A DNA stretch of 64,000 nucleotides, from contig NC_018645.1 in the NCBI RefSeq assembly GCF_000307105.1, forward strand, positions 4,350,001-4,414,000, written 5' to 3'. The DNA is from Desulfobacula toluolica Tol2. Its GTDB lineage: Bacteria > Desulfobacterota > Desulfobacteria > Desulfobacterales > Desulfobacteraceae. The notes beneath the pieces were generated by a model. The model made no database searches and was not told where the DNA came from. It saw only the letters and a list, made by a program, of their open reading frames with translations. Position numbers and translations under genes: made by a program. Shown in pieces: positions 1 through 64,000 of this stretch. How positions within the stretch are numbered: the stretch's first letter is position 1; every line of letters begins with the position of its first letter.

Positions 1-460
1 TGGAGACATCGGTTCTTCCTCCGGCCCCCATGCTGGAAACCGCGGCAAGATCCATCTGTCTTGCTTCGACCAGCAGGTTTATCTTTGAATTAAGACCGTC
101 TATGGCATCCACCACAACATCAATATCTTTGAATAACAGATCCTCAAGACTTTGGGCATTGACAAATGAACTGTGGATCTGAACACGGCAATGCGGATTA
201 ATATCTTTTACCCGTTCACCGGCAATGACGGCTTTTTGTCTGCCAATAGTGGAATGCAATGCAAACAGCTGACGGTTGATATTTGTTGCATCCACCCTGT
301 CAAAATCAATGAGATGCAAATTTCCAACCCCTGCACGGGCAAGGGCTTCGGTTGCAAACGACCCCACTGCCCCCAGGCCGAAAACCGCCACGGTTGACTG
401 TTGTATCTTTTCCATTGCCAATGCCCCGAGAAGCTGTCGGGTTCGAGCAAACTGATCCAT
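1..460 (-). CDS. tcdA: tRNA threonylcarbamoyladenosine dehydratase, N-terminal part (cut by window edge)
   Basis: The minus-strand frame from the ATG at 460 runs open to base 1 and gives about 153 residues of an E1-like (ThiF/MoeB/HesA) protein. It starts MDQFARTRQLLG, followed by a Rossmann nucleotide-binding stretch VAVFGLGAVGSFATEAL, then LIDFDRVDATNINRQ, the usual Asp/Asn/Arg ATP site of this family, and a VVDAIDGLNSK segment. TcdA (CsdL) uses ATP to close the t6A37 side chain of ANN-decoding tRNAs into its cyclic form in the cytoplasm. The short N-terminus before the Rossmann fold and the DAID motif favour TcdA over ThiF or MoeB, but the C-terminal half lies outside the window. An AGGA ribosome site precedes the start. 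It is the last visible gene of the leftward block starting at iorA. Confidence 0.82.
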   Translation of the reverse strand, partial: MDQFARTRQLLGALAMEKIQQSTVAVFGLGAVGSFATEALARAGVGNLHLIDFDRVDATNINRQLFALHSTIGRQKAVIAGERVKDINPHCRVQIHSSFVNAQSLEDLLFKDIDVVVDAIDGLNSKINLLVEARQMDLAAVSSMGAGGRTDVS

Positions 461-494
461 TATGTGTCCTTTTATTATTTGTCTTTTTTTCCCT

Positions 495-560
495 GTAACT
501 GCAATGGCAGACCGGTCATTTCACCCAAGGGGTTGTGTACAACAAGAAATGAATGTCAAA
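495..560 (+). repeat. Dispersed palindromic repeat, diverged copy
   Basis: The sequence begins TAACTGCAATGGCAGACC and continues with TTTCACC and ACAACAAGAAATGAA. It aligns with the repeat at 42151-42240 and more loosely with those at 9767, 9978 and 57439. It fills most of the 120-bp gap between tatD and tcdA. This is the most degraded of the five copies, so membership is less certain than for the others. Confidence 0.5.
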
Positions 561-580
561 CATTTGATTTGCAAAGAGTT

Positions 581-1363
581 TCATTTGAATATTGAATAAA
601 ATAATTTCAAACTGTTCTCATAGGCATGCCGTGAAAAATCTTCAAATTCCATGCCGATTCTGTTGGATGCCAATTGTGCGATAGCCGGTAGATTTTTAGG
701 TTCATTGAGTCTTGAAACAGTTGGTTCAGACAGATACGGATAAATATCCGGTGAATCCGTTTCTATCACAAAGCGATTTTTGGATACCCGTTTCAATGCA
801 GCCACAACCTTTTTGGCCCCGGGATTTGTCACCGAACCTGAAAAAGAGATGAACAGGCCATGGGTTTCAAAAAAAGGAATCATGTCTGCCGAACCCGAAT
901 AAGAGTGAATTAATCCCGGAACCTTTAGTTTTCCATGTTTTTTAAGAATATGGATAAAATCATCCCAGGCTTTCCTGATATGGATGGTAATGGGACGTTC
1001 CAGCTCCCTTGCCAGTGCCAGGTGGTGTTCAAACACCTTGATCTGTTCATCCCGGTCAACCGTTTTATCGGTAAAATCAAGCCCTGTCTCGCCAATACCG
1101 GACAGATAAGCCAAAAGATACTGTTCCAGACGTTCTTTCCATTGTTTGGATCGGGCTTTCACAAACCAGGGATGAATCCCGAAACAGGGCAGAACCGAAC
1201 GATACTGCCCTGACAATGTTGCCGTGAACTCAAAATTATCTTCACTGGTGGCACAGGACACCATGTACCTGACTTTTGCTTTGTCTGCGCGATCCAATAT
1301 ATGCGGGATATCGAAAAGTATCCGTGAATCATGCAAATGGCAATGTGAATCAATAAAATTCAT
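581..1363 (-). CDS. TatD family metal-dependent hydrolase
   Basis: This 260-residue TIM-barrel amidohydrolase has normal length for the TatD family. It opens with FIDSHCHLHD, which carries the two metal-binding histidines. It continues with GIHPWF, the IGETGLDF glutamate segment, ITIHIRKAW and GLIHSYSG, and ends the active site with VIETDSPDIYP. TatD proteins are cytoplasmic metal-dependent 3'-exonucleases or D-aminoacyl-tRNA deacylases; which activity applies cannot be told from sequence. The gene starts 10 bp after mqnB ends and belongs to the iorA-iorB-aroQ-mqnB-tatD series. The ribosome site is weak, suggesting translation coupled to mqnB. Confidence 0.85.
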   Translation of the reverse strand: MNFIDSHCHLHDSRILFDIPHILDRADKAKVRYMVSCATSEDNFEFTATLSGQYRSVLPCFGIHPWFVKARSKQWKERLEQYLLAYLSGIGETGLDFTDKTVDRDEQIKVFEHHLALARELERPITIHIRKAWDDFIHILKKHGKLKVPGLIHSYSGSADMIPFFETHGLFISFSGSVTNPGAKKVVAALKRVSKNRFVIETDSPDIYPYLSEPTVSRLNEPKNLPAIAQLASNRIGMEFEDFSRHAYENSLKLFYSIFK

Positions 1364-1373
1364 TCTTTCACAA

Positions 1374-2105
1374 TCAAATCAAATGGGAAACACCAGTGCA
1401 AACCACGCCCAATTGCTTTGCCGCCAAATCAATATCCCATTTTTCCTTGTCTCTTTCACCCACAAAATTGGATGCTGCCCTGACTTCAATAATGGGAATG
1501 CCATAGAGTGCCGCAATGTGATTACAGGCTGCGCCTTCCATGGCTTCCATCACTGAAGAAAAAGTGCAATAGAGCTGATTTGCACGGTTCAGGGAAGATG
1601 TAATGGTTGAAACAGTTATAAACAAACCTTTTACGATCCGGGTCCCTGTGATTGAAAAAACCCGGCACAGCCTGTCATGGGTTTGATCGACCATGTCCGG
1701 GTCAAAAGGATAAATCCCCTGCCGGCTTAAAGGCTCGTCTTTTAGCACATCAAAAGGCAGGGGAGCATTTTTAAAAGCATCTGTTTGAACACCTGTATGG
1801 ATATAATGCTCCTGGGTGGCAATGGCAACATCACCTATATTCAAACCGGTTTGTTGAAAAACGCCTGCAATACCTGTCTGTAAAATCAATACGGGAGATG
1901 CGTGTTCAAGATAAGCTGTCAGCGCATGGGCGGCATTGAATACCCCGGCACCCGTCAGTACAAGGTCATATGTTTTTTCATGAACTTTCCCGGACAGGAT
2001 TGTCAGACCGGTTCTGGTCACTCTTTTTGAAACTCCCGGCCACAGGGTTAAAAAATGAGACATCTCAACTTGAGTGGCACATAAAATGAGAAGATCAGGA
2101 TTCAT
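1374..2105 (-). CDS. mqnB: Futalosine hydrolase (menaquinone synthesis)
   Basis: A 243-residue nucleoside-phosphorylase-fold protein. Visible signatures are LVLTGAGVFNAAHAL, LILQTGIAGVFQQTGLNIGDVAIA and, near the C-terminus, EAMEGAACNHIAALYGIP followed by IEVRAASNFVGERD, with the catalytic acidic residue of the MTAN/MqnB fold. MqnB cleaves hypoxanthine from futalosine in the alternative (chorismate-futalosine) route to menaquinone. It overlaps the 3' end of aroQ by 11 bp, tying a shikimate-pathway enzyme that feeds chorismate to a menaquinone enzyme. A UbiA-family enzyme that would fit the prenylation step lies at 60286-61182. The general family is clear; the choice of futalosine over other nucleosides rests on overall similarity and context. 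Confidence 0.85.
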   Translation of the reverse strand: MNPDLLILCATQVEMSHFLTLWPGVSKRVTRTGLTILSGKVHEKTYDLVLTGAGVFNAAHALTAYLEHASPVLILQTGIAGVFQQTGLNIGDVAIATQEHYIHTGVQTDAFKNAPLPFDVLKDEPLSRQGIYPFDPDMVDQTHDRLCRVFSITGTRIVKGLFITVSTITSSLNRANQLYCTFSSVMEAMEGAACNHIAALYGIPIIEVRAASNFVGERDKEKWDIDLAAKQLGVVCTGVSHLI

Positions 2106-2550
2106 TGATCATGTTTGCCAGGGCATTTAATGCCATTGTATATCCATAAGGACCGCATCCGGTGATCTGTCCGGTGACAATATCCGCCAGCAATGATTTG
2201 TGGCGGAAAGCTTCTCTTTTATGAATATTGGACAAATGGATCTCAATAACCGGGCAGGACATTAAAAGCATGGCATCTCTCAATGCAACACTTGTGTGGG
2301 TAAATGCCCCCGGATTGATCATGATGCCGTCAATATTGTCTTCAAACATTTCGTGAATTTTATCAACAATTGCCCCTTCATGGTTGGACTGAAAAAACAC
2401 AATATCCACCCCCAATTTTAACGCCTTTTGGGCAAGATCCTTATTGATTTCATCAAGGGTAAGGGAACCGTATATTTCAGGCTCCCTTTTTCCCAGCATA
2501 TTCAAATTAGGGCCGTTAATCGCTTGAATTTTTTTTGTTTTCTGTGTCAT
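2095..2550 (-). CDS. aroQ: 3-dehydroquinate dehydratase, type II
   Basis: A 151-residue protein of full length for the dodecameric type II dehydroquinase. It carries INGPNLNMLGKREPEIYG with the flexible-lid arginine and catalytic tyrosine, NPGAFTHTSVALRDAM, and PVIEIHLSNIHKREAFRHKS with the catalytic histidine. It converts 3-dehydroquinate to 3-dehydroshikimate in the cytoplasmic shikimate pathway. The ATG overlaps the iorB stop in an ATGA arrangement and its own end overlaps mqnB, so it sits mid-operon and is probably translationally coupled on both sides. Confidence 0.95.
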   Translation of the reverse strand: MTQKTKKIQAINGPNLNMLGKREPEIYGSLTLDEINKDLAQKALKLGVDIVFFQSNHEGAIVDKIHEMFEDNIDGIMINPGAFTHTSVALRDAMLLMSCPVIEIHLSNIHKREAFRHKSLLADIVTGQITGCGPYGYTMALNALANMINES

Positions 2551-3140
2551 TCGCCTTTTGCCGCCTCATATCCCATTTCAAAAGCTTTAAGGTTCATGTC
2601 TAAAAACGCTTTTTTTGTCCTTCTTTTAATGGCCTCTATCACATTTTCCTTTGTAAAACCAAGTCCGCCTGACTGGACCAGGGCACCCAAAAGAACAATA
2701 TTGACACTCATGGGGCTTCCGGCTTCTTTGGCAAGTCTCATTGCATCAATGGCAACAAGGCTTGCACATTTTTCTTTGAGCAAATCTTTCACATTTTCAA
2801 CATCCGGGTAAACCCCTTTGCCGATAGCCACGGTAAAAGGCGGCAGGGTTGCCGTATTTGTGATCACTTTTGTGTTCTTGCTGCACCTGTTTAAGGCTCT
2901 CAATGTTTCAGCAGGTTCAAATCCCATCAGGATATCTGCTTCACCGTCTGAAATAATAGAACTGGTTGCATCTCCAAAAACTATGGCTGATTCAACAACA
3001 CCACCCCGCTGGGCCATTCCGTGTATTTCGCTCATTCTGACCGGTACGCCTGAAATCAGTGCCGCCTCACCCAACACCTTGGATGCAAGAAGATTGCCCT
3101 GGCCACCCACAGCTACGATGATTAATCTGGTTGTTTCCAT
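2547..3140 (-). CDS. iorB: Indolepyruvate:ferredoxin oxidoreductase, beta subunit
   Basis: A 197-residue gamma-domain protein of the 2-oxoacid:ferredoxin oxidoreductase family. It starts LIIVAVGGQGNLLASKVLG, then has SEIHGMAQRGGVV and DILMGFEPAETLRAL, all typical of IorB. With IorA it oxidises aryl pyruvates to aryl-acetyl-CoA and reduces ferredoxin, or runs in reverse to assimilate aryl acids. It lies 26 bp downstream of iorA. Unlike many 2-oxoacid oxidoreductases it has no iron-sulfur ligands of its own, as expected for this subunit. Confidence 0.93.
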   Translation of the reverse strand: METTRLIIVAVGGQGNLLASKVLGEAALISGVPVRMSEIHGMAQRGGVVESAIVFGDATSSIISDGEADILMGFEPAETLRALNRCSKNTKVITNTATLPPFTVAIGKGVYPDVENVKDLLKEKCASLVAIDAMRLAKEAGSPMSVNIVLLGALVQSGGLGFTKENVIEAIKRRTKKAFLDMNLKAFEMGYEAAKGE

Positions 3141-3166
3141 TGTTTATATGATCCTCTTTTTAAAGG

Positions 3167-5017
3167 TTATTTTTTTAAAGGCGTGATCGCATTTTCAGGG
3201 CATATCTGGGCACAAACCGCACACCCTACACAGGTATCTGCATCAATCTTCACCTTTTCGTCTTCAAGATAAAAGGATGGACAGGCAATGGTATTGATAC
3301 AATCCCTGTGATCCACACACTTGTCGGAAACCTTGAATGCTCTGGGCTTGAGCAATTTCAAGCTTTTTGCATACAAAGCACAAGGTTCCTGGGATATAAT
3401 AACGGAAACACCTTTGTATGCCAGGGCTTCCTTGATGGTTTCGATGCTCTTTTTCACCTTGAACGGCTTGATGATGGAAACATGTTCCACACCAAAGGCT
3501 TTGACCACTTTTTCGATATTCACCCGGCCGAATCCGCTCAGGCCGAACCTTTCCATGTCAACACCAGGATGGGGCTGGTGTCCTGTCATAGCCGTGATGT
3601 CATTTTCAAGGATGACCAGGGTGAAATTGTGGTTGTTGAATACGGCATTGACAAGTCCTGTCATGCCTGAATGAAAAAAGGTGGAATCGCCGATAACCGA
3701 GACCACTTTCTGATCCGTGGCCTGGCTGAATCCGCAGGAAGAACTGACCGAAGAACCCATGCAGATCACAAAGTCACCCGTACTTAAAGGCGGCATAAAT
3801 CCCAGAGTATAACAGCCGATGTCATTGGGGCAGATGATATCCATATCTTTGGCTGCCTGCTGAATCTCATAAAATGTTGCCCGGTGTGAACACCCGGAGC
3901 AAAGATTTGGCGGACGCATAGGAATTTCAGGAACATTGTCGACAGACAGTTTTTCTGTTGGTGTGTACTCAATACCAAAGTAATCAGCCATATTTTTTCT
4001 GACCATGGCAGGATCATATTCATAGAGGCGGGAGAACAATGCTTCTGATTTACCATTAATGAGTATGATTATTCCGGTCTCCTGGGCAAAGGCTTTTACA
4101 GCTTCCTCCATGAACGGTTCGCCTTCTTCGATGACAAGGACTTTTTCGCAATCTGCCAGAAAATCTTTGATCTGTTGTTCCGGCATGGGGTTGGAAAATC
4201 CCAGGCGTAAAATTTTTGCATTGTTTTCAATGCTAAGATCTTTTACAGCATCCTGAGCATAGTGATAGCTGACACCATTGGCAATAATACCAAATTTTCC
4301 AGATCCTTCAATCAAGTTAAACTCGGATGTTTCAGCAATTCTTTTTGCTCTGTTCATCTTTTCAAGCACTTTGACATGAAGTTGCCTTGATACCACCGGA
4401 ACCGTAACGCATCGGCCCGGATCTTTTTCAAATCTGCCTTTGGTTTGCATTGGTTTTATATCACCAAAGGTCACATAGGCATTGGAATGGTTGATTCTGG
4501 TAGTGGTTCTTAACAGGACCGGCTGATTGAGTTCCTCTGAAAGTTCAAATGCATACTTGATCATCTCTTTTGCTTCAGGTACGGATGAGGGTTCAAGCAT
4601 GGGCAGATTGCCGAATTTTGCATAATAACGGTTGTCCTGCTCATTCTGGCTTGAAAACATGGACGGATCATCAGCTGTCAGGATCACCATGCCGCCGGTC
4701 ACTCCGACATAGGCCAGAGTCATCAGAGGATCAGCCGCAACATTCAATCCCACATGTTTCATCATGCAAAAGGTGCGAAGTCCTGAGTTGGCAGCAGCAG
4801 CCGCCACTTCCAGGGCGACTTTTTCATTGGTGCTGTATTCAAAATAGAGGTCTGATTCCTGAGACATCTGAAAAAGATTCAAAGAAATTTCAGAAGAAGG
4901 GGTGCCCGGATAGGTTGTAGCAAATGCCACACCTGCCTCAACAGCACCTCTTGCGATGGCTTCATTCCCCAGGAGCATGATTTTTTCACCCGGACTGTCA
5001 TTCAATAATTTGTGCAT
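3167..5017 (-). CDS. iorA: Indolepyruvate:ferredoxin oxidoreductase, alpha subunit
   Basis: A 616-residue protein of the normal IorA length. The N-terminal pyrimidine-binding domain is shown by ATTYPGTPSSEIS. CSGCSHRATF begins the thiamine-diphosphate domain near residue 370, which continues with the GDSTFFHSGMTGL Mg-binding segment. The C-terminus is a ferredoxin domain with CVDHRDCINTIACP followed by CVGCAVCAQICPENAI. It is the catalytic subunit for aryl pyruvate oxidation with ferredoxin and acts in the cytoplasm. It is the first gene of the iorA-iorB-aroQ-mqnB-tatD-(tcdA) run, and an AGGAG-type ribosome site lies just upstream. Confidence 0.95.
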   Translation of the reverse strand: MHKLLNDSPGEKIMLLGNEAIARGAVEAGVAFATTYPGTPSSEISLNLFQMSQESDLYFEYSTNEKVALEVAAAAANSGLRTFCMMKHVGLNVAADPLMTLAYVGVTGGMVILTADDPSMFSSQNEQDNRYYAKFGNLPMLEPSSVPEAKEMIKYAFELSEELNQPVLLRTTTRINHSNAYVTFGDIKPMQTKGRFEKDPGRCVTVPVVSRQLHVKVLEKMNRAKRIAETSEFNLIEGSGKFGIIANGVSYHYAQDAVKDLSIENNAKILRLGFSNPMPEQQIKDFLADCEKVLVIEEGEPFMEEAVKAFAQETGIIILINGKSEALFSRLYEYDPAMVRKNMADYFGIEYTPTEKLSVDNVPEIPMRPPNLCSGCSHRATFYEIQQAAKDMDIICPNDIGCYTLGFMPPLSTGDFVICMGSSVSSSCGFSQATDQKVVSVIGDSTFFHSGMTGLVNAVFNNHNFTLVILENDITAMTGHQPHPGVDMERFGLSGFGRVNIEKVVKAFGVEHVSIIKPFKVKKSIETIKEALAYKGVSVIISQEPCALYAKSLKLLKPRAFKVSDKCVDHRDCINTIACPSFYLEDEKVKIDADTCVGCAVCAQICPENAITPLKK

Positions 5018-5051
5018 CTGTTCTCCTTAATTTAAAAGCTGTTTACAATTA

Positions 5052-5357
5052 TTATGCATATAATTTTTCCGCGTCCTCAAGGGATGAGGCATATCCTTTG
5101 AACCCTTCAACATCTTCGCAGGAGCTAATGGAGGCAAAAGCAAAAAAACCCTCAACCATGGTTTTTTCCCCTTGCCTTATCAGAGCCATAAACAGCACAG
5201 GGACAAGACAGATATTTGCCTTCCCTGTTTGAACTGAAAATTCAAGGGGCTTGATTGTTTTGTAAACAGCATACAGTTTTGTTTGCACCGGCATAATCTG
5301 AACAATTTCAGGATACGTTTGGTGAGTATGACTATGATCGCTACAATGATTACACAT
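5052..5357 (-). CDS. Small conserved-looking hypothetical protein
   Basis: About 101 residues, starting MCNHCSDHSHTHQ. The Cys/His-rich N-terminus could bind a metal; the rest alternates hydrophobic and acidic stretches (VPVLFMALIRQGEK, EGFFAFASISSCEDVEGF). I do not recognise a family. The ATG at 5357 is preferred over the GTG nine bases upstream because AAAGG lies eight bases before it. It sits between a phosphoesterase and iorA with 35-bp gaps, so it could be transcribed with either. It is accepted as real because of codon use and spacing, not homology. Confidence 0.6.
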   Translation of the reverse strand: MCNHCSDHSHTHQTYPEIVQIMPVQTKLYAVYKTIKPLEFSVQTGKANICLVPVLFMALIRQGEKTMVEGFFAFASISSCEDVEGFKGYASSLEDAEKLYA

Positions 5358-5392
5358 TATTAACACCTTTCATTCTATGTTGAAGGCTATTG

Positions 5393-6130
5393 TCAAAGTT
5401 CCGATTTCTCAAGCTGATCCGCATATAGTCCTGGTATGCCGGCCTTTTTAATTTTTTTTGCAGCCGCGTGATAATCATAAGGCACAAATCTTGACGTTAC
5501 ACTCTGCCGGACGGAATCCCATACCACATATTTGGCTTCATTATAACCATCTCGTGGCTGCCCCACGCTTCCGCTATTTATAATATAACGTCTGTTTTTT
5601 TCAAGAGGAACGGTTGATTTCATAAAACTTTTCTTTTTAAGATTTCCCCGATCAAGTTCATAAATTCTCAATTGATGAGTGTGGCCGACAAAGGCAATTC
5701 TCTGTTTAATTAGTTCCATGATCTGAATCAATCTTTTATCAGATTCATGAAAAACATAGCGGGCAATGTTGTCCGGCGGCACACCATGGACAAACCTACA
5801 CCCATAACGGACAAGACAAAATTTCAGAGTTGAAACATAATATTTTGCAGGATCGGATAATTTCTTTTGGTTGATGACCAGAGCTTTTCTTGCATAGGGG
5901 TTAAAGGTTGCCAAATAATCTTTATCCAGCAATGCCAGCTCATGATTTCCAAGAACAGATGATATGTCATGCCTTTTTAAACCGGCAATGACTTCTTCAG
6001 GTTGTGCCCCGTATCCGATATTATCCCCCAATGAAATAATATCATCAATGGCTTGTGTTGATATATCCGCCATCACAGCCTGGAATGCATCCAGATTGCT
6101 GTGAACGTCTGAAATAACCGCAAGCCTCAT
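5393..6130 (-). CDS. Calcineurin-like metallophosphoesterase
   Basis: A 245-residue protein with the metal-site motifs of the YfcE/MJ0936 branch: AVISDVHSNLDAF at the start, IISLGDNIGYG, VLGNHELALL, FVGHTHQLRIYEL and INSGSVGQPRDG. These supply the Asp, His and Asn ligands of a binuclear metal centre. Members hydrolyse phosphodiesters or phosphomonoesters; the physiological substrate cannot be deduced. It begins 6 bp after hslO ends and is probably cotranscribed with it. Confidence 0.88.
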   Translation of the reverse strand: MRLAVISDVHSNLDAFQAVMADISTQAIDDIISLGDNIGYGAQPEEVIAGLKRHDISSVLGNHELALLDKDYLATFNPYARKALVINQKKLSDPAKYYVSTLKFCLVRYGCRFVHGVPPDNIARYVFHESDKRLIQIMELIKQRIAFVGHTHQLRIYELDRGNLKKKSFMKSTVPLEKNRRYIINSGSVGQPRDGYNEAKYVVWDSVRQSVTSRFVPYDYHAAAKKIKKAGIPGLYADQLEKSEL

Positions 6131-6136
6131 AGCACC

Positions 6137-7063
6137 TTATCTGCCTAACACCTTAAGATCATTTTCACTGAAATGATACACGGAATTACAATGATGACAG
6201 CAAAGCTCTAAAGGAAAGGGGCCGTTTTTCATTATATCTTTTTTCTCCTTATCCGGTAAACTTTTCAAATACCCTTCCATCCTGTCTTTTGAACACCTGC
6301 AAAAAAACTCCACCCGGCTGTTGTTTAAAAATTGCGGTTCAAGACTTGAAAATTCCCTGTTAATAATCTCTTCAGGTGTTTGCCCTTTGAAGAACAAGTT
6401 TCCCAGAGAATCAATGCCCTGAATCATTTTTTCCGCTTCAATGACACGGGAAGCATCTGCACCCGGAAGTGCCTGGAGAAAAATCCCCCCTGCGCCCTTA
6501 ACCTCTTGATTGTCATCAAAAAAAACACTTAAGTTAAACCCGGTGGGAATCTGTTCAGACACCAAAAAATAATTGGCCAGATCTTCAGCAATGCTTCCAT
6601 GCTCAAGGGCCACCTTGCCTGAATAGGGTGTGGGATAATTCTCCAGGTATTTTGTCACTGTAAGAAAACCCGCGCCATAAAGTGTTGATAAATATTTAAT
6701 GTTTTCAGGATGGGTTACCTTGATCTGGCGGGTTTTAAGATACCCCCGGACTTCTCCAAACACATTGGATTCAACATCCAGACCTTTCACGGGTCCTGAA
6801 CACTGGATATCAATACTGAGCCTGTCATTTTTATCTTTAAGGCTTGCACACAAAAGGGTAGCCGCAATATAAGCCTGGCCCAGCACCAGGGTTTCCAGCG
6901 GCCCCAGTTCATGGTTTGCCCTCATTTCATTGACCATCCGGGTGTTATGAACAACAGCACCCCTGATCGTCTTATCAGCCATGATAAACCGGTATATCCT
7001 GTCTTTTGCCGAAGCTTTGAACTGTGCTTTGACATCATTATTAAACACATCTTTTTTAATCAT
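6137..7063 (-). CDS. hslO: Redox-regulated chaperone Hsp33
   Basis: A 308-residue protein matching Hsp33 in length and plan. The N-terminal domain includes GAVVHNTRMVNEMR and LGQAYIAATLL. The C-terminal redox switch is seen as FFCRCSKDRMEG followed about 28 residues later by CCHHC, giving the CxC...CxxC zinc ligands. Oxidation releases zinc and unfolds the switch, turning the protein into an ATP-independent holdase in the cytoplasm. In a probable anaerobe this fits defence against oxygen exposure. No clear ribosome site is visible before the ATG. Confidence 0.94.
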   Translation of the reverse strand: MIKKDVFNNDVKAQFKASAKDRIYRFIMADKTIRGAVVHNTRMVNEMRANHELGPLETLVLGQAYIAATLLCASLKDKNDRLSIDIQCSGPVKGLDVESNVFGEVRGYLKTRQIKVTHPENIKYLSTLYGAGFLTVTKYLENYPTPYSGKVALEHGSIAEDLANYFLVSEQIPTGFNLSVFFDDNQEVKGAGGIFLQALPGADASRVIEAEKMIQGIDSLGNLFFKGQTPEEIINREFSSLEPQFLNNSRVEFFCRCSKDRMEGYLKSLPDKEKKDIMKNGPFPLELCCHHCNSVYHFSENDLKVLGR

Positions 7064-7232
7064 AATCCAACATTCTTTTAACTTATGGTTATTTTGACTA
7101 TCTTTTATCTTTTGAAAACAGATTTCAAATATTTCCCCTTGCTCTTAGCCTTAGATATTATAAATAGCGGATTCTTAATGTAAAGCTTGATTCTATAATA
7201 TTTACCGTTTCTTCTTCCTGCTTTTTTCAATA

Positions 7233-7346
7233 TTATTGTGCAAATCCCCTGTCAAAACTTCTGAATTGTATGGCTTCGCTCAGATGGTGCCGCTCAATTT
7301 TTGTTTCTTCTTCAAGATCTGCAATAGTCCTTGCCACCCTTATAAC
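7233..7346 (-). pseudogene. comM (Mg-chelatase-like ATPase) C-terminal fragment
   Basis: The minus-strand reading VIRVARTIADLEEETKIERH, followed by HLSEAIQFRSFDR, is the characteristic C-terminus of the YifB/ComM family. Only about 37 residues are left before the stop, and the preceding residues on this frame do not resemble the family. It is a decayed remnant, the first of several in the 7.1-8.6 kb graveyard. Confidence 0.7.
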
Positions 7347-7491
7347 ACAAAGGATATTCACTTTGGAACAGATCAAGGAACTTATCAGGATTACCAACAG
7401 ACTGATCCGTAACGGCACCTTCCTTTCCTCTTAACTGATTTGAAGTTTCAATATAGGATTCTCCCAAAATCAAACTTTTTTGGAGGACACT

Positions 7492-7758
7492 ATGGATTAC
7501 AAAACACCTGAACCAATTGGAGATCCTGATTGGGGGGAATCTTGTGGTAGATCTATTGGCAGCACCGATGACCTCGACACTCTAAAAAATTAAACAAATC
7601 AAACCTTCAAGGAAAGGTTGTACCTGGCATATCTATGGTATCTCAAATACAAGAACTCACCGAAAGATTATTTGGTTGACCATGATGTAAGCGTTGATTT
7701 TTATAAATCCCTTTTTGATGATCCAACTTCGATTCAACCTCCAGAACCGTACCTGTAA
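7492..7758 (+). CDS. Small unknown ORF interrupted by an in-frame stop
   Basis: A GGAGG ribosome site at 7482-7486 stands ahead of the ATG at 7492. The reading gives a 33-residue acidic peptide (MDYKTPEPIGDPDWGESCGR then SIGSTDDLDTLKN) ending at TAA 7591-7593. The same frame then stays open for 54 more protein-like residues (FKERLYLAYLWYLKYKNSPK, later DHDVSVDFYKSLFDD) to TAA at 7756. Either a 33-residue peptide is made, or this is an 88-residue gene broken by one stop. I recognise no family. It lies directly upstream of the aldehyde oxidoreductase remnant. Confidence 0.4.
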
Positions 7759-7813
7759 CACCTTCTTCAGCATGCTTTTATTGGCTGCAAAATACCAAAA
7801 CAGGAATACACAA

Positions 7814-8119
7814 ATCGCCATGGCATCGGTGGATTGTACAGGCCTGTGGCTGCTGGCAAGCTTTGCCTTAACCACACCGGAGGGAGCAGATGCGTTTTTA
7901 AAGGTCATGAATGCCAAATTCGGCGTCCAAATGTCCCCGGACGATATCCCGGCCCTTGGCGTCAGGGTATTGAAACAAGAATTGGAATTTAACCGCAAAG
8001 CCGGATTAACCAGTGAGGATGACCGGTTGCCTGATTTTTTTTATAAATAACCGCTTTTACCGCACAATAAAGTTGTTTTAATCAGTCCAGAAGAGATGGA
8101 CACGGCTTTAAATTTTTAA
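7814..8119 (+). pseudogene. Aldehyde:ferredoxin oxidoreductase, C-terminal remnant
   Basis: The plus-strand reading contains IAMASVDCTGLWLL, then VMNAKFGVQMSPDDIPALGV, then QELEFNRKAGLTSEDDRLPD. This is the recognisable C-terminal domain of tungsten aldehyde:ferredoxin oxidoreductase (AOR). A TAA at 8048-8050 interrupts the frame, yet the same frame continues with PLLPHNKVV and PEEMDTALNF, the normal end of the family. About five sixths of the gene, including the pterin and cluster-binding domains, is missing. An aldehyde-oxidising enzyme has therefore been lost here. The MoaD-like remnant that follows is its usual neighbour. Confidence 0.8.
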
Positions 8120-8136
8120 TTGGATGATGTCAATTA

Positions 8137-8327
8137 AAGATCAAGGTTAAATTATTCGGCACTCTGGGGCAAAATTTCCCAGGGTATGATTCTTTAAAAG
8201 GTATGGTATGAATATTCTGGATACAAGCAACTATCTTGTCATCATGAACAAAACAATTGCCAAATCAACAGACCGGTTGATCCATGGGGCAACCCTGCAT
8301 ATTTTTCAGGCCATGGCCGGGGGATAA
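8137..8327 (+). pseudogene. MoaD/ThiS-like sulfur carrier remnant, frameshifted
   Basis: Two overlapping frames make up a beta-grasp sulfur carrier. The first (8137-8211) reads KIKVKLFGTLGQNFPGYDSL and stops. The second (8208-8327) reads IMNKTIAKSTDRLIHGATL and ends FQAMAGG, the double-glycine tail that is thiocarboxylated in MoaD. The frameshift and a shortened middle show that it is inactive. MoaD-like genes commonly follow AOR genes because tungstopterin synthesis needs them, so this and the preceding remnant are one decayed operon. Confidence 0.65.
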
Positions 8328-8374
8328 TGCTTATACCAATCCTCTTCATCCGAATTCCCATAAAACATCCGAAC

Positions 8375-8572
8375 TTACTCTTTTTTAGTGACCATCATTG
8401 TTGTTTGATATTCTATCACCTGCTGATCACGCTGGTTATAAGCCCTGTTTTTGTAAACAAACAAGAACCTTTCCAGATTTTTTGTCGGACGAAGCTCAAC
8501 GACCTCTGCTTCAGCATCAAGCGTCCTGTTTACGCGACACAAAATTTTAGTTCCTGCTGCTATCTTACCCAT
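8375..8572 (-). CDS. MaoC-like hot-dog domain fragment
   Basis: About 65 residues from an ATG at 8572 preceded by GAGGAG. An alternative ATG at 8635 overlaps the acuI stop as ATGA and would add a lysine-rich 21-residue extension. The C-terminal half, YKNRAYNQRDQQVIEYQTTM, resembles the end of MaoC-type enoyl-CoA hydratases (the NQ...V.EY strand). A full MaoC domain is about twice as long and its catalytic Asp/His segment is absent, so this is a truncated relic or a small derived protein. It follows acuI at close range. Confidence 0.5.
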   Translation of the reverse strand: MGKIAAGTKILCRVNRTLDAEAEVVELRPTKNLERFLFVYKNRAYNQRDQQVIEYQTTMMVTKKE

Positions 8573-8631
8573 AAACCACTCCTCTTTTTTTATATGTTTT
8601 CTGATATATTTTTTATTCCCTGACATTTTTA

Positions 8632-9645
8632 TCATGCGTTGACGTCGATCACAATATGGCCTGTAATATTACCCGCCAGGATTTCTTTGGCATACCGGGG
8701 TACATCTTCAAGTGGAATTGTTTTGTTGATATTTGCCAGGGCTTTATCGGAGATATCGGTTACCAGTCTCTCCCAGGCGGCTATTCTCCTCGGAGTCGGG
8801 CACCACACAGAATCCACCCCTCTCAGACTCACCCCCCTCAAGATAAAGGGCATTACGGTAGCCGGCAGATCAGACCCGCCTGCCAGCCCGCAGGCGGCCA
8901 CACATCCGCCGTATTTCATTTCAGACAATACCCTGGCGAGTACCTTGCTGCCGACATTGTCAACGGCACCGGCCCATTTCTGGGTTTCAAGCGGTGATGG
9001 CATCATGGTCCATTCTTCACCCCCGGCTATTTCTTTAGCCCCGATCTGTCTTAAGTAATCGTGTATGGATGCCTGCCTTGATCTTGTGAGCGCAGTAACT
9101 TCATACCCCAGTCTGGCAAGAATGGCCACTGCGTTGCCGCCCACGCCGCCGGTAGCACCGGTAACAATTACCGGACCGCTGCCCGGTGTCACCCCGGCTT
9201 CTTCCAAGGTCATGACCATGAGCATGGCTGTGTAACCGGCAGTCCCTATGGACATGGCCTTCCTGGTGTCCATGCCTTGGGGAAGGGGAATCAAAAAATC
9301 GGATTTGATTCTGGCCATCTGAGCGTAACCGCCCCAGTATCTCTCACCCACGCTCCAGCCATTCAAGATTACCTGGTCGCCGGGGTTGAAATCAGGAGAG
9401 TTTGATTCAACCACTGTTCCTGCCAGGTCAACGCCCGGCACCATCGGAAAAAAACGAAATATTTTGTTGCGGTTTGCAAATCCCAGCCCCTCTTTATAAT
9501 TTAAGGTTGAATAGTCTACCTGAATCAGCACATCTTCTTCAGGCAAATCCGCAACAGTCAGCTGCTTCAATGTCGCAACCAGTTCACTTGGTTCACTTTC
9601 CGCCTTGTCTACAACAAGAGCCTTAAAGGTGTCTTTATTTACCAT
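8632..9645 (-). CDS. acuI: YhdH/AcuI-type quinone oxidoreductase-like enzyme (acryloyl-CoA reductase family)
   Basis: A 337-residue medium-chain dehydrogenase/reductase without the zinc ligands. Diagnostic stretches are STLNYKEGLGFANRNKI, FPMVPGVDLAGTVVES, GWSVGERYWGGYAQ, and the NADPH-binding VIVTGATGGVGGNAVAILAR. YhdH/AcuI proteins reduce acryloyl-CoA to propionyl-CoA with NADPH and protect against acryloyl-CoA. Exact substrate use here is inferred from family. A GGAGT ribosome site precedes the ATG. The small MaoC-like fragment downstream suggests that the locus once encoded a longer acyl-CoA module. Upstream lies a repeat-bearing divergent intergenic region. Confidence 0.85.
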   Translation of the reverse strand: MVNKDTFKALVVDKAESEPSELVATLKQLTVADLPEEDVLIQVDYSTLNYKEGLGFANRNKIFRFFPMVPGVDLAGTVVESNSPDFNPGDQVILNGWSVGERYWGGYAQMARIKSDFLIPLPQGMDTRKAMSIGTAGYTAMLMVMTLEEAGVTPGSGPVIVTGATGGVGGNAVAILARLGYEVTALTRSRQASIHDYLRQIGAKEIAGGEEWTMMPSPLETQKWAGAVDNVGSKVLARVLSEMKYGGCVAACGLAGGSDLPATVMPFILRGVSLRGVDSVWCPTPRRIAAWERLVTDISDKALANINKTIPLEDVPRYAKEILAGNITGHIVIDVNA

Positions 9646-9766
9646 TCTGAATACTCCTTATTCTGCAGTCGGTTAATCACTTTTATTTGACGCTCGCTCA
9701 GCCTTATCTGGACGAATTCCTGCCATACCCCATCTAAATTTTGCCAACTCCGAAAGTTGAGTTTTT

Positions 9767-9846
9767 TAATAACGACCATGGCAGATTAAACTGCCACAAC
9801 AAAAAATGAAAGAAATTTGATTCCAGCAGGTTAAAAGTTCTTGCGA
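9767..9846 (+). repeat. Dispersed palindromic repeat, copy A1
   Basis: It has AATAACGACCATGGCAGA, a short loop, then CTGCCACAACAAAAAATGAA, ending in TTAAAAGTTCTTGCG. It is about 80% identical to the copy 211 bp downstream and shares the GGCAGA...CTGCC core and ACAACAAAAA-TGAAAG tail with the copies at 42151 and 57439. Confidence 0.8.
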
Positions 9847-9977
9847 TACTACCATTGCAGTCATCAAATGAAAGAAGGATCAGTCTTATAAATTATTGTT
9901 TCTTGTAAGAATACCCGGTATGGTTATGCCGATATTCTTGCTTATTATTTTTTTAGACGTATTTGATTACAAAGAAT

Positions 9978-10058
9978 CAATAACGGTCATGGCAGAACAC
10001 TCTGCCACAACAAAAAAATGAAAGACATTTAATTTCAACAGTTTAAAAGTTCTTTCAT
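9978..10058 (+). repeat. Dispersed palindromic repeat, copy A2
   Basis: A direct repeat of the element at 9767-9846: TAACGGTCATGGCAGA, a perfect TCTGCC partner, then ACAACAAAAAAATGAAAG and TTTAAAAGTTCTTTC. It ends 30 bp before the first SPFH gene, so it could lie in that gene's 5' untranslated region or promoter. Confidence 0.8.
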
Positions 10059-10088
10059 ATAAAAACATTAATTAAAGGAGACTCGCGT

Positions 10089-11195
10089 ATGGAAAACAAT
10101 GAAAATCAGGCCGGAGGCTCAAAAATTGAGACTCTGTTTAAGCCGAAATTCAAACAACCCAAGTTTGACATAAAGCTAAAACTTTCCTGGAAAATCAGAG
10201 GACTTCTGTTGTTGCTTGTAATCATTGTTGTTGCATACAGCTCATTGCTGGAATATGTAAAGCCCAATGAATTCGGTATCAAAGTTGTTAAAATCGGAAT
10301 TGGCCGGGGGGTTCAAAAGAAAGTATATGAAACCGGATTACATCTTGTGCTGCCCTTTGGCATGCAACAGATGCATAAGCTGCCCAGGGATATTCAGGTA
10401 CTTGAATTGACCAATTATGAAAATACAGCATCACAATACGCAAGAATAAAACCAGCGGCCCATATACAAACCTCGGACGGATTTTTTGTAGTTGTGGATG
10501 TCTCCATTATTTATCGAATTGTTGATCCATATAAAGTATTCACCATTATTGGCCCTGGAAAACTTTTCGAGGATAATGGTATCATCCCAAAAGCCGAGCC
10601 TACTTTGAAAGACTCTCTGGGTCAGCTGACCACGGAAGATTTTTTTAACAGCCCCAAGAGAGTTGAAAAAAGTAATATGGCCAAAAGAAAACTGAACGAG
10701 GAGCTTGAGTCAAAAGGGATACATGTTGACCATGTTCTTGTCAGATATTTTAAATACAGTGATGAAATTCAAAAAAACATTGAAGAAAAAAAGTTGAAAG
10801 ACCAGCTGGTCTTTAAAAATCAGGCCGAAGCAAGGGCTGCGGTTGAGAATGCCAAACTGACCAGGATTGTTCAGGAAGGAAAGGTTATCGTCATTGTTGA
10901 GCTTGAAAAAGGAAAGGCTTATGTAACCAGAAAAAAGGCAGAAAAAGATCTTTATTATAGAAAAAAAATTGCCCAAGCCGATCTTCTTGTAAAACTTGCC
11001 GATGCAGAAAAAATACGGCTTAAGAATGATGCGTTAAAAGGAAAAGGGGCCGAACGGATGGTGGGGCTTAAAATGGCTGAAGTTCTAAAAGGTCTTGACG
11101 TGATTATATTGCCAAGTGACGGCTCCGGGGGTGTTAACCCTCTTGATCTTAACAAATCTCTTGAACTTTTTGATGTTAGAAAAGGAGACAAATAA
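10089..11195 (+). CDS. SPFH/band 7 membrane protein
   Basis: A 368-residue protein with a short cytoplasmic N-terminus, one membrane span at about residues 39-56 (GLLLLLVIIVVAYSSLL), then the SPFH domain opening YVKPNEFGIKVVKIGIGRGV and a long charged helical region from about 180 to 310. This plan matches HflK/prohibitin-like scaffold proteins that form rings on the membrane and modulate proteases such as FtsH. It is longer and more lysine-rich than HflK, and its exact partner is unknown. A GGAG ribosome site precedes the ATG. Its stop overlaps the next SPFH gene as TAATG, so the two are coupled and probably form a hetero-oligomer. Confidence 0.82.
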   Translation: MENNENQAGGSKIETLFKPKFKQPKFDIKLKLSWKIRGLLLLLVIIVVAYSSLLEYVKPNEFGIKVVKIGIGRGVQKKVYETGLHLVLPFGMQQMHKLPRDIQVLELTNYENTASQYARIKPAAHIQTSDGFFVVVDVSIIYRIVDPYKVFTIIGPGKLFEDNGIIPKAEPTLKDSLGQLTTEDFFNSPKRVEKSNMAKRKLNEELESKGIHVDHVLVRYFKYSDEIQKNIEEKKLKDQLVFKNQAEARAAVENAKLTRIVQEGKVIVIVELEKGKAYVTRKKAEKDLYYRKKIAQADLLVKLADAEKIRLKNDALKGKGAERMVGLKMAEVLKGLDVIILPSDGSGGVNPLDLNKSLELFDVRKGDK

Positions 11196-12220
11196 TGAAA
11201 AAACTTATTTTTATTATTTTCAGTTTAACCTGTTTGATTACTTTTTCAGGTTGTATCCCCCATTCAACTGACAGCACTGAGGTCGGTATCAGAACAAAAA
11301 AGTTTTCATTCTTTGGAAAAAAAGGTGTTGAAGAAAAATATTATGCGCCGGGATCCACTTATTTTTTTCTTCCGTTCATTAACGACTGGCATACATTTGA
11401 TACAAAACTCCAGAACCTTGAAATGACATTCAATACAAAAAGCGGGGACAGAAAGTCCAGGGATGATCTTTTATTTAAAACCATAGATGGCAATGATATC
11501 AGCCTTGATGTTATTATTGCCTATAAAATTGATCCTTCAAAAGCACCCTATATTTTGCAAAATGTTGCTGTGGATGACGCAAGTCTCAGGAATAAAATTG
11601 TACGCACAATAGCAAGAAGCAAGCCCAGAGATATTTTTGGCGAGCTTACCACAGAAGAATTTTATGTGGCCTCAAAAAGGGATTCACAAGCCCATAAAGC
11701 AAAAGAAGTTCTCAAGGAAATGTTGAACCCTTTAGGTATCACAGTGGAAAGAGTTCTCACAAAGGATTATCGATTTAATTCTAAATACCAGCAGGCAATT
11801 GAGGATAAAAAAGTAGCAGACCAGTTGGTGGAAAAAAACAAATCTGCCCAGCATGCTTCTCTTGAGGAGTACAAAAGAAAACTTGAAGAAGCCAAGGGTG
11901 AAGTAAACGGTATGATTGCTGATGTAGATGGTGTGTATCAAAAGGCAAAAATAGAAGCAGATGTTTATTACGAAAGACAAAAACTTCTTGCAGAAGCAAT
12001 CATGGCAGAAGGTATTGCTGAAGCCAAGGGTATCATGGAGATGAATAAAGCCATGGAAAGCACCGGGGGTGAAGCTCTTGTTAAATTGGCAATTGCCGAA
12101 GCACTGCAAGGTAAAAAAATTGTACTTTTACCGGTTTCCGAAGGCGGCATGAATCTTAAAACAACAAATATCAATCAATTGATTGATACAATGGGTATAA
12201 AGAAGTTAAGTGAACGATAA
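11195..12220 (+). CDS. SPFH/band 7 lipoprotein
   Basis: A 341-residue SPFH protein. The N-terminus is a signal sequence with a probable lipobox (LITFSGC, Cys-20), so the mature protein would be a lipid-anchored envelope protein. SPFH-like segments follow: TEVGIRTKKFSFFG, YAPGSTYFFLPFINDWHTFD and FKTIDGNDISLDVIIAYKID. The C-terminal coiled-coil region is rich in Ala/Glu/Lys and ends in an EALQGKKIVLLPVSEGG segment paralleling the end of the upstream protein. The pair looks like a duplicated, diverged scaffold unit. Lipoprotein anchoring rather than a transmembrane helix is unusual for the family. Confidence 0.78.
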   Translation: MKKLIFIIFSLTCLITFSGCIPHSTDSTEVGIRTKKFSFFGKKGVEEKYYAPGSTYFFLPFINDWHTFDTKLQNLEMTFNTKSGDRKSRDDLLFKTIDGNDISLDVIIAYKIDPSKAPYILQNVAVDDASLRNKIVRTIARSKPRDIFGELTTEEFYVASKRDSQAHKAKEVLKEMLNPLGITVERVLTKDYRFNSKYQQAIEDKKVADQLVEKNKSAQHASLEEYKRKLEEAKGEVNGMIADVDGVYQKAKIEADVYYERQKLLAEAIMAEGIAEAKGIMEMNKAMESTGGEALVKLAIAEALQGKKIVLLPVSEGGMNLKTTNINQLIDTMGIKKLSER

Positions 12221-12240
12221 ATTCATGATAAAATAAATTC

Positions 12241-12271
12241 AAAGGCCAGTGGATAATTTCCACCGGCCTTT
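12241..12271. terminator. Hairpin terminator after the SPFH pair
   Basis: An 11-bp stem, AAAGGCC-A-GTGG paired with CCAC-C-GGCCTTT around a seven-base loop, starts 20 bp after the second SPFH stop. There is no long T tract, so efficiency is uncertain. Confidence 0.55.
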
Positions 12272-12367
12272 GGTAATTCTTGCCAGTCATAAGTTTTTTT
12301 TAAAATGAAACACCAGGTCTGAGCCTGGCAGTTACATTGAAGATGGCCTTGTCTACATACAATCTCT

Positions 12368-12397
12368 ATCAGGATGTATCAAGATGTATCAAGATAA
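12368..12397. repeat. Short tandem repeat, three 10-bp units
   Basis: Three consecutive copies of ATCARGATGT (the last ending AA). It lies in the non-coding stretch between the SPFH terminator and the TetR promoter; no function is evident. Confidence 0.6.
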
Positions 12398-12459
12398 TTT
12401 GTTTAATGGTTTCAATGCAATATAATACTTATCCAACCAAACCAGTGCCAAAAAAATTC

Positions 12460-12501
12460 TTGACATAATCTCAGGCCCATGAGATAAAATGAACATTCGT
12501 T
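12460..12501 (+). promoter_or_regulatory. Promoter and operator of the TetR gene
   Basis: TTGACA at 12460-12465 and GATAAAAT at 12483-12490 form a plausible promoter. The half-perfect palindrome AATGAACATTCGTT (12488-12501) overlaps the -10/+1 region and matches the perfect palindrome before the downstream oxidoreductase, which fits autoregulation. Confidence 0.65.
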
Positions 12502-12521
12502 CTAATAAAAAAGGAGATCCC

Positions 12522-13118
12522 ATGGAATCGAAAAAAGAAAAAAGAACCCGCCAAAACAAAGATATTCGCGCCCTGATCCTGGATACGGCGCTGGATCTTT
12601 TTTCCATCCGTGGCTATTTTTCCACATCAGTACACCATATACAGAAGCAGGCCGGGGTCAGCATCGGCTCCATCTATCACCACTTCAAAAACAAGGAGGC
12701 CATTGCCAAGGCACTGTACGATGATCTGGTGGGACAGATGGGCCAGGCCATGACAGAGATTATGGCCTCCGAGGAAACTACTGAAAAACGCTTGAAGGCC
12801 GTATGCGCTCACCTGTTTGAACTGACAGAGACCTCACCGAACGTGATGCAGTATATCCTGTATGCCCGTCACCGGGAGTTTATGCCCGATGAAATTCCCA
12901 TCTGCTCTTCCCGCCCTTTTGCAACCATCAGGGAGATGGTCCGGGAAGGAATAGAAAAGGGTGAGGTGAGACAAATGGATCTCACTGTGGCAAGCGCATC
13001 TCTTATGGGAGGCGCAATACGGTTGATCTATCTCAGGCTAGACGGTGTACTGGAAAAACCGGTAACCTTCTATCTTGATGAAATCTGGGAATGCTGCTGG
13101 AAAAGCGTCTCCCCTTAG
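12522..13118 (+). CDS. TetR family transcriptional regulator
   Basis: A 198-residue regulator. The N-terminal helix-turn-helix is typical: IRALILDTALDLFSIRGYFS, then HHIQKQAGVSIGSIYHHFKN (recognition helix with the GSIYHHF signature) and KEAIAKALYDDL. The C-terminal ligand domain is unassigned. The ATG at 12522 is chosen over one at 12489 because AAGGAGAT stands seven bases before it and because 12489 lies inside the operator. Palindromes before this gene and before the flavin oxidoreductase 135 bp downstream make it a likely repressor of both. Confidence 0.88.
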   Translation: MESKKEKRTRQNKDIRALILDTALDLFSIRGYFSTSVHHIQKQAGVSIGSIYHHFKNKEAIAKALYDDLVGQMGQAMTEIMASEETTEKRLKAVCAHLFELTETSPNVMQYILYARHREFMPDEIPICSSRPFATIREMVREGIEKGEVRQMDLTVASASLMGGAIRLIYLRLDGVLEKPVTFYLDEIWECCWKSVSP

Positions 13119-13209
13119 AACGTTATGCTTTACCAATTTTTCATTTAAGATAAGACCGGGAATGATCGGTAACAGAAAAATTTTTTATCGCTTTTACAAA
13201 ACAAAATAG

Positions 13210-13223
13210 AACGAACATTCGTT
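13210..13223 (+). promoter_or_regulatory. TetR operator upstream of the flavin oxidoreductase
   Basis: AACGAACATTCGTT is a perfect inverted repeat (AACGAA / TTCGTT) around a two-base centre. It differs from the copy at 12488-12501 at one position and lies 29 bp before the oxidoreductase ATG. Confidence 0.7.
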
Positions 13224-13252
13224 TTAAAACTCAACAACCCAAGGAGAAAATC

Positions 13253-14593
13253 ATGAAAAAAAGTGACATTATTATTATTGGAGGCGGTGCCGCTGGTATC
13301 GTCGCTATTAATACCATCCATGCCCTGAATTCAAACCTTTCGCTCACCCTGATCAAGGATGAAGAGGTGCTTGTCAATCGATGCTCCATCCCTTACGGGA
13401 TTGGCGGAGAAAAAGAAATTGAAAATTATGTGGTCCCCAACAGCAGTATCACCAGTACTGGAGCTGATCTTGTCATTGGGCGGGTAAAAGAAATCGACAA
13501 AGAAAAAAAAGAGGTGATGCTCCAGACAGGTGAAATATACGGCTACAAACAGCTGCTGCTGGCAACCGGTTCTCGTCCCCTGCTTCCCAAGTTGCCCGGC
13601 ATTGAATCGGAAAATATCCTGGTGGTGCGCTCTCTTGGCGACTTGGAGCGCCTCCGTGCTTCAGTCCGGTCCAGCCGCAAAGCATTGATTGTGGGCGGGG
13701 GATATGTGGGAGTAGAACTGGCCACTGAACTTCAGCAGCTGGGGCTGACCGTTTCCCTGGTGGAGATGCAGGAAAGAATCCTCCTGGCCACCACCGAGCC
13801 GGAGTTTATCTGTGACGTGGAGCAGATGCTTGACCGCAAAGGCATCCGGATGATGACCGGACGTAAGGTAACGGCATTCGAACATGATACACAGAAGATG
13901 GTCACGGCAAGGCTTGACGACGGAACGTTTATTGAAGCTGACTTTGTGGTCATTTCTGCCGGGGTTGTGCCCAATATGGAACTTGCTCAGCATGCGGGTA
14001 TCGAAACCTCCCCCTTGGGAATAATAACAGATACCGCTCTTAGAACCAGCGACAAGGATATTTTTGCCGCTGGTGACTGCGCGCAAAAGCATGCTTTTGG
14101 CACTGGCAAGCCCACACGGGGAGACTTTGGAACCAACGCGGTCTTCATGGGCAAGGTGGCCGGACAGAATCTCGCCGGGATGGAGACTTCCTTTATGGGA
14201 ATCATCAACGCCAATGTCTCGTCAATCTACGATACCAGTTTCGGATCGGCGGGCCTCACCGAGGAAGGAGCCCGGAAAGCTGGACTCGATGTGATTGTGG
14301 GGCTTTCCGAAACTCTCGACAGATATCCCATGATTGATGGGGCCGCTGCGTTTCGAACCAAATTGATCTTTGACAGCACCAGCCGTGTCCTGATCGGGGG
14401 AAGCGTCATAAAAAAAGGCAAGGGCGTGGCCCCGCACATTGACCTGATTTCCCTTGCCATCCAGAAAAAAATCACCATAGAGGAATTTCTCTGCCACCAG
14501 TACGCCACCCATCCTCAGCTGGCGGTGGTTCCAACGGAAAACAGCTGCCTGACTGCTGCCATGAATGCCATGGCAAGTATGGCAAGCAGGTAA
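13253..14593 (+). CDS. FAD-dependent pyridine nucleotide-disulfide oxidoreductase (CoA-disulfide reductase/NADH oxidase class)
   Basis: A 446-residue two-dinucleotide-fold flavoprotein. FAD binding is shown by IIIGGGAAGIVAINTI, a single redox cysteine by NRCSIPYGIGG (about Cys-44), NAD(P)H binding by ALIVGGGYVGVELATELQQL, and the second FAD motif by KDIFAAGDCAQ. One cysteine at this position rather than a CxxxxC pair places it with CoA-disulfide reductases, NADH peroxidases/oxidases and related polysulfide reductases. In a sulfur-metabolising anaerobe, thiol/persulfide reduction or oxygen removal is plausible. It has an AAGGAG ribosome site, sits under the TetR operator and ends at a strong hairpin. 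Confidence 0.82.
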   Translation: MKKSDIIIIGGGAAGIVAINTIHALNSNLSLTLIKDEEVLVNRCSIPYGIGGEKEIENYVVPNSSITSTGADLVIGRVKEIDKEKKEVMLQTGEIYGYKQLLLATGSRPLLPKLPGIESENILVVRSLGDLERLRASVRSSRKALIVGGGYVGVELATELQQLGLTVSLVEMQERILLATTEPEFICDVEQMLDRKGIRMMTGRKVTAFEHDTQKMVTARLDDGTFIEADFVVISAGVVPNMELAQHAGIETSPLGIITDTALRTSDKDIFAAGDCAQKHAFGTGKPTRGDFGTNAVFMGKVAGQNLAGMETSFMGIINANVSSIYDTSFGSAGLTEEGARKAGLDVIVGLSETLDRYPMIDGAAAFRTKLIFDSTSRVLIGGSVIKKGKGVAPHIDLISLAIQKKITIEEFLCHQYATHPQLAVVPTENSCLTAAMNAMASMASR

Positions 14594-14599
14594 CAAAAC

Positions 14600-14650
14600 A
14601 GTGCCGGGTTCATAGCGCATACTTCCTGACATATTATGAACCCGGCACTA
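14600..14650 (+). terminator. Strong hairpin terminator after the oxidoreductase
   Basis: AGTGCCGGGTTCATA pairs perfectly with TATGAACCCGGCACT across a loop of about 20 bases, beginning 7 bp after the stop, followed by TTTCTCTTT. Confidence 0.8.
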
Positions 14651-14690
14651 TTTCTCTTTCCAATTGACCGGTGTAATACCGGCTTATTCC

Positions 14691-14763
14691 AAGGTCATGA
14701 ATGCCAAATTCAGCACCCAGCTCAGCCCGTATGATATCCCGGCCCCTGGCTTGGCGTCAGGGT
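14691..14763 (+). pseudogene. Second aldehyde:ferredoxin oxidoreductase fragment
   Basis: The plus strand reads SKVMNAKFSTQLSPYDIPAP and GLASGF, matching the KVMNAKFGVQMSPDDIPALG segment of the remnant at 7814-8119. Only about 25 codons survive. The last bases double as the 3' end of nptA on the other strand. Confidence 0.65.
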
Positions 14764-16430
14764 TCTACCGCTTTGTCAAAAGCAATGGTTTTTTCTTGTG
14801 TAAGAAGCACATCTTTCATGCTGAAGATGAACATTCTGCATGCCTGAGTAAAAAGGCGATTTACAAGAAACAAGGTGGACAGGTCAAGATTTTCCTCTTT
14901 ATTATCCGATGAAGTCTGGACAATTTGCTGAATAAATAATTTATCCGCCTGTTCCACATGGGCAAATGCCTTAATAATCGTGGCATACTGTAATTGCTCA
15001 TCATTTAGTAAAAGCGCCTCATTGATCTCATGATACAAGGTGATTAGTCGCTTTCTAAATCGGTCATACTGGCGGTTTAAAAATGCTGAATCAGATGATT
15101 CAAATTCATCAAAATCCGGTCGAATACCCTTGAAATTTTTTGCAGAGTTCATGATATTTCTGGATGCGAGAATAGCTCTTTCTATTTCCTGGGAAATGAT
15201 CTCATCCAGCTTATGGGTCTGAATAAGTGAATAATAAGCAATAATGGACGAATGCAGCGCTTTTATATCATTGTAAAAAACATCCATTGGCACTTGCTTT
15301 TTTTTACCCTTTTCAAAAGGCAGTGGCTCCTCAAAAACAAGTGTTTTATCAATATGAAGGGATCTTAAAGTATATAACTGGCATTCCTGCAGCAAATGAA
15401 TAATTTCATTTTTCAGTGCTACAACAGCTGCTTCAACCTCTTCTGCCGGAGTATCTGTGATATGAACACACAACTGGGTCTTTCTCTCGGGAAATAATTT
15501 AACAAGAAAATTAGTCATAACTTTGACAATCGGCAAAAATATAACCACCCCAGTGATGTTAAAAATGGTATGAAACAATGCCAGGCCCACAGGGCCATTG
15601 ACTGTGACATCAATAAATATTCTCACGATCATAACCATTACAGGCAGTGCGGCAAAAGCAATGATACCGGTCACAAGGTTGAAAGCCAGATGGCTGCCAG
15701 CCACTCTTTTTTTAGGAGGTGACCCGCCGATAGCACCGAGAAGAACAGTGGCGGTTGTGCCGATATTGGCACCGATAACCATGGCTGCTGCCATTTCAAA
15801 TGTCATCAACTGGCTGTTTAAAGCGGCAAGCGTAATGGCTATGGTTGCAGCACTTGCCTGCATAAGCGCTGTGATTACAGTTCCGATAAGCAGGCACATC
15901 CACAGGGCCAGGTTCTGAAATTGACCTGGATTAAAATTTTGTGAAAAACTCTCCACACTGGTTTTCATATAATCCAGACCAAGGAACAAAAATCCAAAAC
16001 CAATCAACAGCCGGTTAATATGATAAAACCGGGTCCCAGGTTTGAACAAAATTAATCCGGCCGCACCCGTACCAATAAACGGAAGAGCAAATGTTTCTAT
16101 TTTGATTTTAAATCCCAGGGTGGCTACAATCCATGCTGTCAGTGTTGTACCGATATTGGAACCGAGGATCACTCCGATGGCATTTTCCATACTCATTATA
16201 CCTGCACCCACAAAAGCAAGTACCATAAGTGACACAGCAGAACTACTCTGTAATAAAGCCGTGACAAGTGTTCCGTTTGCAATGGCTTTTAGCCGGGTGT
16301 TGGTATAATCACGGATAATTCGTCGAAAAGCTTTTCCAGAAAGATCTTTTACTGAATTTTCAAGCAATTGCATGCCAAACAGGAAAATTCCCAGCCCCGC
16401 CAGCAGTTTCCAATAATCAAATTCAAACAT
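14757..16430 (-). CDS. Na+/phosphate cotransporter with PhoU-like C-terminal domain
   Basis: A 557-residue NptA-type membrane protein. The first half carries the two inverted NptA repeats with their signature segments TALLQSSSAVSLMVLAFVGA and ALMQASAATIAITLAALN, each followed by a glycine-rich GSNIGTT or GANIGTTAT loop. About eight membrane spans are visible up to residue 310. The soluble C-terminal part (about 340-550) is helical and PhoU-like. Such proteins import phosphate with sodium; the PhoU domain may regulate gating. The final codons (DKAVEP, stop) are read from DNA recognisable as an AOR fragment on the opposite strand, so the original C-terminus may have been replaced by a rearrangement. 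Confidence 0.87.
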   Translation of the reverse strand: MFEFDYWKLLAGLGIFLFGMQLLENSVKDLSGKAFRRIIRDYTNTRLKAIANGTLVTALLQSSSAVSLMVLAFVGAGIMSMENAIGVILGSNIGTTLTAWIVATLGFKIKIETFALPFIGTGAAGLILFKPGTRFYHINRLLIGFGFLFLGLDYMKTSVESFSQNFNPGQFQNLALWMCLLIGTVITALMQASAATIAITLAALNSQLMTFEMAAAMVIGANIGTTATVLLGAIGGSPPKKRVAGSHLAFNLVTGIIAFAALPVMVMIVRIFIDVTVNGPVGLALFHTIFNITGVVIFLPIVKVMTNFLVKLFPERKTQLCVHITDTPAEEVEAAVVALKNEIIHLLQECQLYTLRSLHIDKTLVFEEPLPFEKGKKKQVPMDVFYNDIKALHSSIIAYYSLIQTHKLDEIISQEIERAILASRNIMNSAKNFKGIRPDFDEFESSDSAFLNRQYDRFRKRLITLYHEINEALLLNDEQLQYATIIKAFAHVEQADKLFIQQIVQTSSDNKEENLDLSTLFLVNRLFTQACRMFIFSMKDVLLTQEKTIAFDKAVEP

Positions 16431-16619
16431 AATCTCTCACAAAAGTCATTGCAGTTGGTTTATACATCCTGAATAACATACCCTTCATTCAAATCAAACA
16501 GGAATCAAACAATAAACCTATACACTATTTTTTCAAGTAATATTTTGCACGTTTTAAATGATCTTACATTTCAAATTTCATTTTGTTTTGAGTCAAGGCC
16601 CTATCCTTTCAGGGGGGCC

Positions 16620-16800
16620 TATGTCCAGAATGCCAATATGGTCTGTGCCAAAGAAGATGCCGTCAAAACCGAGGCAGCTTTATGCTGACTGGTTTCACCC
16701 CCCCCCATTGACAAGGGAGATATCTTCATAGGCGATCAAAGGATTACCAGTTTGCCACCCCACAAGCGGAACATTGGCATGGTTTCCATCTTTTTTGATA
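16620..16800 (+). pseudogene. ABC transporter ATPase fragment (CysA/PotA type)
   Basis: The plus strand reads LTGFTPPP and, after a frame change in a run of nine C residues (16699-16707), KGDIFIGDQRITSLPPHKRN and IGMVS. This is the unmistakable segment between Walker A and the Q-loop of CysA/PotA/FbpC-type importer ATPases. Neither Walker A nor signature motif remains. It lies in the 425-bp gap between nptA and the Tim44-like gene; the rest of that gap shows nothing else I recognise. Confidence 0.65.
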
Positions 16801-16855
16801 CCGGCCTTGAAAATATGCTCAGAAACCGGCAGATCACCTGGACAACAGCAGTTGT

Positions 16856-17758
16856 CTATTCATCCACAATCTTGATGCCTTCCAGTTTCCAGGCGTTGGT
16901 CCCGACAGGCCGTGCCCAGGTCCATTCCTCTTGGAATTTTACAGGCTGGGTCATACTGCCATCCACTATGTCCCCTGTTGTCTCATCCACGGTATAATCG
17001 AGCAGATTCGCAAGGAAAAGTACGGTTACAAAATCTTTAGTTCCGGTGTTGCCGGCATCGACTATGTCTACCGTCCTGATGGCAATATTTTCCAGCTTGT
17101 TGATAATGCCTTTTTCACGCATTTGTGCAAACTGCACCTCGTACTCCGAGGCAAGTTGGGAGCCCAGCAGATCCCGATAAGAATCCAGATCCCGGCGCAT
17201 CCAGCCTGCCTGCACCTGAAAGAACACGTCCGAGGCAATCGACAGAAACTCCGAGGCGTTAAAATTTTCATCTGTCTGACTGATCTCGTTAAGACCTTCT
17301 TCCACGGTCTGGGCTGCCCCCTGCCCTGTCATTGTCTGGCCGGAAGGCCCACTCTGCCCGGCAGCGGAAAAACCGTTGAATTGTTCATGTGCTGCCTTCT
17401 GTCTGGATTTGGCAAATCGTCGAAACAGAAAAAATCCCACACCTGCAAACAACAGGATCGGCAAAAGTCCCATGCCTTGGCCACCGCCTCCAAACATGGA
17501 ACCAAAAAGCATGCCGCCGATGGCACCGCCCAGGAGACCGCCAACAAGTCCGCTGGCAAATCCGCCGCTTTTCTTGGGCTGAGCCGGTGCAGTCTTCTGA
17601 ACAGGCGAAGTTCTGGGGGCGGATCTAAACGACGTGCCGCCTGCCCTGGAACGGGCATCTGCCGTATCTGCAATCCAGCCGGCATCCATCAAAAAAAGTG
17701 CGAGCAACACAACAAATACAGGGGTAATTTTTTTACATACAGTCAACATTTTTCTCAT
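16856..17758 (-). CDS. Tim44-like domain membrane protein
   Basis: A 300-residue protein with an N-terminal signal/anchor (ITPVFVVLLALFLMDAG), a Ser/Pro/Lys/Gly-rich linker, a glycine-rich hydrophobic stretch (GGLLGGAIGGMLFGSMFGGG) leading to a second membrane segment (LLPILLFAGVGFFLF), and a C-terminal Tim44-like fold (about 165-300) with FFQVQAGWMRRDLDSYRDLL. Bacterial Tim44-like proteins have no settled role; membrane attachment is expected from the sequence. It is oriented like the restriction operon upstream but separated by 240 bp. Confidence 0.8.
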   Translation of the reverse strand: MRKMLTVCKKITPVFVVLLALFLMDAGWIADTADARSRAGGTSFRSAPRTSPVQKTAPAQPKKSGGFASGLVGGLLGGAIGGMLFGSMFGGGGQGMGLLPILLFAGVGFFLFRRFAKSRQKAAHEQFNGFSAAGQSGPSGQTMTGQGAAQTVEEGLNEISQTDENFNASEFLSIASDVFFQVQAGWMRRDLDSYRDLLGSQLASEYEVQFAQMREKGIINKLENIAIRTVDIVDAGNTGTKDFVTVLFLANLLDYTVDETTGDIVDGSMTQPVKFQEEWTWARPVGTNAWKLEGIKIVDE

Positions 17759-17998
17759 CCATTACAATTAGGTTAATTTTTATTTTCCATACCTCAAATT
17801 CAACCGGCGCATCATGATTTTGCCGGACAAATAGCCAACAATGATAGCAAGTTGCCGGCCCGTTGTCATTCAAAATCGAACAATCCTGATACATAGGGGC
17901 CACAATGTCCTGGATATTACCATACTGATTTTCTATTGACTCAGATCCGAAAGAATCGAAACCCTTTTCTGTCGGGCAAAAAACGGGATGGAGCGTCA

Positions 17999-20900
17999 TT
18001 AAACTTGATATTTCTTGAAATTCTCAGCCTGTTCAAAGATTTTTTTGTACACCTCATCCCGATCCACTGGCGGATAGCCGGATTCAGCCAGCAAAATGAT
18101 AAGGTCTGCTTTGAGTTCAGCCTTGATGTCTACTCGTTGGCTCCAGTCGGTGTATCTGGCCTTGTCGTCAACTATGACTTTCACTTTTTTTGCAAGATCA
18201 AGGAGCTTGTCCTCAGGATATTGAAAATCATATTTGATGGTGAGGGTTTTAAGGATGTCGTAGAAGCTTTTTTCTTTAAAATCAATGCCCAGTTCGGCAA
18301 AAGATTCTTTTTCCTTTTTTATGGCATGGTACAGGTCGATAATCTCATCGGTAAAATCTTCCAGCACCTTGCTCTCAAGTGTATCCTGCTCGCTGCGGTC
18401 ATTGTATTTGTCCACCAGGGCTTTGAACTGTTTTGAAAAATCGACGCCCTTGAGCTTGTTGACCTTCTTGAAAGCTTCAATCGCCTTGGCCAGTAACTGC
18501 TGGAGCAGTTTGATCCGGGTGTTCGGCAGCTTGATCTTTTCGATTTTCGCCATGTAATCCGGGTCGAAAATATCCACCTCGGCAATATCCCCCTGCCCAA
18601 TCTTTAAGATCTCTTCGACCCCGTCACTTTGCAAGGCCTTGGCAATCATTTGCTGCACCCTGGCATTCATTTGAGCAAGATCCGGAGCATCGCCTCTTGT
18701 GAGTTTGAATATTATGGATCGAACCGCCAGGTAGAAATGGACATGATCCCGCTCTTCCTGCACAAACTCATCACACCCGACACAGATGTCATAGGCGGCT
18801 TTCATTCGTTTGGACAGAAACATGAAGCGCTTCTCAAGATCACCGGTAATCTGGACATATTCCGCAGCCATGTTGAGGCAGTGCAGCTGCTCCATGGGCT
18901 GACCAAAAAAATACAGGGTGGAATCAAACTTGTGAAAGATCGCACGCATCAAGTCCAGATGGTCCCTGACCACCACAATGGATTGCTTCACATCCTCAAA
19001 ATTTGCGGTGTCTGCTTTGGCGTAATGAGCCAGGGCCAGGTTCATCTGCTTCTTGATACCTATATAATCGATGATCAGCCCTTTTTCTTTTTGCAGGCAC
19101 TTCCGGTTCACACGGGAAATGGTCTGGATAAGGTTGTGCCGTTTGACCGGCTTGTCAATATACATGCTGTTGAGGAAGGGCACATCAAAGCCGGTGAGCC
19201 ACATATCCACCACAACGGCGATTTTAAAATTGGATTCAGGTGTTTTGAACTGTTTGGCTAATTTTTCCCGGTATTCTTTGGTTCCCAGCATGTCGTATAA
19301 AGCAGGTTCATCATCCTGGCCACGGGTCATCACCAGCTTGATCCGTTCCATGGGCATGATCTGCTTTTTTTCCTGTTCGGTTAGTTTCTCACCATCAGCG
19401 CATATCTTTAATTGTGCCCATTCGGGACGCAGAGCAATCACTTCTTTGTAAAAATCATAGGCGATTGGACGGCTGCTGCTGACGAACATGGCTTTACCGG
19501 CGATTGTGGCACCTTCGTTGATGCGTGCCTCATAATGGTCGACAAAATCTGCGGCCAAAGCCTTCAGGCGGTCAGGGTCTCCTAAAATGGCGGTCATTTG
19601 CAGGTTGGCCCGTTTGCTGCTCTCAATCGCGTAGTCGTTGGCCCCGTTATCCGCGCATTGGGCATAGTAGTCTTCAATCTGGGCAAGTTTGCCGTTGTCG
19701 AGCAGCACCCTTGCTGCCCGGCCTTCGTAAACAATGCGCACCGTGATCTCATCGGCCACCGATTCCGTCATGGTGTAGGCGTCCACCACCTCGCCGAAGA
19801 CATCCAGGGTCGCATCAATGGGTGTGCCGGTGAAGCCCACATAGGTCGCGTTCGGCAGCGAGTCGTGCAGATATTTGGCAAAGCCGAATGTCCGCACTAC
19901 ACCCTCTTTTGTGATTTTTACTTTCTGGTCCAGGTTCACCTGACTGCGGTGGGCTTCATCCGAGATGCAAATCACGTTGTTGCGCTTTGTCAAAAGCTCC
20001 GTGTCCTGGGTAAACTTATGAATCGTGGTCAGAAAAACCCCGCCGCTGTTACGTCCTTTCAACAACTCCCGCAGCTGTGTCCGGCTCTCCACACTGATTA
20101 CCGACTCATCCCCGATGTAGCCCTTGCCATCGGTAAAGAGGCCCGAGAGCTGGTCATCCAGATCCGTGCGGTCCGTGATCAACACGATGGTCGGACTCGA
20201 CAGCGCCACGCTCTTCATCAGCAACCGCGTCAGAAACAACATGGTAAAGCTCTTTCCGCAACCCGTTGCCCCAAAATAGGTGCCGCCCTTGCCGTCGCCT
20301 TCAGGCCGCATGTGTTGCAAAATGTTTTGATACAGCTTTGTTGCCGCGTAGTATTGCGGATACCGACAAAGAATTTTCTTCTCCTGCCGGGAGTTGTCGG
20401 GCAGATAGATAAAGTTGCGGATCACATCACACAGCCGGGTTGGATGAAACAAACCCCTGATCATGGAATAGAGCGAGTCGATCCCGTCTTTTTCGATCAG
20501 ATCGTTGCCGTCAGTCTTGCGCCAGGCGTAGAAAAATTCATAGCCTGCAAAAAAAGACCCTGCCTTGTTGTTCACCCCGTCACTGATCACGCAAAAGGCA
20601 TTGTATTTAAACAGCTCCGGGATGTCTCGTTTGTAACGCACAGTCAGCTGACCAAAGGCATCATGAATGGTCGCCTCCTCACGGATGGCGCTCTTGAATT
20701 CAAACACCACCAGCGGCAGCCCGTTGATGTAGAGAATCCCATCCGGTATCCGCTTTTCATAACCAATGATCTCCATCTGATTCACCATCTTGAAGATGTT
20801 GCCGCCGGTCTGGTAAACCGCCACCTCCTCCGCCACAATCAGCGGCACTTCGCCCGCCTTTGGTTCCCGAAACGCGGCCAGTTCCGAATAATCGATCAAC

Positions 20901-21214
20901 TGCACATAGAGGTCTTTTTGGTCCCGGTCTTCCCGCTTGAGCAAAAATCCGTCCGAAACCAGCTTCATGGTCGCCTTGTTGCTCCCGTAGAGATCCGCCG
21001 CCGAGTAAGCTTCCAATTTCCGAATCACCGACTCGATTTCAACCGGCGTGATGCCGTCCGCCGCATACTGCCTGGCCAGAAACGCCCGCAGATCAGCCTT
21101 GATCAACACCTCCTGGGGCTGACGATCAATTGCACCACCCGGCACATGGGGATACCCCTCTGCTTTAAGGAGTTCTATGATGGCTGCTTCCAGTTGGGCT
21201 TCGGTGAATTTCAT
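17999..21214 (-). CDS. hsdR: Type I restriction enzyme, R (motor/nuclease) subunit
   Basis: A 1071-residue HsdR of normal length. The N-terminal PD-(D/E)xK nuclease has Asp near residue 159 and the VVFEFKSA strand (Glu-172, Lys-174). The translocase has Walker A GATGCGKSF (about 315-322), SDEAH (about 418-422) and VGFTGTPIDATL, with further SF2 motifs to about residue 720. It powers DNA translocation and cuts at a distance when the HsdM2S core meets unmodified sites. It starts one base after the yhcG stop. A vestige of a second hsdR 5' end lies behind hsdS at 22335-22427. Base composition is more GC-rich than in the flanks. Confidence 0.95.
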   Translation of the reverse strand: MKFTEAQLEAAIIELLKAEGYPHVPGGAIDRQPQEVLIKADLRAFLARQYAADGITPVEIESVIRKLEAYSAADLYGSNKATMKLVSDGFLLKREDRDQKDLYVQLIDYSELAAFREPKAGEVPLIVAEEVAVYQTGGNIFKMVNQMEIIGYEKRIPDGILYINGLPLVVFEFKSAIREEATIHDAFGQLTVRYKRDIPELFKYNAFCVISDGVNNKAGSFFAGYEFFYAWRKTDGNDLIEKDGIDSLYSMIRGLFHPTRLCDVIRNFIYLPDNSRQEKKILCRYPQYYAATKLYQNILQHMRPEGDGKGGTYFGATGCGKSFTMLFLTRLLMKSVALSSPTIVLITDRTDLDDQLSGLFTDGKGYIGDESVISVESRTQLRELLKGRNSGGVFLTTIHKFTQDTELLTKRNNVICISDEAHRSQVNLDQKVKITKEGVVRTFGFAKYLHDSLPNATYVGFTGTPIDATLDVFGEVVDAYTMTESVADEITVRIVYEGRAARVLLDNGKLAQIEDYYAQCADNGANDYAIESSKRANLQMTAILGDPDRLKALAADFVDHYEARINEGATIAGKAMFVSSSRPIAYDFYKEVIALRPEWAQLKICADGEKLTEQEKKQIMPMERIKLVMTRGQDDEPALYDMLGTKEYREKLAKQFKTPESNFKIAVVVDMWLTGFDVPFLNSMYIDKPVKRHNLIQTISRVNRKCLQKEKGLIIDYIGIKKQMNLALAHYAKADTANFEDVKQSIVVVRDHLDLMRAIFHKFDSTLYFFGQPMEQLHCLNMAAEYVQITGDLEKRFMFLSKRMKAAYDICVGCDEFVQEERDHVHFYLAVRSIIFKLTRGDAPDLAQMNARVQQMIAKALQSDGVEEILKIGQGDIAEVDIFDPDYMAKIEKIKLPNTRIKLLQQLLAKAIEAFKKVNKLKGVDFSKQFKALVDKYNDRSEQDTLESKVLEDFTDEIIDLYHAIKKEKESFAELGIDFKEKSFYDILKTLTIKYDFQYPEDKLLDLAKKVKVIVDDKARYTDWSQRVDIKAELKADLIILLAESGYPPVDRDEVYKKIFEQAENFKKYQV

Positions 21215-21215
21215 G

Positions 21216-22316
21216 CTATTGCCCCTTTTCTTCCAGGCGTTCTAAATCCGCTTCAATTTCTTCAATAGTAGGCAAGCTGCCTTTCAGGTTCTCCGGCAGA
21301 TTTTCAGTCAGGGTAAAATCACTGACCCCCATGGGTTTGTTGATATCCCTCAACGCAAATTCCGTTTCAATGCTGTTTCTGTCCCGACAGAGAAGTATCC
21401 CGATTGTTGGCTGATCTGTTTCTGATTTGAGTAAACTGTCCACTGCTGAAAGATAAAAGTTGAGTTTACCGGCATATTCAGGAATAAATTTTGTATTTTT
21501 CAACTCAACAACAACATAGCATTTTAATTTTATGTGGTAAAACAGCAGATCCAGATAGTAGTCACTGTCTCCAACTTCCAGGTGATACTGCCGCCCCACA
21601 AAGGCAAATCCCTTTCCCAATTCCAGCAAAAATTTTGTGATGTGGGTGATCAGCTGGTTTTCAATATCCCGTTCATTATAAGGTTTTGTGAAGGCAAGAA
21701 AGTCAAAGCTGTAGGGGTCTTTGATGGTTTGCTGGGCCAGATCCGACTGTGGTTCCGGCAAAGTTGTTTTAAAATTGGTAATTGCCTTACCCTGCCGGGA
21801 ATAAAGATTTGACTTGATCTGCAATGCCAGAACATCTCGACTCCAACCGTTCTCAATGGTTTCATGGATGTAGAACAAGGCAGCATGTTGATCTTTCACC
21901 TTGCCAATCAGCAATTTAATATGTCCCCAGGGAATCTGTCTGATATGTTGATATATTTCATCGCCTGAAGGCAGATCTATTTGGTCCCCGGCCCGGGGAC
22001 TTTTCAATTTTGTTGTTTCGTCCCCAACCTGGGGACTAATTGAAATGTAATGATAAAACAGGCGGCAATATTTGAGATTGGTGACAGAGAACCCCTGAAT
22101 ATCAGGAAATTCTTTTTTCAAATCCTTAGAAAGATTTTTCAGAAATCGGGAACCCCACACAGCATCTTTTTCACTGATCATTCTCCCCAGGTCCCGGTAA
22201 AACTCAATTAATGCAGAGTTGACCGCTAAAGCAGCTTTGATCTGGGCAGAACGAATTTTTGATTTCAGTGTGACAAGCCATTTTTTGTATTCCGGAGTAA
22301 TATTCAAATTATTCAT
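21216..22316 (-). CDS. DUF1016/YhcG family PD-(D/E)xK nuclease, copy 1
   Basis: A 366-residue protein. The N-terminal DUF1016_N region (residues 10-160) includes ALAVNSALIEFYRDLGRMIS and FPDIQGFSVTNLKYCRLF. The C-terminal nuclease domain shows DPYSFDFLAF, DYYLDLLFYH and CYVVVELKNTKFIPEYAGKL, whose Asp, Glu and Lys form a PD-(D/E)xK site. YhcG-family proteins recur in type I restriction loci; their job is not settled. The first domain carries an extra charged insertion near residues 95-120 absent from copy 2. It is wedged between the hsdR vestige and hsdR. Confidence 0.85.
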   Translation of the reverse strand: MNNLNITPEYKKWLVTLKSKIRSAQIKAALAVNSALIEFYRDLGRMISEKDAVWGSRFLKNLSKDLKKEFPDIQGFSVTNLKYCRLFYHYISISPQVGDETTKLKSPRAGDQIDLPSGDEIYQHIRQIPWGHIKLLIGKVKDQHAALFYIHETIENGWSRDVLALQIKSNLYSRQGKAITNFKTTLPEPQSDLAQQTIKDPYSFDFLAFTKPYNERDIENQLITHITKFLLELGKGFAFVGRQYHLEVGDSDYYLDLLFYHIKLKCYVVVELKNTKFIPEYAGKLNFYLSAVDSLLKSETDQPTIGILLCRDRNSIETEFALRDINKPMGVSDFTLTENLPENLKGSLPTIEEIEADLERLEEKGQ

Positions 22317-22334
22317 GATATTTTCTCTTTTGTA

Positions 22335-22427
22335 TCAAAATGTGGTAAAGACCCTTGCTAATGTCAACCCTTTAGCTCCTCGAAAAATGGGATTTGCTGC
22401 TTCAGGTTGGGATTCAATAAATTTCAT
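22335..22427 (-). pseudogene. Vestige of an hsdR 5' end behind hsdS
   Basis: An ATG overlapping the hsdS stop (ATGA) opens a 30-codon frame beginning MKFIESQPEAA. The true hsdR begins MKFTEAQLEAA. The first 33 bases of the two agree at about 26 positions, then diverge. This marks where an hsdR once followed hsdS directly. Confidence 0.75.
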
Positions 22428-23779
22428 ACCAGCGCCTCCTCGGTTAGTTTTTCAGCTTCGGGAATGCGTAGTTCTCCGGAGATTAGTTTGGGGAGAAGGG
22501 TGTCTCGGAGCTTGGAAAGTGATGCTGATTCTAAAAATCCAGATTCAATTCGTTCGATCTTCTGTGAGATATACTCATCGAATTTATCGACAATAGAATT
22601 AGGTGGGACAATCGCTGCGAATCCGGAAAGTGTCTGACGGCTCCAATTTGGAAATGTTGATCCAGTGGTTAAGCCAAGCATCTCTGTAATACTGGATTTG
22701 AATATTTGATCCACAAAGCATTGGGATCGCTTTCCCCGAACGCTACAAACGCCACGGCCAAGGCAATATCGGTCATCACTTTTCACGAAGCGACCTGTGG
22801 TGCTTCCTCTCACGCAAACTATTAGATCACCTTTATGGGATAACTTAGTTGGCGAAGTGGTCCACTTGCTTCTGTTGGTGAAATAGGGTCCAAATTCAAC
22901 AGGACCATTCACTAATGGTGTTCCTTCGCCGTTACTGTTGTATGTGTTTCCCTTTGGTGATTGGCCCATTTCAATCAATGCATGGTCGCTCATCTGGCCA
23001 ACTTCCCACCCCTCCGGAATCCAGCCCATTTCTTCGGTGCGTTGAAAGGCGGCGGGGAATTGTTTGGCGGCTTCACGATTGGCGGTGCCATTGGCAAGGG
23101 CTTTGCGGCGGACTTCCGCTCGTTCGGCAAGTTCTTCGGGGATCGGATTACCGGCGGCAAGGGCATTGTCGATCACCGGGTCAAAGTCCACAAACCAGCT
23201 TTTGAAGAGCGCCTGCGCCACCCCTTCCAGCGTCGCATTCATCCGCCGATTCAACTCAATCTTGTCATCCAATGATCTCAGGATGTGAGCGATTGCTTTT
23301 TGCTTGTGGAGAGGCGGGAGCGAAATTTCGGCCTTTTTAAAATCCTTAAGTATCACTCTCGGAATGGCAGCACCTGAAATAAAGTTGCTTTTAAGATAGT
23401 CTAATGTTTGTTCTGAGCAAAAATAGTATTTCAGGAAGTTTGAATCCAGTTGGTTTGTGTCTGGCCTCAGAATAGCAACTGAAGAAAGCAGCACATAATC
23501 TGCTTCTCCATTAACGGTGCAAACAGTGTCCAAAGCGCTGTTTCCATCTTTCGCAATTAGGACGTCATCTTTTTGAGGTTTGCATCCTTGTCTAACTAAA
23601 AAAGCGAAATCTTCTCCAGATATTTTCCTCGCACCTGAAACATCAACTCCAAATCGGGTGAGATCCTTTACTGATGCCATCGGCATTCCCACATCTACAG
23701 ACTTTGGGCTTTGATGTGCCCCATCGGTGATTGTTGGACAAAGCTCACCGAGAGTCATGATTGGCCATTCACTTCCCAT
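22424..23779 (-). CDS. hsdS: Type I restriction enzyme, S (specificity) subunit
   Basis: A 451-residue HsdS with two target-recognition domains. The first opens WPIMTLGELCPTITDG and is followed by the conserved helical region ISLPPLHKQKAIAHILRSLD. The second begins near MGWIPEGWEVGQMSDHA and ends with the second helical conserved region (LSKLRDTLLPKLISGELRIP). It sets the methylation and cleavage sequence of the complex. The start overlaps an hsdM-like vestige by 11 bp and the stop overlaps an hsdR-like vestige, so the gene retains the junctions of an hsdM-hsdS-hsdR operon although its present neighbours are yhcG genes. Confidence 0.93.
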   Translation of the reverse strand: MGSEWPIMTLGELCPTITDGAHQSPKSVDVGMPMASVKDLTRFGVDVSGARKISGEDFAFLVRQGCKPQKDDVLIAKDGNSALDTVCTVNGEADYVLLSSVAILRPDTNQLDSNFLKYYFCSEQTLDYLKSNFISGAAIPRVILKDFKKAEISLPPLHKQKAIAHILRSLDDKIELNRRMNATLEGVAQALFKSWFVDFDPVIDNALAAGNPIPEELAERAEVRRKALANGTANREAAKQFPAAFQRTEEMGWIPEGWEVGQMSDHALIEMGQSPKGNTYNSNGEGTPLVNGPVEFGPYFTNRSKWTTSPTKLSHKGDLIVCVRGSTTGRFVKSDDRYCLGRGVCSVRGKRSQCFVDQIFKSSITEMLGLTTGSTFPNWSRQTLSGFAAIVPPNSIVDKFDEYISQKIERIESGFLESASLSKLRDTLLPKLISGELRIPEAEKLTEEALV

Positions 23780-23801
23780 AACCCAACACTCCCAAGTTCC
23801 C
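23769..23801 (-). pseudogene. Vestige of an hsdM 3' end before hsdS
   Basis: The minus strand reads GNLGVLGYGK then stop, overlapping the hsdS start by 11 bp. The real hsdM ends NLEVLGYGE and overlaps the following yhcG start by the same 11 bp. About 25 of 30 bases agree between the two sites. Confidence 0.7.
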
Positions 23802-23814
23802 CGAAAATAAAATA

Positions 23815-24861
23815 TTACTCATGTTCAAATTCTCCACTCAGCTTTGCCTCTATCTCTTCAATGGACGGCAGGCTTGATTTCAGATTTTCAGGCAAGGCCT
23901 GTGTCAACTGATATTCTGAAACGCCCATGGGTTTATGGATGTCACTCAAGGCATATTCAACCACAAGTCTATCCTTGTTCTTGCACAGCAAAATGCCTAT
24001 GGTCGGGTTATCTCCGTCTTTTCGTAGTTTTTCATCAACCGCTTTGATATAAAAATTGAGTTTCCCCGCATGTTCCGGCTCAAAATCCACTGTTTTCAGT
24101 TCAATGACCACATGGCAGTGAAGTCTTGTGTGGTAAAACAGAAGATCAAGGAAAAAGTCCCGCTCGCCTACCTGAACCGGGACCTGTTTCCCCATATAGG
24201 CAAAACCGGCTCCCAGCTCCAACAGAAACTTTGTGACATGCTGTATCAGGTTCTGTTCAAGCTCCCGTTCGTTATAATTCTCTGTCAGCGTCAGGAAATC
24301 GAAATTGTATGGATCTTTGATAATCTGTTGGGCAAGATCAGATTGGGGCGTCGGAAGTGCCTTGCTGAAATTGGTCATGGCTTTTCCCTGTCTTTCATAA
24401 AGACCGCTTTCAATCTGGTGGGTCAAAACGCTCCGGCTCCAGTTGTTTTCGATGGTTTTCTCTATGTAAAAAAAGGCTTTTGGGGTTGTTTTGCATTTGC
24501 TTACAATCACCACATGATGCCACCATGGAATATTGAACAATTGCGTAGCAGGCTGCTTCGCAAATTCAAAATCCGTATTGTAAAAAAAATACCATCTTCG
24601 GATCTGTTCCAGATTTCTTTTGGAAAACCCTTTCATATCTGGAAATTCAGCCATCAAGTCTTGACTGAGTCGTTTAAGAAACCCGCTACCCCACTTGGCA
24701 CCTTTCTGTTTTTCAACAATATCCGCCCCAAGCCCCCAGTAAAACTCCAGTAATGCAGTGTTCACCGCTACGGCTGCTTTGAGTTGGGATTGCCGAACCT
24801 TTTTTTTAAGCTCTTTCAGCCACTCCAGGTAATCCCTGTCCTGTGTAAGCTCACTCCCCAT
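23815..24861 (-). CDS. DUF1016/YhcG family PD-(D/E)xK nuclease, copy 2
   Basis: A 348-residue paralogue of copy 1. Shared blocks include TPQSDLAQQIIKDPYNFDFL, YNERELEQNLIQHVTKFLLE and HAGKLNFYIKAVDEKL, plus the nuclease residues in DFFLDLLFYH and CHVVIELKTVDF. By eye the two copies are roughly half identical. It begins MGSELTQ inside the last codons of hsdM (11-bp overlap), so translation is coupled. Its probable role is a nuclease accessory to the type I system; experimental function is unknown to me. Confidence 0.85.
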   Translation of the reverse strand: MGSELTQDRDYLEWLKELKKKVRQSQLKAAVAVNTALLEFYWGLGADIVEKQKGAKWGSGFLKRLSQDLMAEFPDMKGFSKRNLEQIRRWYFFYNTDFEFAKQPATQLFNIPWWHHVVIVSKCKTTPKAFFYIEKTIENNWSRSVLTHQIESGLYERQGKAMTNFSKALPTPQSDLAQQIIKDPYNFDFLTLTENYNERELEQNLIQHVTKFLLELGAGFAYMGKQVPVQVGERDFFLDLLFYHTRLHCHVVIELKTVDFEPEHAGKLNFYIKAVDEKLRKDGDNPTIGILLCKNKDRLVVEYALSDIHKPMGVSEYQLTQALPENLKSSLPSIEEIEAKLSGEFEHE

Positions 24862-26428
24862 AACCCAGCACCTCCAGATTCTTCCGAATCACCTCATCCA
24901 GCTTTGCCGACTCTTTCATCTGTGCGTAAAGCGCCTGGCTCATCTCGGTCATCTTGGTTTCAAAGGGGATTCCGTCGTCCTCCAGAGGCGCTGCGCCGAC
25001 GTAACGTCCGGGCGTAAGCACATAGTCGTGTTTGCGCATCTCTTCCAGGGTAGCGGATTTGCAATAGCCAGCCTGGTCTTCATAGACGCCGTCTTTTGCC
25101 TTATTCTGCCCGTCCGGTTCACCCCGCCATGCATGATAGGTTTTGGCAATGGCTGCAATATCATCAGGCAGAAGTTCCTTTTGGGTGCGGTTGATCATCG
25201 AGCCGATCTTGCGGGCGTCGATAAAAAGAGTCTCGCCCTCACGGTTGCGGTAGCCGCGCTCGCTTTCGCCTTTTTTATTCTTGGTGAGAAACCAGAGGCA
25301 GACGGGAATCTGTGTGGTGAAAAAAAGTTGGCCGGGCAGCGCAATCATACAGTCCACCAGATCGTTTTCCACCAGTTTCTGGCGGATCGCGCCTTCACCC
25401 TTGGTGTTGGTGGACATGGAGCCGTTGGCCAGCACAAAACCTGCCACGCCGTGTTCGGAGAGCTTGGAGACCATATGAAGAATCCAGGCATAGTTGGCAT
25501 TGCCGGTGGGCGGGGTCTCAAAGCCGTCCCAGCGCGAGTCGTTGACCAGCTCGTCAGCGGCCCGCCACGCCTTCATGTTAAAGGGCGGATTGGCCATGAT
25601 ATAGTCGGCCTTCAAGTCGGGGTGCTGATCTTTAAAAAAGGTATCAGCCGGGACTTCACCGAGATTGGCCGAAAGCCCGCGCACCGCCAGGTTCATTTTG
25701 GCCAGCTTGTAGGTGGTGGCGGTAAACTCCTGCCCGTACACCGATATGTCCCTGGTGTTGCCGTGGTGGCTCTGCACAAACTTGAGCGACTGCACAAACA
25801 TGCCGCCCGAACCGCAGCATGGGTCATAGATCTTACCCTTGTAGGGTTCGATCATCTCCGCGATCAGGTTGACCACGCACTTGGGCGTATAGAACTCGCC
25901 CCCCAGCTTGCCCTCGGAGGCGGCAAACTTGCCGAGGAAATATTCATACACCCGGCCCACCACGTCCTCTTCCTTGTCCGCCACCGTGTCGATGTTGTTG
26001 ATGGCATCAATCAGGGCCGCAAGCTTGCTGCCATCCAGCCCCAGGCGGGAGAAATAGTTGTCCGGCAAGGCACCCTTGAGCGAGGCATTGCTCTTTTCCA
26101 CCGCGGTCAGGGCCGAGTCGATCCTGACGGCTATGTCTCCCTGCTTGGCGTGTTGCTGAATATGGCTCCAGCGGGAAGTCTCGGGCAGGTAGAAAATGTT
26201 CTTCATGGTGTAAAACTCCACCATATCGGCGTATTGCTCTTTACCCTCGGCAATCAGCTGTGCCCGTCGCTCCTCAAATTTGTCTGAAACAAACTTGAGG
26301 AAGATCAAACTCAGCACAACGTGCTTGTATTCTGAAGACTCGACGCTGCCCCGCAGCCTGTTTGCGGAGTCCCACAGGGACTCTTCAAAGCCTTTATTGT
26401 TTTTCGGTACTGCTTTTTTCCCAGCCAT
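24851..26428 (-). CDS. hsdM: Type I restriction enzyme, M (methyltransferase) subunit
   Basis: A 525-residue N6-adenine methyltransferase. The N-terminal HsdM domain reads NKGFEESLWDSANRLRGSVE. The SAM-binding motif is IYDPCCGSGGMFVQSL and the catalytic motif is ADYIMANPPFNMKAW (NPPF). The start is set at the ATG at 26428 because AAGGA precedes it; an upstream ATG at 26449 lacks this. It is the first gene of the five-gene operon and forms the modification core with HsdS. Composition is GC-rich compared with the surrounding genes, consistent with acquisition by transfer. Confidence 0.95.
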   Translation of the reverse strand: MAGKKAVPKNNKGFEESLWDSANRLRGSVESSEYKHVVLSLIFLKFVSDKFEERRAQLIAEGKEQYADMVEFYTMKNIFYLPETSRWSHIQQHAKQGDIAVRIDSALTAVEKSNASLKGALPDNYFSRLGLDGSKLAALIDAINNIDTVADKEEDVVGRVYEYFLGKFAASEGKLGGEFYTPKCVVNLIAEMIEPYKGKIYDPCCGSGGMFVQSLKFVQSHHGNTRDISVYGQEFTATTYKLAKMNLAVRGLSANLGEVPADTFFKDQHPDLKADYIMANPPFNMKAWRAADELVNDSRWDGFETPPTGNANYAWILHMVSKLSEHGVAGFVLANGSMSTNTKGEGAIRQKLVENDLVDCMIALPGQLFFTTQIPVCLWFLTKNKKGESERGYRNREGETLFIDARKIGSMINRTQKELLPDDIAAIAKTYHAWRGEPDGQNKAKDGVYEDQAGYCKSATLEEMRKHDYVLTPGRYVGAAPLEDDGIPFETKMTEMSQALYAQMKESAKLDEVIRKNLEVLGYGE

Positions 26429-26783
26429 TATTTTTCCTTGAAATTGCAAACTTTAGGTTGAAGCATGGTCTTATTTTTATTTTAAAGGGCTAAACAATTA
26501 TTTGTACAGACCTGTCTGTCTTGTAAATTTGAACAATATCCGACCAAACAAACCACACGGTTCGAGAATTCCGTAACAATATTTCTAATGTCTGTAAAGG
26601 TATTTCGACAGATCAATTTTGTGAAAATATAATTGATTCAGAAAGAATCCGGTTGGGTTTTATCGGCATAGGAGTTAAGGTTCGTCCTTGGTCTATCTTG
26701 ACAAAGACAAAGTAGGTGTCTTAATATTGGTGCCAAAAGAACATTGACCACAAACCAGTAAAATTATCGAAAAGGATTACAAA
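26429..26783. other. Intergenic stretch between hsdM and ridA
   Basis: About 355 bp of AT-rich DNA between divergent genes. It should contain the hsdM and ridA promoters, but I see no convincing -35/-10 pair. A short stretch near 26640-26725 reads like RLGFIGIGV on the plus strand, too little to call a gene remnant. Confidence 0.4.
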
Positions 26784-27194
26784 ATGAGTATTGAAAAAAA
26801 AATTATCCAACCGGATGGCTGGGCACCCACAACAGGTTATGCCAACGGTATTCTCGTTAGTCCCGGAAAAATTTTATTTATCGCCGGGCAGGTTGGATGG
26901 GATGAGAATGAAATTATTCAATCCACAGAAATTGGTCCACAATTTGAACAGGCCCTGAAAAACATTCTTGCCATATTAAAAAAAGCCGGTGGAGGAGCCG
27001 AACACATCTGCCGTATGACCTGTTACTGCACCGACAAAAAAAAATATATTGAGGCTCGAAGAGAAATCGGTAAGGCATGGAAGCAACTGCTTGGGAAAAA
27101 CTTTCCTGCTATGAGTATGATATTTGTTGCCGATCTTCTGGCACCGCAAAGCCTTATTGAAATAGAAACCACCGCGGTGATTCCAGAAAAATAA
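26784..27194 (+). CDS. RidA/YjgF family protein
   Basis: A 136-residue RidA-fold protein. It shows GILVSPGKILFIAGQVGWDE, QFEQALKNILAILKKAGGGA, ICRMTCYCTDKKKY and a C-terminal LIEIETTAVIP. RidA homologues are homotrimers that hydrolyse reactive enamine/imine intermediates. Residues usually needed for that chemistry are only partly recognisable, and several subfamilies are not deaminases, so the exact activity is open. An AAAGGA ribosome site precedes the ATG. Confidence 0.82.
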   Translation: MSIEKKIIQPDGWAPTTGYANGILVSPGKILFIAGQVGWDENEIIQSTEIGPQFEQALKNILAILKKAGGGAEHICRMTCYCTDKKKYIEARREIGKAWKQLLGKNFPAMSMIFVADLLAPQSLIEIETTAVIPEK

Positions 27195-27491
27195 ATGGCT
27201 CATAGGCAATACGATTATACTATAGAAAATAATTTCCAGAAGAAAAATGGCGTTAATTATTCAATAGTGTATATACGAGTGAATGAATCAGAAATATTTC
27301 ATGAGGCTTGGAAAATAATTATCTTTGTACTATAAGTACCCCAAGGATCGGATTCATCGATAACAAAAATGGACGTCACCGCAATTTTGAGGAAAAATTC
27401 TTTCGATAGGATATTACAATTTTATCACTTGATCCTATACTCATAATTGCCGTAATTTTTTACAATATATTCTACTCATGAAAGGAATAAA

Positions 27492-27923
27492 ATGCTTTTT
27501 CGAGTCCCCATTAAGGTCTGTTTTTCTGACATTGATAACGCTGGTATTGTCTACTATCCACGTTTCATGCATTACTTCCATCTTGCAATAGAAGAATTTT
27601 TCGATTCTATGTTAGGGATATCTTATGCTGAGGTCTTACACAAACGAAATTTATCCTTACCAACGGTTCACCTTGAGAGTGATTTCCATCGTAAGATGAA
27701 ATATGGAGATCAAATCGACATGGAGGTCAGGGTTATAAAGATTGGGAAAAGTTCAATCAGTTGGGGATACAGGGGATATCTTAATGGTGAAGAAAATGAG
27801 ATTGTTGTGGAAGGAAGTAATGTTACTGTATGCCTTAGAACAGATAACTTCGAAAAAGTAGATGTTCCTCAATGGTTGAGAAAGGATTTGACTGCATACA
27901 TGGAAGAATTTGACAAGAAATAA
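27492..27923 (+). CDS. Acyl-CoA thioesterase, 4-hydroxybenzoyl-CoA thioesterase family
   Basis: A 143-residue single hot-dog domain. The catalytic motif CFSDIDNAGIVYYPRFMHYF contains the nucleophilic Asp of the 4HBT/YbgC group, followed by LESDFHRKMKYGDQIDMEV and a WGYRGYL strand. It hydrolyses acyl- or aroyl-CoA thioesters in the cytoplasm; the substrate is unknown. A GAAAGGA ribosome site lies before the ATG. The 297-bp gap between it and ridA shows no gene or structure I can support. Confidence 0.83.
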   Translation: MLFRVPIKVCFSDIDNAGIVYYPRFMHYFHLAIEEFFDSMLGISYAEVLHKRNLSLPTVHLESDFHRKMKYGDQIDMEVRVIKIGKSSISWGYRGYLNGEENEIVVEGSNVTVCLRTDNFEKVDVPQWLRKDLTAYMEEFDKK

Positions 27924-28044
27924 AACCGGTTAATACCATTCAAAATAATTTTTCAAGGTGATTCAAACTATGCCGAAAGCCTTGGCTTTAAATATTTTCT
28001 ATAGTTATGTGATTACCTATTAAACTGAACCAGTGCCGAAACCA

Positions 28045-28863
28045 ATGAGAAACGAATTTACAATCGGTGAAATTTCCAAACTGCATAATATCCCCATCAA
28101 AACACTTCGGTATTATGATTCAATTGATCTGTTCAAACCGGCAATGGTCGATACGCGAAACAATTACAGATATTATTCCATTGAGCAGTTTGAGATGCTC
28201 AATTCCATTAAATTTTTAAGGTACCTGGGCTATTCCATAAATGATATCAAACACCATCTGAAAACAGAAGACCAGGATGGCTTTATCAAGTCATTAAAAG
28301 AATACAAACAGGCAACCGATAACGAGATCCAGCGGTTGAAAAACATCAAGGGATTTTTAAATGAAAGAATCATGGAGCTTGAAAATGCCATGGACAACAA
28401 TTCTCTTGGCAAAGTGTTGATCAAAAAACTGCCCAAAAGAAACATAATATTTTTAAAAGAAAACATTAAAACCATTTTTGACCTTGAAATCAATTTGAGA
28501 AAGCTTGAAAACGATTCCGGGGTAAACCATTCCATCATGATCGGAAGGGTTGGTTTAACCATAAGCCTTGAGAATCTTTTAAACAAACAGTTCAATGAGT
28601 ACAATTCTATTTTTATTTTAAATCCAAACGGACGTCATACTGATTTTTCAAGCAGTCTTGACCCGGGGTTTTATGCTTGTGTTACTTTTAACGCAGGGGA
28701 TCATAAAAAATCAGGTTTTTTTTACGAAAAAATTTTCAAACACCTGGAGAAAAAAAAACTCAGCATCACAGGAGATGCAATTGAGCGCGTTATCATTGAT
28801 GATTTTATAACAAAAGACAAAGAAAAACACATCACCCAGATTCAAATCCCTATTAGCGCTTGA
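28045..28863 (+). CDS. MerR family transcriptional regulator
   Basis: About 272 residues with an N-terminal MerR winged helix (FTIGEISKLHNIPIKTLRYY, then YYSIEQFEMLNSIKFLRYLG) and a coiled-coil linker ending near residue 120. The C-terminal 140 residues look like an effector-binding domain of the BltR/GyrI kind. An in-frame GTG at 28033 is an alternative start; neither has a good ribosome site. The MFS transporter begins 65 bp downstream in the same direction, so a drug- or metabolite-responsive regulator-transporter pair is likely. Confidence 0.82.
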   Translation: MRNEFTIGEISKLHNIPIKTLRYYDSIDLFKPAMVDTRNNYRYYSIEQFEMLNSIKFLRYLGYSINDIKHHLKTEDQDGFIKSLKEYKQATDNEIQRLKNIKGFLNERIMELENAMDNNSLGKVLIKKLPKRNIIFLKENIKTIFDLEINLRKLENDSGVNHSIMIGRVGLTISLENLLNKQFNEYNSIFILNPNGRHTDFSSSLDPGFYACVTFNAGDHKKSGFFYEKIFKHLEKKKLSITGDAIERVIIDDFITKDKEKHITQIQIPISA

Positions 28864-28928
28864 CCCTCCAGTAGCTGTATACTTTAAGATCATTCAAAAA
28901 AAAGCAACTTCAAACCGGAGGAATAAAA

Positions 28929-30179
28929 ATGAATGCGAAAACTCAGGCGATAGAAGGCAAAACACAATTGCATTACGGCTGGATCATAACTATTACAGGC
29001 ATGGCTGTTCTTTTCTCATGTCTTGGACTGGGGCGGTTTTCTCTGGGCATGCTGCTGCCTTCCATGGGGAGTTCACTTCAACTGAACTATTCTCAAATGG
29101 GGCTGATCGGTACGGGAAACTTTGTGGGATATATGATTTCCGTAGTGCTGGCCGGCATATTTGCCAGGGCCATTGGTGCCCGCTGGACCATTTCCATCGG
29201 CCTTGTCCTGGTGGGCGGGTCAATGGTTTTGATCAGCCGTGCCATGGGATTTGCCGAAGTCATAACACTTTATGTGGCAACCGGCGTAGGGTCCGGGCTG
29301 GCAAATGTGCCGCTGATGGGACTGGTTTCGCACTGGTTTTTAAAAAGCACCCGGGGACGGGCTGCCGGCACCATGCTGTCCGGAAACGGCCTGGCAATTG
29401 TTTTTACCGGTTTTTTTGTGCCCTGGGTGAATGCCGACCTGGGAGCAGAAGGCTGGCGCATGGGCTGGCTGACCATAGGCATCATATCCCTTGTTATCGC
29501 GGCCATTGCAGCGCTGCTCCTGAGAAATGAGCCGGGCGAAAAGGGGCTGATGCCTTTAGGCAAGGCAAATCAGTCCCCGGCATCCTTTTCCCACAAATCT
29601 GTGCAAAAGAAAAAAAAATCCAACAAATGGACCATGACACACCTGGGCTGCATTTATGCAATTTTTGGAACAACCTATGCCGTCTATGTCACTTTTATTG
29701 TCACCACCATGGTAAACGAACGGGGGTTTGGAGAGGGTACGGCAGGCACATTCTGGGCTGTTGTCGGAGGGCTTTCCATATTTTCAGGCCCGTTGTTCGG
29801 CTGGCTGTCAGACAGACTCGGTCGCAAAACCGGCATGATGGTGGTTTACACCCTATTTACCATTGCCTATGCCCTGGTTGCTGCAAATCTGCCTGATCTG
29901 TTTTTGTATGCATCTATTGGAATTTTCGGCCTGGCAGTATGGAGCATTCCAACCATCATGTCGGCAGCAGTCGGGGATTATATGGGACCGGTACAGGCAG
30001 TAAAAGCCTTTGGCTTTATCACTTTGTTCTTTGGTGCCGGACAGATTACCGGGCCTGCTGTGGCAGGTTTTCTGGCAGATATTACCGGCACGTTCAGCAT
30101 GGCTTTCTTGCTGTGTGCGATCCTGACCGCAGGTGCCGTGGTGTTGACCTGTTTTTTGAGGCAGCCTGATTCCCGGTAA
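28929..30179 (+). CDS. Major facilitator superfamily transporter
   Basis: A 416-residue protein with about twelve hydrophobic spans. The loop after span 2 is short, and the central loop (about 205-235) is lysine-rich. The GWLSDRLGRKTGMMVV segment matches the MFS A-motif between spans 8 and 9. The extended N-terminal segment YGWIITITGMAVLFSCLGLG resembles the YbfB/OFA-like carriers for organic anions. Substrate is unknown. A CGGAGG ribosome site precedes the ATG; it follows the MerR gene and was probably under its control. Confidence 0.82.
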   Translation: MNAKTQAIEGKTQLHYGWIITITGMAVLFSCLGLGRFSLGMLLPSMGSSLQLNYSQMGLIGTGNFVGYMISVVLAGIFARAIGARWTISIGLVLVGGSMVLISRAMGFAEVITLYVATGVGSGLANVPLMGLVSHWFLKSTRGRAAGTMLSGNGLAIVFTGFFVPWVNADLGAEGWRMGWLTIGIISLVIAAIAALLLRNEPGEKGLMPLGKANQSPASFSHKSVQKKKKSNKWTMTHLGCIYAIFGTTYAVYVTFIVTTMVNERGFGEGTAGTFWAVVGGLSIFSGPLFGWLSDRLGRKTGMMVVYTLFTIAYALVAANLPDLFLYASIGIFGLAVWSIPTIMSAAVGDYMGPVQAVKAFGFITLFFGAGQITGPAVAGFLADITGTFSMAFLLCAILTAGAVVLTCFLRQPDSR

Positions 30180-30188
30180 TGCATGATA

Positions 30189-30270
30189 GCCCGGACGATA
30201 CAGGCTGGCAATACAGACTGGTAATACAGGCCGGGCAAAGCCGGACAGCTAAGACAGGACAGCTAAGACA
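30189..30270. repeat. Short tandem repeats between convergent genes
   Basis: Two tandem arrays lie side by side: CTGGCAATACAGA/CTGGTAATACAGG, and two exact copies of GGACAGCTAAGACA at 30242-30269. They are enclosed by GCCCGG...CCGGGC. They fill the gap between convergent MFS and SNF2 genes and could fold as a shared terminator, although no T tract is obvious. Confidence 0.6.
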
Positions 30271-30299
30271 GGTAATCTAAAACAAAACAGGTGAAATCT

Positions 30300-33200
30300 C
30301 TATCCTTTCAAAAGAGACAGCAGATCAGCGGCTGAAATCTTGCCGGCCATATCACTGCCTGCCAGCAGGCTTTCCGCCAGGTCACGTTTTTCCTTATGAA
30401 GACTGATAATCCGCTCTTCAATGGAATCTTTGACCACAAGGCGATAAACCGTTACAGGCCGGACCTGGCCGATTCTGTGGGCCCGGTCTGATGCCTGGTC
30501 CTCCACGGCCGGATTCCACCAGGGGTCCATGTGGATGACATAATCGGCTGCCGTAAGGTTCAAGCCAAAGCCGCCTGCCTTAAGGCTGATCAAAAAGAGA
30601 TCCCCGCTGCCGTTTTGAAAGGCCTTGATCCGTTCCTGCCGCGTCTTGACCGCTGTGGAGCCGTCCAGATATTGATAAGCGATATTTTTTGCATCCAGAA
30701 ACTTGCGCAAAATGGTCAGATGGCCCACAAACTGGCTGAAAACAAGAGCTTTATGGTTGTTTTCCAACAGCTCTGCCACAATATCCCCAAACACTCTCAG
30801 CTTTGAACTGTCAATACCTGCATCCGGCAGAACCAGGGCTGGATTGCAGCAGATCTGCCTTAATTTCATCAATTCCGCCAGAATTCTCAAATGCTTTTGT
30901 CCGGGTTTGTCATCGGCATTTTCAATATTTGCAATGGCCTTGATGCGCTGAGCCTCATACAGCACAGCCTCTTCCTGGCTCATTTCCACCTGAAGGGTGA
31001 TTTCGGTTTTTTCCGGAAGTTCCTTGAGTACATCGGTTTTTAACCGGCGCAGAATAAAGGGACGAATCAATTTTTTCAATCGCCTGGAAGCATCCTTATC
31101 CTGGTCCCTCTCAATGGGAACAGCAAAAGAATTCTTGAACCGGTTAAAAGTGCCCAGAAGACCGGGATTCAAAAAATTAAATAATGTCCACAGCTCATCC
31201 AGGTGGTTTTCCACAGGCGTTCCCGTGGTGATCATCTTGAACCTGGAATTGAGTGCCATGGCAGCTTTTGACCGTTTTGTCTTCATGTTTTTTATGGCCT
31301 GGGCCTCATCCAGCACAATGGATTGCCAATCCACCCCGGCCAGTTTTTCAGCCTCCACCTGGAGAAGACCATAGCTTGAAATCACAAGATCAAACGGACC
31401 CAGCCCATCCAGAAAGTTCTGCCGATCTCCGGGGCCAAACACAAGGGGATTGAGAGTGGGGGCAAAATTGCGGCACTCCTCCTGCCAGTTGGCCATGACC
31501 GACAAAGGAGCCACCACAAGGCCAGGGCCGTCACCGGCATGCAGCAAAATTGCGGCAAGAGCCTGAACTGTTTTTCCCAGCCCCATGTCATCGGCCAGGC
31601 AGGCACCCACATTCCAGTGAGCAAGCTGGGCCAGCCAGTTAAAGCCGGTCACCTGGTAATCTCTCAGGCGGGCCTGCAAGGTGCCTGGAACGTCGGGAGT
31701 TACAATCTCTTTTAGTTTTTCACAATGAATTTTCCATGCCTTGTCACTTTTCAATGATCCTGCCTGATCAGTAAACTCTTCAATGGCATGCACTGCCAGG
31801 GGAGCAAATCTAAGCCCTTTTCCATGGGGTGTGGAATAAGCTTTCAACTCTTCAAGCCGCTCTTTTAAAGAATGGGTAAGGCTCAAAAAAGTGCCGTCAT
31901 CCATTGCTACAAAACGACCGGAAGGTTTATCCAGAAGCGACATCAGCTTTACCAGATCAAGACTCAGATTCTCATCAATCTTTAATGTACCCGTGGCCTT
32001 AAACCATTCTCTGTCTTTTTTAATATTCAACTTAAAATCATTAAAAGAAACCTGGGACCTGACCTGCATTTTCTCTCCCTGGGGCCATTCCATAACGATC
32101 TTGTCATCGCAGTTTTTCAGATCAAGAAGAAGCTCAAGGGCTTCTTCAGGGTCTGCTACCAGCCACTGTCCTCCAACTTCCTCAAGATGTTCCAGGGTGG
32201 AACATTGTTCAATCACGGCCTGGGACAATTGTTTTTCTCTGCTCAAATCACGGACAGCCTGTAGCTTTTCTCCTTTAATCTCGGCAAACACATTGATCCC
32301 GCCACGACCTGGCTTGAAATAAGAACCCTTATCAATAAAGGGCCTGACCAGCAGTTCTATTTTGATCCCGTCCTGCCAGGGCATCACATGAACATGTGGA
32401 ATGGGATCAGCTTTTATTTCTCTGACATGTTCACTTCCGGCACCCGCAAGATCCGAGTTAACAGTAACCAGTGAGGAAAGAGAGCCAATGACCTGACTTG
32501 CCATATCCTGCGCTTTTTCAGGCAGTTTCAATCCATTTTCACCCAAAAGATCAGCTATTTGCAGTTGTTCGGAAGAAAACCTGACCAGTTTAAACCGGGA
32601 AGGGGTTTCCCTGACCACAAGTGCAGTGCTGTCATTACTATCCGGCATAGGATGCATTGCAATATTAATTTTCCCCTTGTCAATGCGAAACCGCACTTCA
32701 GGATCTCCCATGACAAGTTCCACAGGGCTTTCCAGGGAATCGCCAAGGAACAAAAGAGGATGACCCACAAGCAGCGGCAGGGCTTTTTCCTCATCAAACC
32801 CATACTCAACCTGGTGGTAATAGCCATACCCGGTTCTGTAAAACTCCTCAATAATGGTGGAACACACTCGTCGATCCTGGTCTGTAAGCCCCTCCATGGT
32901 GTGATAGTTATTATACAGATTTTTCAATGCCACGGCCCTGCCCTTTGTCCAGGTTCCGTTCTTTGACAATTTTTGAAGACGGGGTGTGATGTAGCAGGTA
33001 TTGTATGTTTCACTGCATCCTAAAATCCAGATAAGACGCTGATTTCGCTTATCTGTCCCCGGTTCAGGTTTAGGGCCGGAAGCTTGCCCTATATGAATCA
33101 GGGACTTGAGCGTTTTTTCCCATTTGGGTATGGGCTTAACCAGTGTTGCAAGGGTGTGGGTGCCACACAGTTTGTGATTTTTTTTCGACCGTTCTATATT

Positions 33201-34478
33201 ATGCTTAGCATCATGACCCAGACTGGCAAGAAGAGCGCATACTTCAGCCTCCATCCACAACAGACCGGCTGCCATTGTTTTTTTTTGAATATTCTCCAGT
33301 TGGAAAATATAGGATTCAGCCTTTTTTTTATCAATCCAGCTCATAACAAGAATGCTTAGAAACGAGACAACCAGATGCTCCACTGCAACCGAGCTTTCAA
33401 GGGAATCCTGCAATACTGAGACAAGCCCAAGCCGTTCCTGGAACAGGGATCTCATGGCCTCCATGACAGGCAAGCATAAGGTTGTATCCCCTGAGGCCAT
33501 ATCAATATAGGTCAATGCCGCTTCATGATCTTCACTCTTTTCACTTTTCAACAAGGCAAACAAAAAAAACAGGCCTTCATATCCAGGTAAAAAAATTTTG
33601 CGTTTGCGGGTCTCTTTTTTCAGGGATACCAGGGCGGCCTTGAACTGAGTCAATGCCTCATCATTCTTATTGCACAGCATCAGGGCCCACGCCAGATGGG
33701 CTGAACGGGATGGGGACTTTTTAAATCTTGACACAAGCTTTTGATGATCTTTGATTTTCCCGCTCAACAAAAGACAAACCATGGCGTTATAATTTTCTTC
33801 AAGCCCGGACGATTTTGACAAAAATTCCACATAATAATCAAGAGCAACTTCTACAGGCTCCAGGATTGGCTCCGCCTCCTTCAGGAGATATTCAAGAACC
33901 ACCATCCGCATGGCAGGTGCAAGGACATCCAGCATCCAGGGGGTAAACGGACGGTTAAACAGCGTTAGAAACGGCACATGCTCCCGAAATGCCATGGGCA
34001 GATAATAGCGGATAGAAGCATATACTTTATACATATCAAGACAATCTTCACCGCCATAAACCGCTATCAGGATCGCCCGGTAGGCCTCATTAATGTTTCG
34101 AAATAAAAATCCGGCATGTGTGCGTTCAAAGGGGACTGCATCCAGAACAGCAAAGGCAATTTCTTTAAATTCACCCGCCATTACAACATCCTGAAATGCT
34201 TGTGACCATACCGACCCGGAACAGGTCAACCCTTTTGGTTTCTTAATGATCAATCCCTGGATTTCAAGTTCCTTTACAAGGGGCTGAATGTTTTTTTGAA
34301 CAAAGGGCTTGCTATCTTCATCCGTAAATTCCATGGCGTTCAGGCAGTAAATCATATCTTTTTGCCTGAACTCAAATACCTGAACTGCCAGAATCCTGAC
34401 CATGATTTTTAAAACAGGGGGAAGTAGGCGGTAAGCCATGACCAGTTCGTTATTTTCATTCTTATTTTTCATTATCAT
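30300..34478 (-). CDS. Large SNF2-family helicase-like ATPase
   Basis: A 1392-residue protein. The C-terminal 450 residues form a complete SNF2 motor: ADDMGLGKTVQALAAILL (Walker A near 960), SIVLDEAQAIKN (near 1056), TTGTPVENHLDELWTLFNFL, then YLDGSTAVKTRQERI, LKAGGFGLNLTAADYVI and DRAHRIGQ near 1330. The first 880 or so residues have no motif I know; residues 200-450 look alpha-helical and repeat-like, and 560-880 resemble the region found ahead of the motor in other bacterial SNF2 proteins. It is probably a dsDNA translocase that remodels protein-DNA complexes. It is divergent from the 570-residue gene at 34604, with 125 bp between them. Confidence 0.88.
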   Translation of the reverse strand: MIMKNKNENNELVMAYRLLPPVLKIMVRILAVQVFEFRQKDMIYCLNAMEFTDEDSKPFVQKNIQPLVKELEIQGLIIKKPKGLTCSGSVWSQAFQDVVMAGEFKEIAFAVLDAVPFERTHAGFLFRNINEAYRAILIAVYGGEDCLDMYKVYASIRYYLPMAFREHVPFLTLFNRPFTPWMLDVLAPAMRMVVLEYLLKEAEPILEPVEVALDYYVEFLSKSSGLEENYNAMVCLLLSGKIKDHQKLVSRFKKSPSRSAHLAWALMLCNKNDEALTQFKAALVSLKKETRKRKIFLPGYEGLFFLFALLKSEKSEDHEAALTYIDMASGDTTLCLPVMEAMRSLFQERLGLVSVLQDSLESSVAVEHLVVSFLSILVMSWIDKKKAESYIFQLENIQKKTMAAGLLWMEAEVCALLASLGHDAKHNIERSKKNHKLCGTHTLATLVKPIPKWEKTLKSLIHIGQASGPKPEPGTDKRNQRLIWILGCSETYNTCYITPRLQKLSKNGTWTKGRAVALKNLYNNYHTMEGLTDQDRRVCSTIIEEFYRTGYGYYHQVEYGFDEEKALPLLVGHPLLFLGDSLESPVELVMGDPEVRFRIDKGKINIAMHPMPDSNDSTALVVRETPSRFKLVRFSSEQLQIADLLGENGLKLPEKAQDMASQVIGSLSSLVTVNSDLAGAGSEHVREIKADPIPHVHVMPWQDGIKIELLVRPFIDKGSYFKPGRGGINVFAEIKGEKLQAVRDLSREKQLSQAVIEQCSTLEHLEEVGGQWLVADPEEALELLLDLKNCDDKIVMEWPQGEKMQVRSQVSFNDFKLNIKKDREWFKATGTLKIDENLSLDLVKLMSLLDKPSGRFVAMDDGTFLSLTHSLKERLEELKAYSTPHGKGLRFAPLAVHAIEEFTDQAGSLKSDKAWKIHCEKLKEIVTPDVPGTLQARLRDYQVTGFNWLAQLAHWNVGACLADDMGLGKTVQALAAILLHAGDGPGLVVAPLSVMANWQEECRNFAPTLNPLVFGPGDRQNFLDGLGPFDLVISSYGLLQVEAEKLAGVDWQSIVLDEAQAIKNMKTKRSKAAMALNSRFKMITTGTPVENHLDELWTLFNFLNPGLLGTFNRFKNSFAVPIERDQDKDASRRLKKLIRPFILRRLKTDVLKELPEKTEITLQVEMSQEEAVLYEAQRIKAIANIENADDKPGQKHLRILAELMKLRQICCNPALVLPDAGIDSSKLRVFGDIVAELLENNHKALVFSQFVGHLTILRKFLDAKNIAYQYLDGSTAVKTRQERIKAFQNGSGDLFLISLKAGGFGLNLTAADYVIHMDPWWNPAVEDQASDRAHRIGQVRPVTVYRLVVKDSIEERIISLHKEKRDLAESLLAGSDMAGKISAADLLSLLKG

Positions 34479-34536
34479 ATTTACCGATTATTGTTTTTCA
34501 TGATATTCATGGCTTAATTTAAAAAGCCTTGAATCA

Positions 34537-34582
34537 ATGGGTGGAATTTCTTTAAAAAAACACTTATCAAGATTCCACCCAT
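34537..34582. promoter_or_regulatory. Perfect 11-bp inverted repeat between divergent genes
   Basis: ATGGGTGGAAT (34537-34547) and ATTCCACCCAT (34572-34582) are perfect inverted copies 24 bp apart, placed in the 125-bp gap that must hold both promoters. They end 21 bp before the ATG at 34604. An operator for a shared regulator or a hairpin in the leader are both possible. Confidence 0.55.
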
Positions 34583-34603
34583 CACTAAAATAAAGGACAA
34601 ACA

Positions 34604-36316
34604 ATGGCACGATTTCAAGAAAATTACAAGACACTGAAACAGGCCCTGAATGATGTTTACAGGGTGGATGAACTCAAGTCTCTGGCCAAACAGATCAGCA
34701 AAAAAATTCCCCCTCGCAAAGCTGAGATAGTGGACCATATCACTGCCATCCTGTTCAAGGATCTTGGAAAGATTATTGCAACTTTAGATACCATGGCAGT
34801 CAAGGCCCTGGCCGAAGCCGTTCACAACTGGAACGGCGTTTTTAATACCCAACAATTTCATGCCAAATACGGCGCTCTTCCTACAACTAAATCAACAGGA
34901 TACAGAGGGGAAACGCATTTATTTTATCTTTTTTTTGTTAACGGAAAAATTCCAGCCGACTTAATGACAAAACTGGAAAAAGAAATCAAGGCACCCGAAC
35001 CTGAACAACTCAATTATGGTGACCTGGCAGACACCCCGGACTTAACGGTCAGAGAAACCGCCCATGCCGCCTGCATGAACCTGAATATTTTACTGACCAT
35101 GGTGGCGGAAAATAAAATCAGGGTCAGCCCCAAAACAGGTCGTGCCACGGCTGCAACCATTAAAAACATTTCAACTGCTCTGTGTGACGGAGATTTTTAT
35201 GATGATGATAAAATTGGCCCTCTCCAGGCTTTTGCCTGGCCCCTGCTGCTTCAAGGGGGAGGACTTGCCTCAATTGACGGCAATTTTTTAAAATTAACCC
35301 GGGCTGGCACCAAAGCGTTAAAAAATGATCTTGCCGGGGGAATTAAAACCATCTGGACAAAATGGGAAAAAACAAAAATCATTGATGAATACGCACAGGT
35401 TACAGCAGTAAAAGGGCAAAGAGCTGCCAAAGGCCGTACCATGACGTCACCGGTCCACCGCCGTCCCGTGATCAATGACGCATTGCGGTGCCTTGAACCG
35501 GGCAGATGGATTACCGTGGATGAAATGGCAAGGTTCATGGTCTCTGAAAACTATACATTTGAAATGACCAACTATGACTGGAAACTTTATTTTGGAGATC
35601 CCCATTACGGCCATTTGGACTATTACGACACCTGGCCTATTTTACAATTAAGATACCTGTTGATCTATTTTCTTGAATATTGCGCAACTTCAGGGCTTTT
35701 GGATGTTGCCTATAAATCTCCCTATTATGCCAGAACTGAATTCCAATCCTGCTGGGGCGCGGATGATGAACCTTTTTTAAGCATGTGCGACGGCCTGATG
35801 CAGATCCGGCTCAATGATCTGGGAGCTTTTGTTCTTGGACTTTCAACAGAGTATGGCACCTTGGATGCTCATGATTTTGAACTTGATGACACCGACATTC
35901 TATATCAAGGGAGCGGCACTCCCTCACCTGATCACAGCCTTTACCTTGACAAGATCGCAGAACAAAAAGAGGCCGGCAAATGGCACATTTCCCTTACCTC
36001 TTTGCTCAATGCGGTCAAAGCCGGGGAGACATTAAAGGAGATTAAACGCTATATCAATCAGATAACTTCGGAAAAGATAGGACAACCCCTTGAAACGCTT
36101 TTTGAAAAAGTCGAAAATCGAAGCACGGCAGTTGTGGAAAAAGGAAAGGTGACCTTGCTGGAGTGCCATGGGGAAATCCGAAAACAGATATTAACCGACA
36201 AAAAATTAAAATCTCTTTGCCTGCCGGCCGGAAAACGACATCTTGTAATTCTTCCGGAAAAAGAAGCCCCCTTTGCAAGGGCTTTGGAAACGCTGGGGGT
36301 TATTATCGGGAATTGA
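34604..36316 (+). CDS. Unknown protein with SAP-like N-terminus and XPB-like helicase-associated C-terminus
   Basis: 570 residues; no enzyme motif is visible. Residues 22-50 (VDELKSLAKQISKKIPPRKA then EIVDHIT) have the pattern of a SAP-type DNA-binding helix-extended-loop-helix. The C-terminal 70 residues (KVTLLECHGEIRKQILTDKK, LVILPEKEAPFARALETLGV) resemble the XPB/Ssl2 N-terminal-like domain of helicase-associated proteins. The middle is rich in Trp/Tyr and acidic clusters. AAAGGA precedes the ATG. Its divergent neighbour is a giant SNF2 ATPase, which suggests a DNA-targeting partner for it. The end overlaps the convergent permease gene by 14 bp. Confidence 0.7.
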   Translation: MARFQENYKTLKQALNDVYRVDELKSLAKQISKKIPPRKAEIVDHITAILFKDLGKIIATLDTMAVKALAEAVHNWNGVFNTQQFHAKYGALPTTKSTGYRGETHLFYLFFVNGKIPADLMTKLEKEIKAPEPEQLNYGDLADTPDLTVRETAHAACMNLNILLTMVAENKIRVSPKTGRATAATIKNISTALCDGDFYDDDKIGPLQAFAWPLLLQGGGLASIDGNFLKLTRAGTKALKNDLAGGIKTIWTKWEKTKIIDEYAQVTAVKGQRAAKGRTMTSPVHRRPVINDALRCLEPGRWITVDEMARFMVSENYTFEMTNYDWKLYFGDPHYGHLDYYDTWPILQLRYLLIYFLEYCATSGLLDVAYKSPYYARTEFQSCWGADDEPFLSMCDGLMQIRLNDLGAFVLGLSTEYGTLDAHDFELDDTDILYQGSGTPSPDHSLYLDKIAEQKEAGKWHISLTSLLNAVKAGETLKEIKRYINQITSEKIGQPLETLFEKVENRSTAVVEKGKVTLLECHGEIRKQILTDKKLKSLCLPAGKRHLVILPEKEAPFARALETLGVIIGN

Positions 36317-37091
36317 TCTGAGATATTTTACCGATAAGCTTGAGAATGATCAGCAAAATAAGGCCTGCTCCCATGAGAATCCAGGAGCAGGCCAGGGCTA
36401 TTCCGATTTCTCCGCTTGAAATATTGAGGTATACGGCAATGGGAAGGGTCTCGGTTTTCATGCGGGTAGCCCCTGCAACCATAAGGGTGGCCCCGAACTC
36501 ACCCATGGCGCGTGCCATGGCAAGCAGGGCACCTGATAAAATACCGTTTGCTGCCAGGGGCAGAGTTATTTTGAAAAATGCATGTAACGCAGATGACCCC
36601 AGGGTCAGTGCGGCCGATTCATATCGGATGTCCACGTCTTCAAAAGCCGCCCGGCTGGTCCTAATAATAATGGGAACCGCAATAAAAGTCTGTGCCACAC
36701 ATGCTCCCAAAGGGGTGAACAATATCCGAATACCCAGAGCTTCCAGGGGTTTTCCAAGTGCGCTTGAGCTGAACAAAAACATAAGGCCGATGCCCACAAC
36801 CAAAGGCGGGATGATCATGGGAATGTCCATCAGGATATCCAACAGCGCTTTTCCAAAAAAATCTTTCCGCGCCAGAAGATATCCTGTGGGTACTCCCCAG
36901 AGCAAAGATATAATGGTTGCCAGAACAGAACAGCTCAAGCTCAGACGCAATGCGAAAAATGTTTCTCGTGAAGCCAGTGCCTGCAGCAGATCACGGATGG
37001 GAAGGGGCAGGCAAAGCGCAACAAGAACCCCCATTATCATGAGGGTAAACAAAAGCATCAGCACAACGCATACACAGGTAAAAACGCGCAT
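36303..37091 (-). CDS. modB: Molybdate/tungstate ABC transporter permease
   Basis: A 262-residue inner-membrane permease with about six spans and the EAA loop near residues 150-170 (FEDVDIRYESAALTLGSSAL then HAFFKITLPL). MAREFGATLMVAG-like wording appears as ARAMGEFGATLMVAGATR, typical of ModB/TupB/CysT. It starts 3 bp after modA ends, so they are one unit. No ATPase gene follows; the gene instead ends inside the convergent 570-residue ORF. Mo versus W specificity cannot be told. Confidence 0.85.
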   Translation of the reverse strand: MRVFTCVCVVLMLLFTLMIMGVLVALCLPLPIRDLLQALASRETFFALRLSLSCSVLATIISLLWGVPTGYLLARKDFFGKALLDILMDIPMIIPPLVVGIGLMFLFSSSALGKPLEALGIRILFTPLGACVAQTFIAVPIIIRTSRAAFEDVDIRYESAALTLGSSALHAFFKITLPLAANGILSGALLAMARAMGEFGATLMVAGATRMKTETLPIAVYLNISSGEIGIALACSWILMGAGLILLIILKLIGKISQINSR

Positions 37092-37094
37092 AGT

Positions 37095-37886
37095 CTATTT
37101 TTTGGACTCTGCAGATGCAGGGACAAACGGCAAGAAACCATAATCACCAAAAACTTTGACAGCATCTGACCCGGACAAATAATTTTGAAGATCCACAACT
37201 TCAGGCCGGTTCATGCCATTTGTCAGCAGAGCAACAGCAATGGTTTCCGCCGTAAAAAAAATTTTGGGAATCTCGACAAGGCGTATTTTATCGCTGGCCT
37301 GAACCGCATCGGCACGACCGATAATAGCTGCGTCCACATCACCCTGGATCACATAAAGGGCCAGTTGTTTCACTGTGGCTCCATAGACGGTCACATTTTT
37401 CAAAATTTCCTGTTTCAGGCCGGAACGCTCCAGAATCACCTCGGCGGTTTTACCCAATGCCATGGCCTTGGAATCGCCAAGGCCGATACGCATACCTGAT
37501 TTGGCAAGATCTTCAAATGCTGTGATTTGTACTGCTGATTTCCGGTTTACCCCGACGACCGGCGTGTGAACGGCAACCGGCATATAGTTGTGGGCAATAC
37601 CGGCTTTCTGCAGTTTTTCTATATAAAACAACGCTCCCGGCATAAACAGGTCTCCTTTTCCAGTGGCATGGATACGGACGCATTGCTTGCCTGAACCGCC
37701 GTAATCCACAAATACCTTGTGGCCGGTCCGGGACTCAAAAGTCTGAATCAGACGGTCAATGGGCTGCCTAAGCCCGGCACCTGCAAACAGATGAATCTGT
37801 CCTGCAAACGAACATGTCAGGGATGCCATAACAAAAACAATGATAAAACAAATTTGTCCTGTTGATGTAATATAAAGTTTTTTCAT
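37095..37886 (-). CDS. modA: Molybdate/tungstate ABC transporter substrate-binding protein
   Basis: A 263-residue periplasmic binding protein. A signal peptide ends near SLTCSFA. The mature part shows HLFAGAGLRQPIDRLIQTFE, VDYGGSGKQCVRIHATGKGD and LGDSKAMALGKTAEVIL, the ModA-fold oxyanion loops with Ser residues for molybdate binding. It hands the oxyanion to the permease encoded next. An aldehyde oxidoreductase remnant elsewhere in the window shows that this lineage has used tungsten or molybdenum enzymes. It lies 34 bp after the porin gene. Confidence 0.87.
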   Translation of the reverse strand: MKKLYITSTGQICFIIVFVMASLTCSFAGQIHLFAGAGLRQPIDRLIQTFESRTGHKVFVDYGGSGKQCVRIHATGKGDLFMPGALFYIEKLQKAGIAHNYMPVAVHTPVVGVNRKSAVQITAFEDLAKSGMRIGLGDSKAMALGKTAEVILERSGLKQEILKNVTVYGATVKQLALYVIQGDVDAAIIGRADAVQASDKIRLVEIPKIFFTAETIAVALLTNGMNRPEVVDLQNYLSGSDAVKVFGDYGFLPFVPASAESKK

Positions 37887-37920
37887 GATTTTTCAGTTCC
37901 TTTAATCAAACCTGCTTAAC

Positions 37921-39249
37921 TTAAAATGATATCGTGACCTGGGTGAATCCCCAGTGAGCATCCTCAGACGAACCAGTGTTTTCAGCAAATGATCCGGGAA
38001 CGAAAAATGCATACCCTGCCATCAATTCCAGGTGAGGGTTGACTTTATATTTGCAGATCAGATCAAGTTCCTGTCCAAGATCCGATCCTGATGATCCGGT
38101 ATTGTCTTTGCGCATTGCCTTGTTGTTGCAGTAATACCAGGCGTCTTTTTTCTCAGCCAGGCTAAACCAGTGGTAATCCAGGCTGACAGAAACTCCCTTG
38201 CAGGGTTTGATGCTTATTTCGGCTTGCAGATCCTCCAGGTTTGATCCTGAAAAAAGATTCATTCGTCCATAATACGAGGCAATCCCGCCAAAAACTCCGT
38301 CATAGGTTTTTTTGTCACCGTCATTGGGGTCGTCATCTCCTGAACCGATAGTATATCCTGCTGAAAGGCGCGGCTGAAAACGGTGCGGCAACGTATATCC
38401 CATCTGGGCATGCATCATATAAGCTGCAATATCGTCCGGTCCATCCTCTCCAAATTGATATGCGGCAGTGGCATTGTAGTCAAGCTGACGCCATTTGCCT
38501 TTCCCGTAAAAACCGACTGTATGAACCGTTAGCTCATCTTTTCCATTTGCACTGTCATCATTATTTTTGAGTACATAAAACAAATCAAGGACATGGCCGC
38601 TGACGGGCTTTGTTTGAACATACAAACTATAAACATCATAGTCGTAATGATCCCCATCAAATTCATTCCAGTCAAAGAGAATTTTCTGGCCGTAAATAAA
38701 ATTAAATTTTACCTTTTCTATTGCATAGCTCATGATAACGGCATCCCAAAGATGACGGCCCACATTGCCCCAGCTTCCACCGGCAAAAATTCGACCGTCC
38801 CCGTATCCGATTGTTTGCCGCCCGGCCTTGAAGCCCAACGCAGTATTTGCAATTTTTCTCCATTCAATGTATGCCTGCCGCAGATCAAAGTCGTTATAAT
38901 AAGGACATTGCTGAATATAATCATCCTTGTTAATGTCATCGGAAAACCAAAAACGCGAATCCTGTCCCTGAAGAAAAAAGGACGGGCCATGTGGAATTTC
39001 ATATTTCAAGTACAATTGTGTCCGGCTCAAAAGAACATTGTCGTCATGACCTGTTCCAAATTTTTTTATGTTATACTCGTCCAGATATTCATATCTAAAA
39101 CGCTGATTGATCCCCAACTCCATATTTCCCGGTCCTAAAACAGTGCTATACAGGGATGTACTCTGTTCGGCAACGGCAACCGTGCAAGTTATCATTGAGA
39201 TGATGGCACAACAGGCAATCATGCACGCCGATTTTTTTACAATTTTCAT
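37921..39249 (-). CDS. Outer-membrane porin, alginate-export family type
   Basis: A 442-residue beta-barrel protein with an N-terminal signal peptide (cleavage likely after AVA). Long runs of alternating residues and aromatic girdles are seen, with GFKAGRQTIGYGDGRIFAGG, which is characteristic of the alginate_exp-type porins, and a terminal phenylalanine (WGFTQVTISF) as required for outer-membrane insertion. Family members are often anion or sugar channels. Location directly before modA-modB suggests that it lets oxyanions through the outer membrane. A GAGGAGG ribosome site stands before the ATG. Confidence 0.82.
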   Translation of the reverse strand: MKIVKKSACMIACCAIISMITCTVAVAEQSTSLYSTVLGPGNMELGINQRFRYEYLDEYNIKKFGTGHDDNVLLSRTQLYLKYEIPHGPSFFLQGQDSRFWFSDDINKDDYIQQCPYYNDFDLRQAYIEWRKIANTALGFKAGRQTIGYGDGRIFAGGSWGNVGRHLWDAVIMSYAIEKVKFNFIYGQKILFDWNEFDGDHYDYDVYSLYVQTKPVSGHVLDLFYVLKNNDDSANGKDELTVHTVGFYGKGKWRQLDYNATAAYQFGEDGPDDIAAYMMHAQMGYTLPHRFQPRLSAGYTIGSGDDDPNDGDKKTYDGVFGGIASYYGRMNLFSGSNLEDLQAEISIKPCKGVSVSLDYHWFSLAEKKDAWYYCNNKAMRKDNTGSSGSDLGQELDLICKYKVNPHLELMAGYAFFVPGSFAENTGSSEDAHWGFTQVTISF

Positions 39250-39311
39250 TTATAGATTTTTTTCCTCCTCTGATTTAAGTTTTGCTTTATACTCATGACG
39301 TTTACTGACTT

Positions 39312-39337
39312 ATTATGTACGCTGTAACGTATATAAT
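39312..39337. promoter_or_regulatory. Candidate operator upstream of the porin-modA-modB genes
   Basis: ATTATGTACG and CGTATATAAT form an inverted repeat (9 of 10 matching) across a six-base spacer, 63-88 bp before the porin ATG. Its A/T-rich arms with CG ends recall oxyanion-responsive (ModE-like) sites in general style, but the spacing does not match the E. coli site. Confidence 0.5.
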
Positions 39338-39684
39338 AATATTTCTCATGTCAATGTATTCTTTTAAAGAAATCTATCTTATTAGAAATATTCAACAAAC
39401 CATTTTAAAACACCCGAATAAAGCCATATATATATGGTAAGAAGCAGGCTATGACCCTGTTGTATTTGAATGCCCCAACTGCTTGCCTGAGAATATCCGA
39501 TTCAACCCATGGAAATCTGGAACAGATAATCCAATAAGCCCTGAGCTGACATTTGAAAGCAACGTTAATAAAACTGCCGGCAAACCATGGACCAGCCCAA
39601 TCTGATTGACATATTGCAACACAAGCTGATAAACCGGAAAACATATGAATACAAACATAGAACAAACAGCTATTGGAGAGAACA

Positions 39685-40767
39685 TTGAATTCAGTTGAAA
39701 TAATCGAACAACTTTCAAATGCCCCGGGCGTTTCCGGGTTTGAAGATGAGGTCATCCATGCGGCAGGAAAATATATGGGACCGGCCTTTTCTCTTGAGGA
39801 AGACCGGATAAGGAATCTTTTTATCCATCGCACCGCTTGCGAATGTATAGCTTCCCAAAAAAACCTTCCAAAAGTCATGCTGGATGCCCACTCCGATGAA
39901 GTCGGGTTTATGATACAGTCCGTCAACACCAGCGGGACTCTCAAATTTTTGCCCCTGGGCGGCTGGAATCCCCAGAGCATTAGTGCTCATGCCGTTAAAA
40001 TCCGAAACACCAAAGGCAAATGGATAAAAGGAGTTGTTGCCTCCAAACCCACACATTTCATGACACCTGATGAAATAAAAAAACCCGTAAATATTGCCGG
40101 CATGGTCATAGACATAGGAGCCACATCAAAAAAGGAAGTGACGGAAAAGTTTAATATCAGAATCGGCGCACCGGTTGTACCTGATGTGGTGTTTTCTTAT
40201 GACAGCGAAAACGACCTGATATTCGGCAAAGCCTTTGATGACCGGCTAGGATGCGCAGCCCTTCTGGAAATCATGAAAAGTCATGTTCAAAATGATATGG
40301 CAGTTGATGTGGTGGGAGTTTTGTCATCCCAGGAAGAACTTGGCTTGAGGGGAGCAAACATTTCAGTAAAAAAAACAAACCCGGATGTTGCCATTGTGCT
40401 TGAAGGCACACCGGCAGACGACACTTTCAACACCAATGATTTTATCCAGGCCGGATTGAGAAAAGGCCCCCAGATCCGCCATATGGACAAGTCCGTGCTG
40501 GCAAATCCACGGTTTGTCAAATTTGCCATTGATATTGCCGAAAAAAACAAGATTCCGTTTCAGGAGGCTGTCCGGTCAAGCGGCGGAACCAATGCCGGTG
40601 TTATCAATCTTCATGACAGAAGCGTTCCCACCATCACCTTAGGCATCCCGGTACGATACATTCATTCCCACCACGGAATTGCCACCATGACGGATTTCAC
40701 GAACACGGTCAAATGGTGCAAACAGATCCTGAAAAACTTGAACCGGGATATTATTGAGGGCTTCTAA
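39685..40767 (+). CDS. M42 family aminopeptidase
   Basis: About 360 residues of the tetrahedral M42/glutamyl-aminopeptidase family. Visible are LSNAPGVSGFEDEV, LDAHSDEVGFMIQSVN (metal-binding His/Asp), FDDRLGCAALLEI (bridging Asp), SQEELGLRGANIS (catalytic Glu-Glu), EGTPADDTF and the final metal ligand in YIHSHHGIA. It trims peptides in the cytoplasm using a binuclear metal site. The TTG at 39685 is chosen because GGAGAG sits four bases ahead; another TTG is at 39673 but overlaps that site. The 435-bp region upstream holds the porin operator and otherwise nothing I can assign. Confidence 0.9.
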   Translation: MNSVEIIEQLSNAPGVSGFEDEVIHAAGKYMGPAFSLEEDRIRNLFIHRTACECIASQKNLPKVMLDAHSDEVGFMIQSVNTSGTLKFLPLGGWNPQSISAHAVKIRNTKGKWIKGVVASKPTHFMTPDEIKKPVNIAGMVIDIGATSKKEVTEKFNIRIGAPVVPDVVFSYDSENDLIFGKAFDDRLGCAALLEIMKSHVQNDMAVDVVGVLSSQEELGLRGANISVKKTNPDVAIVLEGTPADDTFNTNDFIQAGLRKGPQIRHMDKSVLANPRFVKFAIDIAEKNKIPFQEAVRSSGGTNAGVINLHDRSVPTITLGIPVRYIHSHHGIATMTDFTNTVKWCKQILKNLNRDIIEGF

Positions 40768-40797
40768 ATTGTTTGGGGTTGCTAAAATACTTAACGC

Positions 40798-41292
40798 TTA
40801 AAGAACAGAAGCGCTTTGTCCTGAAACATTGAAAAGGAAGCCGTATCCGCTAAAGGAAGGCTTCCTTTTTTTTATAAATTTACCATGGGTGTAAGAGGAT
40901 ACCACATGTTCCCAAAACGCCAGGGCTGAACTGTTTTTCAATGTAACTGCAACCTCCCAGTTACCAGGCAATTGTGCAAACACATGTTCGGCAAGTTTAC
41001 GTCCATACCCTTTTTTCTCATGACCTTTTTTAATGTAGAACTCTGCAACTGCAACTCCTTTGGTATTGAACCGCAAATGTTTATTGATCATGGCAAAACC
41101 AATGAGAACGTCTGATTTCTTTAAAAGATAAACATGCCGATCCTCTTTAATCAAATAGAGTTGTAAATTTTTCAGCGCGCCTTTACACCACAAATCATAA
41201 TTATCAATTTTAAAAAACCGGCTCATATATTTTAAATATTCTCTAAAAATCGGTTTAATTTCGTCAATTGTCTCTATTTGAGCTATTATCAT
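40798..41292 (-). CDS. GNAT family N-acetyltransferase
   Basis: A 164-residue single GNAT domain. The acetyl-CoA binding loop is visible as EFYIKKGHEKKGYGRKLAEH, preceded by GVAVAEFYI. The C-terminal ALAFWEHVVSSYTHG is the usual beta6-beta7 region. Acceptor substrate is unknown. The ATG overlaps the stop of the NYN-LOTUS gene by 4 bp (ATGA), so the two are translationally linked, which is an uncommon pairing. Confidence 0.85.
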   Translation of the reverse strand: MIIAQIETIDEIKPIFREYLKYMSRFFKIDNYDLWCKGALKNLQLYLIKEDRHVYLLKKSDVLIGFAMINKHLRFNTKGVAVAEFYIKKGHEKKGYGRKLAEHVFAQLPGNWEVAVTLKNSSALAFWEHVVSSYTHGKFIKKRKPSFSGYGFLFNVSGQSASVL

Positions 41293-42083
41293 TCTGCTTC
41301 CAAATCTTGAATCATAAGGTGACCGTCTTTGTTTTTCCTGGTTTTAAACCAGCCTTTTTTTTCAAACTCTTTTGCAAGGGTGGTCATTTTTTTATAACTG
41401 GTATTTCGAATTTTAAATGATTTGTCCAGTTGTCTCATTTTGTTTGCAATGCCGTTTAACAAATGTTTTTCACTTGGTTCAAGACGCACGAGAACTTTCA
41501 TAAACAATTCTTTGGCAATTTTATCTTTAGCTGTTTCAATATTCTTCTCAGGTATCTGAATATTATTTTTTATTGGTGCGGCATCTTGTTTGACAGAACC
41601 TGCTTTGTCCATTTGAGGCAACGTCTTTTTTCTGGGAATCACGATAATGTTATCCGTACAATTGCGAAAAATCGGCCTTTGTTCATCGCCTTCCTGGGTA
41701 ATCAGCCAGACCTCCTTGCCGTATTTTCTCAAAAGATCCATGATAACCGAAAAATCAGAATCACGGGTGACAAAAACAAAACGGTCAATTGACGGCTTTT
41801 CAAGATAAAGTTTTTCAAATGCGTCCAGGCTGATAATCAGATCCGCACGATTTTTCTTGCCGGTCACATGGGGCGCCTCTCTAATTTCAAAATTATAATC
41901 TATAAGTTGATCCCTGAGTTTTGTTATAGAATGGGTATGTCCACAGGCAAACTTGACCGCAAAAATATATTCTTCCGGATCTACTTTGCTTTCTTCCAGA
42001 ATAATATCCTGGATCATGACGTCCAGATCTAAAATTCCCGCCACATTTTCAAGATCAATATAAACTGCAATAAATTTTTTCAT
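41289..42083 (-). CDS. NYN-domain ribonuclease-like protein with LOTUS/OST-HTH domain
   Basis: 264 residues. The NYN (PIN-like) domain covers residues 1-155: AVYIDLENVAGI, KNRADLIISLDAFEKLY, FVFVTRDSDFSVIMDLLRKY, giving the acidic residues of a metal-dependent RNase site. A charged linker follows, then a C-terminal winged helix-like OST-HTH/LOTUS domain (about 185-262) with KRLEPSEKHLLNGIANKMRQ-like pattern seen as RLEPSEKHLLNGIANKM. Such LabA/DUF88 proteins are thought to cut or bind structured RNA. It is transcribed away from mnmG across a repeat-containing gap. Confidence 0.85.
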   Translation of the reverse strand: MKKFIAVYIDLENVAGILDLDVMIQDIILEESKVDPEEYIFAVKFACGHTHSITKLRDQLIDYNFEIREAPHVTGKKNRADLIISLDAFEKLYLEKPSIDRFVFVTRDSDFSVIMDLLRKYGKEVWLITQEGDEQRPIFRNCTDNIIVIPRKKTLPQMDKAGSVKQDAAPIKNNIQIPEKNIETAKDKIAKELFMKVLVRLEPSEKHLLNGIANKMRQLDKSFKIRNTSYKKMTTLAKEFEKKGWFKTRKNKDGHLMIQDLEAE

Positions 42084-42150
42084 TCCCGGCTGTAACCTTT
42101 GCTGATTTGGTGTGTTCTGTTTTTATGTATAGCAGCATAACAAATTTCAA

Positions 42151-42240
42151 TAATAACTGCCAAGGGCAGACCTTTTATTTCACCTTGGTTTGCCCACGAC
42201 AAACAATAAAACTCGCTGTGTAAAGTTTTTTAAGATTTTC
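42151..42240 (+). repeat. Dispersed palindromic repeat, copy B1
   Basis: TAATAACTGCCAAGGGCAGA starts the element, CCTTGGTTTGCCCACGACAA follows after a short AT-rich insert, and it ends CTGTGTAAAGTTTTTTAAGA. It shares both ends with the copy at 57439-57540. It lies in the divergent gap between the NYN gene and mnmG. Confidence 0.8.
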
Positions 42241-42326
42241 ATGTCAAAAAATAAAATTGCGGACATGTCCTGTTTTTTCAATCGTGTTATTGACCAAAGC
42301 CTCAAGCGATTATATATTATGAGGTT

Positions 42327-44216
42327 ATGAATTTTAATTTTAAAGCATATGATGTCATTGTTATCGGTGCCGGCCATGCCGGATGTGAAGCTGCCCTTGC
42401 CTCTGCCCGCATGGGATGCGACACCCTGCTGTTAACCATTGACATGGACAAAATTGCGTCCATGCCCTGCAGCCCTTCAATAGGCGGCATGGCAAAAGGA
42501 CAGCTGGTTAAGGAAATTGATGCCCTTGGCGGTCAAATGGCAAAAATAACGGATTCTTCCGCCATTCAATACCGGACATTAAATACACGCAAAGGCCCTG
42601 CCGTTCATTCAACAAGAACACAAAATGATAAATCCCTGTATTCAAGAAACATGAAGGCAGCCATTGAACAAACAAAAAATCTTGATTTAAAGCAGGCCAT
42701 GGCCCAGGAAATGGTTCTTGAAAACAACACCGTAACAGGTCTTATTGACCATACCGGTTTTGAATATACCACCCGGGCCATTGTCATTGCAACAGGAACC
42801 TTTCTTAAAGGAACGGTTCACATAGGCGCATCAAAAATAGAGGCAGGCAGGGCCGGAGAATTTTCGTCTATCAGCCTTGCACAAAATCTTTCCGACCTTG
42901 ATTTTAACATGGGAAGAATGAAAACCGGCACTCCGCCAAGGCTTCATGCGGACAGTATTGATTTTTCCCAATTTAATATCCATGCCTCGGATGACACCCC
43001 CAAACCGTTCTCTTTTTCAACAACAACCATTTCCAATCCCATGCTGCCAAGCTTCATGGGCAATACAAATCAAAAAACCCATGAAATTATCAGGCAAAAC
43101 CTGAAATACTCGGCACTTTACGGGGGCCATATCAAAGGAAAGTCTGCCAGGTACTGCCCTTCATTTGAAGATAAAATCGTTAAATTTCCGGACCGGGAAT
43201 CTCACCACGTTATCCTTGAATACGAAGGCATAAACTCAAAAGAAATTTATGCGTCAGGACTTGGCAACAGCCTGCCGCTGGAGATCCAGTACAAGGTTGT
43301 CCGTTCCGTTAAAGGCCTTGAAGCCGCCAGAATTATGCGACCGGCCTATGCCATTGAATATGACTATGTCAATCCCCTTGAATTATCCGCAGCCCTTGAA
43401 ACCAAAAAAATCAAAGGCCTTTTTTTAGCCGGACAGATCAACGGCACTTCGGGATATGAAGAAGCAGGTGCCCAAGGTTTGTGGGCGGGAATTAATGCTG
43501 CCTGTACTGTCCAGCAAAGAGAACCCTTTTTGCTGGACCGCTCACAAGGATATATGGGCGTTATGGTGGATGACCTTGTCACCAGAGGAACAAATGAACC
43601 GTACAGAATGTTTACCTCCAGGGCGGAATACAGGTTGCTGCTCAGGGAAGACAATGCGGATTTGCGGTTGTCGCAGATCGGACATGACCTGGGGCTTGTA
43701 GATGAAGACACTTTAAATTTCTGTAAAGAAATTCAAGCTCAGACAAAACAAGAAATTCAACGAATTAAAACAACAATCGTAAAACCCACTGAAACAGTGA
43801 ATGATTTTTTGCAGGCCAAAAGCACAAACCCAATAACAACCGGGGTAAAACTCGAACAGCTTTTAAAACGTGCGCAACTTGATTATGCATCTTTAAAAGA
43901 AATCTGCCCGCTGCCGGAACCTGTTTTAAAAAGAACTGAGCAACAAGTGGAAATCCAAATAAAATATGAAGGATATATCCAGAGGCAGCTCAATGAAATA
44001 AAAAAATACAAAGACCTGGAAAAAATAAAAGTACCCAAAAATTTTGATTATTCCAAAACCCATGGCCTTTCCAATGAACTCAGGGAAAAATTGTGCCGAA
44101 TTCTTCCCAATTCCTTAGGACAGGCATCCAGGATTGACGGGATGACACCGGCTGCCATATCAGTATTAATGGTTGCAATTTGTGCATTTCAAAATAAAAA
44201 ACAATGCTTGACTTGA
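42327..44216 (+). CDS. mnmG: tRNA uridine-5-carboxymethylaminomethyl modification enzyme MnmG (GidA)
   Basis: A 629-residue protein of full family length. It begins with the FAD fold VIVIGAGHAGCEAALASARM, then PCSPSIGGMAKGQLVKEIDA, RTLNTRKGPAVHSTR, and LFLAGQINGTSGYEEAGAQG near residue 360. The C-terminal helical domain contains FTSRAEYRLLLREDNADLRL. With MnmE it installs the cmnm5 group on U34 of several tRNAs using FAD and methylene-THF. It appears as the first gene of an mnmG-dnaJ-like-hpt-DUF3426 series on the plus strand. Confidence 0.96.
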   Translation: MNFNFKAYDVIVIGAGHAGCEAALASARMGCDTLLLTIDMDKIASMPCSPSIGGMAKGQLVKEIDALGGQMAKITDSSAIQYRTLNTRKGPAVHSTRTQNDKSLYSRNMKAAIEQTKNLDLKQAMAQEMVLENNTVTGLIDHTGFEYTTRAIVIATGTFLKGTVHIGASKIEAGRAGEFSSISLAQNLSDLDFNMGRMKTGTPPRLHADSIDFSQFNIHASDDTPKPFSFSTTTISNPMLPSFMGNTNQKTHEIIRQNLKYSALYGGHIKGKSARYCPSFEDKIVKFPDRESHHVILEYEGINSKEIYASGLGNSLPLEIQYKVVRSVKGLEAARIMRPAYAIEYDYVNPLELSAALETKKIKGLFLAGQINGTSGYEEAGAQGLWAGINAACTVQQREPFLLDRSQGYMGVMVDDLVTRGTNEPYRMFTSRAEYRLLLREDNADLRLSQIGHDLGLVDEDTLNFCKEIQAQTKQEIQRIKTTIVKPTETVNDFLQAKSTNPITTGVKLEQLLKRAQLDYASLKEICPLPEPVLKRTEQQVEIQIKYEGYIQRQLNEIKKYKDLEKIKVPKNFDYSKTHGLSNELREKLCRILPNSLGQASRIDGMTPAAISVLMVAICAFQNKKQCLT

Positions 44217-44287
44217 AACATTTTACCCTTACTATAATAGACATAAATTATTAAAATAATTGTATTAAAACGCAAAAGGATTGATAA

Positions 44288-45238
44288 ATGGCCGATGATT
44301 ATTACACGATTCTAGGTATTGATAAAAAAGCCAGTGCAGCCGAGATAAAAAAAGCATACCGGAAACTTGCATTGAAATATCATCCCGACAAGACAGAAGG
44401 TGATAAAGCACTGGAAGACAAATTCAAAAAAATCAGTGAGGCATATGCTGTCTTGAGTGATCCTGAAAAAAGAAATCAGTATGACACCTATGGATCAGCC
44501 GATTTCCAGCAACGGTTTTCCCAGGAAGATATTTTCAGGAACTTTGATATGGGTGATATTTTAAAAGAGTTCGGGTTTGGCGGCTCCAGGGGCGGCGGAT
44601 TTTCTTCTGCCTTTGGAAGAGGCGGCCAGCAAAGAAGGTCCGGCATGGGGGGCAACCCGTTTTTCCAAAATATGGGAGGAGGAGGAGGCTTTGGGCAACA
44701 ACAGCAAGCTCAAATGAAGGGAAAAGATATTGAATATGAAATTCCCTTGACCATCCATGAAATTATCAACGGCACAAAAAAAACGATTACAATCAACCAG
44801 GGTGGTACGGCCAAGGCCATAGAAGTAAAAATCCCCAAGGGACTGACCCGGGGCAAAAAAATAAGACTTGCCGGAAAAGGCGAAATAAGTCCACATGGCG
44901 GGCCTGCCGGAAATCTGTATATTAAATCCAATCCAATTTCTTCAGACGGATATACCATTGAAGGAAATGATGTTCTGCTTTCAAAGCAGGTCAAACTCAC
45001 CCAGGCATTACTCGGAGACACCATAGAAGTTTTGACCCCTGACGGAACCGCTATCAACCTTAAGGTTCCTGCCGGAACAAACCACAAGTCAAAAATGCGT
45101 ATCCCAAAACACGGGATTCCCCAAATGAAAGGAGATGGTTGCGGTGATCTCTTTGTTGTGATTAACATAACCATCCCAAAAGAACTTACGGAAAAACAAA
45201 AAAAACTGATTCAACAACTGGAAAAAACAGGACTGTAA
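44288..45238 (+). CDS. DnaJ-like co-chaperone without zinc finger (CbpA class)
   Basis: 316 residues. The J domain (1-70) has [20 protein letters not shown] and the HPD tripeptide in [11 protein letters not shown] Gly/Phe/Gln-rich linker (about 95-140) follows. The C-terminal substrate-binding domains begin [20 protein letters not shown] and include [18 protein letters not shown]. There are no CxxCxGxG zinc repeats, which separates it from DnaJ. It stimulates DnaK ATPase. An AAAGGA ribosome site precedes the ATG. Confidence 0.92.
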
Positions 45239-45252
45239 CTTAAAAAAACAGG

Positions 45253-45783
45253 ATGACGAATAACAACATGCCTGAATTTATTCTTTTAATCTCTGAACAA
45301 GAGATAAAAAAGCAATTAAAAAAAATCGGACAAAAAATCTCCATTGATTATAAAGACAAAGATCTGGTTCTAATCGGGGTGTTAAAAGGATCATTTGTTT
45401 TTTTGGCAGACTTGACACGTCAGATTTCCATTGACCATGAGATTGACTTTTTAGGAGCTTCTTCTTATTCGGGAACCTCTTCAACCGGACAGATCGTTTT
45501 CACAAAACAGCCGGATTTAAAGCTTGAAAACAGGGATATTCTGCTCGTGGAAGACATTATGGATACAGGCAACACACTCTTAAAAATAACCGAATTCATA
45601 AAAAAATCAAATCCCAAATCCATTAAAATTTGTGCTTTGATTGACAAACATGAACGACGTGAAGTAAAAATTGCTGTTGACTATTCATGTTTTTCACTTG
45701 AAAAAGGGTTTATTGTTGGATATGGACTTGACTATGATGAAAAATACAGAAATCTTCCTGCCATCTATGACCTGAAACTATAG
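45253..45783 (+). CDS. hpt: Hypoxanthine phosphoribosyltransferase
   Basis: A 176-residue purine phosphoribosyltransferase. The PRPP loop is ILLVEDIMDTGNTLLKI; VLIGVLKGSFVFLADL and FLGASSYSGTSSTGQ are the flexible loop and purine-side segments; GLDYDEKYRNLPAIYDL is the standard C-terminus. It salvages hypoxanthine/guanine with PRPP. Two ATGs (45253 and 45268) are possible; the annotated one follows an AGG directly, the other is about 15 bases after it, so the true start is undecided. It lies 14 bp after the DnaJ-like gene. Confidence 0.93.
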   Translation: MTNNNMPEFILLISEQEIKKQLKKIGQKISIDYKDKDLVLIGVLKGSFVFLADLTRQISIDHEIDFLGASSYSGTSSTGQIVFTKQPDLKLENRDILLVEDIMDTGNTLLKITEFIKKSNPKSIKICALIDKHERREVKIAVDYSCFSLEKGFIVGYGLDYDEKYRNLPAIYDLKL

Positions 45784-45799
45784 GAATAAGGGGACTCCA

Positions 45800-47596
45800 A
45801 TGATCATTACCTGTACTAAGTGTTCAACCAGTTTCAAGCTTGACGATTCTCTTGTCAAACCCGGCGGTTCAAAAGTTCGCTGCAGTGTTTGCAAAGATAT
45901 TTTTACTGCGTATCCATTGCCCGCAGAAACCGAACAAGCACCTGAAGAATCACAGGATTTTAATCTTGAGTTTGACCCGGATGATGAAAAAAACATTGAG
46001 GATACTTCTGATTTTGAAACCGAAGATATTGATTTTTCTTTAAATGATTCCGATCTTTCAATGGAAAGTCCTGATCTGAAAATAGAGGGGACAGACTTTG
46101 AGCCGCAGGAGTTAGACCTGGAAACCGATGACGACTTTTCCTTTGAAGAAACTGAATTTGAATCGAATGAAGACGATGAATCCCAGGATCTTGAATTGGA
46201 AGAGAGCAATTTAGACTTTGAAGACGATGAATCTTATGAACTTGAGCTGGAAGAAAACCATTTAGCGCTTGAGGACGATGACTTCCAAGAGTTTGAAATT
46301 GATGAGGGTCCTTTGGAATTTGAGGACGAACAATCCCAAAAACTCGAATTAGATGAGAACCATTTAGAGTTTGAAGATGATCAATCCCAGGAACTTGAGT
46401 TGGGAGAAGGCCGTTTAGACTTTGGGGATGAAAGTATCGACTTTGAAGATTCCCCTGAAAAAGACTTTGACGGCATTGACTTTGACGGTATTGAATTTGA
46501 AACAGTCAAAGATGAAAAGGTCGAAGACGGGCCTGCCTCTTTAGCCATGGCAAACAGCGAACCTGTTTTGAAAATGGAAAATGAAACAGACGAACTGACT
46601 TTGGATGAAGCTGACTTTGAACTTGAGTTCGATATTGAAGATGATTCTGAAAATGAAACGCCAGATATCCTTGATGATGAAACAGAGCAGAGCCACTTTG
46701 AAATAGCAACCGAACCCGACCGGATTGAAACGGACCAGATTGAACCGGATCAGATTGAATCAGATCAGGAAGATTCCATCCTTTCGCTTGAAGAAACAGA
46801 TGCAGGAAAAGAAGAAGAGGTGCCGCCTGTAATAACACTGGAAGATGATTTTTCAGAATACGATGATGTCTTAGAGCAGGAAACCGAACCGGAAGATGAC
46901 TTCCTTGATAAAAAAGCCATAAGGGCTAAAGAAACCATCAAGGATGAAGAAACCATGGGAACAGATGATACTATGGGAGTAAAAACAGTCCTTGTCGAAG
47001 AACCGGAACCCATTATGGACAAGCCGTCAGAAACAAAACAAAAAACAAAATCCCTTGGGGCATTCGCGCTCGTATTAGTGCTTATCTTCCTTTTGTTTAT
47101 AAGCGCCAATATTGCAGGCATCATGACCGGCTATAAAATACCCTATATCTCTGATATCAAACTCCCTTATATTGAACAATTGCTTAAAAAACCGGCTCCT
47201 GAAATACCGGAAGCCAAGCCTGTTCCCAATCAAGAAAGCGTTAACGGAAGATTTATCACCAATTCAACTGCCGGCACTCTGTTTATCATTACAGGAAGAG
47301 TAGAAAATCCTTCAACTGTTGCCTTAAGCCATATTGAAATTCGAGGGGCGCTGATCACAAAAGACAAGCTGGAAGCAAAAACAAAGAATGCCTTTTGCGG
47401 GAATATCATCACAGAAGAGATGCTGAAAACTGGCAATATTTCAGATATCAATACGCTTCTTGCCGTCAAAGAGGGAGTACACGACACAAACATCAATGTA
47501 AAGCCCGGAGCCAGTATTCCGTTTATGGTTGTATTTTCCGATCTTCCTGAGAATCTACAGAATTTCACCGTTAAAGTAACTGGGTTTGAAAAATAA
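45800..47596 (+). CDS. Zinc-ribbon membrane protein with acidic repeats and DUF3426 C-terminus
   Basis: 598 residues. The MJ0042-type zinc ribbon has Cys-5/8 and Cys-28/31. Residues 45-400 are extremely acidic with degenerate repeats around SQELELxExxLxFEDD, about 15-20 residues each. One membrane span lies near 420-440 (FALVLVLIFLLFISANIAGI). The exported C-terminal DUF3426 domain (about 470-598) includes LFIITGRVENPSTVALSHIE. DUF3426 proteins with this zinc ribbon are typical of deltaproteobacteria. Their role is unknown. The acidic repeat is unusually long. It ends just before a tRNA gene. GGGGA precedes the ATG. Confidence 0.85.
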   Translation: MIITCTKCSTSFKLDDSLVKPGGSKVRCSVCKDIFTAYPLPAETEQAPEESQDFNLEFDPDDEKNIEDTSDFETEDIDFSLNDSDLSMESPDLKIEGTDFEPQELDLETDDDFSFEETEFESNEDDESQDLELEESNLDFEDDESYELELEENHLALEDDDFQEFEIDEGPLEFEDEQSQKLELDENHLEFEDDQSQELELGEGRLDFGDESIDFEDSPEKDFDGIDFDGIEFETVKDEKVEDGPASLAMANSEPVLKMENETDELTLDEADFELEFDIEDDSENETPDILDDETEQSHFEIATEPDRIETDQIEPDQIESDQEDSILSLEETDAGKEEEVPPVITLEDDFSEYDDVLEQETEPEDDFLDKKAIRAKETIKDEETMGTDDTMGVKTVLVEEPEPIMDKPSETKQKTKSLGAFALVLVLIFLLFISANIAGIMTGYKIPYISDIKLPYIEQLLKKPAPEIPEAKPVPNQESVNGRFITNSTAGTLFIITGRVENPSTVALSHIEIRGALITKDKLEAKTKNAFCGNIITEEMLKTGNISDINTLLAVKEGVHDTNINVKPGASIPFMVVFSDLPENLQNFTVKVTGFEK

Positions 47597-47621
47597 AAAC
47601 AGTTAATTAAAAAATTAAACA

Positions 47622-47651
47622 TTGACAATCAAAACATATTCATGATATTTA
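47622..47651 (+). promoter_or_regulatory. tRNA promoter
   Basis: TTGACA (47622-47627) and TATTTA (47646-47651) with an 18-base spacer stand 14 bp before the tRNA 5' end, a good fit to a sigma-70 promoter for a stand-alone tRNA. Confidence 0.65.
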
Positions 47652-47664
47652 TTCCAGGTTTTTT

Positions 47665-47741
47665 GGCGACGTAGCTCAGTTGGTCAGAGCATGCGGCTCA
47701 TATCCGCAGGGTCCGGAGTTCAAATCTCTGCGTCGCTACCA
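47665..47741 (+). tRNA. tRNA-Met (anticodon CAT)
   Basis: A 77-nt cloverleaf: acceptor GGCGACG with CGTCGCT (one G-U at the end), D arm GCTC...GAGC, anticodon stem TGCGG/CCGCA with loop CTCATAT (anticodon CAT), T arm CGGAG/CTCTG with loop TTCAAAT, discriminator A and encoded CCA. The D arm AGTTGGTCAGA and overall similarity favour elongator methionine tRNA. A lysidine-modified isoleucine tRNA with the same anticodon is the alternative; the initiator lacks its G-C triplets here. Confidence 0.93.
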
Positions 47742-47752
47742 GATATTACAAT

Positions 47753-47781
47753 GCCCCTCTAAACAGAGGGGCTTTTTTTTT
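47753..47781 (+). terminator. Intrinsic terminator of the tRNA gene
   Basis: GCCCCTCT and AGAGGGGC pair around AAAC, followed by nine T residues, 12 bp after the tRNA CCA end. Confidence 0.92.
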
Positions 47782-47930
47782 ATTTTTAAAACCTGCAAAC
47801 CGATTCCCAGCATAATACCCCCATAGTATACAATCGCTTCACAGCCCCAGAAATATTATTTCAGGTTCTTGATCCTTCAGTCTTTAAATCAATCATTGGC
47901 CTTTGGTGAATAAGCCCGAACGTTTTCTCC

Positions 47931-47977
47931 ACAAAAAAAAAGGCAGGATCATCTATTCAATTACGACCCTGCCTTTT
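47931..47977 (-). terminator. Terminator of the secreted-protein gene
   Basis: AAGGCAGG (47940-47947) pairs with CCTGCCTT (47968-47975). Read on the minus strand the stem is followed by nine T residues, so it ends transcription from 48644; on the plus strand a shorter T run exists. Confidence 0.85.
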
Positions 47978-48038
47978 TAAAACAATAAAAGTGGTGTTTG
48001 CTGATAAGCAATGAGTTCTATAGGTTCATTATTTAACT

Positions 48039-48644
48039 TTATTGTTCATCTGTGTCATCAAAAGTAATCAGGGCTCCTTCATAAAGGTTGGCATCCTCGG
48101 TCCAGCCAATCATCTTATTTTCTTCACAGCTTACATCACTTGATGGAACAAGAAAAATCTTGGCCCCGTTTTCAAAATTTTCATCTGCTTCAATCGGCAA
48201 AGTACCTGTTTCGACAGACCCTTTGATATGGATATTACCACTGCTGTAATATTCAATACAGTCCTCTTCACATTCAGTTACAATCCCGGATCCCAGACAG
48301 ATAAGACCCGTTCCCGGCCATGGATCAGGATAATAAATCAAAGTGTATTCCTGTCCGATTGGGAGGCCATGACCATTAAAGACAAAGTCAAAGGTCGAAC
48401 CTGACAGGTTGTATTTCATTTTTCCCCACATACCGCCTTCAACAATCAGCCAGGGGTCTTCACGAGTAAGATAAGGATCAGGAGCCTTCTCATAAAGATA
48501 CAAATGTCCAATATTGGACTTGCCAGCCTGTTTGCTTGGACCTTTTTCCCCATTTTCCCATTTTAACCCCTTAGACATGGCAGGGAGAACCAAAAAACCT
48601 GTTATCAGAATTGCAACAATACCCATAATAACCTTTTTGTTCAT
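48039..48644 (-). CDS. Secreted protein of unknown function
   Basis: A 201-residue protein starting MNKKVIMGIVAILITGFLVL, a signal peptide probably cut after AMS. The mature part has DPWLIVEGGMWGKMKYNLSG, TFDFVFNGHGLPIGQEYTLI, then YYPDPWPGTGLICLGSG and an acidic cysteine pair (CEEDC). I recall similar WGKMKY/FNGHGL/YYPDPWPG segments in scattered anaerobic bacteria and archaea, but no function. The ATG at 48644 is preferred over 48665 because GGAGGA lies six bases before it. It is monocistronic with its own terminator. Confidence 0.75.
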   Translation of the reverse strand: MNKKVIMGIVAILITGFLVLPAMSKGLKWENGEKGPSKQAGKSNIGHLYLYEKAPDPYLTREDPWLIVEGGMWGKMKYNLSGSTFDFVFNGHGLPIGQEYTLIYYPDPWPGTGLICLGSGIVTECEEDCIEYYSSGNIHIKGSVETGTLPIEADENFENGAKIFLVPSSDVSCEENKMIGWTEDANLYEGALITFDDTDEQ

Positions 48645-49085
48645 AATTTCCTCCATTTTAAACAATTTATTTTATGACTGCTAAAGATGACTTCTTGAAT
48701 TTTATTAGCATATGCCGTGCCATGAATTATGAATAAGCATAACCATTTTAATTTTCAGGCTAATCCACACTATTCAAACCGTTCACCCGATTATCATAAT
48801 TTTATTTTATTTAAATATCACCACTTATAATTGAATATCAGCACTTGTATGTATGGAAACCATAAAAAAAGTATTACATAAAATTCATAAAACAGGAAAA
48901 AAAATTCATAACAGTATATCTGTATGACACATAACCTGCACCACTCAATATTTCCCTACCAAAATCTATCCTGTCGAATTCTTTGAGGACAAATGCCTTT
49001 CCTGCCCCTTGACAATTTTGATTCAGAACCAAGTTTATTGGGATATGAATAGCAATAACCGGACGGTTTATTTTAAGGAGACATT
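48645..49085. other. Divergent intergenic region before queD
   Basis: About 440 bp, strongly AT-rich, with scattered AAATTCATAA repeats near 48885-48915. A TTGACA at 49012-49017 could be the -35 of the queD promoter, with no clear -10. I looked for a preQ1 aptamer pattern and found none. Confidence 0.4.
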
Positions 49086-49466
49086 ATGCCGGGAGTATAT
49101 GAAATTTATGTAAAAGATCATTTTGCCGCAGCCCATGTTTTGAAAGGATATGATGGTAACTGCTCTAATATGCATGGCCACAACTGGATCGTTGAGGCGT
49201 ATATTCAGTGTACAAAGCTTGACCATCTGGGAATGGGAATTGATTTCATGGATGTCAAAAGCGCTGTTACGGATGTGCTGAGCAAACTTGATCATACCAC
49301 TCTCAATGATCTGCCTGAATTTTGCAACATGAATCCGACATCTGAAAATGTTGCAAAATTTTTGTATACACAGTTGTCTCGGCACCTGAACACAGAACAT
49401 ATAACCGTCACCAAAGTAATGGTATTTGAAAGTCCCGGATGCGGGTCTTCCTACCGGGAGGTTTAA
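49086..49466 (+). CDS. queD: 6-carboxytetrahydropterin synthase
   Basis: A 126-residue T-fold enzyme. FAAAHVLKGYDGNCSNMHGH contains the catalytic Cys and zinc-binding His residues; GIDFMDVKSAVTDVLSKLDH and TSENVAKFLYTQLS follow as expected. It converts dihydroneopterin triphosphate to 6-carboxytetrahydropterin, the first committed step toward preQ0 and queuosine. AAGGAG lies before the ATG. It is the first gene of queD-queE-queC. Confidence 0.95.
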   Translation: MPGVYEIYVKDHFAAAHVLKGYDGNCSNMHGHNWIVEAYIQCTKLDHLGMGIDFMDVKSAVTDVLSKLDHTTLNDLPEFCNMNPTSENVAKFLYTQLSRHLNTEHITVTKVMVFESPGCGSSYREV

Positions 49467-50111
49467 TTGCAGCTCAATATCTGCGAAATTTTTTACAGTC
49501 TTCAGGGCGAATCTTCCTTTACCGGACTGCCCTGCATTTTCATCAGGCTGTCAGGATGTAATCTTGCCTGTTCCTGGTGTGACACGGAATATGCAAACAC
49601 GGAATCTCACCCCATGACCATTGACCAGATTCTGAAAAAAACACTGTCCTATAATTGCAACCTGGTTGAAATCACAGGTGGTGAACCATTGTTGCAGGAC
49701 GGCACGCCCGTCCTGATATCAGCACTTTTAGATAAAAACTATCAGGTTCTTCTGGAGACCAACGGCAGCAAAAGCATTAAAAACATCTCTTTGGACTGCA
49801 TAAAGATCATGGATATCAAATGCCCTTCCAGCAATGAATCAGATAGTTTTTTGCCGGAAAACATCAATTTTTTGACCCAACAAGATGAAATCAAATTTGT
49901 CATCAGCTCCCGAAAAGACTATGAATTTGCCAAAGCCATTATCGACACCAAATTAAGAAAGATTTCACCAAAAAAAATTCACCTTTCACCTGTTTTCGGA
50001 CAGATCTCACCTGATGCTATTGCCGGATGGATGATAGATGACAATCTTCATGCACGGCTTTCGCTGCAGCAGCACAAAATCATTTGGGACCCTGATAAAC
50101 GAGGAGTTTAA
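49467..50111 (+). CDS. queE: 7-carboxy-7-deazaguanine synthase
   Basis: A 214-residue radical SAM enzyme with the cluster motif CNLACSWCDTEYA (CxxxCxxC), an N-terminal FYSLQGESSFTGLPCIFIRL segment typical of QueE, and VEITGGEPLLQDG (the GGEP SAM motif). It rearranges 6-carboxytetrahydropterin to 7-carboxy-7-deazaguanine. The start is a TTG immediately after the queD stop, with GGGAGG eight bases ahead. Confidence 0.94.
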   Translation: MQLNICEIFYSLQGESSFTGLPCIFIRLSGCNLACSWCDTEYANTESHPMTIDQILKKTLSYNCNLVEITGGEPLLQDGTPVLISALLDKNYQVLLETNGSKSIKNISLDCIKIMDIKCPSSNESDSFLPENINFLTQQDEIKFVISSRKDYEFAKAIIDTKLRKISPKKIHLSPVFGQISPDAIAGWMIDDNLHARLSLQQHKIIWDPDKRGV

Positions 50112-50121
50112 AAACAAAGTT

Positions 50122-50811
50122 ATGCCAGATAAAGCCATCGTACTTTCCAGCGGAGGAATTGATTCCAGCACGGCCATGGCCATTGCAAAATCAAAAGGAA
50201 AAGAGATTTACAGCCTGAGCTTCAGATATGGACAGCGGCATTCCATTGAAATTAAAGCCTCAAAAAAAATTGCCCAATCGCTTGGGGCAAAGGCCCATAA
50301 AATCATTGATATTGACTTAAGACAATTTGGCGGGTCAGCCCTGACCGATGATATCAATGTTCCCAAACACGACACCGTGGATGATATCGACGCAAACCAG
50401 ATCCCCATCACCTATGTTCCGGCCCGAAACACCATTTTCCTGTCTTATGCCATGGCCTGGGCAGAAGTCCTGAAGGCCACATCCATCTATATCGGGGTCA
50501 CGGCCGTGGATTACTCAGGATATCCAGACTGCAGGCCGCAATTTATTGAGGCTTTTGAAAAAATGGCCAACCTGGCCACCAGAACAGGCATCACAAAAGA
50601 GGCGGTGCTGAAAATAGAAACTCCCTTAATTCATCTTTCAAAAGCCGACATCATAAGAACCGGGGTTGATTTAGGGGTTGACTACGGGTTGACCACTTCC
50701 TGCTATGATCCCGATGCCCTTGGCAGGTCCTGCGGCAGCTGCGAATCTTGCCTTCACAGGATCAAAGGATTTAAAGAGGCAGGCATCAAAGACCCGACAC
50801 TTTACTATTAA
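50122..50811 (+). CDS. queC: 7-cyano-7-deazaguanine synthase
   Basis: A 229-residue PP-loop ATPase. IVLSSGGIDSSTAM is the ATP pyrophosphatase loop; YVPARNTIFLSYAMAWAEVL and the C-terminal zinc site SCGSCESCLHR are diagnostic of QueC. It makes preQ0 from 7-carboxy-7-deazaguanine, ammonia and ATP. The ATG at 50122 fits family length; an ATG at 50038 would read inside queE. The GAGGAG at the end of queE is somewhat distant (about 15 bases), so coupling with queE is likely. No queF, tgt or dpd genes are present nearby. Confidence 0.94.
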   Translation: MPDKAIVLSSGGIDSSTAMAIAKSKGKEIYSLSFRYGQRHSIEIKASKKIAQSLGAKAHKIIDIDLRQFGGSALTDDINVPKHDTVDDIDANQIPITYVPARNTIFLSYAMAWAEVLKATSIYIGVTAVDYSGYPDCRPQFIEAFEKMANLATRTGITKEAVLKIETPLIHLSKADIIRTGVDLGVDYGLTTSCYDPDALGRSCGSCESCLHRIKGFKEAGIKDPTLYY

Positions 50812-51062
50812 CAGCACAGGCTATGGTATTTTTGGAAAAAAGCTTGACTTGCTTACAAGAGGGTATTAAGTAAAATTCATTATTTTTAAAACCTTCGGCA
50901 GAAGCCGTTTATGGATAAATCTCAAAATTTTTTATTTGGATTTACTCGTTATTTTTTGTTAAAAAAACAGGCTGTAACAGTTTAATATTAAAGGCCTGAT
51001 GACTTTTTAGATGCCGGTTGGCTCAACTTCCGGCGGATAACACATTATTGCACCAATCAACG

Positions 51063-51120
51063 AAGCCAGGAAGACTTCATTTGAATACAAAATGTATTCA
51101 AAGAAGTCTTTTTGGCTTTT
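51063..51120 (+). promoter_or_regulatory. Long hairpin in the leader of the TonB receptor gene
   Basis: A three-tier stem: AAGCCA/TGGCTT, AAGACTTC/GAAGTCTT and TTGAATACA/TGTATTCAA around an AAA loop, 23 base pairs with small bulges, followed by TTTTGTTGTTTTG. It lies 100 bp before the receptor ATG and 250 bp after queC. Smaller stems precede it: ACAGGC...GCCTG at about 50969-51000 and GCCGG...CCGGC at 51013-51034. It could be a 5'-leader attenuator or simply the terminator of an upstream transcript. The rest of the 409-bp gap shows no gene. Confidence 0.6.
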
Positions 51121-51220
51121 GTTGTTTTGAGAACAATGGATTTTCATGCTGAAGGCCGGACTTCAGGTGTATGTATGGATATCAAAATGATTGAAAATCA
51201 ATTAAAGGAGACTCGTACAG

Positions 51221-53329
51221 ATGAAAAAATTGTTTGTCGTTACAGCACTGTTTGTGCTGCTGACGGCCCGCCCCGGCCTGGCCGATGAAAACAGCGTTTC
51301 AGACACATCCGACAAGACGTTTGTAATGGATGAAATAAAGGTTACTGCTCAAAATATCGAAGTTCGTCCCAACAAGACAGAGGTTTTTATAGAAGATTAC
51401 AATATTGCAGGGCAACCTGCCAATGTGCTGGATATTCTTAAAGATCGTGCAACCATCGACTTCAGGGGAGAAAGCGACCTGGTGCCGGAATCCGACAGCA
51501 TTCAAATGCGGGGATTTGACTCCCGCCAGTTTCTGATATCTGTTGACGGACTGGTCATCCAGAAAACCGGTGGCTGGTGGGGAGATCATTATGTGGACTT
51601 CGGCACTATACCCCTTTCAATCATTGAAAGCATTGAAATTCTTTCTGGCCCACATTCCGCATTATATGACGGTAAAAGTTTCGGCGGTATCATTAATTTT
51701 AAAACCACGGAACCAAAATTTTATGAAACAGCCGATATTGAAGGCGACATATCAACAAGCATTAGAAGTTATAATACCCAAAGCCACAAGGTAAATCTTC
51801 AAGGCGGAAAAGGGGGATTGAATTTAGGATTCAGTTATGAAAATTATCATACAGACGGGTATTTAAGAAACAATGAGGCTGATCTTGACACCATAACAGG
51901 ACGATTGGGATACAAACTTCCATCAGGTGGATATATCCGTCTCACAGGCAGCTACAGCGATCTTGAACGTGAAATCCCCTCGGCAAATGATCCTGCACAA
52001 GATAACTATGACGGCGGCTATCCTGTGGTCAAGACAGCAGACGTATCTCCCCGCTGGCTGAACCCGGATGACAACAGCGTAAGAAATTATGACGGACATT
52101 CCCTCCGCTTTGATTTCAAACAGCCGTCTTCCATGGGAACATGGATTACAGGAGCATATTATACGGATGAAGGACAGTCCTATCACCGCGACGGATATGA
52201 TTACAGCAGATACACCACCAACTATGTCTCTTACGGGGCTTTGGCAAAAAACGAATTTAAAATATCGGATAATCATCAGATCACCCTGGGCATGGACACC
52301 GCCCACCTGTTCCAGAAATACACGGAACAGATTGTTGAGACATGGGCCGGATATCTTCAGGATAAATGGCGGATTATTCCCAGTCTTTCTTTAACTGCCG
52401 GTCTCAGGTACGAAAACATTGATATCTGGTGGAACAACTGGTGGGACCCTTCTACAACATATCCAGACGGTGCGTTCAAAGACCCTTCCAATCCTTCCAA
52501 AAATATTAAACAAAATTATGACCAATTGTCTCCCAAATCCTTCCTGACCTATGAGATGGATGAGCTTGCCGCATGGCTGCGAGACACGTCCGTGTCGCTG
52601 GGTGTCAGCAAGATATGGACTCCCAGGGATTATTGCGAAGTTTGCAGTTGGGGATCAGGCGTTGAAATCAATCCCACCCACGGAATTGGGTATGATATTG
52701 TTTTTACCAGAAGATTGTGGAAAAATATTTCCATAAACGTGGATGTTTCCCATTATGAGTTTGAAGACTACGGCATCTGGGCCAATGCAGCTACGGATTA
52801 TTTTAAGGAAGCTCTCTGGGGACGGCGAATGGTGGAGCTTGAAGAGGTACACAAAGACGGTGTTGATGTAGAGCTGAATGGAAACATATTGGATGATCTG
52901 TATTTTTATCTGAGTTATTCCTTTAATGAATGGAAATACAAAGGCCCCCATAATGGAGGCCCGGAAGAGTGGGCAGATCAGGATCTGAGCGACCGGGCCA
53001 AGCACCGGTTTAATGCCGGGGTACGGTATAACCTGTTTGAAAAGACATTACTGCTTCTGGATTACAAATTTCAGGACAAACAGGTTCAACAGGTTCTCGG
53101 TATTGTGGATGATGATCCCAGCAATCTGTATGTGAATGAGGTTGCACTGGACAGCTATCATGTGGTTGATTTTGCCGTGGAGCAGTTGTTGTTTGAAAAC
53201 CGGTATAATATCAAAAAAGGTACATTGAAACTGTATGTCAACAACCTGTTTGATGAAGAGTATTCCAACAGCAAGGGCTTTCCCATGACAGACAGAACAT
53301 TTGGTGCAGCACTGAATTTTAAATTTTAA
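51221..53329 (+). CDS. TonB-dependent outer-membrane receptor
   Basis: 702 residues. A signal peptide (MKKLFVVTALFVLLTARPGL) precedes the plug domain (about 30-165), which has DSIQMRGFDSRQFLISVDGL and SIIESIEILSGPHSALYDGK. The 22-strand barrel follows and ends LYVNNLFDEEYSNSKGF and FGAALNFKF with terminal Phe. An early TFVMDEIKVTAQNIE is a likely TonB box region. Substrate is unknown; the periplasmic FmdE encoded convergently downstream suggests a metal or metallophore, while barrel sequence alone does not decide. AAAGGAG stands before the ATG. Confidence 0.9.
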   Translation: MKKLFVVTALFVLLTARPGLADENSVSDTSDKTFVMDEIKVTAQNIEVRPNKTEVFIEDYNIAGQPANVLDILKDRATIDFRGESDLVPESDSIQMRGFDSRQFLISVDGLVIQKTGGWWGDHYVDFGTIPLSIIESIEILSGPHSALYDGKSFGGIINFKTTEPKFYETADIEGDISTSIRSYNTQSHKVNLQGGKGGLNLGFSYENYHTDGYLRNNEADLDTITGRLGYKLPSGGYIRLTGSYSDLEREIPSANDPAQDNYDGGYPVVKTADVSPRWLNPDDNSVRNYDGHSLRFDFKQPSSMGTWITGAYYTDEGQSYHRDGYDYSRYTTNYVSYGALAKNEFKISDNHQITLGMDTAHLFQKYTEQIVETWAGYLQDKWRIIPSLSLTAGLRYENIDIWWNNWWDPSTTYPDGAFKDPSNPSKNIKQNYDQLSPKSFLTYEMDELAAWLRDTSVSLGVSKIWTPRDYCEVCSWGSGVEINPTHGIGYDIVFTRRLWKNISINVDVSHYEFEDYGIWANAATDYFKEALWGRRMVELEEVHKDGVDVELNGNILDDLYFYLSYSFNEWKYKGPHNGGPEEWADQDLSDRAKHRFNAGVRYNLFEKTLLLLDYKFQDKQVQQVLGIVDDDPSNLYVNEVALDSYHVVDFAVEQLLFENRYNIKKGTLKLYVNNLFDEEYSNSKGFPMTDRTFGAALNFKF

Positions 53330-53373
53330 CAAATTTTCTGCCTGGTTTTTCAAACTATAGGGTTTGAAACAAA

Positions 53374-53405
53374 TGAAGGGAGGCTTTACGATAAGCCTCC
53401 CTTCA
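53374..53405. terminator. Hairpin between convergent receptor and fmdE genes
   Basis: TGAAGGGAGGCTT and AAGCCTCCCTTCA form a 13-bp perfect stem with a six-base loop, 45 bp after the receptor stop. T runs are weak on both sides. A second inverted repeat (GTTTTTCAAAC...GTTTGAAAC, 53345-53370) lies just before it. Confidence 0.65.
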
Positions 53406-53455
53406 GAATTTATGCGGTCTCTTCAAAATTTATAGCGGAGGAGATTGATATCTTC

Positions 53456-54457
53456 CTATCTACTCAAACCTGCCAATTCATAAGGATTGGAACCTGCAGT
53501 CACCATTTTCTCATACATGCCTTTTTTCAAAAGAAACTCACTTGAAACCGTCACAAATTTTTCCGGCTGATCCAGATACTGCAACATTGCAAATGTCATG
53601 GCAGGTTTGGCACTATCCTTGGAGACAAGGGCCTTGACCTTGTCAAAATCAAAAGAAAAAACAATGCCCCTGCCAATTCCGGTTTTTTTATCCGTAATCA
53701 GCAGCATTGCGGCGGGATTATCAATTGAAATTTTTTGCTTTTGTTCGTCGGTAAGTTTTTTCACGATCATCCCCCCTTTTCCGGGAGTTGTATCCAGCAT
53801 TGCCATAAATGCATCTTCCTTACACCATACAGGGCAGGAAATAACTGTGTACTTTTCTTCTTTTTTCAAAGGATAATTATCTTGAATCATCCGTGCGATA
53901 AGATATCCCGAGGTCACACCCGGACAGATATGGTTGTGAATTTCAGCACATTTAAAATAATCATAAGGTGCCCCGACAGTCCATGAACCTGCAATGGTAG
54001 CTATGGTAAAAAGATCAGGCCCGCATACAAAGTTTTTTGTATCTTTCCAGAATTTTTTCTCGGAAACCTCTGAAACCGCTAAATTTATATTTTCTTCCAC
54101 TATTTTTTTCCCATGGCTCCATGTCATAACCACAGCGTCTCCAGTGGTTTTTCTGAACAGGGTAATACTTATGGGGCTGGCCGGATGCCGCTGAAAAAAC
54201 ATCATATTCTGCCCGCCTGTTGTGCAGCCCGTCACCTGTTCCAGCACCAGGACATATTCAATGCCAAAATGATTTTCCATCCTGATGTAGGGAGCGTTGG
54301 TAATCACCAGCAGGTCTGACGCCCCTTTTTTAACACCGATTTTTTGCATTCCTTTTTCTATTATCTGTTTTAAATCTGGTTCTGCAGCAGTGACCTGCAT
54401 AATGGTAAGTGTAAAAACAAAAACAACCAACATAAAACTCTTAACATATTTGTGCAT
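53456..54457 (-). CDS. Exported FmdE family protein
   Basis: A 333-residue protein. A signal peptide (MHKYVKSFMLVVFVFTLTIM ending TAA) means that it works outside the cytoplasm. The FmdE domain is shown by CAEIHNHICPGVTSGYLIAR, holding the His/Cys metal site, and KYTVISCPVWCKEDAFMAML. FmdE was named from molybdenum formylmethanofuran dehydrogenase operons; related domains bind metals. The ATG at 54457 is chosen because GGAGGAG precedes it; longer frames start inside the leader hairpin. With the convergent TonB receptor it may serve metal or cofactor uptake. Confidence 0.83.
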   Translation of the reverse strand: MHKYVKSFMLVVFVFTLTIMQVTAAEPDLKQIIEKGMQKIGVKKGASDLLVITNAPYIRMENHFGIEYVLVLEQVTGCTTGGQNMMFFQRHPASPISITLFRKTTGDAVVMTWSHGKKIVEENINLAVSEVSEKKFWKDTKNFVCGPDLFTIATIAGSWTVGAPYDYFKCAEIHNHICPGVTSGYLIARMIQDNYPLKKEEKYTVISCPVWCKEDAFMAMLDTTPGKGGMIVKKLTDEQKQKISIDNPAAMLLITDKKTGIGRGIVFSFDFDKVKALVSKDSAKPAMTFAMLQYLDQPEKFVTVSSEFLLKKGMYEKMVTAGSNPYELAGLSR

Positions 54458-54484
54458 TTTTAAACTCCTCCTAAGATTTTTTCC

Positions 54485-54542
54485 AAAAAAAAAGCCACAA
54501 AGGCATGACAGATTTTTTATCTGCATCTTGCCTTCGTGGCTT
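54485..54542 (-). promoter_or_regulatory. Terminator-like hairpin in the fmdE leader
   Basis: On the minus strand AAGCCAC-G-AAGGCA pairs with TGCCTT-T-GTGGCTT and is followed by nine T residues, about 30 bases before the fmdE start. Upstream in the same leader are ATCACAC...GTGTGAT (about 54574-54595) and TCATC...GATGA (about 54629-54645) stems, and a TTGACA near 54686. The order promoter, stems, terminator, ribosome site, gene is the layout of a transcription attenuator or riboswitch. The terminator stem resembles the outer stem of the receptor leader (AAGCCA...TGGCTT). Confidence 0.65.
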
Positions 54543-54772
54543 TTATATATACACTGTGGAGCAAATTAAATTATCACACCATAAACCGTGTGATAAAAAC
54601 CGCAAATATCATTGTGGGATTCAAAACAGCATCATCTTCCTGATGAGCGATTGTTCATTTCTTAATCAATAAAAATTTAATTGTCAACGTTTTTTGTGAC
54701 CCTGAATTTCAAACTGCCCCGCATTTTTTTGCCCACCCATAATAAAGGATAATTAAGGGATAAGGGCCTGAG

Positions 54773-56128
54773 TCATGACTCCGAGATTTTCCCTTCAGCA
54801 GCAAGGGCACGGGCATAAATCTCCACCGGATGTTTGACCGAAGCCGGATGTTTTAACTTGGCCAGCATGTCACAAATCTGCAGCATACAGGCAGGACAGG
54901 AGGTCGCCACTGTAGGACACCCGGTATCCACAATATTCCGGGCTTTTTCAAGGCCGATCTGGGTTGACATGTCATAATGGGCAAAATTAAAGCTCCCCCC
55001 CATGCCGCAGCAGGTGTCGCAGGCCTTCATCTCTTTTATTTGATTGCCGGAAGCAAAGATAACCTGCCGGGGCTCATTAAATACACCAAGGGATTTTTTA
55101 AGGTGGCAGGGGTCATGATAAGTTACACATTTTTGTTCTTTTTCACTGCTTGAAATTTCAGAAAACAGGTCAAACCGTTTTTCCATAAGCCAGCTTATGT
55201 CCACAGTCCTTTCAGCCAAAGCCTCAACCCGCCTTAACAACTGTTTATCACCATGTTTGAGCAGGGAGGGCCACAGCTTTATAATGGTCGAAGAACATGT
55301 GGCACAGGCCGTCACAAGGTAATCAAATCTTTGTTTTGAAAAAAGATCTACATTGATTTTCACAAGAGTCTCAAAGGTTTTAAAATCCCCGGATGAGATA
55401 GCCGGGATACCGCAACACCCCTGGCTGGAAGGAATAAACACCTGGGCATTAAAATGCGTTAACACGTCAACCACGCTATGGGCGATATTGGGAAACACCT
55501 TGTCAATCAAACACCCGACAAAAAAAGCCACTTTTACCCCTTTTCCGCCAACCCGGCTGTCCAGGCTGCCAAGGGTTCGGTTAAACGAGGTTTGTTTTAA
55601 GGGAACCATATGCCGATGCCGCAACAGGTGCGAACCAATCCTGGCACAGGAAGTGCCTTGAAAATTTTGTTCTTTTTTTAAAAAAAACTTTTGAAATGAA
55701 GCCACCATCCCCATTAGCCCATTGAATGTTTCAGGGCGGGAAAGCAGTCTTTTAAACAATATTTTTTTTAAAATAGGCAACCCGAGATATTGAGCAATAA
55801 TGGCCCTGGCCTTTAAAAATATTTCAAGGGTGTTCACGCCGCTGGGGCATCCATGGGCGCAGGACCCGCAAAGAAGACATCTTTGGAGACGCTCATTTAC
55901 TCCCACAGCATCATCAAACATCTGATCAATCAATCCCGTGATCAAAACCAGCTTGCCCCTTGACACATCAGCTTCGTTCCGGGTCAGGGCAAACAACGGA
56001 CAATTTGCCTGGCACATACCGCAACGGGTACACACGGCAAGCTGGTCTTCAAGCTGCCGGACATCACGGGCAAGCTCCTGCATTTTGCTTGTGACCTTCA
56101 GGTTACTTGTGGTCTTCAGATTAGCCAT
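54773..56128 (-). CDS. CCG-domain iron-sulfur oxidoreductase (GlcF-like)
   Basis: 451 residues. Two 4Fe-4S ligations, CTRCGMCQANCPLF and CLLCGSCAHGCPSG, open the protein. Two CCG domains follow, with FVGCLIDKVFPN...GCCGIPAISSGD and CDTCCGMGGSFNFA. This plan matches GlcF, the iron-sulfur subunit of glycolate oxidase and similar D-lactate/2-hydroxyacid dehydrogenases. No flavin partner gene (glcD) is adjacent in the window. The ATG at 56128 overlaps the serB stop by 8 bp. Residues 2-14 are a tandem repeat (NLKTTS/NLKVTS) encoded by a repeat also found at cca. Confidence 0.87.
   Translation of the reverse strand: MANLKTTSNLKVTSKMQELARDVRQLEDQLAVCTRCGMCQANCPLFALTRNEADVSRGKLVLITGLIDQMFDDAVGVNERLQRCLLCGSCAHGCPSGVNTLEIFLKARAIIAQYLGLPILKKILFKRLLSRPETFNGLMGMVASFQKFFLKKEQNFQGTSCARIGSHLLRHRHMVPLKQTSFNRTLGSLDSRVGGKGVKVAFFVGCLIDKVFPNIAHSVVDVLTHFNAQVFIPSSQGCCGIPAISSGDFKTFETLVKINVDLFSKQRFDYLVTACATCSSTIIKLWPSLLKHGDKQLLRRVEALAERTVDISWLMEKRFDLFSEISSSEKEQKCVTYHDPCHLKKSLGVFNEPRQVIFASGNQIKEMKACDTCCGMGGSFNFAHYDMSTQIGLEKARNIVDTGCPTVATSCPACMLQICDMLAKLKHPASVKHPVEIYARALAAEGKISES
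56087..56120 (-). repeat. 18-bp tandem unit in the 5' end of the glcF-like gene
   Basis: Minus strand: CTGAAGACCACAAGTAAC followed by CTGAAGGTCACAAG. The 17-base core GTAACCTGAAGGTCACA is identical to one at the 5' end of cca (60190-60222), 4.1 kb away. Confidence 0.7.
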
Positions 56129-57368
56129 AGGAATACTCTGCAGGCTGTTTGACTTCCTGTTTAATCTCTCTATCATGAATACCAAGCAGGTACAAAAGGC
56201 CGTCCAGGCCAACACTTGAAATGGCATTGGATGCTTCCTTCCGAACAACCGGCTTGGCATTAAAAGCAACTCCCAGGCCGGCAATACTGATCATAGGAAG
56301 GTCATTGGCCCCGTCTCCGACAGCAATGGTCTGTTCCAGGACAATCCCCTCTTTTTGGGCAAGCTGCCGTAACAAAACGGCTTTTTTCTCGCCATCCACA
56401 ATATCGCCCTTTACTTTGCCTGTTACAACACCATTTTTTATGTCCAGATCATTGGCATACATATAATCAAACCCGAGCAGGTCTTTTAAATATTCACCAA
56501 CAAAGGTGAAGCCTCCGGACAAAATACCCAGTTTATAGCCCAGGGCTTTGAGAGTCTTGGCTACCAAATCCGCACCATCTGTCAGTGGCAGGTCCCTTGA
56601 TACTTTTGCCAGCTGCTCTTCTCTTATTCCTTTTAAAAGAGCCACCCTTTGCCTGAAACTTTCTTTAAAATCCATCTCACCTCTCATGGCAGCTTCGGTA
56701 ATTTTATCCACCTGTTCACCCACACCGGCCAGCTTGGCCAGTTCAACAATCACCTCAGCCTGGATCAAGGTGGAGTCCATATCAAAAACAACCAGTTTCC
56801 TGTGTTTTCGGTAAATATTGTCTGCATGAAAAGAGATATCAATCCCGGTATTCTGGGAAATTTCCATAAATCTTTTTCTCATATCAATAAGGTTCAGGGG
56901 TTTTCCACTTACAGAAAGCTTTACACTGGCCCTTGGATTATTCTGTGATGTTTTAAGGGAAATTCTCCCGGTCAGGCGTGTAATACTGTCGATATTCAAA
57001 TTATTATCCGCAATAACTGAGGCAACAGTGGAAATTTGCTGAGCTGTCAGTCTTCTGCCCAGAAGAGTAATGATACGCCTTTCTTTGCCCTGTGCATGAA
57101 CCCATTCTTCATAATTTTCAGGGTCAATCGGCTTAATATCTATCCTGAGCCCCATTTTGTGGCCCTCAAACAACATATCCTTAAAAATAGAAGAAAAATC
57201 TTTTGGATTGGGAATTTCAGCCAGAATTCCAAGGGAAATATGTTCATGAATCACAGACTGACCAATATCCAGAATATTAACATCATATTCCGCCAGAATC
57301 CCTGTGAATTTTGCATCAACTCCCTTCCTGTCCCTGCCTGTAATATTTATCAGTACAACATCGCTCAT
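56121..57368 (-). CDS. serB: Phosphoserine phosphatase with N-terminal ACT domains
   Basis: 415 residues. Two ACT-like domains occupy about 1-165 (VVLINITGRDRKGVDAKFTG; RRIITLLGRRLTAQQISTV). The HAD phosphatase has the nucleophile motif VVFDMDSTLIQAEV near 198, LGILSGGFTFVGEYL (Ser motif II) and AVGDGANDLPMISIAGLGVA (motif IV). It dephosphorylates phosphoserine to serine; the ACT domains suggest amino acid feedback. It is followed with overlap by the GlcF-like gene and preceded by a 271-bp gap bearing a dispersed repeat. Confidence 0.92.
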   Translation of the reverse strand: MSDVVLINITGRDRKGVDAKFTGILAEYDVNILDIGQSVIHEHISLGILAEIPNPKDFSSIFKDMLFEGHKMGLRIDIKPIDPENYEEWVHAQGKERRIITLLGRRLTAQQISTVASVIADNNLNIDSITRLTGRISLKTSQNNPRASVKLSVSGKPLNLIDMRKRFMEISQNTGIDISFHADNIYRKHRKLVVFDMDSTLIQAEVIVELAKLAGVGEQVDKITEAAMRGEMDFKESFRQRVALLKGIREEQLAKVSRDLPLTDGADLVAKTLKALGYKLGILSGGFTFVGEYLKDLLGFDYMYANDLDIKNGVVTGKVKGDIVDGEKKAVLLRQLAQKEGIVLEQTIAVGDGANDLPMISIAGLGVAFNAKPVVRKEASNAISSVGLDGLLYLLGIHDREIKQEVKQPAEYSYG

Positions 57369-57438
57369 TACAACTATCCTTCAATCCTTATTCAAGAATT
57401 TATATCCACATAAAATTTAAATACGCACACCATTTTCA

Positions 57439-57540
57439 GATAACTGCCACGGGCAGACCTGACCATTTTATACAACAATCTGCTTACCTTGGTTTGCCCA
57501 CAACAAAAATTGAAAGCCTCTGTGTAAATTTCTCAAGACT
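57439..57540 (+). repeat. Dispersed palindromic repeat, copy B2
   Basis: It begins ATAACTGCCACGGGCAGACC, has a 27-base insert relative to copy B1, then ACCTTGGTTTGCCCACAACA, AAAATTGAAAGCC and CTGTGTAAATTTCTCAAGAC. GGGCAGACC and GGTTTGCCC can pair as a long stem. It lies between serB and the MFS gene. Confidence 0.8.
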
Positions 57541-57639
57541 TTATTATAAACTCAACAACTCAATCCATCAGATAATATTTCGCTTTTAGGCTTAAATTTC
57601 AAGCATTTATACCCTTGCCCAGCAATTGTTACAAGCAAT

Positions 57640-58884
57640 TTAAGATGATTGTTCAAGTTTTATAAAATTTCCCTGATCATCTGACGGGCAAACAACAACC
57701 TGTTTATCATTTCCCAGTATTTTCACCCTCATAATCAGAACAGATGAAATCAGATAAAATACGGCAAACAAGCTGAACACAATCTTAAAATTTGAATGGG
57801 TCATATCAAGAATTATTCCGGACAGCCAGGGCCCTAAAAATCCTGCAAAAAATCCATATGCCGTAAACACCAGACCAAACACTTTCCCAAAATTTTCAAG
57901 TCCGAAAACCTCGGTCACCAGAGGTGCTGAAACAGTAAACAATGCGCCAAAGGCAAGCCCTATAAAACAGGCTAAAAAGCTTACCACATAAAGATGGCTG
58001 AACCACGGCATCAGACAATATGCACACGATGCCATCAGAAAAACTATCATCAAAATTTTTTGTTTGGAATATCGGTCTGACAGCCTGCCGCAAACAAGTC
58101 GGCCAATACCGTTTAATATGTTAAAACAGGTCAATATATAAACATATTGGGTGATACCATATCCCAACTGCCTGCCAAAAGAAGACGCAAGAACAATCAG
58201 GGAAACACCTGCCGCACCCGACAAGGCCCATACGCACCATAGAAGACGAAAAGACGACAGACTCACTGTCTGTTTAAAGGACAAGGTCGATAATTGCGGC
58301 CCCCCTTTTGCTTTGTATTTGCCCGGAGTTTTGATCAAGAAGGCAACCGATGTCCCAAAAGCAATGGAGAGGAAACCTGCAAAAACAGAGGTAAACTCAT
58401 AGCCTTTTAAAACAAGAAGATATGTAAAGATCGGTGACATGACAGCCGAAGCCCCCCCAAAGGTTAAATTGAGGATACCGGTAATCAAACCTTTATTTTC
58501 AGGAAATATTTTTTGAAAAATAGTGAGGCACGGGATATAAACAAAGGCACAAAAAAATCCTTCAAGAAACGCCCAGATATAAACATGTTCCATGCAGGTT
58601 GCCTGACCGACAAACAAAGTGGCAAGAGAACAGGCTAAACTTCCGGTAAAAATAATAAAACGGCTGGGGATTTTTTCCTGCAGTTTACCGGCCAGATACA
58701 TTGCAGACCCTGTCCCGGCAAGGATAAAAAACATAAGACGACCGATTTGAGCCTTGTTCACATGAAAAAGAGTCTGCCATTCCGATGCCATGACACCGGG
58801 GAAACCAAACACAAAAGCACCAGGAAAAAATATGGCCAGGCATCCGAAAAAAAGAATTATTTTTTTATTTTCAAGCAACGGCAT
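57640..58884 (-). CDS. Major facilitator superfamily transporter (OFA-like)
   Basis: 414 residues with about twelve membrane spans. The loop GKLQEKIPSRFIIF after span 2 and CGRLSDRYSKQKILMIVFLM between spans 8 and 9 follow the MFS pattern. The N-terminal HVNKAQIGRLMFFILAG segment and the layout resemble OFA (oxalate/formate antiporter-type) or nitrate-like carriers. Substrate is unknown. The ATG lies 28 bp inside the end of cca, so the genes overlap and are likely cotranscribed. Confidence 0.82.
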   Translation of the reverse strand: MPLLENKKIILFFGCLAIFFPGAFVFGFPGVMASEWQTLFHVNKAQIGRLMFFILAGTGSAMYLAGKLQEKIPSRFIIFTGSLACSLATLFVGQATCMEHVYIWAFLEGFFCAFVYIPCLTIFQKIFPENKGLITGILNLTFGGASAVMSPIFTYLLVLKGYEFTSVFAGFLSIAFGTSVAFLIKTPGKYKAKGGPQLSTLSFKQTVSLSSFRLLWCVWALSGAAGVSLIVLASSFGRQLGYGITQYVYILTCFNILNGIGRLVCGRLSDRYSKQKILMIVFLMASCAYCLMPWFSHLYVVSFLACFIGLAFGALFTVSAPLVTEVFGLENFGKVFGLVFTAYGFFAGFLGPWLSGIILDMTHSNFKIVFSLFAVFYLISSVLIMRVKILGNDKQVVVCPSDDQGNFIKLEQSS

Positions 58885-60224
58885 ATTTTTTTCAACTCCT
58901 TATAATTATTCAGGCCTGGATCATCCAATACCTTTTCAAACAGCAGTTGTTTTATTCTGCCTACCTGTGGTCCTGATGCAATACCCAGAATACGCATAAT
59001 ATCATCTCCTGTGATCTCAAGATGACTCATACGAAACCCTGATTGTTCAGCCAGTTCATCAAATATTTTTTTCAGCCTCACACGGATTTCAGACAGGGTA
59101 TAGGGTCTTTTGAGCAAATTGCCTTTTTTATCAGCAATGCGCATTCGCATAAAATCCCGGTAATCAAGGTTGTATTGTTCCAGTGTACAAAGAAGCCGCC
59201 TTACTGCCCTGGGGGTACTCTCATCAGTCAACGGCCTCATGTGAACCTGTATCAAAGATGTGATATAAGAGATATCCTTAAGCGCAAACCTTAATGTTGT
59301 CAAATCCCTTATTACCCCTTGGGTCTGCGTCTCATGCCCGATAAAGGTTAATTTGCCCTCTTCTATTTTTGCGGCATCAAATTTTCCAGCATCATGCAGG
59401 AACCCTGCAAGCCTCAGCATAGGAAAGCCCTTGGGCAGTGCATCCCCAACAAGCATACAGTGTTCAAATACGGTTTCACCATGATGGGGACCTCCATCAA
59501 GGTCATGGCATTGATCAAGGCTTGGAAAGATTTTTGGCAACAAGCCTGTTGTTTTTAACGCCCTGAAAAACAAGGAAGGCTTTTCCAGATCCATGGCTTT
59601 CATGATTTCATGGGAAATTCTCTCTTTTGCTGCGGCACTGTCCAACAGGTCTTTACACGCCATAATACCCTTAAGGGAAGATGCGTCAAAAGATCCTTGT
59701 ATCATGGCCATAAACCTACAGGCCCGTACCATTCTCACGGGATCTTCCACTATTCTTTTTTCAGGGTCTTTTGTGAACCTGATTACGCCGTCTTCAAGGT
59801 CTTTTCTTCCGTTAAAGGGATCAATGACATTTTTTGCCATGGGATCATAGGCCATTGCATTGATGGTAAAATCTCTTTTTGCCAGATCTGACTCAGGAAA
59901 AGTGGATACGTCAAACAATGCCCGCCCGGAAGATATCTCAACACCGTTTACCAGGCAGATGGGAAAAGTTTTACCAACCCTTTTTATGTTTTGCCCCAAA
60001 AAAACAGACTCAATCTCTTGTATGGATGCACAAGTCAATACATCCACATCATCCGGCACTCTTTGCAACAAAATATCCCTGACAGCACCGCCTACAATAT
60101 AAGATGAGAATCCGTTTTCCCTAAGAGTCTTTAAAATAAACCGCACCGTTTTGTCTGTTTTGTGAAGAATCAAACTCCCCACCCTGATGACCTGAAGGTC
60201 ACACGTAACCTGAAGGTCACACAT
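58857..60224 (-). CDS. cca: tRNA nucleotidyltransferase / poly(A) polymerase family with HD domain
   Basis: 455 residues. The nucleotidyltransferase core is YIVGGAVRDILLQRVPDDVD with metal Asp residues, followed by RDFTINAMAYDPMAKNVIDP and VRACRFMAMIQGSF. An HD phosphohydrolase domain is seen as LAGFLHDAGKFDAAK. This is the bacterial CCA-adding enzyme / PcnB-like architecture; CCA addition versus poly(A) synthesis is not separable by eye, though the window's tRNA already encodes CCA. Residues 1-14 (CDLQVT/CDLQVI) come from the same 18-bp tandem repeat seen in the GlcF-like gene, so the true start may be further downstream. Confidence 0.88.
   Translation of the reverse strand: MCDLQVTCDLQVIRVGSLILHKTDKTVRFILKTLRENGFSSYIVGGAVRDILLQRVPDDVDVLTCASIQEIESVFLGQNIKRVGKTFPICLVNGVEISSGRALFDVSTFPESDLAKRDFTINAMAYDPMAKNVIDPFNGRKDLEDGVIRFTKDPEKRIVEDPVRMVRACRFMAMIQGSFDASSLKGIMACKDLLDSAAAKERISHEIMKAMDLEKPSLFFRALKTTGLLPKIFPSLDQCHDLDGGPHHGETVFEHCMLVGDALPKGFPMLRLAGFLHDAGKFDAAKIEEGKLTFIGHETQTQGVIRDLTTLRFALKDISYITSLIQVHMRPLTDESTPRAVRRLLCTLEQYNLDYRDFMRMRIADKKGNLLKRPYTLSEIRVRLKKIFDELAEQSGFRMSHLEITGDDIMRILGIASGPQVGRIKQLLFEKVLDDPGLNNYKELKKICRCLKIKK
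60190..60222 (-). repeat. 18-bp tandem unit at the 5' end of cca
   Basis: Read on the plus strand: two tandem units built on CTGAAGGTCACAC (60192-60204 and 60210-60222). It shares GTAACCTGAAGGTCACA, in inverted orientation relative to the chromosome, with the GlcF-like gene. Confidence 0.7.
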
Positions 60225-60285
60225 AAAAAGCCCTGAAGCAATCCTGCGGGAATGAGCAGCCTTGCAATATGATCCGGGTTTTTGT

Positions 60286-61182
60286 TCATTTTAAAAAGCC
60301 CTGGGTCAGCACACCGACAAACAGAAGAACGGAAATAATTGAATTCATTTGAAAAAATGCCATGTTAATCTGCGTTAAATTATCAGGTTTAACCATCTGG
60401 TGTTCGGCAATCAACAACAAACCTATGACGCCGAGAAACACTAAAAAAACCGGATGCATGCCAAAGGCTGCATACATGGACAAAAGAAACACAAAGGTAC
60501 ACACATGAAGCAAAGAAGAGATCTGCATGGCCTTTTTAGGCCCCAATGTTGACGGCAGGGAAAAAAGCCCCTCTGTCCGATCAAAATCAATGTCCTGGCA
60601 GGCATATAAAATATCAAATCCGGCAATATAGGTCATAAGGCCAAGACTCAGGAAAACAATGCTCCATGAAAGAGTGCCGGTAATCGCAACCCATGCCCCC
60701 ACCGGAGCAAGGGAGATGGCAAACCCAAGATAAAGGTGACAATATTTTGTAAACCTCTTGGTATAGGAATAAAACATCAAAAAAAACAAAACCGGAAAAG
60801 AAAGGATAAAACACAGGTTTGACAACATGGCTGCGGACAACACAAATGCCAGACCCGACAATCCGACAAACAAAGCCACATCTTTTTTTGACAATGCGCC
60901 TGAAGGTATTTCCCTGATGGCTGTCCTGGCATTTTTAACATCAATCTCCGCATCCGCAATACGGTTAAATCCCATGGCAGCCGATCTTGCGCCCACCATG
61001 GCCGTTAAGATCCAGAAAAAATCCCAGGCAGACGGTGAATGCGTTTCCCACCCCATCACCACAGCTGAAAAAGCAAAGGGAAGAGCAAAAATTGTATGGG
61101 AAAACTTAATCATTTTCCCGTAAACCAGTATTTTATTTTTTAAAAGCAACGCTAAACCGACAATATAATTCTCACCACTCAT
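60286..61182 (-). CDS. mqnP: UbiA family prenyltransferase (probably menaquinone MqnP)
   Basis: 298 residues and about eight to nine membrane spans. The first Asp-rich motif is GFNRIADAEIDVKNARTAIR and the second is ILYACQDIDFDRTEGLFSLP, together binding Mg-prenyl diphosphate. KMIKFSHTIFALPFAFSAVV is typical of the UbiA group near MqnP. It attaches a polyprenyl chain to the aromatic quinone precursor in the inner membrane. Because mqnB is present in the window, menaquinone by the futalosine path is favoured over ubiquinone. It is part of the cooC-to-glcF-like minus-strand series. Confidence 0.8.
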   Translation of the reverse strand: MSGENYIVGLALLLKNKILVYGKMIKFSHTIFALPFAFSAVVMGWETHSPSAWDFFWILTAMVGARSAAMGFNRIADAEIDVKNARTAIREIPSGALSKKDVALFVGLSGLAFVLSAAMLSNLCFILSFPVLFFLMFYSYTKRFTKYCHLYLGFAISLAPVGAWVAITGTLSWSIVFLSLGLMTYIAGFDILYACQDIDFDRTEGLFSLPSTLGPKKAMQISSLLHVCTFVFLLSMYAAFGMHPVFLVFLGVIGLLLIAEHQMVKPDNLTQINMAFFQMNSIISVLLFVGVLTQGFLK

Positions 61183-61241
61183 ATCTCACATCTCACTATC
61201 CACTATTCAATAACAATCATCCATCATCCAAAACCCAATAC

Positions 61242-62252
61242 TCAATATATTCCATAGGCAATGGTATCACATCGGGGGCATTTTCCCCCTTCCTGCAAAA
61301 AACTTTCCACCTGATACGCATATCGTTTCACTAAAAGCGCATCACACGAATGACAATAGGTATTCTCAGACGACTGGCCCGGAACATTTCCAATATACAC
61401 ATATCTAAGCCCGGCCTGCCTGCCCGACTCATATGCTGTTTCCAGAACGGATAACGGCGTTGGCGGCCTGTCCGTCATATGATAGCAGGGATGAAACCTT
61501 GAAATATGCCATGGAGTTTCACAACCCAGATCATTGGCAATATATTGCGCCATGGCCGTCAGATCATTTTTATCATCATTTAAACCCGGAATCAGCAGCG
61601 TAGTTATTTCCACCAGGATTCCCAGGTCTTTCATTCGTTTAATATTTTCTTTAACCGGTTCAAGCCTTGCTTTGCAAAAGGTCTTATAAAATTTATCATC
61701 AAATGCTTTCAGATCCACATTGGCCGCATCCAGAAAGGGAGAAACCATCTCAAGAACCCTGGTACTCATATACCCATTGGTGACAAAAATATTGAACAAA
61801 CCTTTTGCCCTTGCAAGCCGGGCAGTTTCAAGGGCCAATTCAAAAAACACGGTGGGTTCGGTATAGGTATATGCGATACTGTCACACCCGTTTTTGACAG
61901 CGTCTTTGACAATTTGTTCAGGAAAAAAATCTCTTCCCTGGATCAACCCGTTGTTATCTGACGGCATCTGGGCAATATTGGCATTTTGGCAGAACGCACA
62001 TTTCAAATTACATCCCACCGTGGCAATGGAATAAGAAAATGATCCCGGTTTTAAATGGAATATCGGCTTTTTCTCTATGGGATCAACCCCGGTGGCAATC
62101 ACCTTTGGATAAACAAGGGACATCAGCCTGCCGCCTTTATTCTCACGAACCCCGCAAATGCCCCTTTTCCCGTCCTTGATGACACAAAAATGGCGGCAGA
62201 TGCCACACCTTACTTTTTTTTCATCCAGTTTTTCATAGATCAGGGTTTCCAT
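61242..62252 (-). CDS. amrS: AmmeMemoRadiSam system radical SAM enzyme
   Basis: 336 residues. An N-terminal zinc-like cysteine set (CGICRHFCVIKDGKRGICGV) is followed by the radical SAM motif VGCNLKCAFCQNANIAQ (CxxxCxxC) and the phrase GCDSIAYTYTEPTVFFELAL characteristic of the AmrS group. Family members accompany AmmeMemo proteins; the AmmeMemo partners are not visible here. Reaction is not established to my knowledge. A C-terminal CHSCDALLVKRY...CPRCDTIAYG zinc ribbon is present. It follows the methyltransferase by 19 bp. Confidence 0.88.
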   Translation of the reverse strand: METLIYEKLDEKKVRCGICRHFCVIKDGKRGICGVRENKGGRLMSLVYPKVIATGVDPIEKKPIFHLKPGSFSYSIATVGCNLKCAFCQNANIAQMPSDNNGLIQGRDFFPEQIVKDAVKNGCDSIAYTYTEPTVFFELALETARLARAKGLFNIFVTNGYMSTRVLEMVSPFLDAANVDLKAFDDKFYKTFCKARLEPVKENIKRMKDLGILVEITTLLIPGLNDDKNDLTAMAQYIANDLGCETPWHISRFHPCYHMTDRPPTPLSVLETAYESGRQAGLRYVYIGNVPGQSSENTYCHSCDALLVKRYAYQVESFLQEGGKCPRCDTIAYGIY

Positions 62253-62271
62253 TTTTATTGCCTAATCCTTT

Positions 62272-63039
62272 TTATTGCCGCATCCTTGTGGCCAATCCAG
62301 TTGTAGGATTATAGACTCTGCGTTCTTTCACCTTCAACATTAAGGGACGGGTTCGAAATTTCGGCACCGGTTTAATCCGCATGCCTATAAGAGTCCCGAA
62401 ACATGATTTTTGAACAATGTTCATGTTTTCAAAAAACCCTGCAATCCTCCCGTAAACAAATGGAAACTGCAGGGTTGTTTTCCATTTCACAGGAACATTT
62501 CCCAGAATTGCAAACACAATCTGTTTGAGTTCCCAGATACTGAAAAAATGTACCTGGGTATAGATGTCAGGCATAAAAAAACTTTTAAGCCTGCGAAGCA
62601 CATTCAAAGGCGCATACCGGTTTAAAACACAGATAACCACATTATCCTTTGCCACCCTGCAGGCTTCTTCAATAGCCTTGGCAGGCCTTTCCGTAAATTC
62701 AAGGCTCGTGAATAATATGGCGCAATCAAATGTATTGTCATCAAAAGGAAGACTTTCAGCCGTCCCCCGGTGAAGATCCACCTGATTGCCAAGCCTTTTT
62801 GACGCCAGATCCAGCATGTACAAAGAAGGTTCCACACCTGTAAGAATAAGTCCCCTGTCCAGCAAAAGTTCCAGGCTGATTCCCGTTCCGCATCCAATAT
62901 CAAGAATGCGCTGTCCTTTTTCCGGAGATAAAAGATCCAGCATCAATTTGATTTCAAGATCCAGGCAATACTTGTTCCTGGCCTTATCAAACCAGGCATC
63001 ATATGATCCTGCATCTTTAAAATCAAATACATATCCCAT
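62272..63039 (-). CDS. Class I SAM-dependent methyltransferase
   Basis: 255 residues. The SAM-binding core shows KGQRILDIGCGTGISLELLL (motif I), GVEPSLYMLDLASKRLGNQV (acidic loop) and LPFDDNTFDCAILFTSLEF (post-I/II). This is the UbiE/Coq5-like Methyltransf_11 group. Substrate is unknown; placement next to cooC and amrS recurs in my reading as a possible maturation cluster but that is inference. It starts 2 bp after the cooC stop. Confidence 0.83.
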   Translation of the reverse strand: MGYVFDFKDAGSYDAWFDKARNKYCLDLEIKLMLDLLSPEKGQRILDIGCGTGISLELLLDRGLILTGVEPSLYMLDLASKRLGNQVDLHRGTAESLPFDDNTFDCAILFTSLEFTERPAKAIEEACRVAKDNVVICVLNRYAPLNVLRRLKSFFMPDIYTQVHFFSIWELKQIVFAILGNVPVKWKTTLQFPFVYGRIAGFFENMNIVQKSCFGTLIGMRIKPVPKFRTRPLMLKVKERRVYNPTTGLATRMRQ

Positions 63040-63041
63040 GC

Positions 63042-63806
63042 TTAATCTATAATCTCTTTTACTTTTGACATCATCTGGTTAACAGCAAAAACTGCGGGAG
63101 AATCATCCTCCAGCTCAAGAACCGACCGTCTTTCCATATCAAACTCAAGAAGGTTGGCATCATCGGGTATGGTGCAGAGTATTGGAACACCGATCCTTTC
63201 GACCTCATCCAGAAAAGCTTTGCTCAAGGTTTCCGGTGCCCGGTTAACGATCAGGCCCTTATGTTTCACATCCAGTTTAAGATCACCCAGCATTTCATTG
63301 ATTCTTCCCACAGCCCTCAGCCCCCTTAAGGCATAGTCTGTGACCAGCAGCAGCATATCAACCTTGCCGCTGGTTCTGCGGCTCAAATGCTCCATCCCGG
63401 CTTCATTGTCAACAAGCAGGTATTTATAATTTTTTTCCAGCTCGTCGGCAAACCGGTTCAGGATATTATTTACCATGCAATAACAGCCCTGGCCTTCCTG
63501 GCGGCCCATGACCAGCAGATCAAAAGAATCCTGCTCAATCAGCACCTGGTTCATCAGCATTTCAAGATAAATCATCTTATCCATGCCCGAGGGAACAGCC
63601 TGGGGATCTTTCATAAAATTTTCACGAACGTCGCCCACTGTTTTTTCAATATTCAGCCCAAGGGTTTCCCCCAGGTTGCTGTTGGGATCTGCGTCAATTG
63701 CAAGAAGCGGATCATTCTGATGTTTTGTAAAATACCGGGTAACCAGTGCTGAAACCGTTGTTTTGCCAACTCCGCCCTTGCCTGCCATTGCGATTACTTT
63801 GCTCAT
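63042..63806 (-). CDS. cooC: CooC-type nickel-insertion ATPase for carbon monoxide dehydrogenase
   Basis: 254 residues of the MinD/SIMIBI class. The deviant Walker A KVIAMAGKGGVGKTTVSALV, the DADPNSNLGETLG segment, the metal-binding CxC in GRQEGQGCYCMVNN (about Cys-108/110), LLVDNEAGMEHLSRRT and IVNRAPE are typical of CooC/AcsF. It uses ATP to load Ni into CO dehydrogenase (or acetyl-CoA synthase). No CODH gene is in the window. An AGTAAA spacing and no strong ribosome site precede the ATG. Confidence 0.9.
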   Translation of the reverse strand: MSKVIAMAGKGGVGKTTVSALVTRYFTKHQNDPLLAIDADPNSNLGETLGLNIEKTVGDVRENFMKDPQAVPSGMDKMIYLEMLMNQVLIEQDSFDLLVMGRQEGQGCYCMVNNILNRFADELEKNYKYLLVDNEAGMEHLSRRTSGKVDMLLLVTDYALRGLRAVGRINEMLGDLKLDVKHKGLIVNRAPETLSKAFLDEVERIGVPILCTIPDDANLLEFDMERRSVLELEDDSPAVFAVNQMMSKVKEIID

Positions 63807-63916
63807 ATTTACTCCAAATCCAGTTGGTTAATTTTCTGTTTCTCTAACATAATGCAATCTTTTAAAAATGCAATTAAAGAGTTGAATAATAAACGAATTC
63901 CAAATCCAAAAGCAAT

Positions 63917-64000
63917 TTATTTTCCAAATTGCAAGGATAATTCATGGTATTTCTTTAATTTTTCCTGAACTTTGCCAAAAACAGTCTCTTTGGGATAGCA
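63917..64000 (-). CDS. C-terminal end of an unidentified gene (cut by window edge)
   Basis: The minus-strand frame from base 64000 runs 27 codons to a TAA at 63917-63919, ending KKYHELSLQFGK. The Lys/Glu-rich helical look is protein-like, but too little is present to name it. It would be upstream of and parallel to cooC with a 110-bp gap. Confidence 0.4.
   Translation of the reverse strand, partial: CYPKETVFGKVQEKLKKYHELSLQFGK

Follow-up and report, generated by a model that had tools for sequence, protein, structure and literature searches.

Copies of hsdM and hsdR gene ends flank hsdS in a type I restriction-modification operon of Desulfobacula toluolica and recur in related operons

In a type I restriction-modification operon of Desulfobacula toluolica Tol2, the specificity gene hsdS is bordered on one side by a short copy of the hsdM 3' end and on the other by a short copy of the hsdR 5' end. 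The intact hsdM and hsdR genes lie further out, each separated from hsdS by a yhcG gene. Such copies, termed stubs here, recur in related operons next to other inserted ("cargo") genes. The reading that we prefer, at a probability of roughly 0.6, is that stubs are fragments of the old hsdM and hsdR neighbours of hsdS, left behind when cargo entered, and that in the window (the whole 64,000-nucleotide stretch of DNA analysed) the two sides were changed separately around a resident hsdS.

The operon and its two stubs

The genes lie on the minus strand in the order hsdM, yhcG-1, hsdS, yhcG-2 and hsdR. Judged by its Pfam domains, which include those of HsdM, HsdS and HsdR, this is a type I restriction-modification operon. 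The features discussed below are as follows.

24851..26428, minus strand: hsdM, type I methyltransferase subunit, intact (Pfam N6_Mtase, E 1.9e-104; HsdM_N, E 1.2e-23)
24851..24887, minus strand: intact hsdM 3' end, the sequence copied in the stub; 11-bp overlap with the yhcG-1 start
23815..24861, minus strand: yhcG-1 (DUF1016_N and YhcG_C, PDDEXK nuclease family), cargo between hsdM and hsdS (Pfam E 8.6e-68 and 9.2e-41)
23769..23805, minus strand: hsdM stub (GNLGVLGYGK-stop), 37 nt copied from the hsdM 3' end; 11-bp overlap with the hsdS start
23789..23792, minus strand: GGAG, putative Shine-Dalgarno-like core of hsdS; part of the hsdM stub, 9 nt upstream of the hsdS ATG
22424..23779, minus strand: hsdS, specificity subunit (Pfam Methylase_S, E 1.3e-23, two stretches)
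22396..22427, minus strand: hsdR stub (MKFIESQPEAA), 32 nt copied from the hsdR 5' end; its ATGA overlaps the hsdS stop
22333..22373, minus strand: probable 5'-end remnant of an IS200-like (Y1_Tnp) transposase gene (30 of 41 nt identical to locus L041, matched by none of 3000 shuffles)
21216..22316, minus strand: yhcG-2, cargo between hsdS and hsdR (Pfam E 7e-67 and 3e-35)
17999..21214, minus strand: hsdR, restriction/translocase subunit, intact (Pfam HSDR_N, SWI2_SNF2, T1RH-like_C)

Both yhcG products exceed the curated Pfam cut-offs for DUF1016_N and YhcG_C, domains that predict a nuclease, and they are the only YhcG matches in the genome. The HsdM relatives encoded outside the window are distant (pieces 34, 43 and 26% identical). 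The operon holds one copy of hsdS; five pairs of inverted repeats of at least 20 nt occur in 17990-26500, none with an arm in hsdS. The operon does not have the make-up of a phase-variable hsdS locus, which would carry a second hsdS or inverted repeats between hsdS copies.

The likeness of GNLGVLGYGK-stop, just before hsdS, to the real hsdM end NLEVLGYGE-stop had been pointed out in the sequence-only reading, and it holds at the nucleotide level, where 30 of 37 positions are identical with one gap (31 nt at 81% in an ungapped alignment). The copy was also returned as a direct repeat by a repeat finder. As that reading had stated, the 11-bp stop/start overlap is common to both hsdM-end junctions, ATGGGAAGTGA and ATGGGGAGTGA. 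On the other side, the frame MKFIESQPEAA, opened by an ATGA overlap after hsdS, matches the hsdR start MKFTEAQLEAA at 26 of 32 nt. Both alignments end where decay had been proposed to begin.

Chance similarity was considered as a source of the stubs and rejected on the strength of shuffles and of the profile controls given below. The local alignment of the hsdM stub scores 20, a value reached by none of 5000 dinucleotide shuffles (maximum 16), and the next-best place in the window scores 14 (2104 segments). For the hsdR stub the score is 21, again reached by none of 5000 shuffles (maximum 18), with 16 at the next-best place (2101 segments). The vestiges are thus well beyond chance and nothing comparable was found in the rest of the window.

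The probable transposase remnant lies past the hsdR stub and before yhcG-2. It reads QGSLPHFD against RGYLPHFD, the first codons of the transposase, and is broken by stops. In L041, an intact IS200-like transposase gene (Y1_Tnp, E 1.4e-12) follows the hsdR stub.

Compact relatives

Relatives were sought by HsdM. At the cut-off, 33 of 145 whole genomes matched and 20 stretches were used; further loci came from named genomes (at least 80) and from viral contigs (4). The hsdM, hsdS, hsdR and yhcG genes were mapped in six close relatives and 84 loci, in one of which (L069) no hsdM was found. After removal of duplicates of named loci (L037, L040 and L042), 87 loci remain, the window included. Record titles place them in Thermodesulfobacteriota, Verrucomicrobiota and relatives, Bacteroidota, Pseudomonadota and Cyanobacteriota. 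In 46 of the 87, hsdM and hsdS are adjacent, with an overlap of exactly 11 bp in 35; cargo lies between the two genes in 28, and hsdS was not recognised in 13, which leaves 74 loci with hsdS, counting the window.

Two loci, L060 and L078, have hsdM, hsdS and hsdR in a compact operon whose junctions are exactly those kept by the window stubs, ...GGGTTATGGGGAGTGAGTGG... and ...ATGAAATT(T/C)ACCGAAGCCCAACTGGAAGC.... Operons of this kind, with hsdS between full hsdM and hsdR genes, were what the sequence-only reading had proposed to look for. Their existence supports the view, drawn from sequence comparison, that the vestiges are real hsdM and hsdR ends and point to a compact hsdM-hsdS-hsdR ancestor. 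This part of the earlier proposal stands; its other part, the arrival of hsdS with both junctions as a single block, fared less well and is taken up below.

hsdM stubs across relatives

A profile of the hsdM tail, covering the last 28 nt of the gene, was trained on the 35 loci with the exact 11-bp overlap. None of 1,764,562 control positions reached 12 bits (maximum 5.8 bits); the window stub scores 37.0 bits. A 40-nt profile had missed short stubs and was abandoned for the 28-nt one. A control based on interior 60-mers was likewise replaced by the profile null: 7 of 450 hsdM 60-mers scored at least 16 (5 of them at least 20, maximum 33), as did 1 of 323 for hsdR (27). Between hsdM and hsdS of L072 and L104 there are, besides end stubs, stretches that match interior hsdM (50 of 59 and 34 of 42 nt), and these may account for some of the high 60-mer scores.

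By profile, a copy of the hsdM tail is present in 20 of the 28 cargo loci, the window included. A match in L101 (13.5 bits, inside hsdS), which would be the 21st, was left out. Three further copies, missed by the profile, were recognised by identity to the divergent hsdM of their own operons (L097, L116 and L136), and L070 probably carries one as well; no hsdM stub was found in the remaining four cargo loci (L059, L071, L083 and L101). Where hsdM and hsdS are adjacent, one of 46 loci has a weak match (L088, 15.8 bits, inside hsdS), and 2 of the 13 loci without a recognised hsdS match the profile. Fifteen of the stubs end exactly at position +10 of the hsdS start, that is, in the 11-bp register. 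These counts overstate the number of independent events, because L041, L043 and L058 have a single event in common, as do L077 and L082.

In a more distant sample of 13 loci (HsdM 47-59% identical), a gap of more than 60 nt separates hsdM and hsdS in eight (L046, L047, L048, L049, L051, L052, L053 and L055). Two of the eight have an hsdM stub: L052, in the 11-bp register, and L053, where the stub is long and follows the 4-bp register that its own operon uses. A third, L051, has an hsdR stub. As a set, the L052, L053 and L051 stubs score 27, 45 and 35 against at most 17 for interior controls; left out of the count are a 19-nt match in L056, which lies far downstream, and a weak second copy in L052. 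The rule thus holds strongly within this HsdM subfamily and less so outside it.

Stubs also occur on a plasmid. Among 187 plasmid records that encode a related HsdM, three were examined, and one, the complete plasmid pPP9 of Persicobacter psychrovividus (L141), which was found by HsdM alone, has the order hsdM, YhcG gene, hsdM stub, hsdS. Its stub matches 22 of the last 27 nt of hsdM, as did none of 2000 shuffles; on the other two plasmids hsdM overlaps hsdS. Among the four viral-contig loci, hsdM overlaps hsdS with no stub in L137, and the other three have no recognised hsdS.

hsdR stubs across relatives

The hsdR-start profile is less clean than the hsdM profile, with three control positions at 12 bits or more and a maximum of 16.9. 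The window stub scores 23.4 bits. In total there are 17 hsdR stubs in 15 loci, a count that excludes true hsdR starts (L067 and the last match of L091) and a spurious match in L087. The stub lies directly at the hsdS end in five loci (the window, L041, L091, L102 and L130). That of L073 is weak (17.7 bits); that of L130 scores 15.3 bits, less than the best control position, yet is set apart from shuffles of the L130 hsdR. Since no intact hsdR was found in L072, the stub there may be a broken hsdR.

Where the gap between hsdS and hsdR could be measured as at least 60 nt, 12 of the 50 cargo-bearing junctions have an hsdR stub, so most entries on the hsdR side leave none. Two other candidate kinds of scar were set aside. 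Duplicated hsdS 3' ends before hsdR gave few matches, judged unconvincing (L079, L105, L107 and L122). In L065, yhcG-2 may be fused in frame to an hsdR stub, but the signal is weak (p 0.14 with its own hsdR and 0.05 with the consensus as reference).

Anatomy and stacking of stubs

Stubs have one clean and one ragged border. The intact hsdM usually meets cargo at its stop codon or within about 20 nt of it, and the intact hsdR does so at its ATG. The far border of the stub is variable, lying some 27 to 140 nt upstream of the hsdM stop (in matches to the operon's own hsdM) and some 22 to 158 nt into hsdR. The shortest hsdM stubs stop just past the Shine-Dalgarno sequence; an exception of another kind is L097, where the repeat continues well past the hsdM stop. 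In 26 hsdM stubs inspected, a Shine-Dalgarno-like core is present in 22 and an ATG in 24. The two stubs without ATG (L113 and L116) do not precede an hsdS start, and those of L108 and L110 precede hsdS yet lack the Shine-Dalgarno core that was sought.

Several copies look both local and recent (35 of 35 nt in L136, 63 of 65 in L113 and 55 of 55 for the hsdR stub of L104), and that of L119 is long (97 of 114). Others are closer to a different allele than to the gene of their own operon (L080, L108 and L110, and the hsdR stub of L112). Taken together, local-looking and foreign-looking stubs suggest that both local duplication and exchange between operons occur.

Stubs may be stacked or one-sided. 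On the hsdM side, the arrangement hsdM-[cargo-stub]n-hsdS is found in L063, L110, L121 and L130, and on the hsdR side hsdS-[stub-cargo]n-hsdR is found in L091 and L071; the stacked stubs follow successive cargo genes other than hsdS. In L091 (12884-18848), two serial hsdR stubs precede the real hsdR start, the first followed by a large two-gene unit and the second by a 469-aa gene that is AlbA-like in appearance. In L061, L073 (weak), L085, L091 and L102, an hsdR stub is present while hsdS overlaps its own hsdM.

Could the stubs be start signals that evolved independently and merely resemble hsdM and hsdR ends? Overlapping stop/start codons and Shine-Dalgarno sequences are common in operons. 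Against the idea, the match extends over coding sequence in the frame of hsdM, for up to about 140 nt in other loci, and 1.76 million control positions gave no match. The hsdR stubs are coding 5' ends, for which a start signal gives no reason, and the long, near-identical stubs of L113 and L119 contradict the idea outright. We regard it as scarcely credible.

A second alternative is that an element making a long staggered cut inserted each cargo gene and duplicated its target site. The recent-looking copies of L136 and L104 would suit such a process. Its probability is nevertheless low, given that copy lengths vary from about 22 to about 160 nt, that no recombinase family is present among the 34 hsdM-side cargo proteins, and that several stubs fit another hsdM better than the resident one.

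Genomic islands are known to integrate at gene 3' ends, as at att sites in tRNA genes, where the target gene remains intact and its 3' end is found a second time on the far side of the insert. Cargo behind hsdM is similar in that the gene is whole and its 3'-end copy lies past the insert. It differs in that copy length is variable, with no fixed-length core, in that a mirror case exists at the 5' end of a gene, and in the cargo itself: no integrase family was found among the 34 hsdM-side proteins.

Cargo and the proposed route of entry

Judged from sequence families, the cargo is defence- and toxin-like. Among the 34 hsdM-side proteins 21 Pfam families were found, which include YhcG, SLFN_AlbA_2, KilA-N, ORF6N, RhuM and PIN. 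The 69 hsdR-side proteins include AlbA_2, AbiE, Fic, RhuM, AAA_13 and YhcG, among 25 of 46 families listed.

In the proposed compact ancestor, the Shine-Dalgarno sequence and start codon of hsdS would lie within the last 30 nt or so of hsdM, and the hsdR start within the hsdS stop. Because the start signals of hsdS lie within hsdM, the shared sequence has to be doubled in any cargo entry that spares both genes. Cargo would then be joined to an hsdM complete up to its stop codon and to an hsdR complete from its ATG onward, and a ragged copy of the old end would stay with hsdS. The hsdM-side copy is probably retained because it serves as the translation start signal of hsdS, and the hsdR-side copy would be a decaying relic.

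Clean ends of the intact genes and ragged stubs fit the arrival of cargo as hsdM-cargo or cargo-hsdR units. Homologous recombination within hsdM or hsdR, both long and conserved, would set one end of such a unit, and illegitimate joining beside hsdS the other; this whole route is probable, and we infer it from the shape of the junctions. In L041, L043 and L058 the start of a Schlafen AlbA_2/HATPase gene directly follows the end of hsdM, and the three loci have one joint to the hsdM stub in common. The hsdM-AlbA_2 unit therefore seems to have been inherited as one module. In the window, yhcG-1 would have entered behind hsdM, and the downstream side would have changed at least twice, first by entry of a transposase-type gene behind the hsdR stub and later by that of yhcG-2 together with hsdR.

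In four loci (L062, L077, L080 and L082) the cargo frame terminates on the old hsdM stop codon of the stub. The cargo proteins of L077 (11523-12416, with an ORF6N domain) and L082 (1825-2718) end in REVLGYGE, residues and a stop that come from a former hsdM tail.

Origin of hsdS in the window

The sequence-only reading had taken as simplest that a block made of hsdM stub, hsdS and hsdR stub came from a compact operon and was set between the yhcG genes, changing specificity. Both stubs do flank hsdS in the window, in L041 and in L130, and ragged outer ends beside clean intact genes are what a randomly bounded hsdS block would give. The window stubs are also not the closest matches to their own genes. 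In ungapped comparisons, 22 of 82 hsdM tails are nearer to the hsdM stub than the window's own hsdM is, and 2 of 53 hsdR starts are nearer to the hsdR stub than its own hsdR; a block from an L041-like operon would explain this.

Against a single block stand the one-sided and stacked stubs, which are common, the transposase remnant after the hsdR stub, which requires a further event, and the relationships of hsdS itself. Of the 15 other loci in which all three genes are present, L057 and then L058 are nearest by nucleotide identity for the hsdS core (89.5 and 88.8%), hsdM (86.0 and 85.5%) and hsdR (84.5 and 81.2%). L060 is outside this set because its contig cuts hsdR; when all loci are compared, its hsdS core is slightly nearer (274/301) than that of L057 (274/304). 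In trees, the window hsdM lies beside L058 and hsdR beside L057, and the hsdS core is poorly resolved. The hsdS tail, tried as a tracer of the gene's source, speaks for neither origin. In L057, hsdM directly overlaps hsdS.

A foreign hsdS, judged by composition, was considered and dropped. The G+C content of hsdS (0.47) looks foreign beside that of hsdM (0.55) and hsdR (0.50), but it is lowest in the two recognition domains (0.43 and 0.45), and the core, at 0.57, is like hsdM.

The nearest relatives of yhcG-1 (L096, L130 and L121) differ from those of hsdM, hsdS and hsdR. The yhcG-2 gene is 88% identical in nucleotides to that of L058 and 83% to that of L063; in both of these loci, unlike the window, it abuts hsdS without a stub, as a swap of hsdS would explain. 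This, with the fact that the window stubs are not closest to their own genes, keeps the one-block alternative in play at the window, at odds clearly below even. Separate entries around a resident hsdS are favoured over it.

Comparison with known systems

Accessory genes embedded in type I operons are known, such as DarTG2 and, in the EcoprrI operon, PrrC (PMC3874165, PMC12707154), and the hsdS/hsdR gap has been proposed as a potential recombination hotspot for defence genes (PMC12255303). In EcoprrI with PrrC and in the RptR-RMS-DarTG system of EPEC, as in the window, a type I operon encloses a defence or toxin gene; the excerpted text of these reports describes no duplicated ends, whereas here hsd ends mark many entries on both sides of hsdS. 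For EcoKI, translational coupling of the overlapping hsdM and hsdS genes is established (PMC3510504). That overlap is 1 nt, against 11 bp here, and the latter is duplicated upon cargo entry. Gene-end stubs of this type do not appear in the titles or abstract openings of the open-access literature searched.

The scars provide physical traces of the process proposed for the hsdS/hsdR hotspot, and give the positions of the joints, the use of both sides of hsdS, and repeated and stacked entries. They illustrate a simple rule, that gene insertion between overlapping genes forces duplication of the shared end. The recent-looking copies of L104, L113 and L136 allow direct testing of the event. A broader and tentative idea, which we consider rather doubtful, is that the overlapping hsdM and hsdR ends might be reusable docking sites. 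Defence genes would come in on both flanks of hsdS, with one stub left per entry; stub and intact end would form a direct repeat allowing cargo loss with exact restoration of the native overlap, and type I operons in many phyla would be a general, reversible platform for defence genes. If so, ordered stubs would be a readable record of past cargo.

Other rearrangements beside cargo

Two further loci have unusual structures. In L063 of Desulfamplus magnetovallimortis (14114-14659, the same as L040:6105-6650), a fusion joins the first 135 or so codons of a YhcG gene to about the last 29 codons of hsdS, in an operon whose full hsdS was not recognised. In L130 (11570-14090), repeated palindromic-looking stretches of the CGTTCCCACGCTCCCGCG and CCCTTTCAGGGC types surround the cargo that adjoins hsdM.
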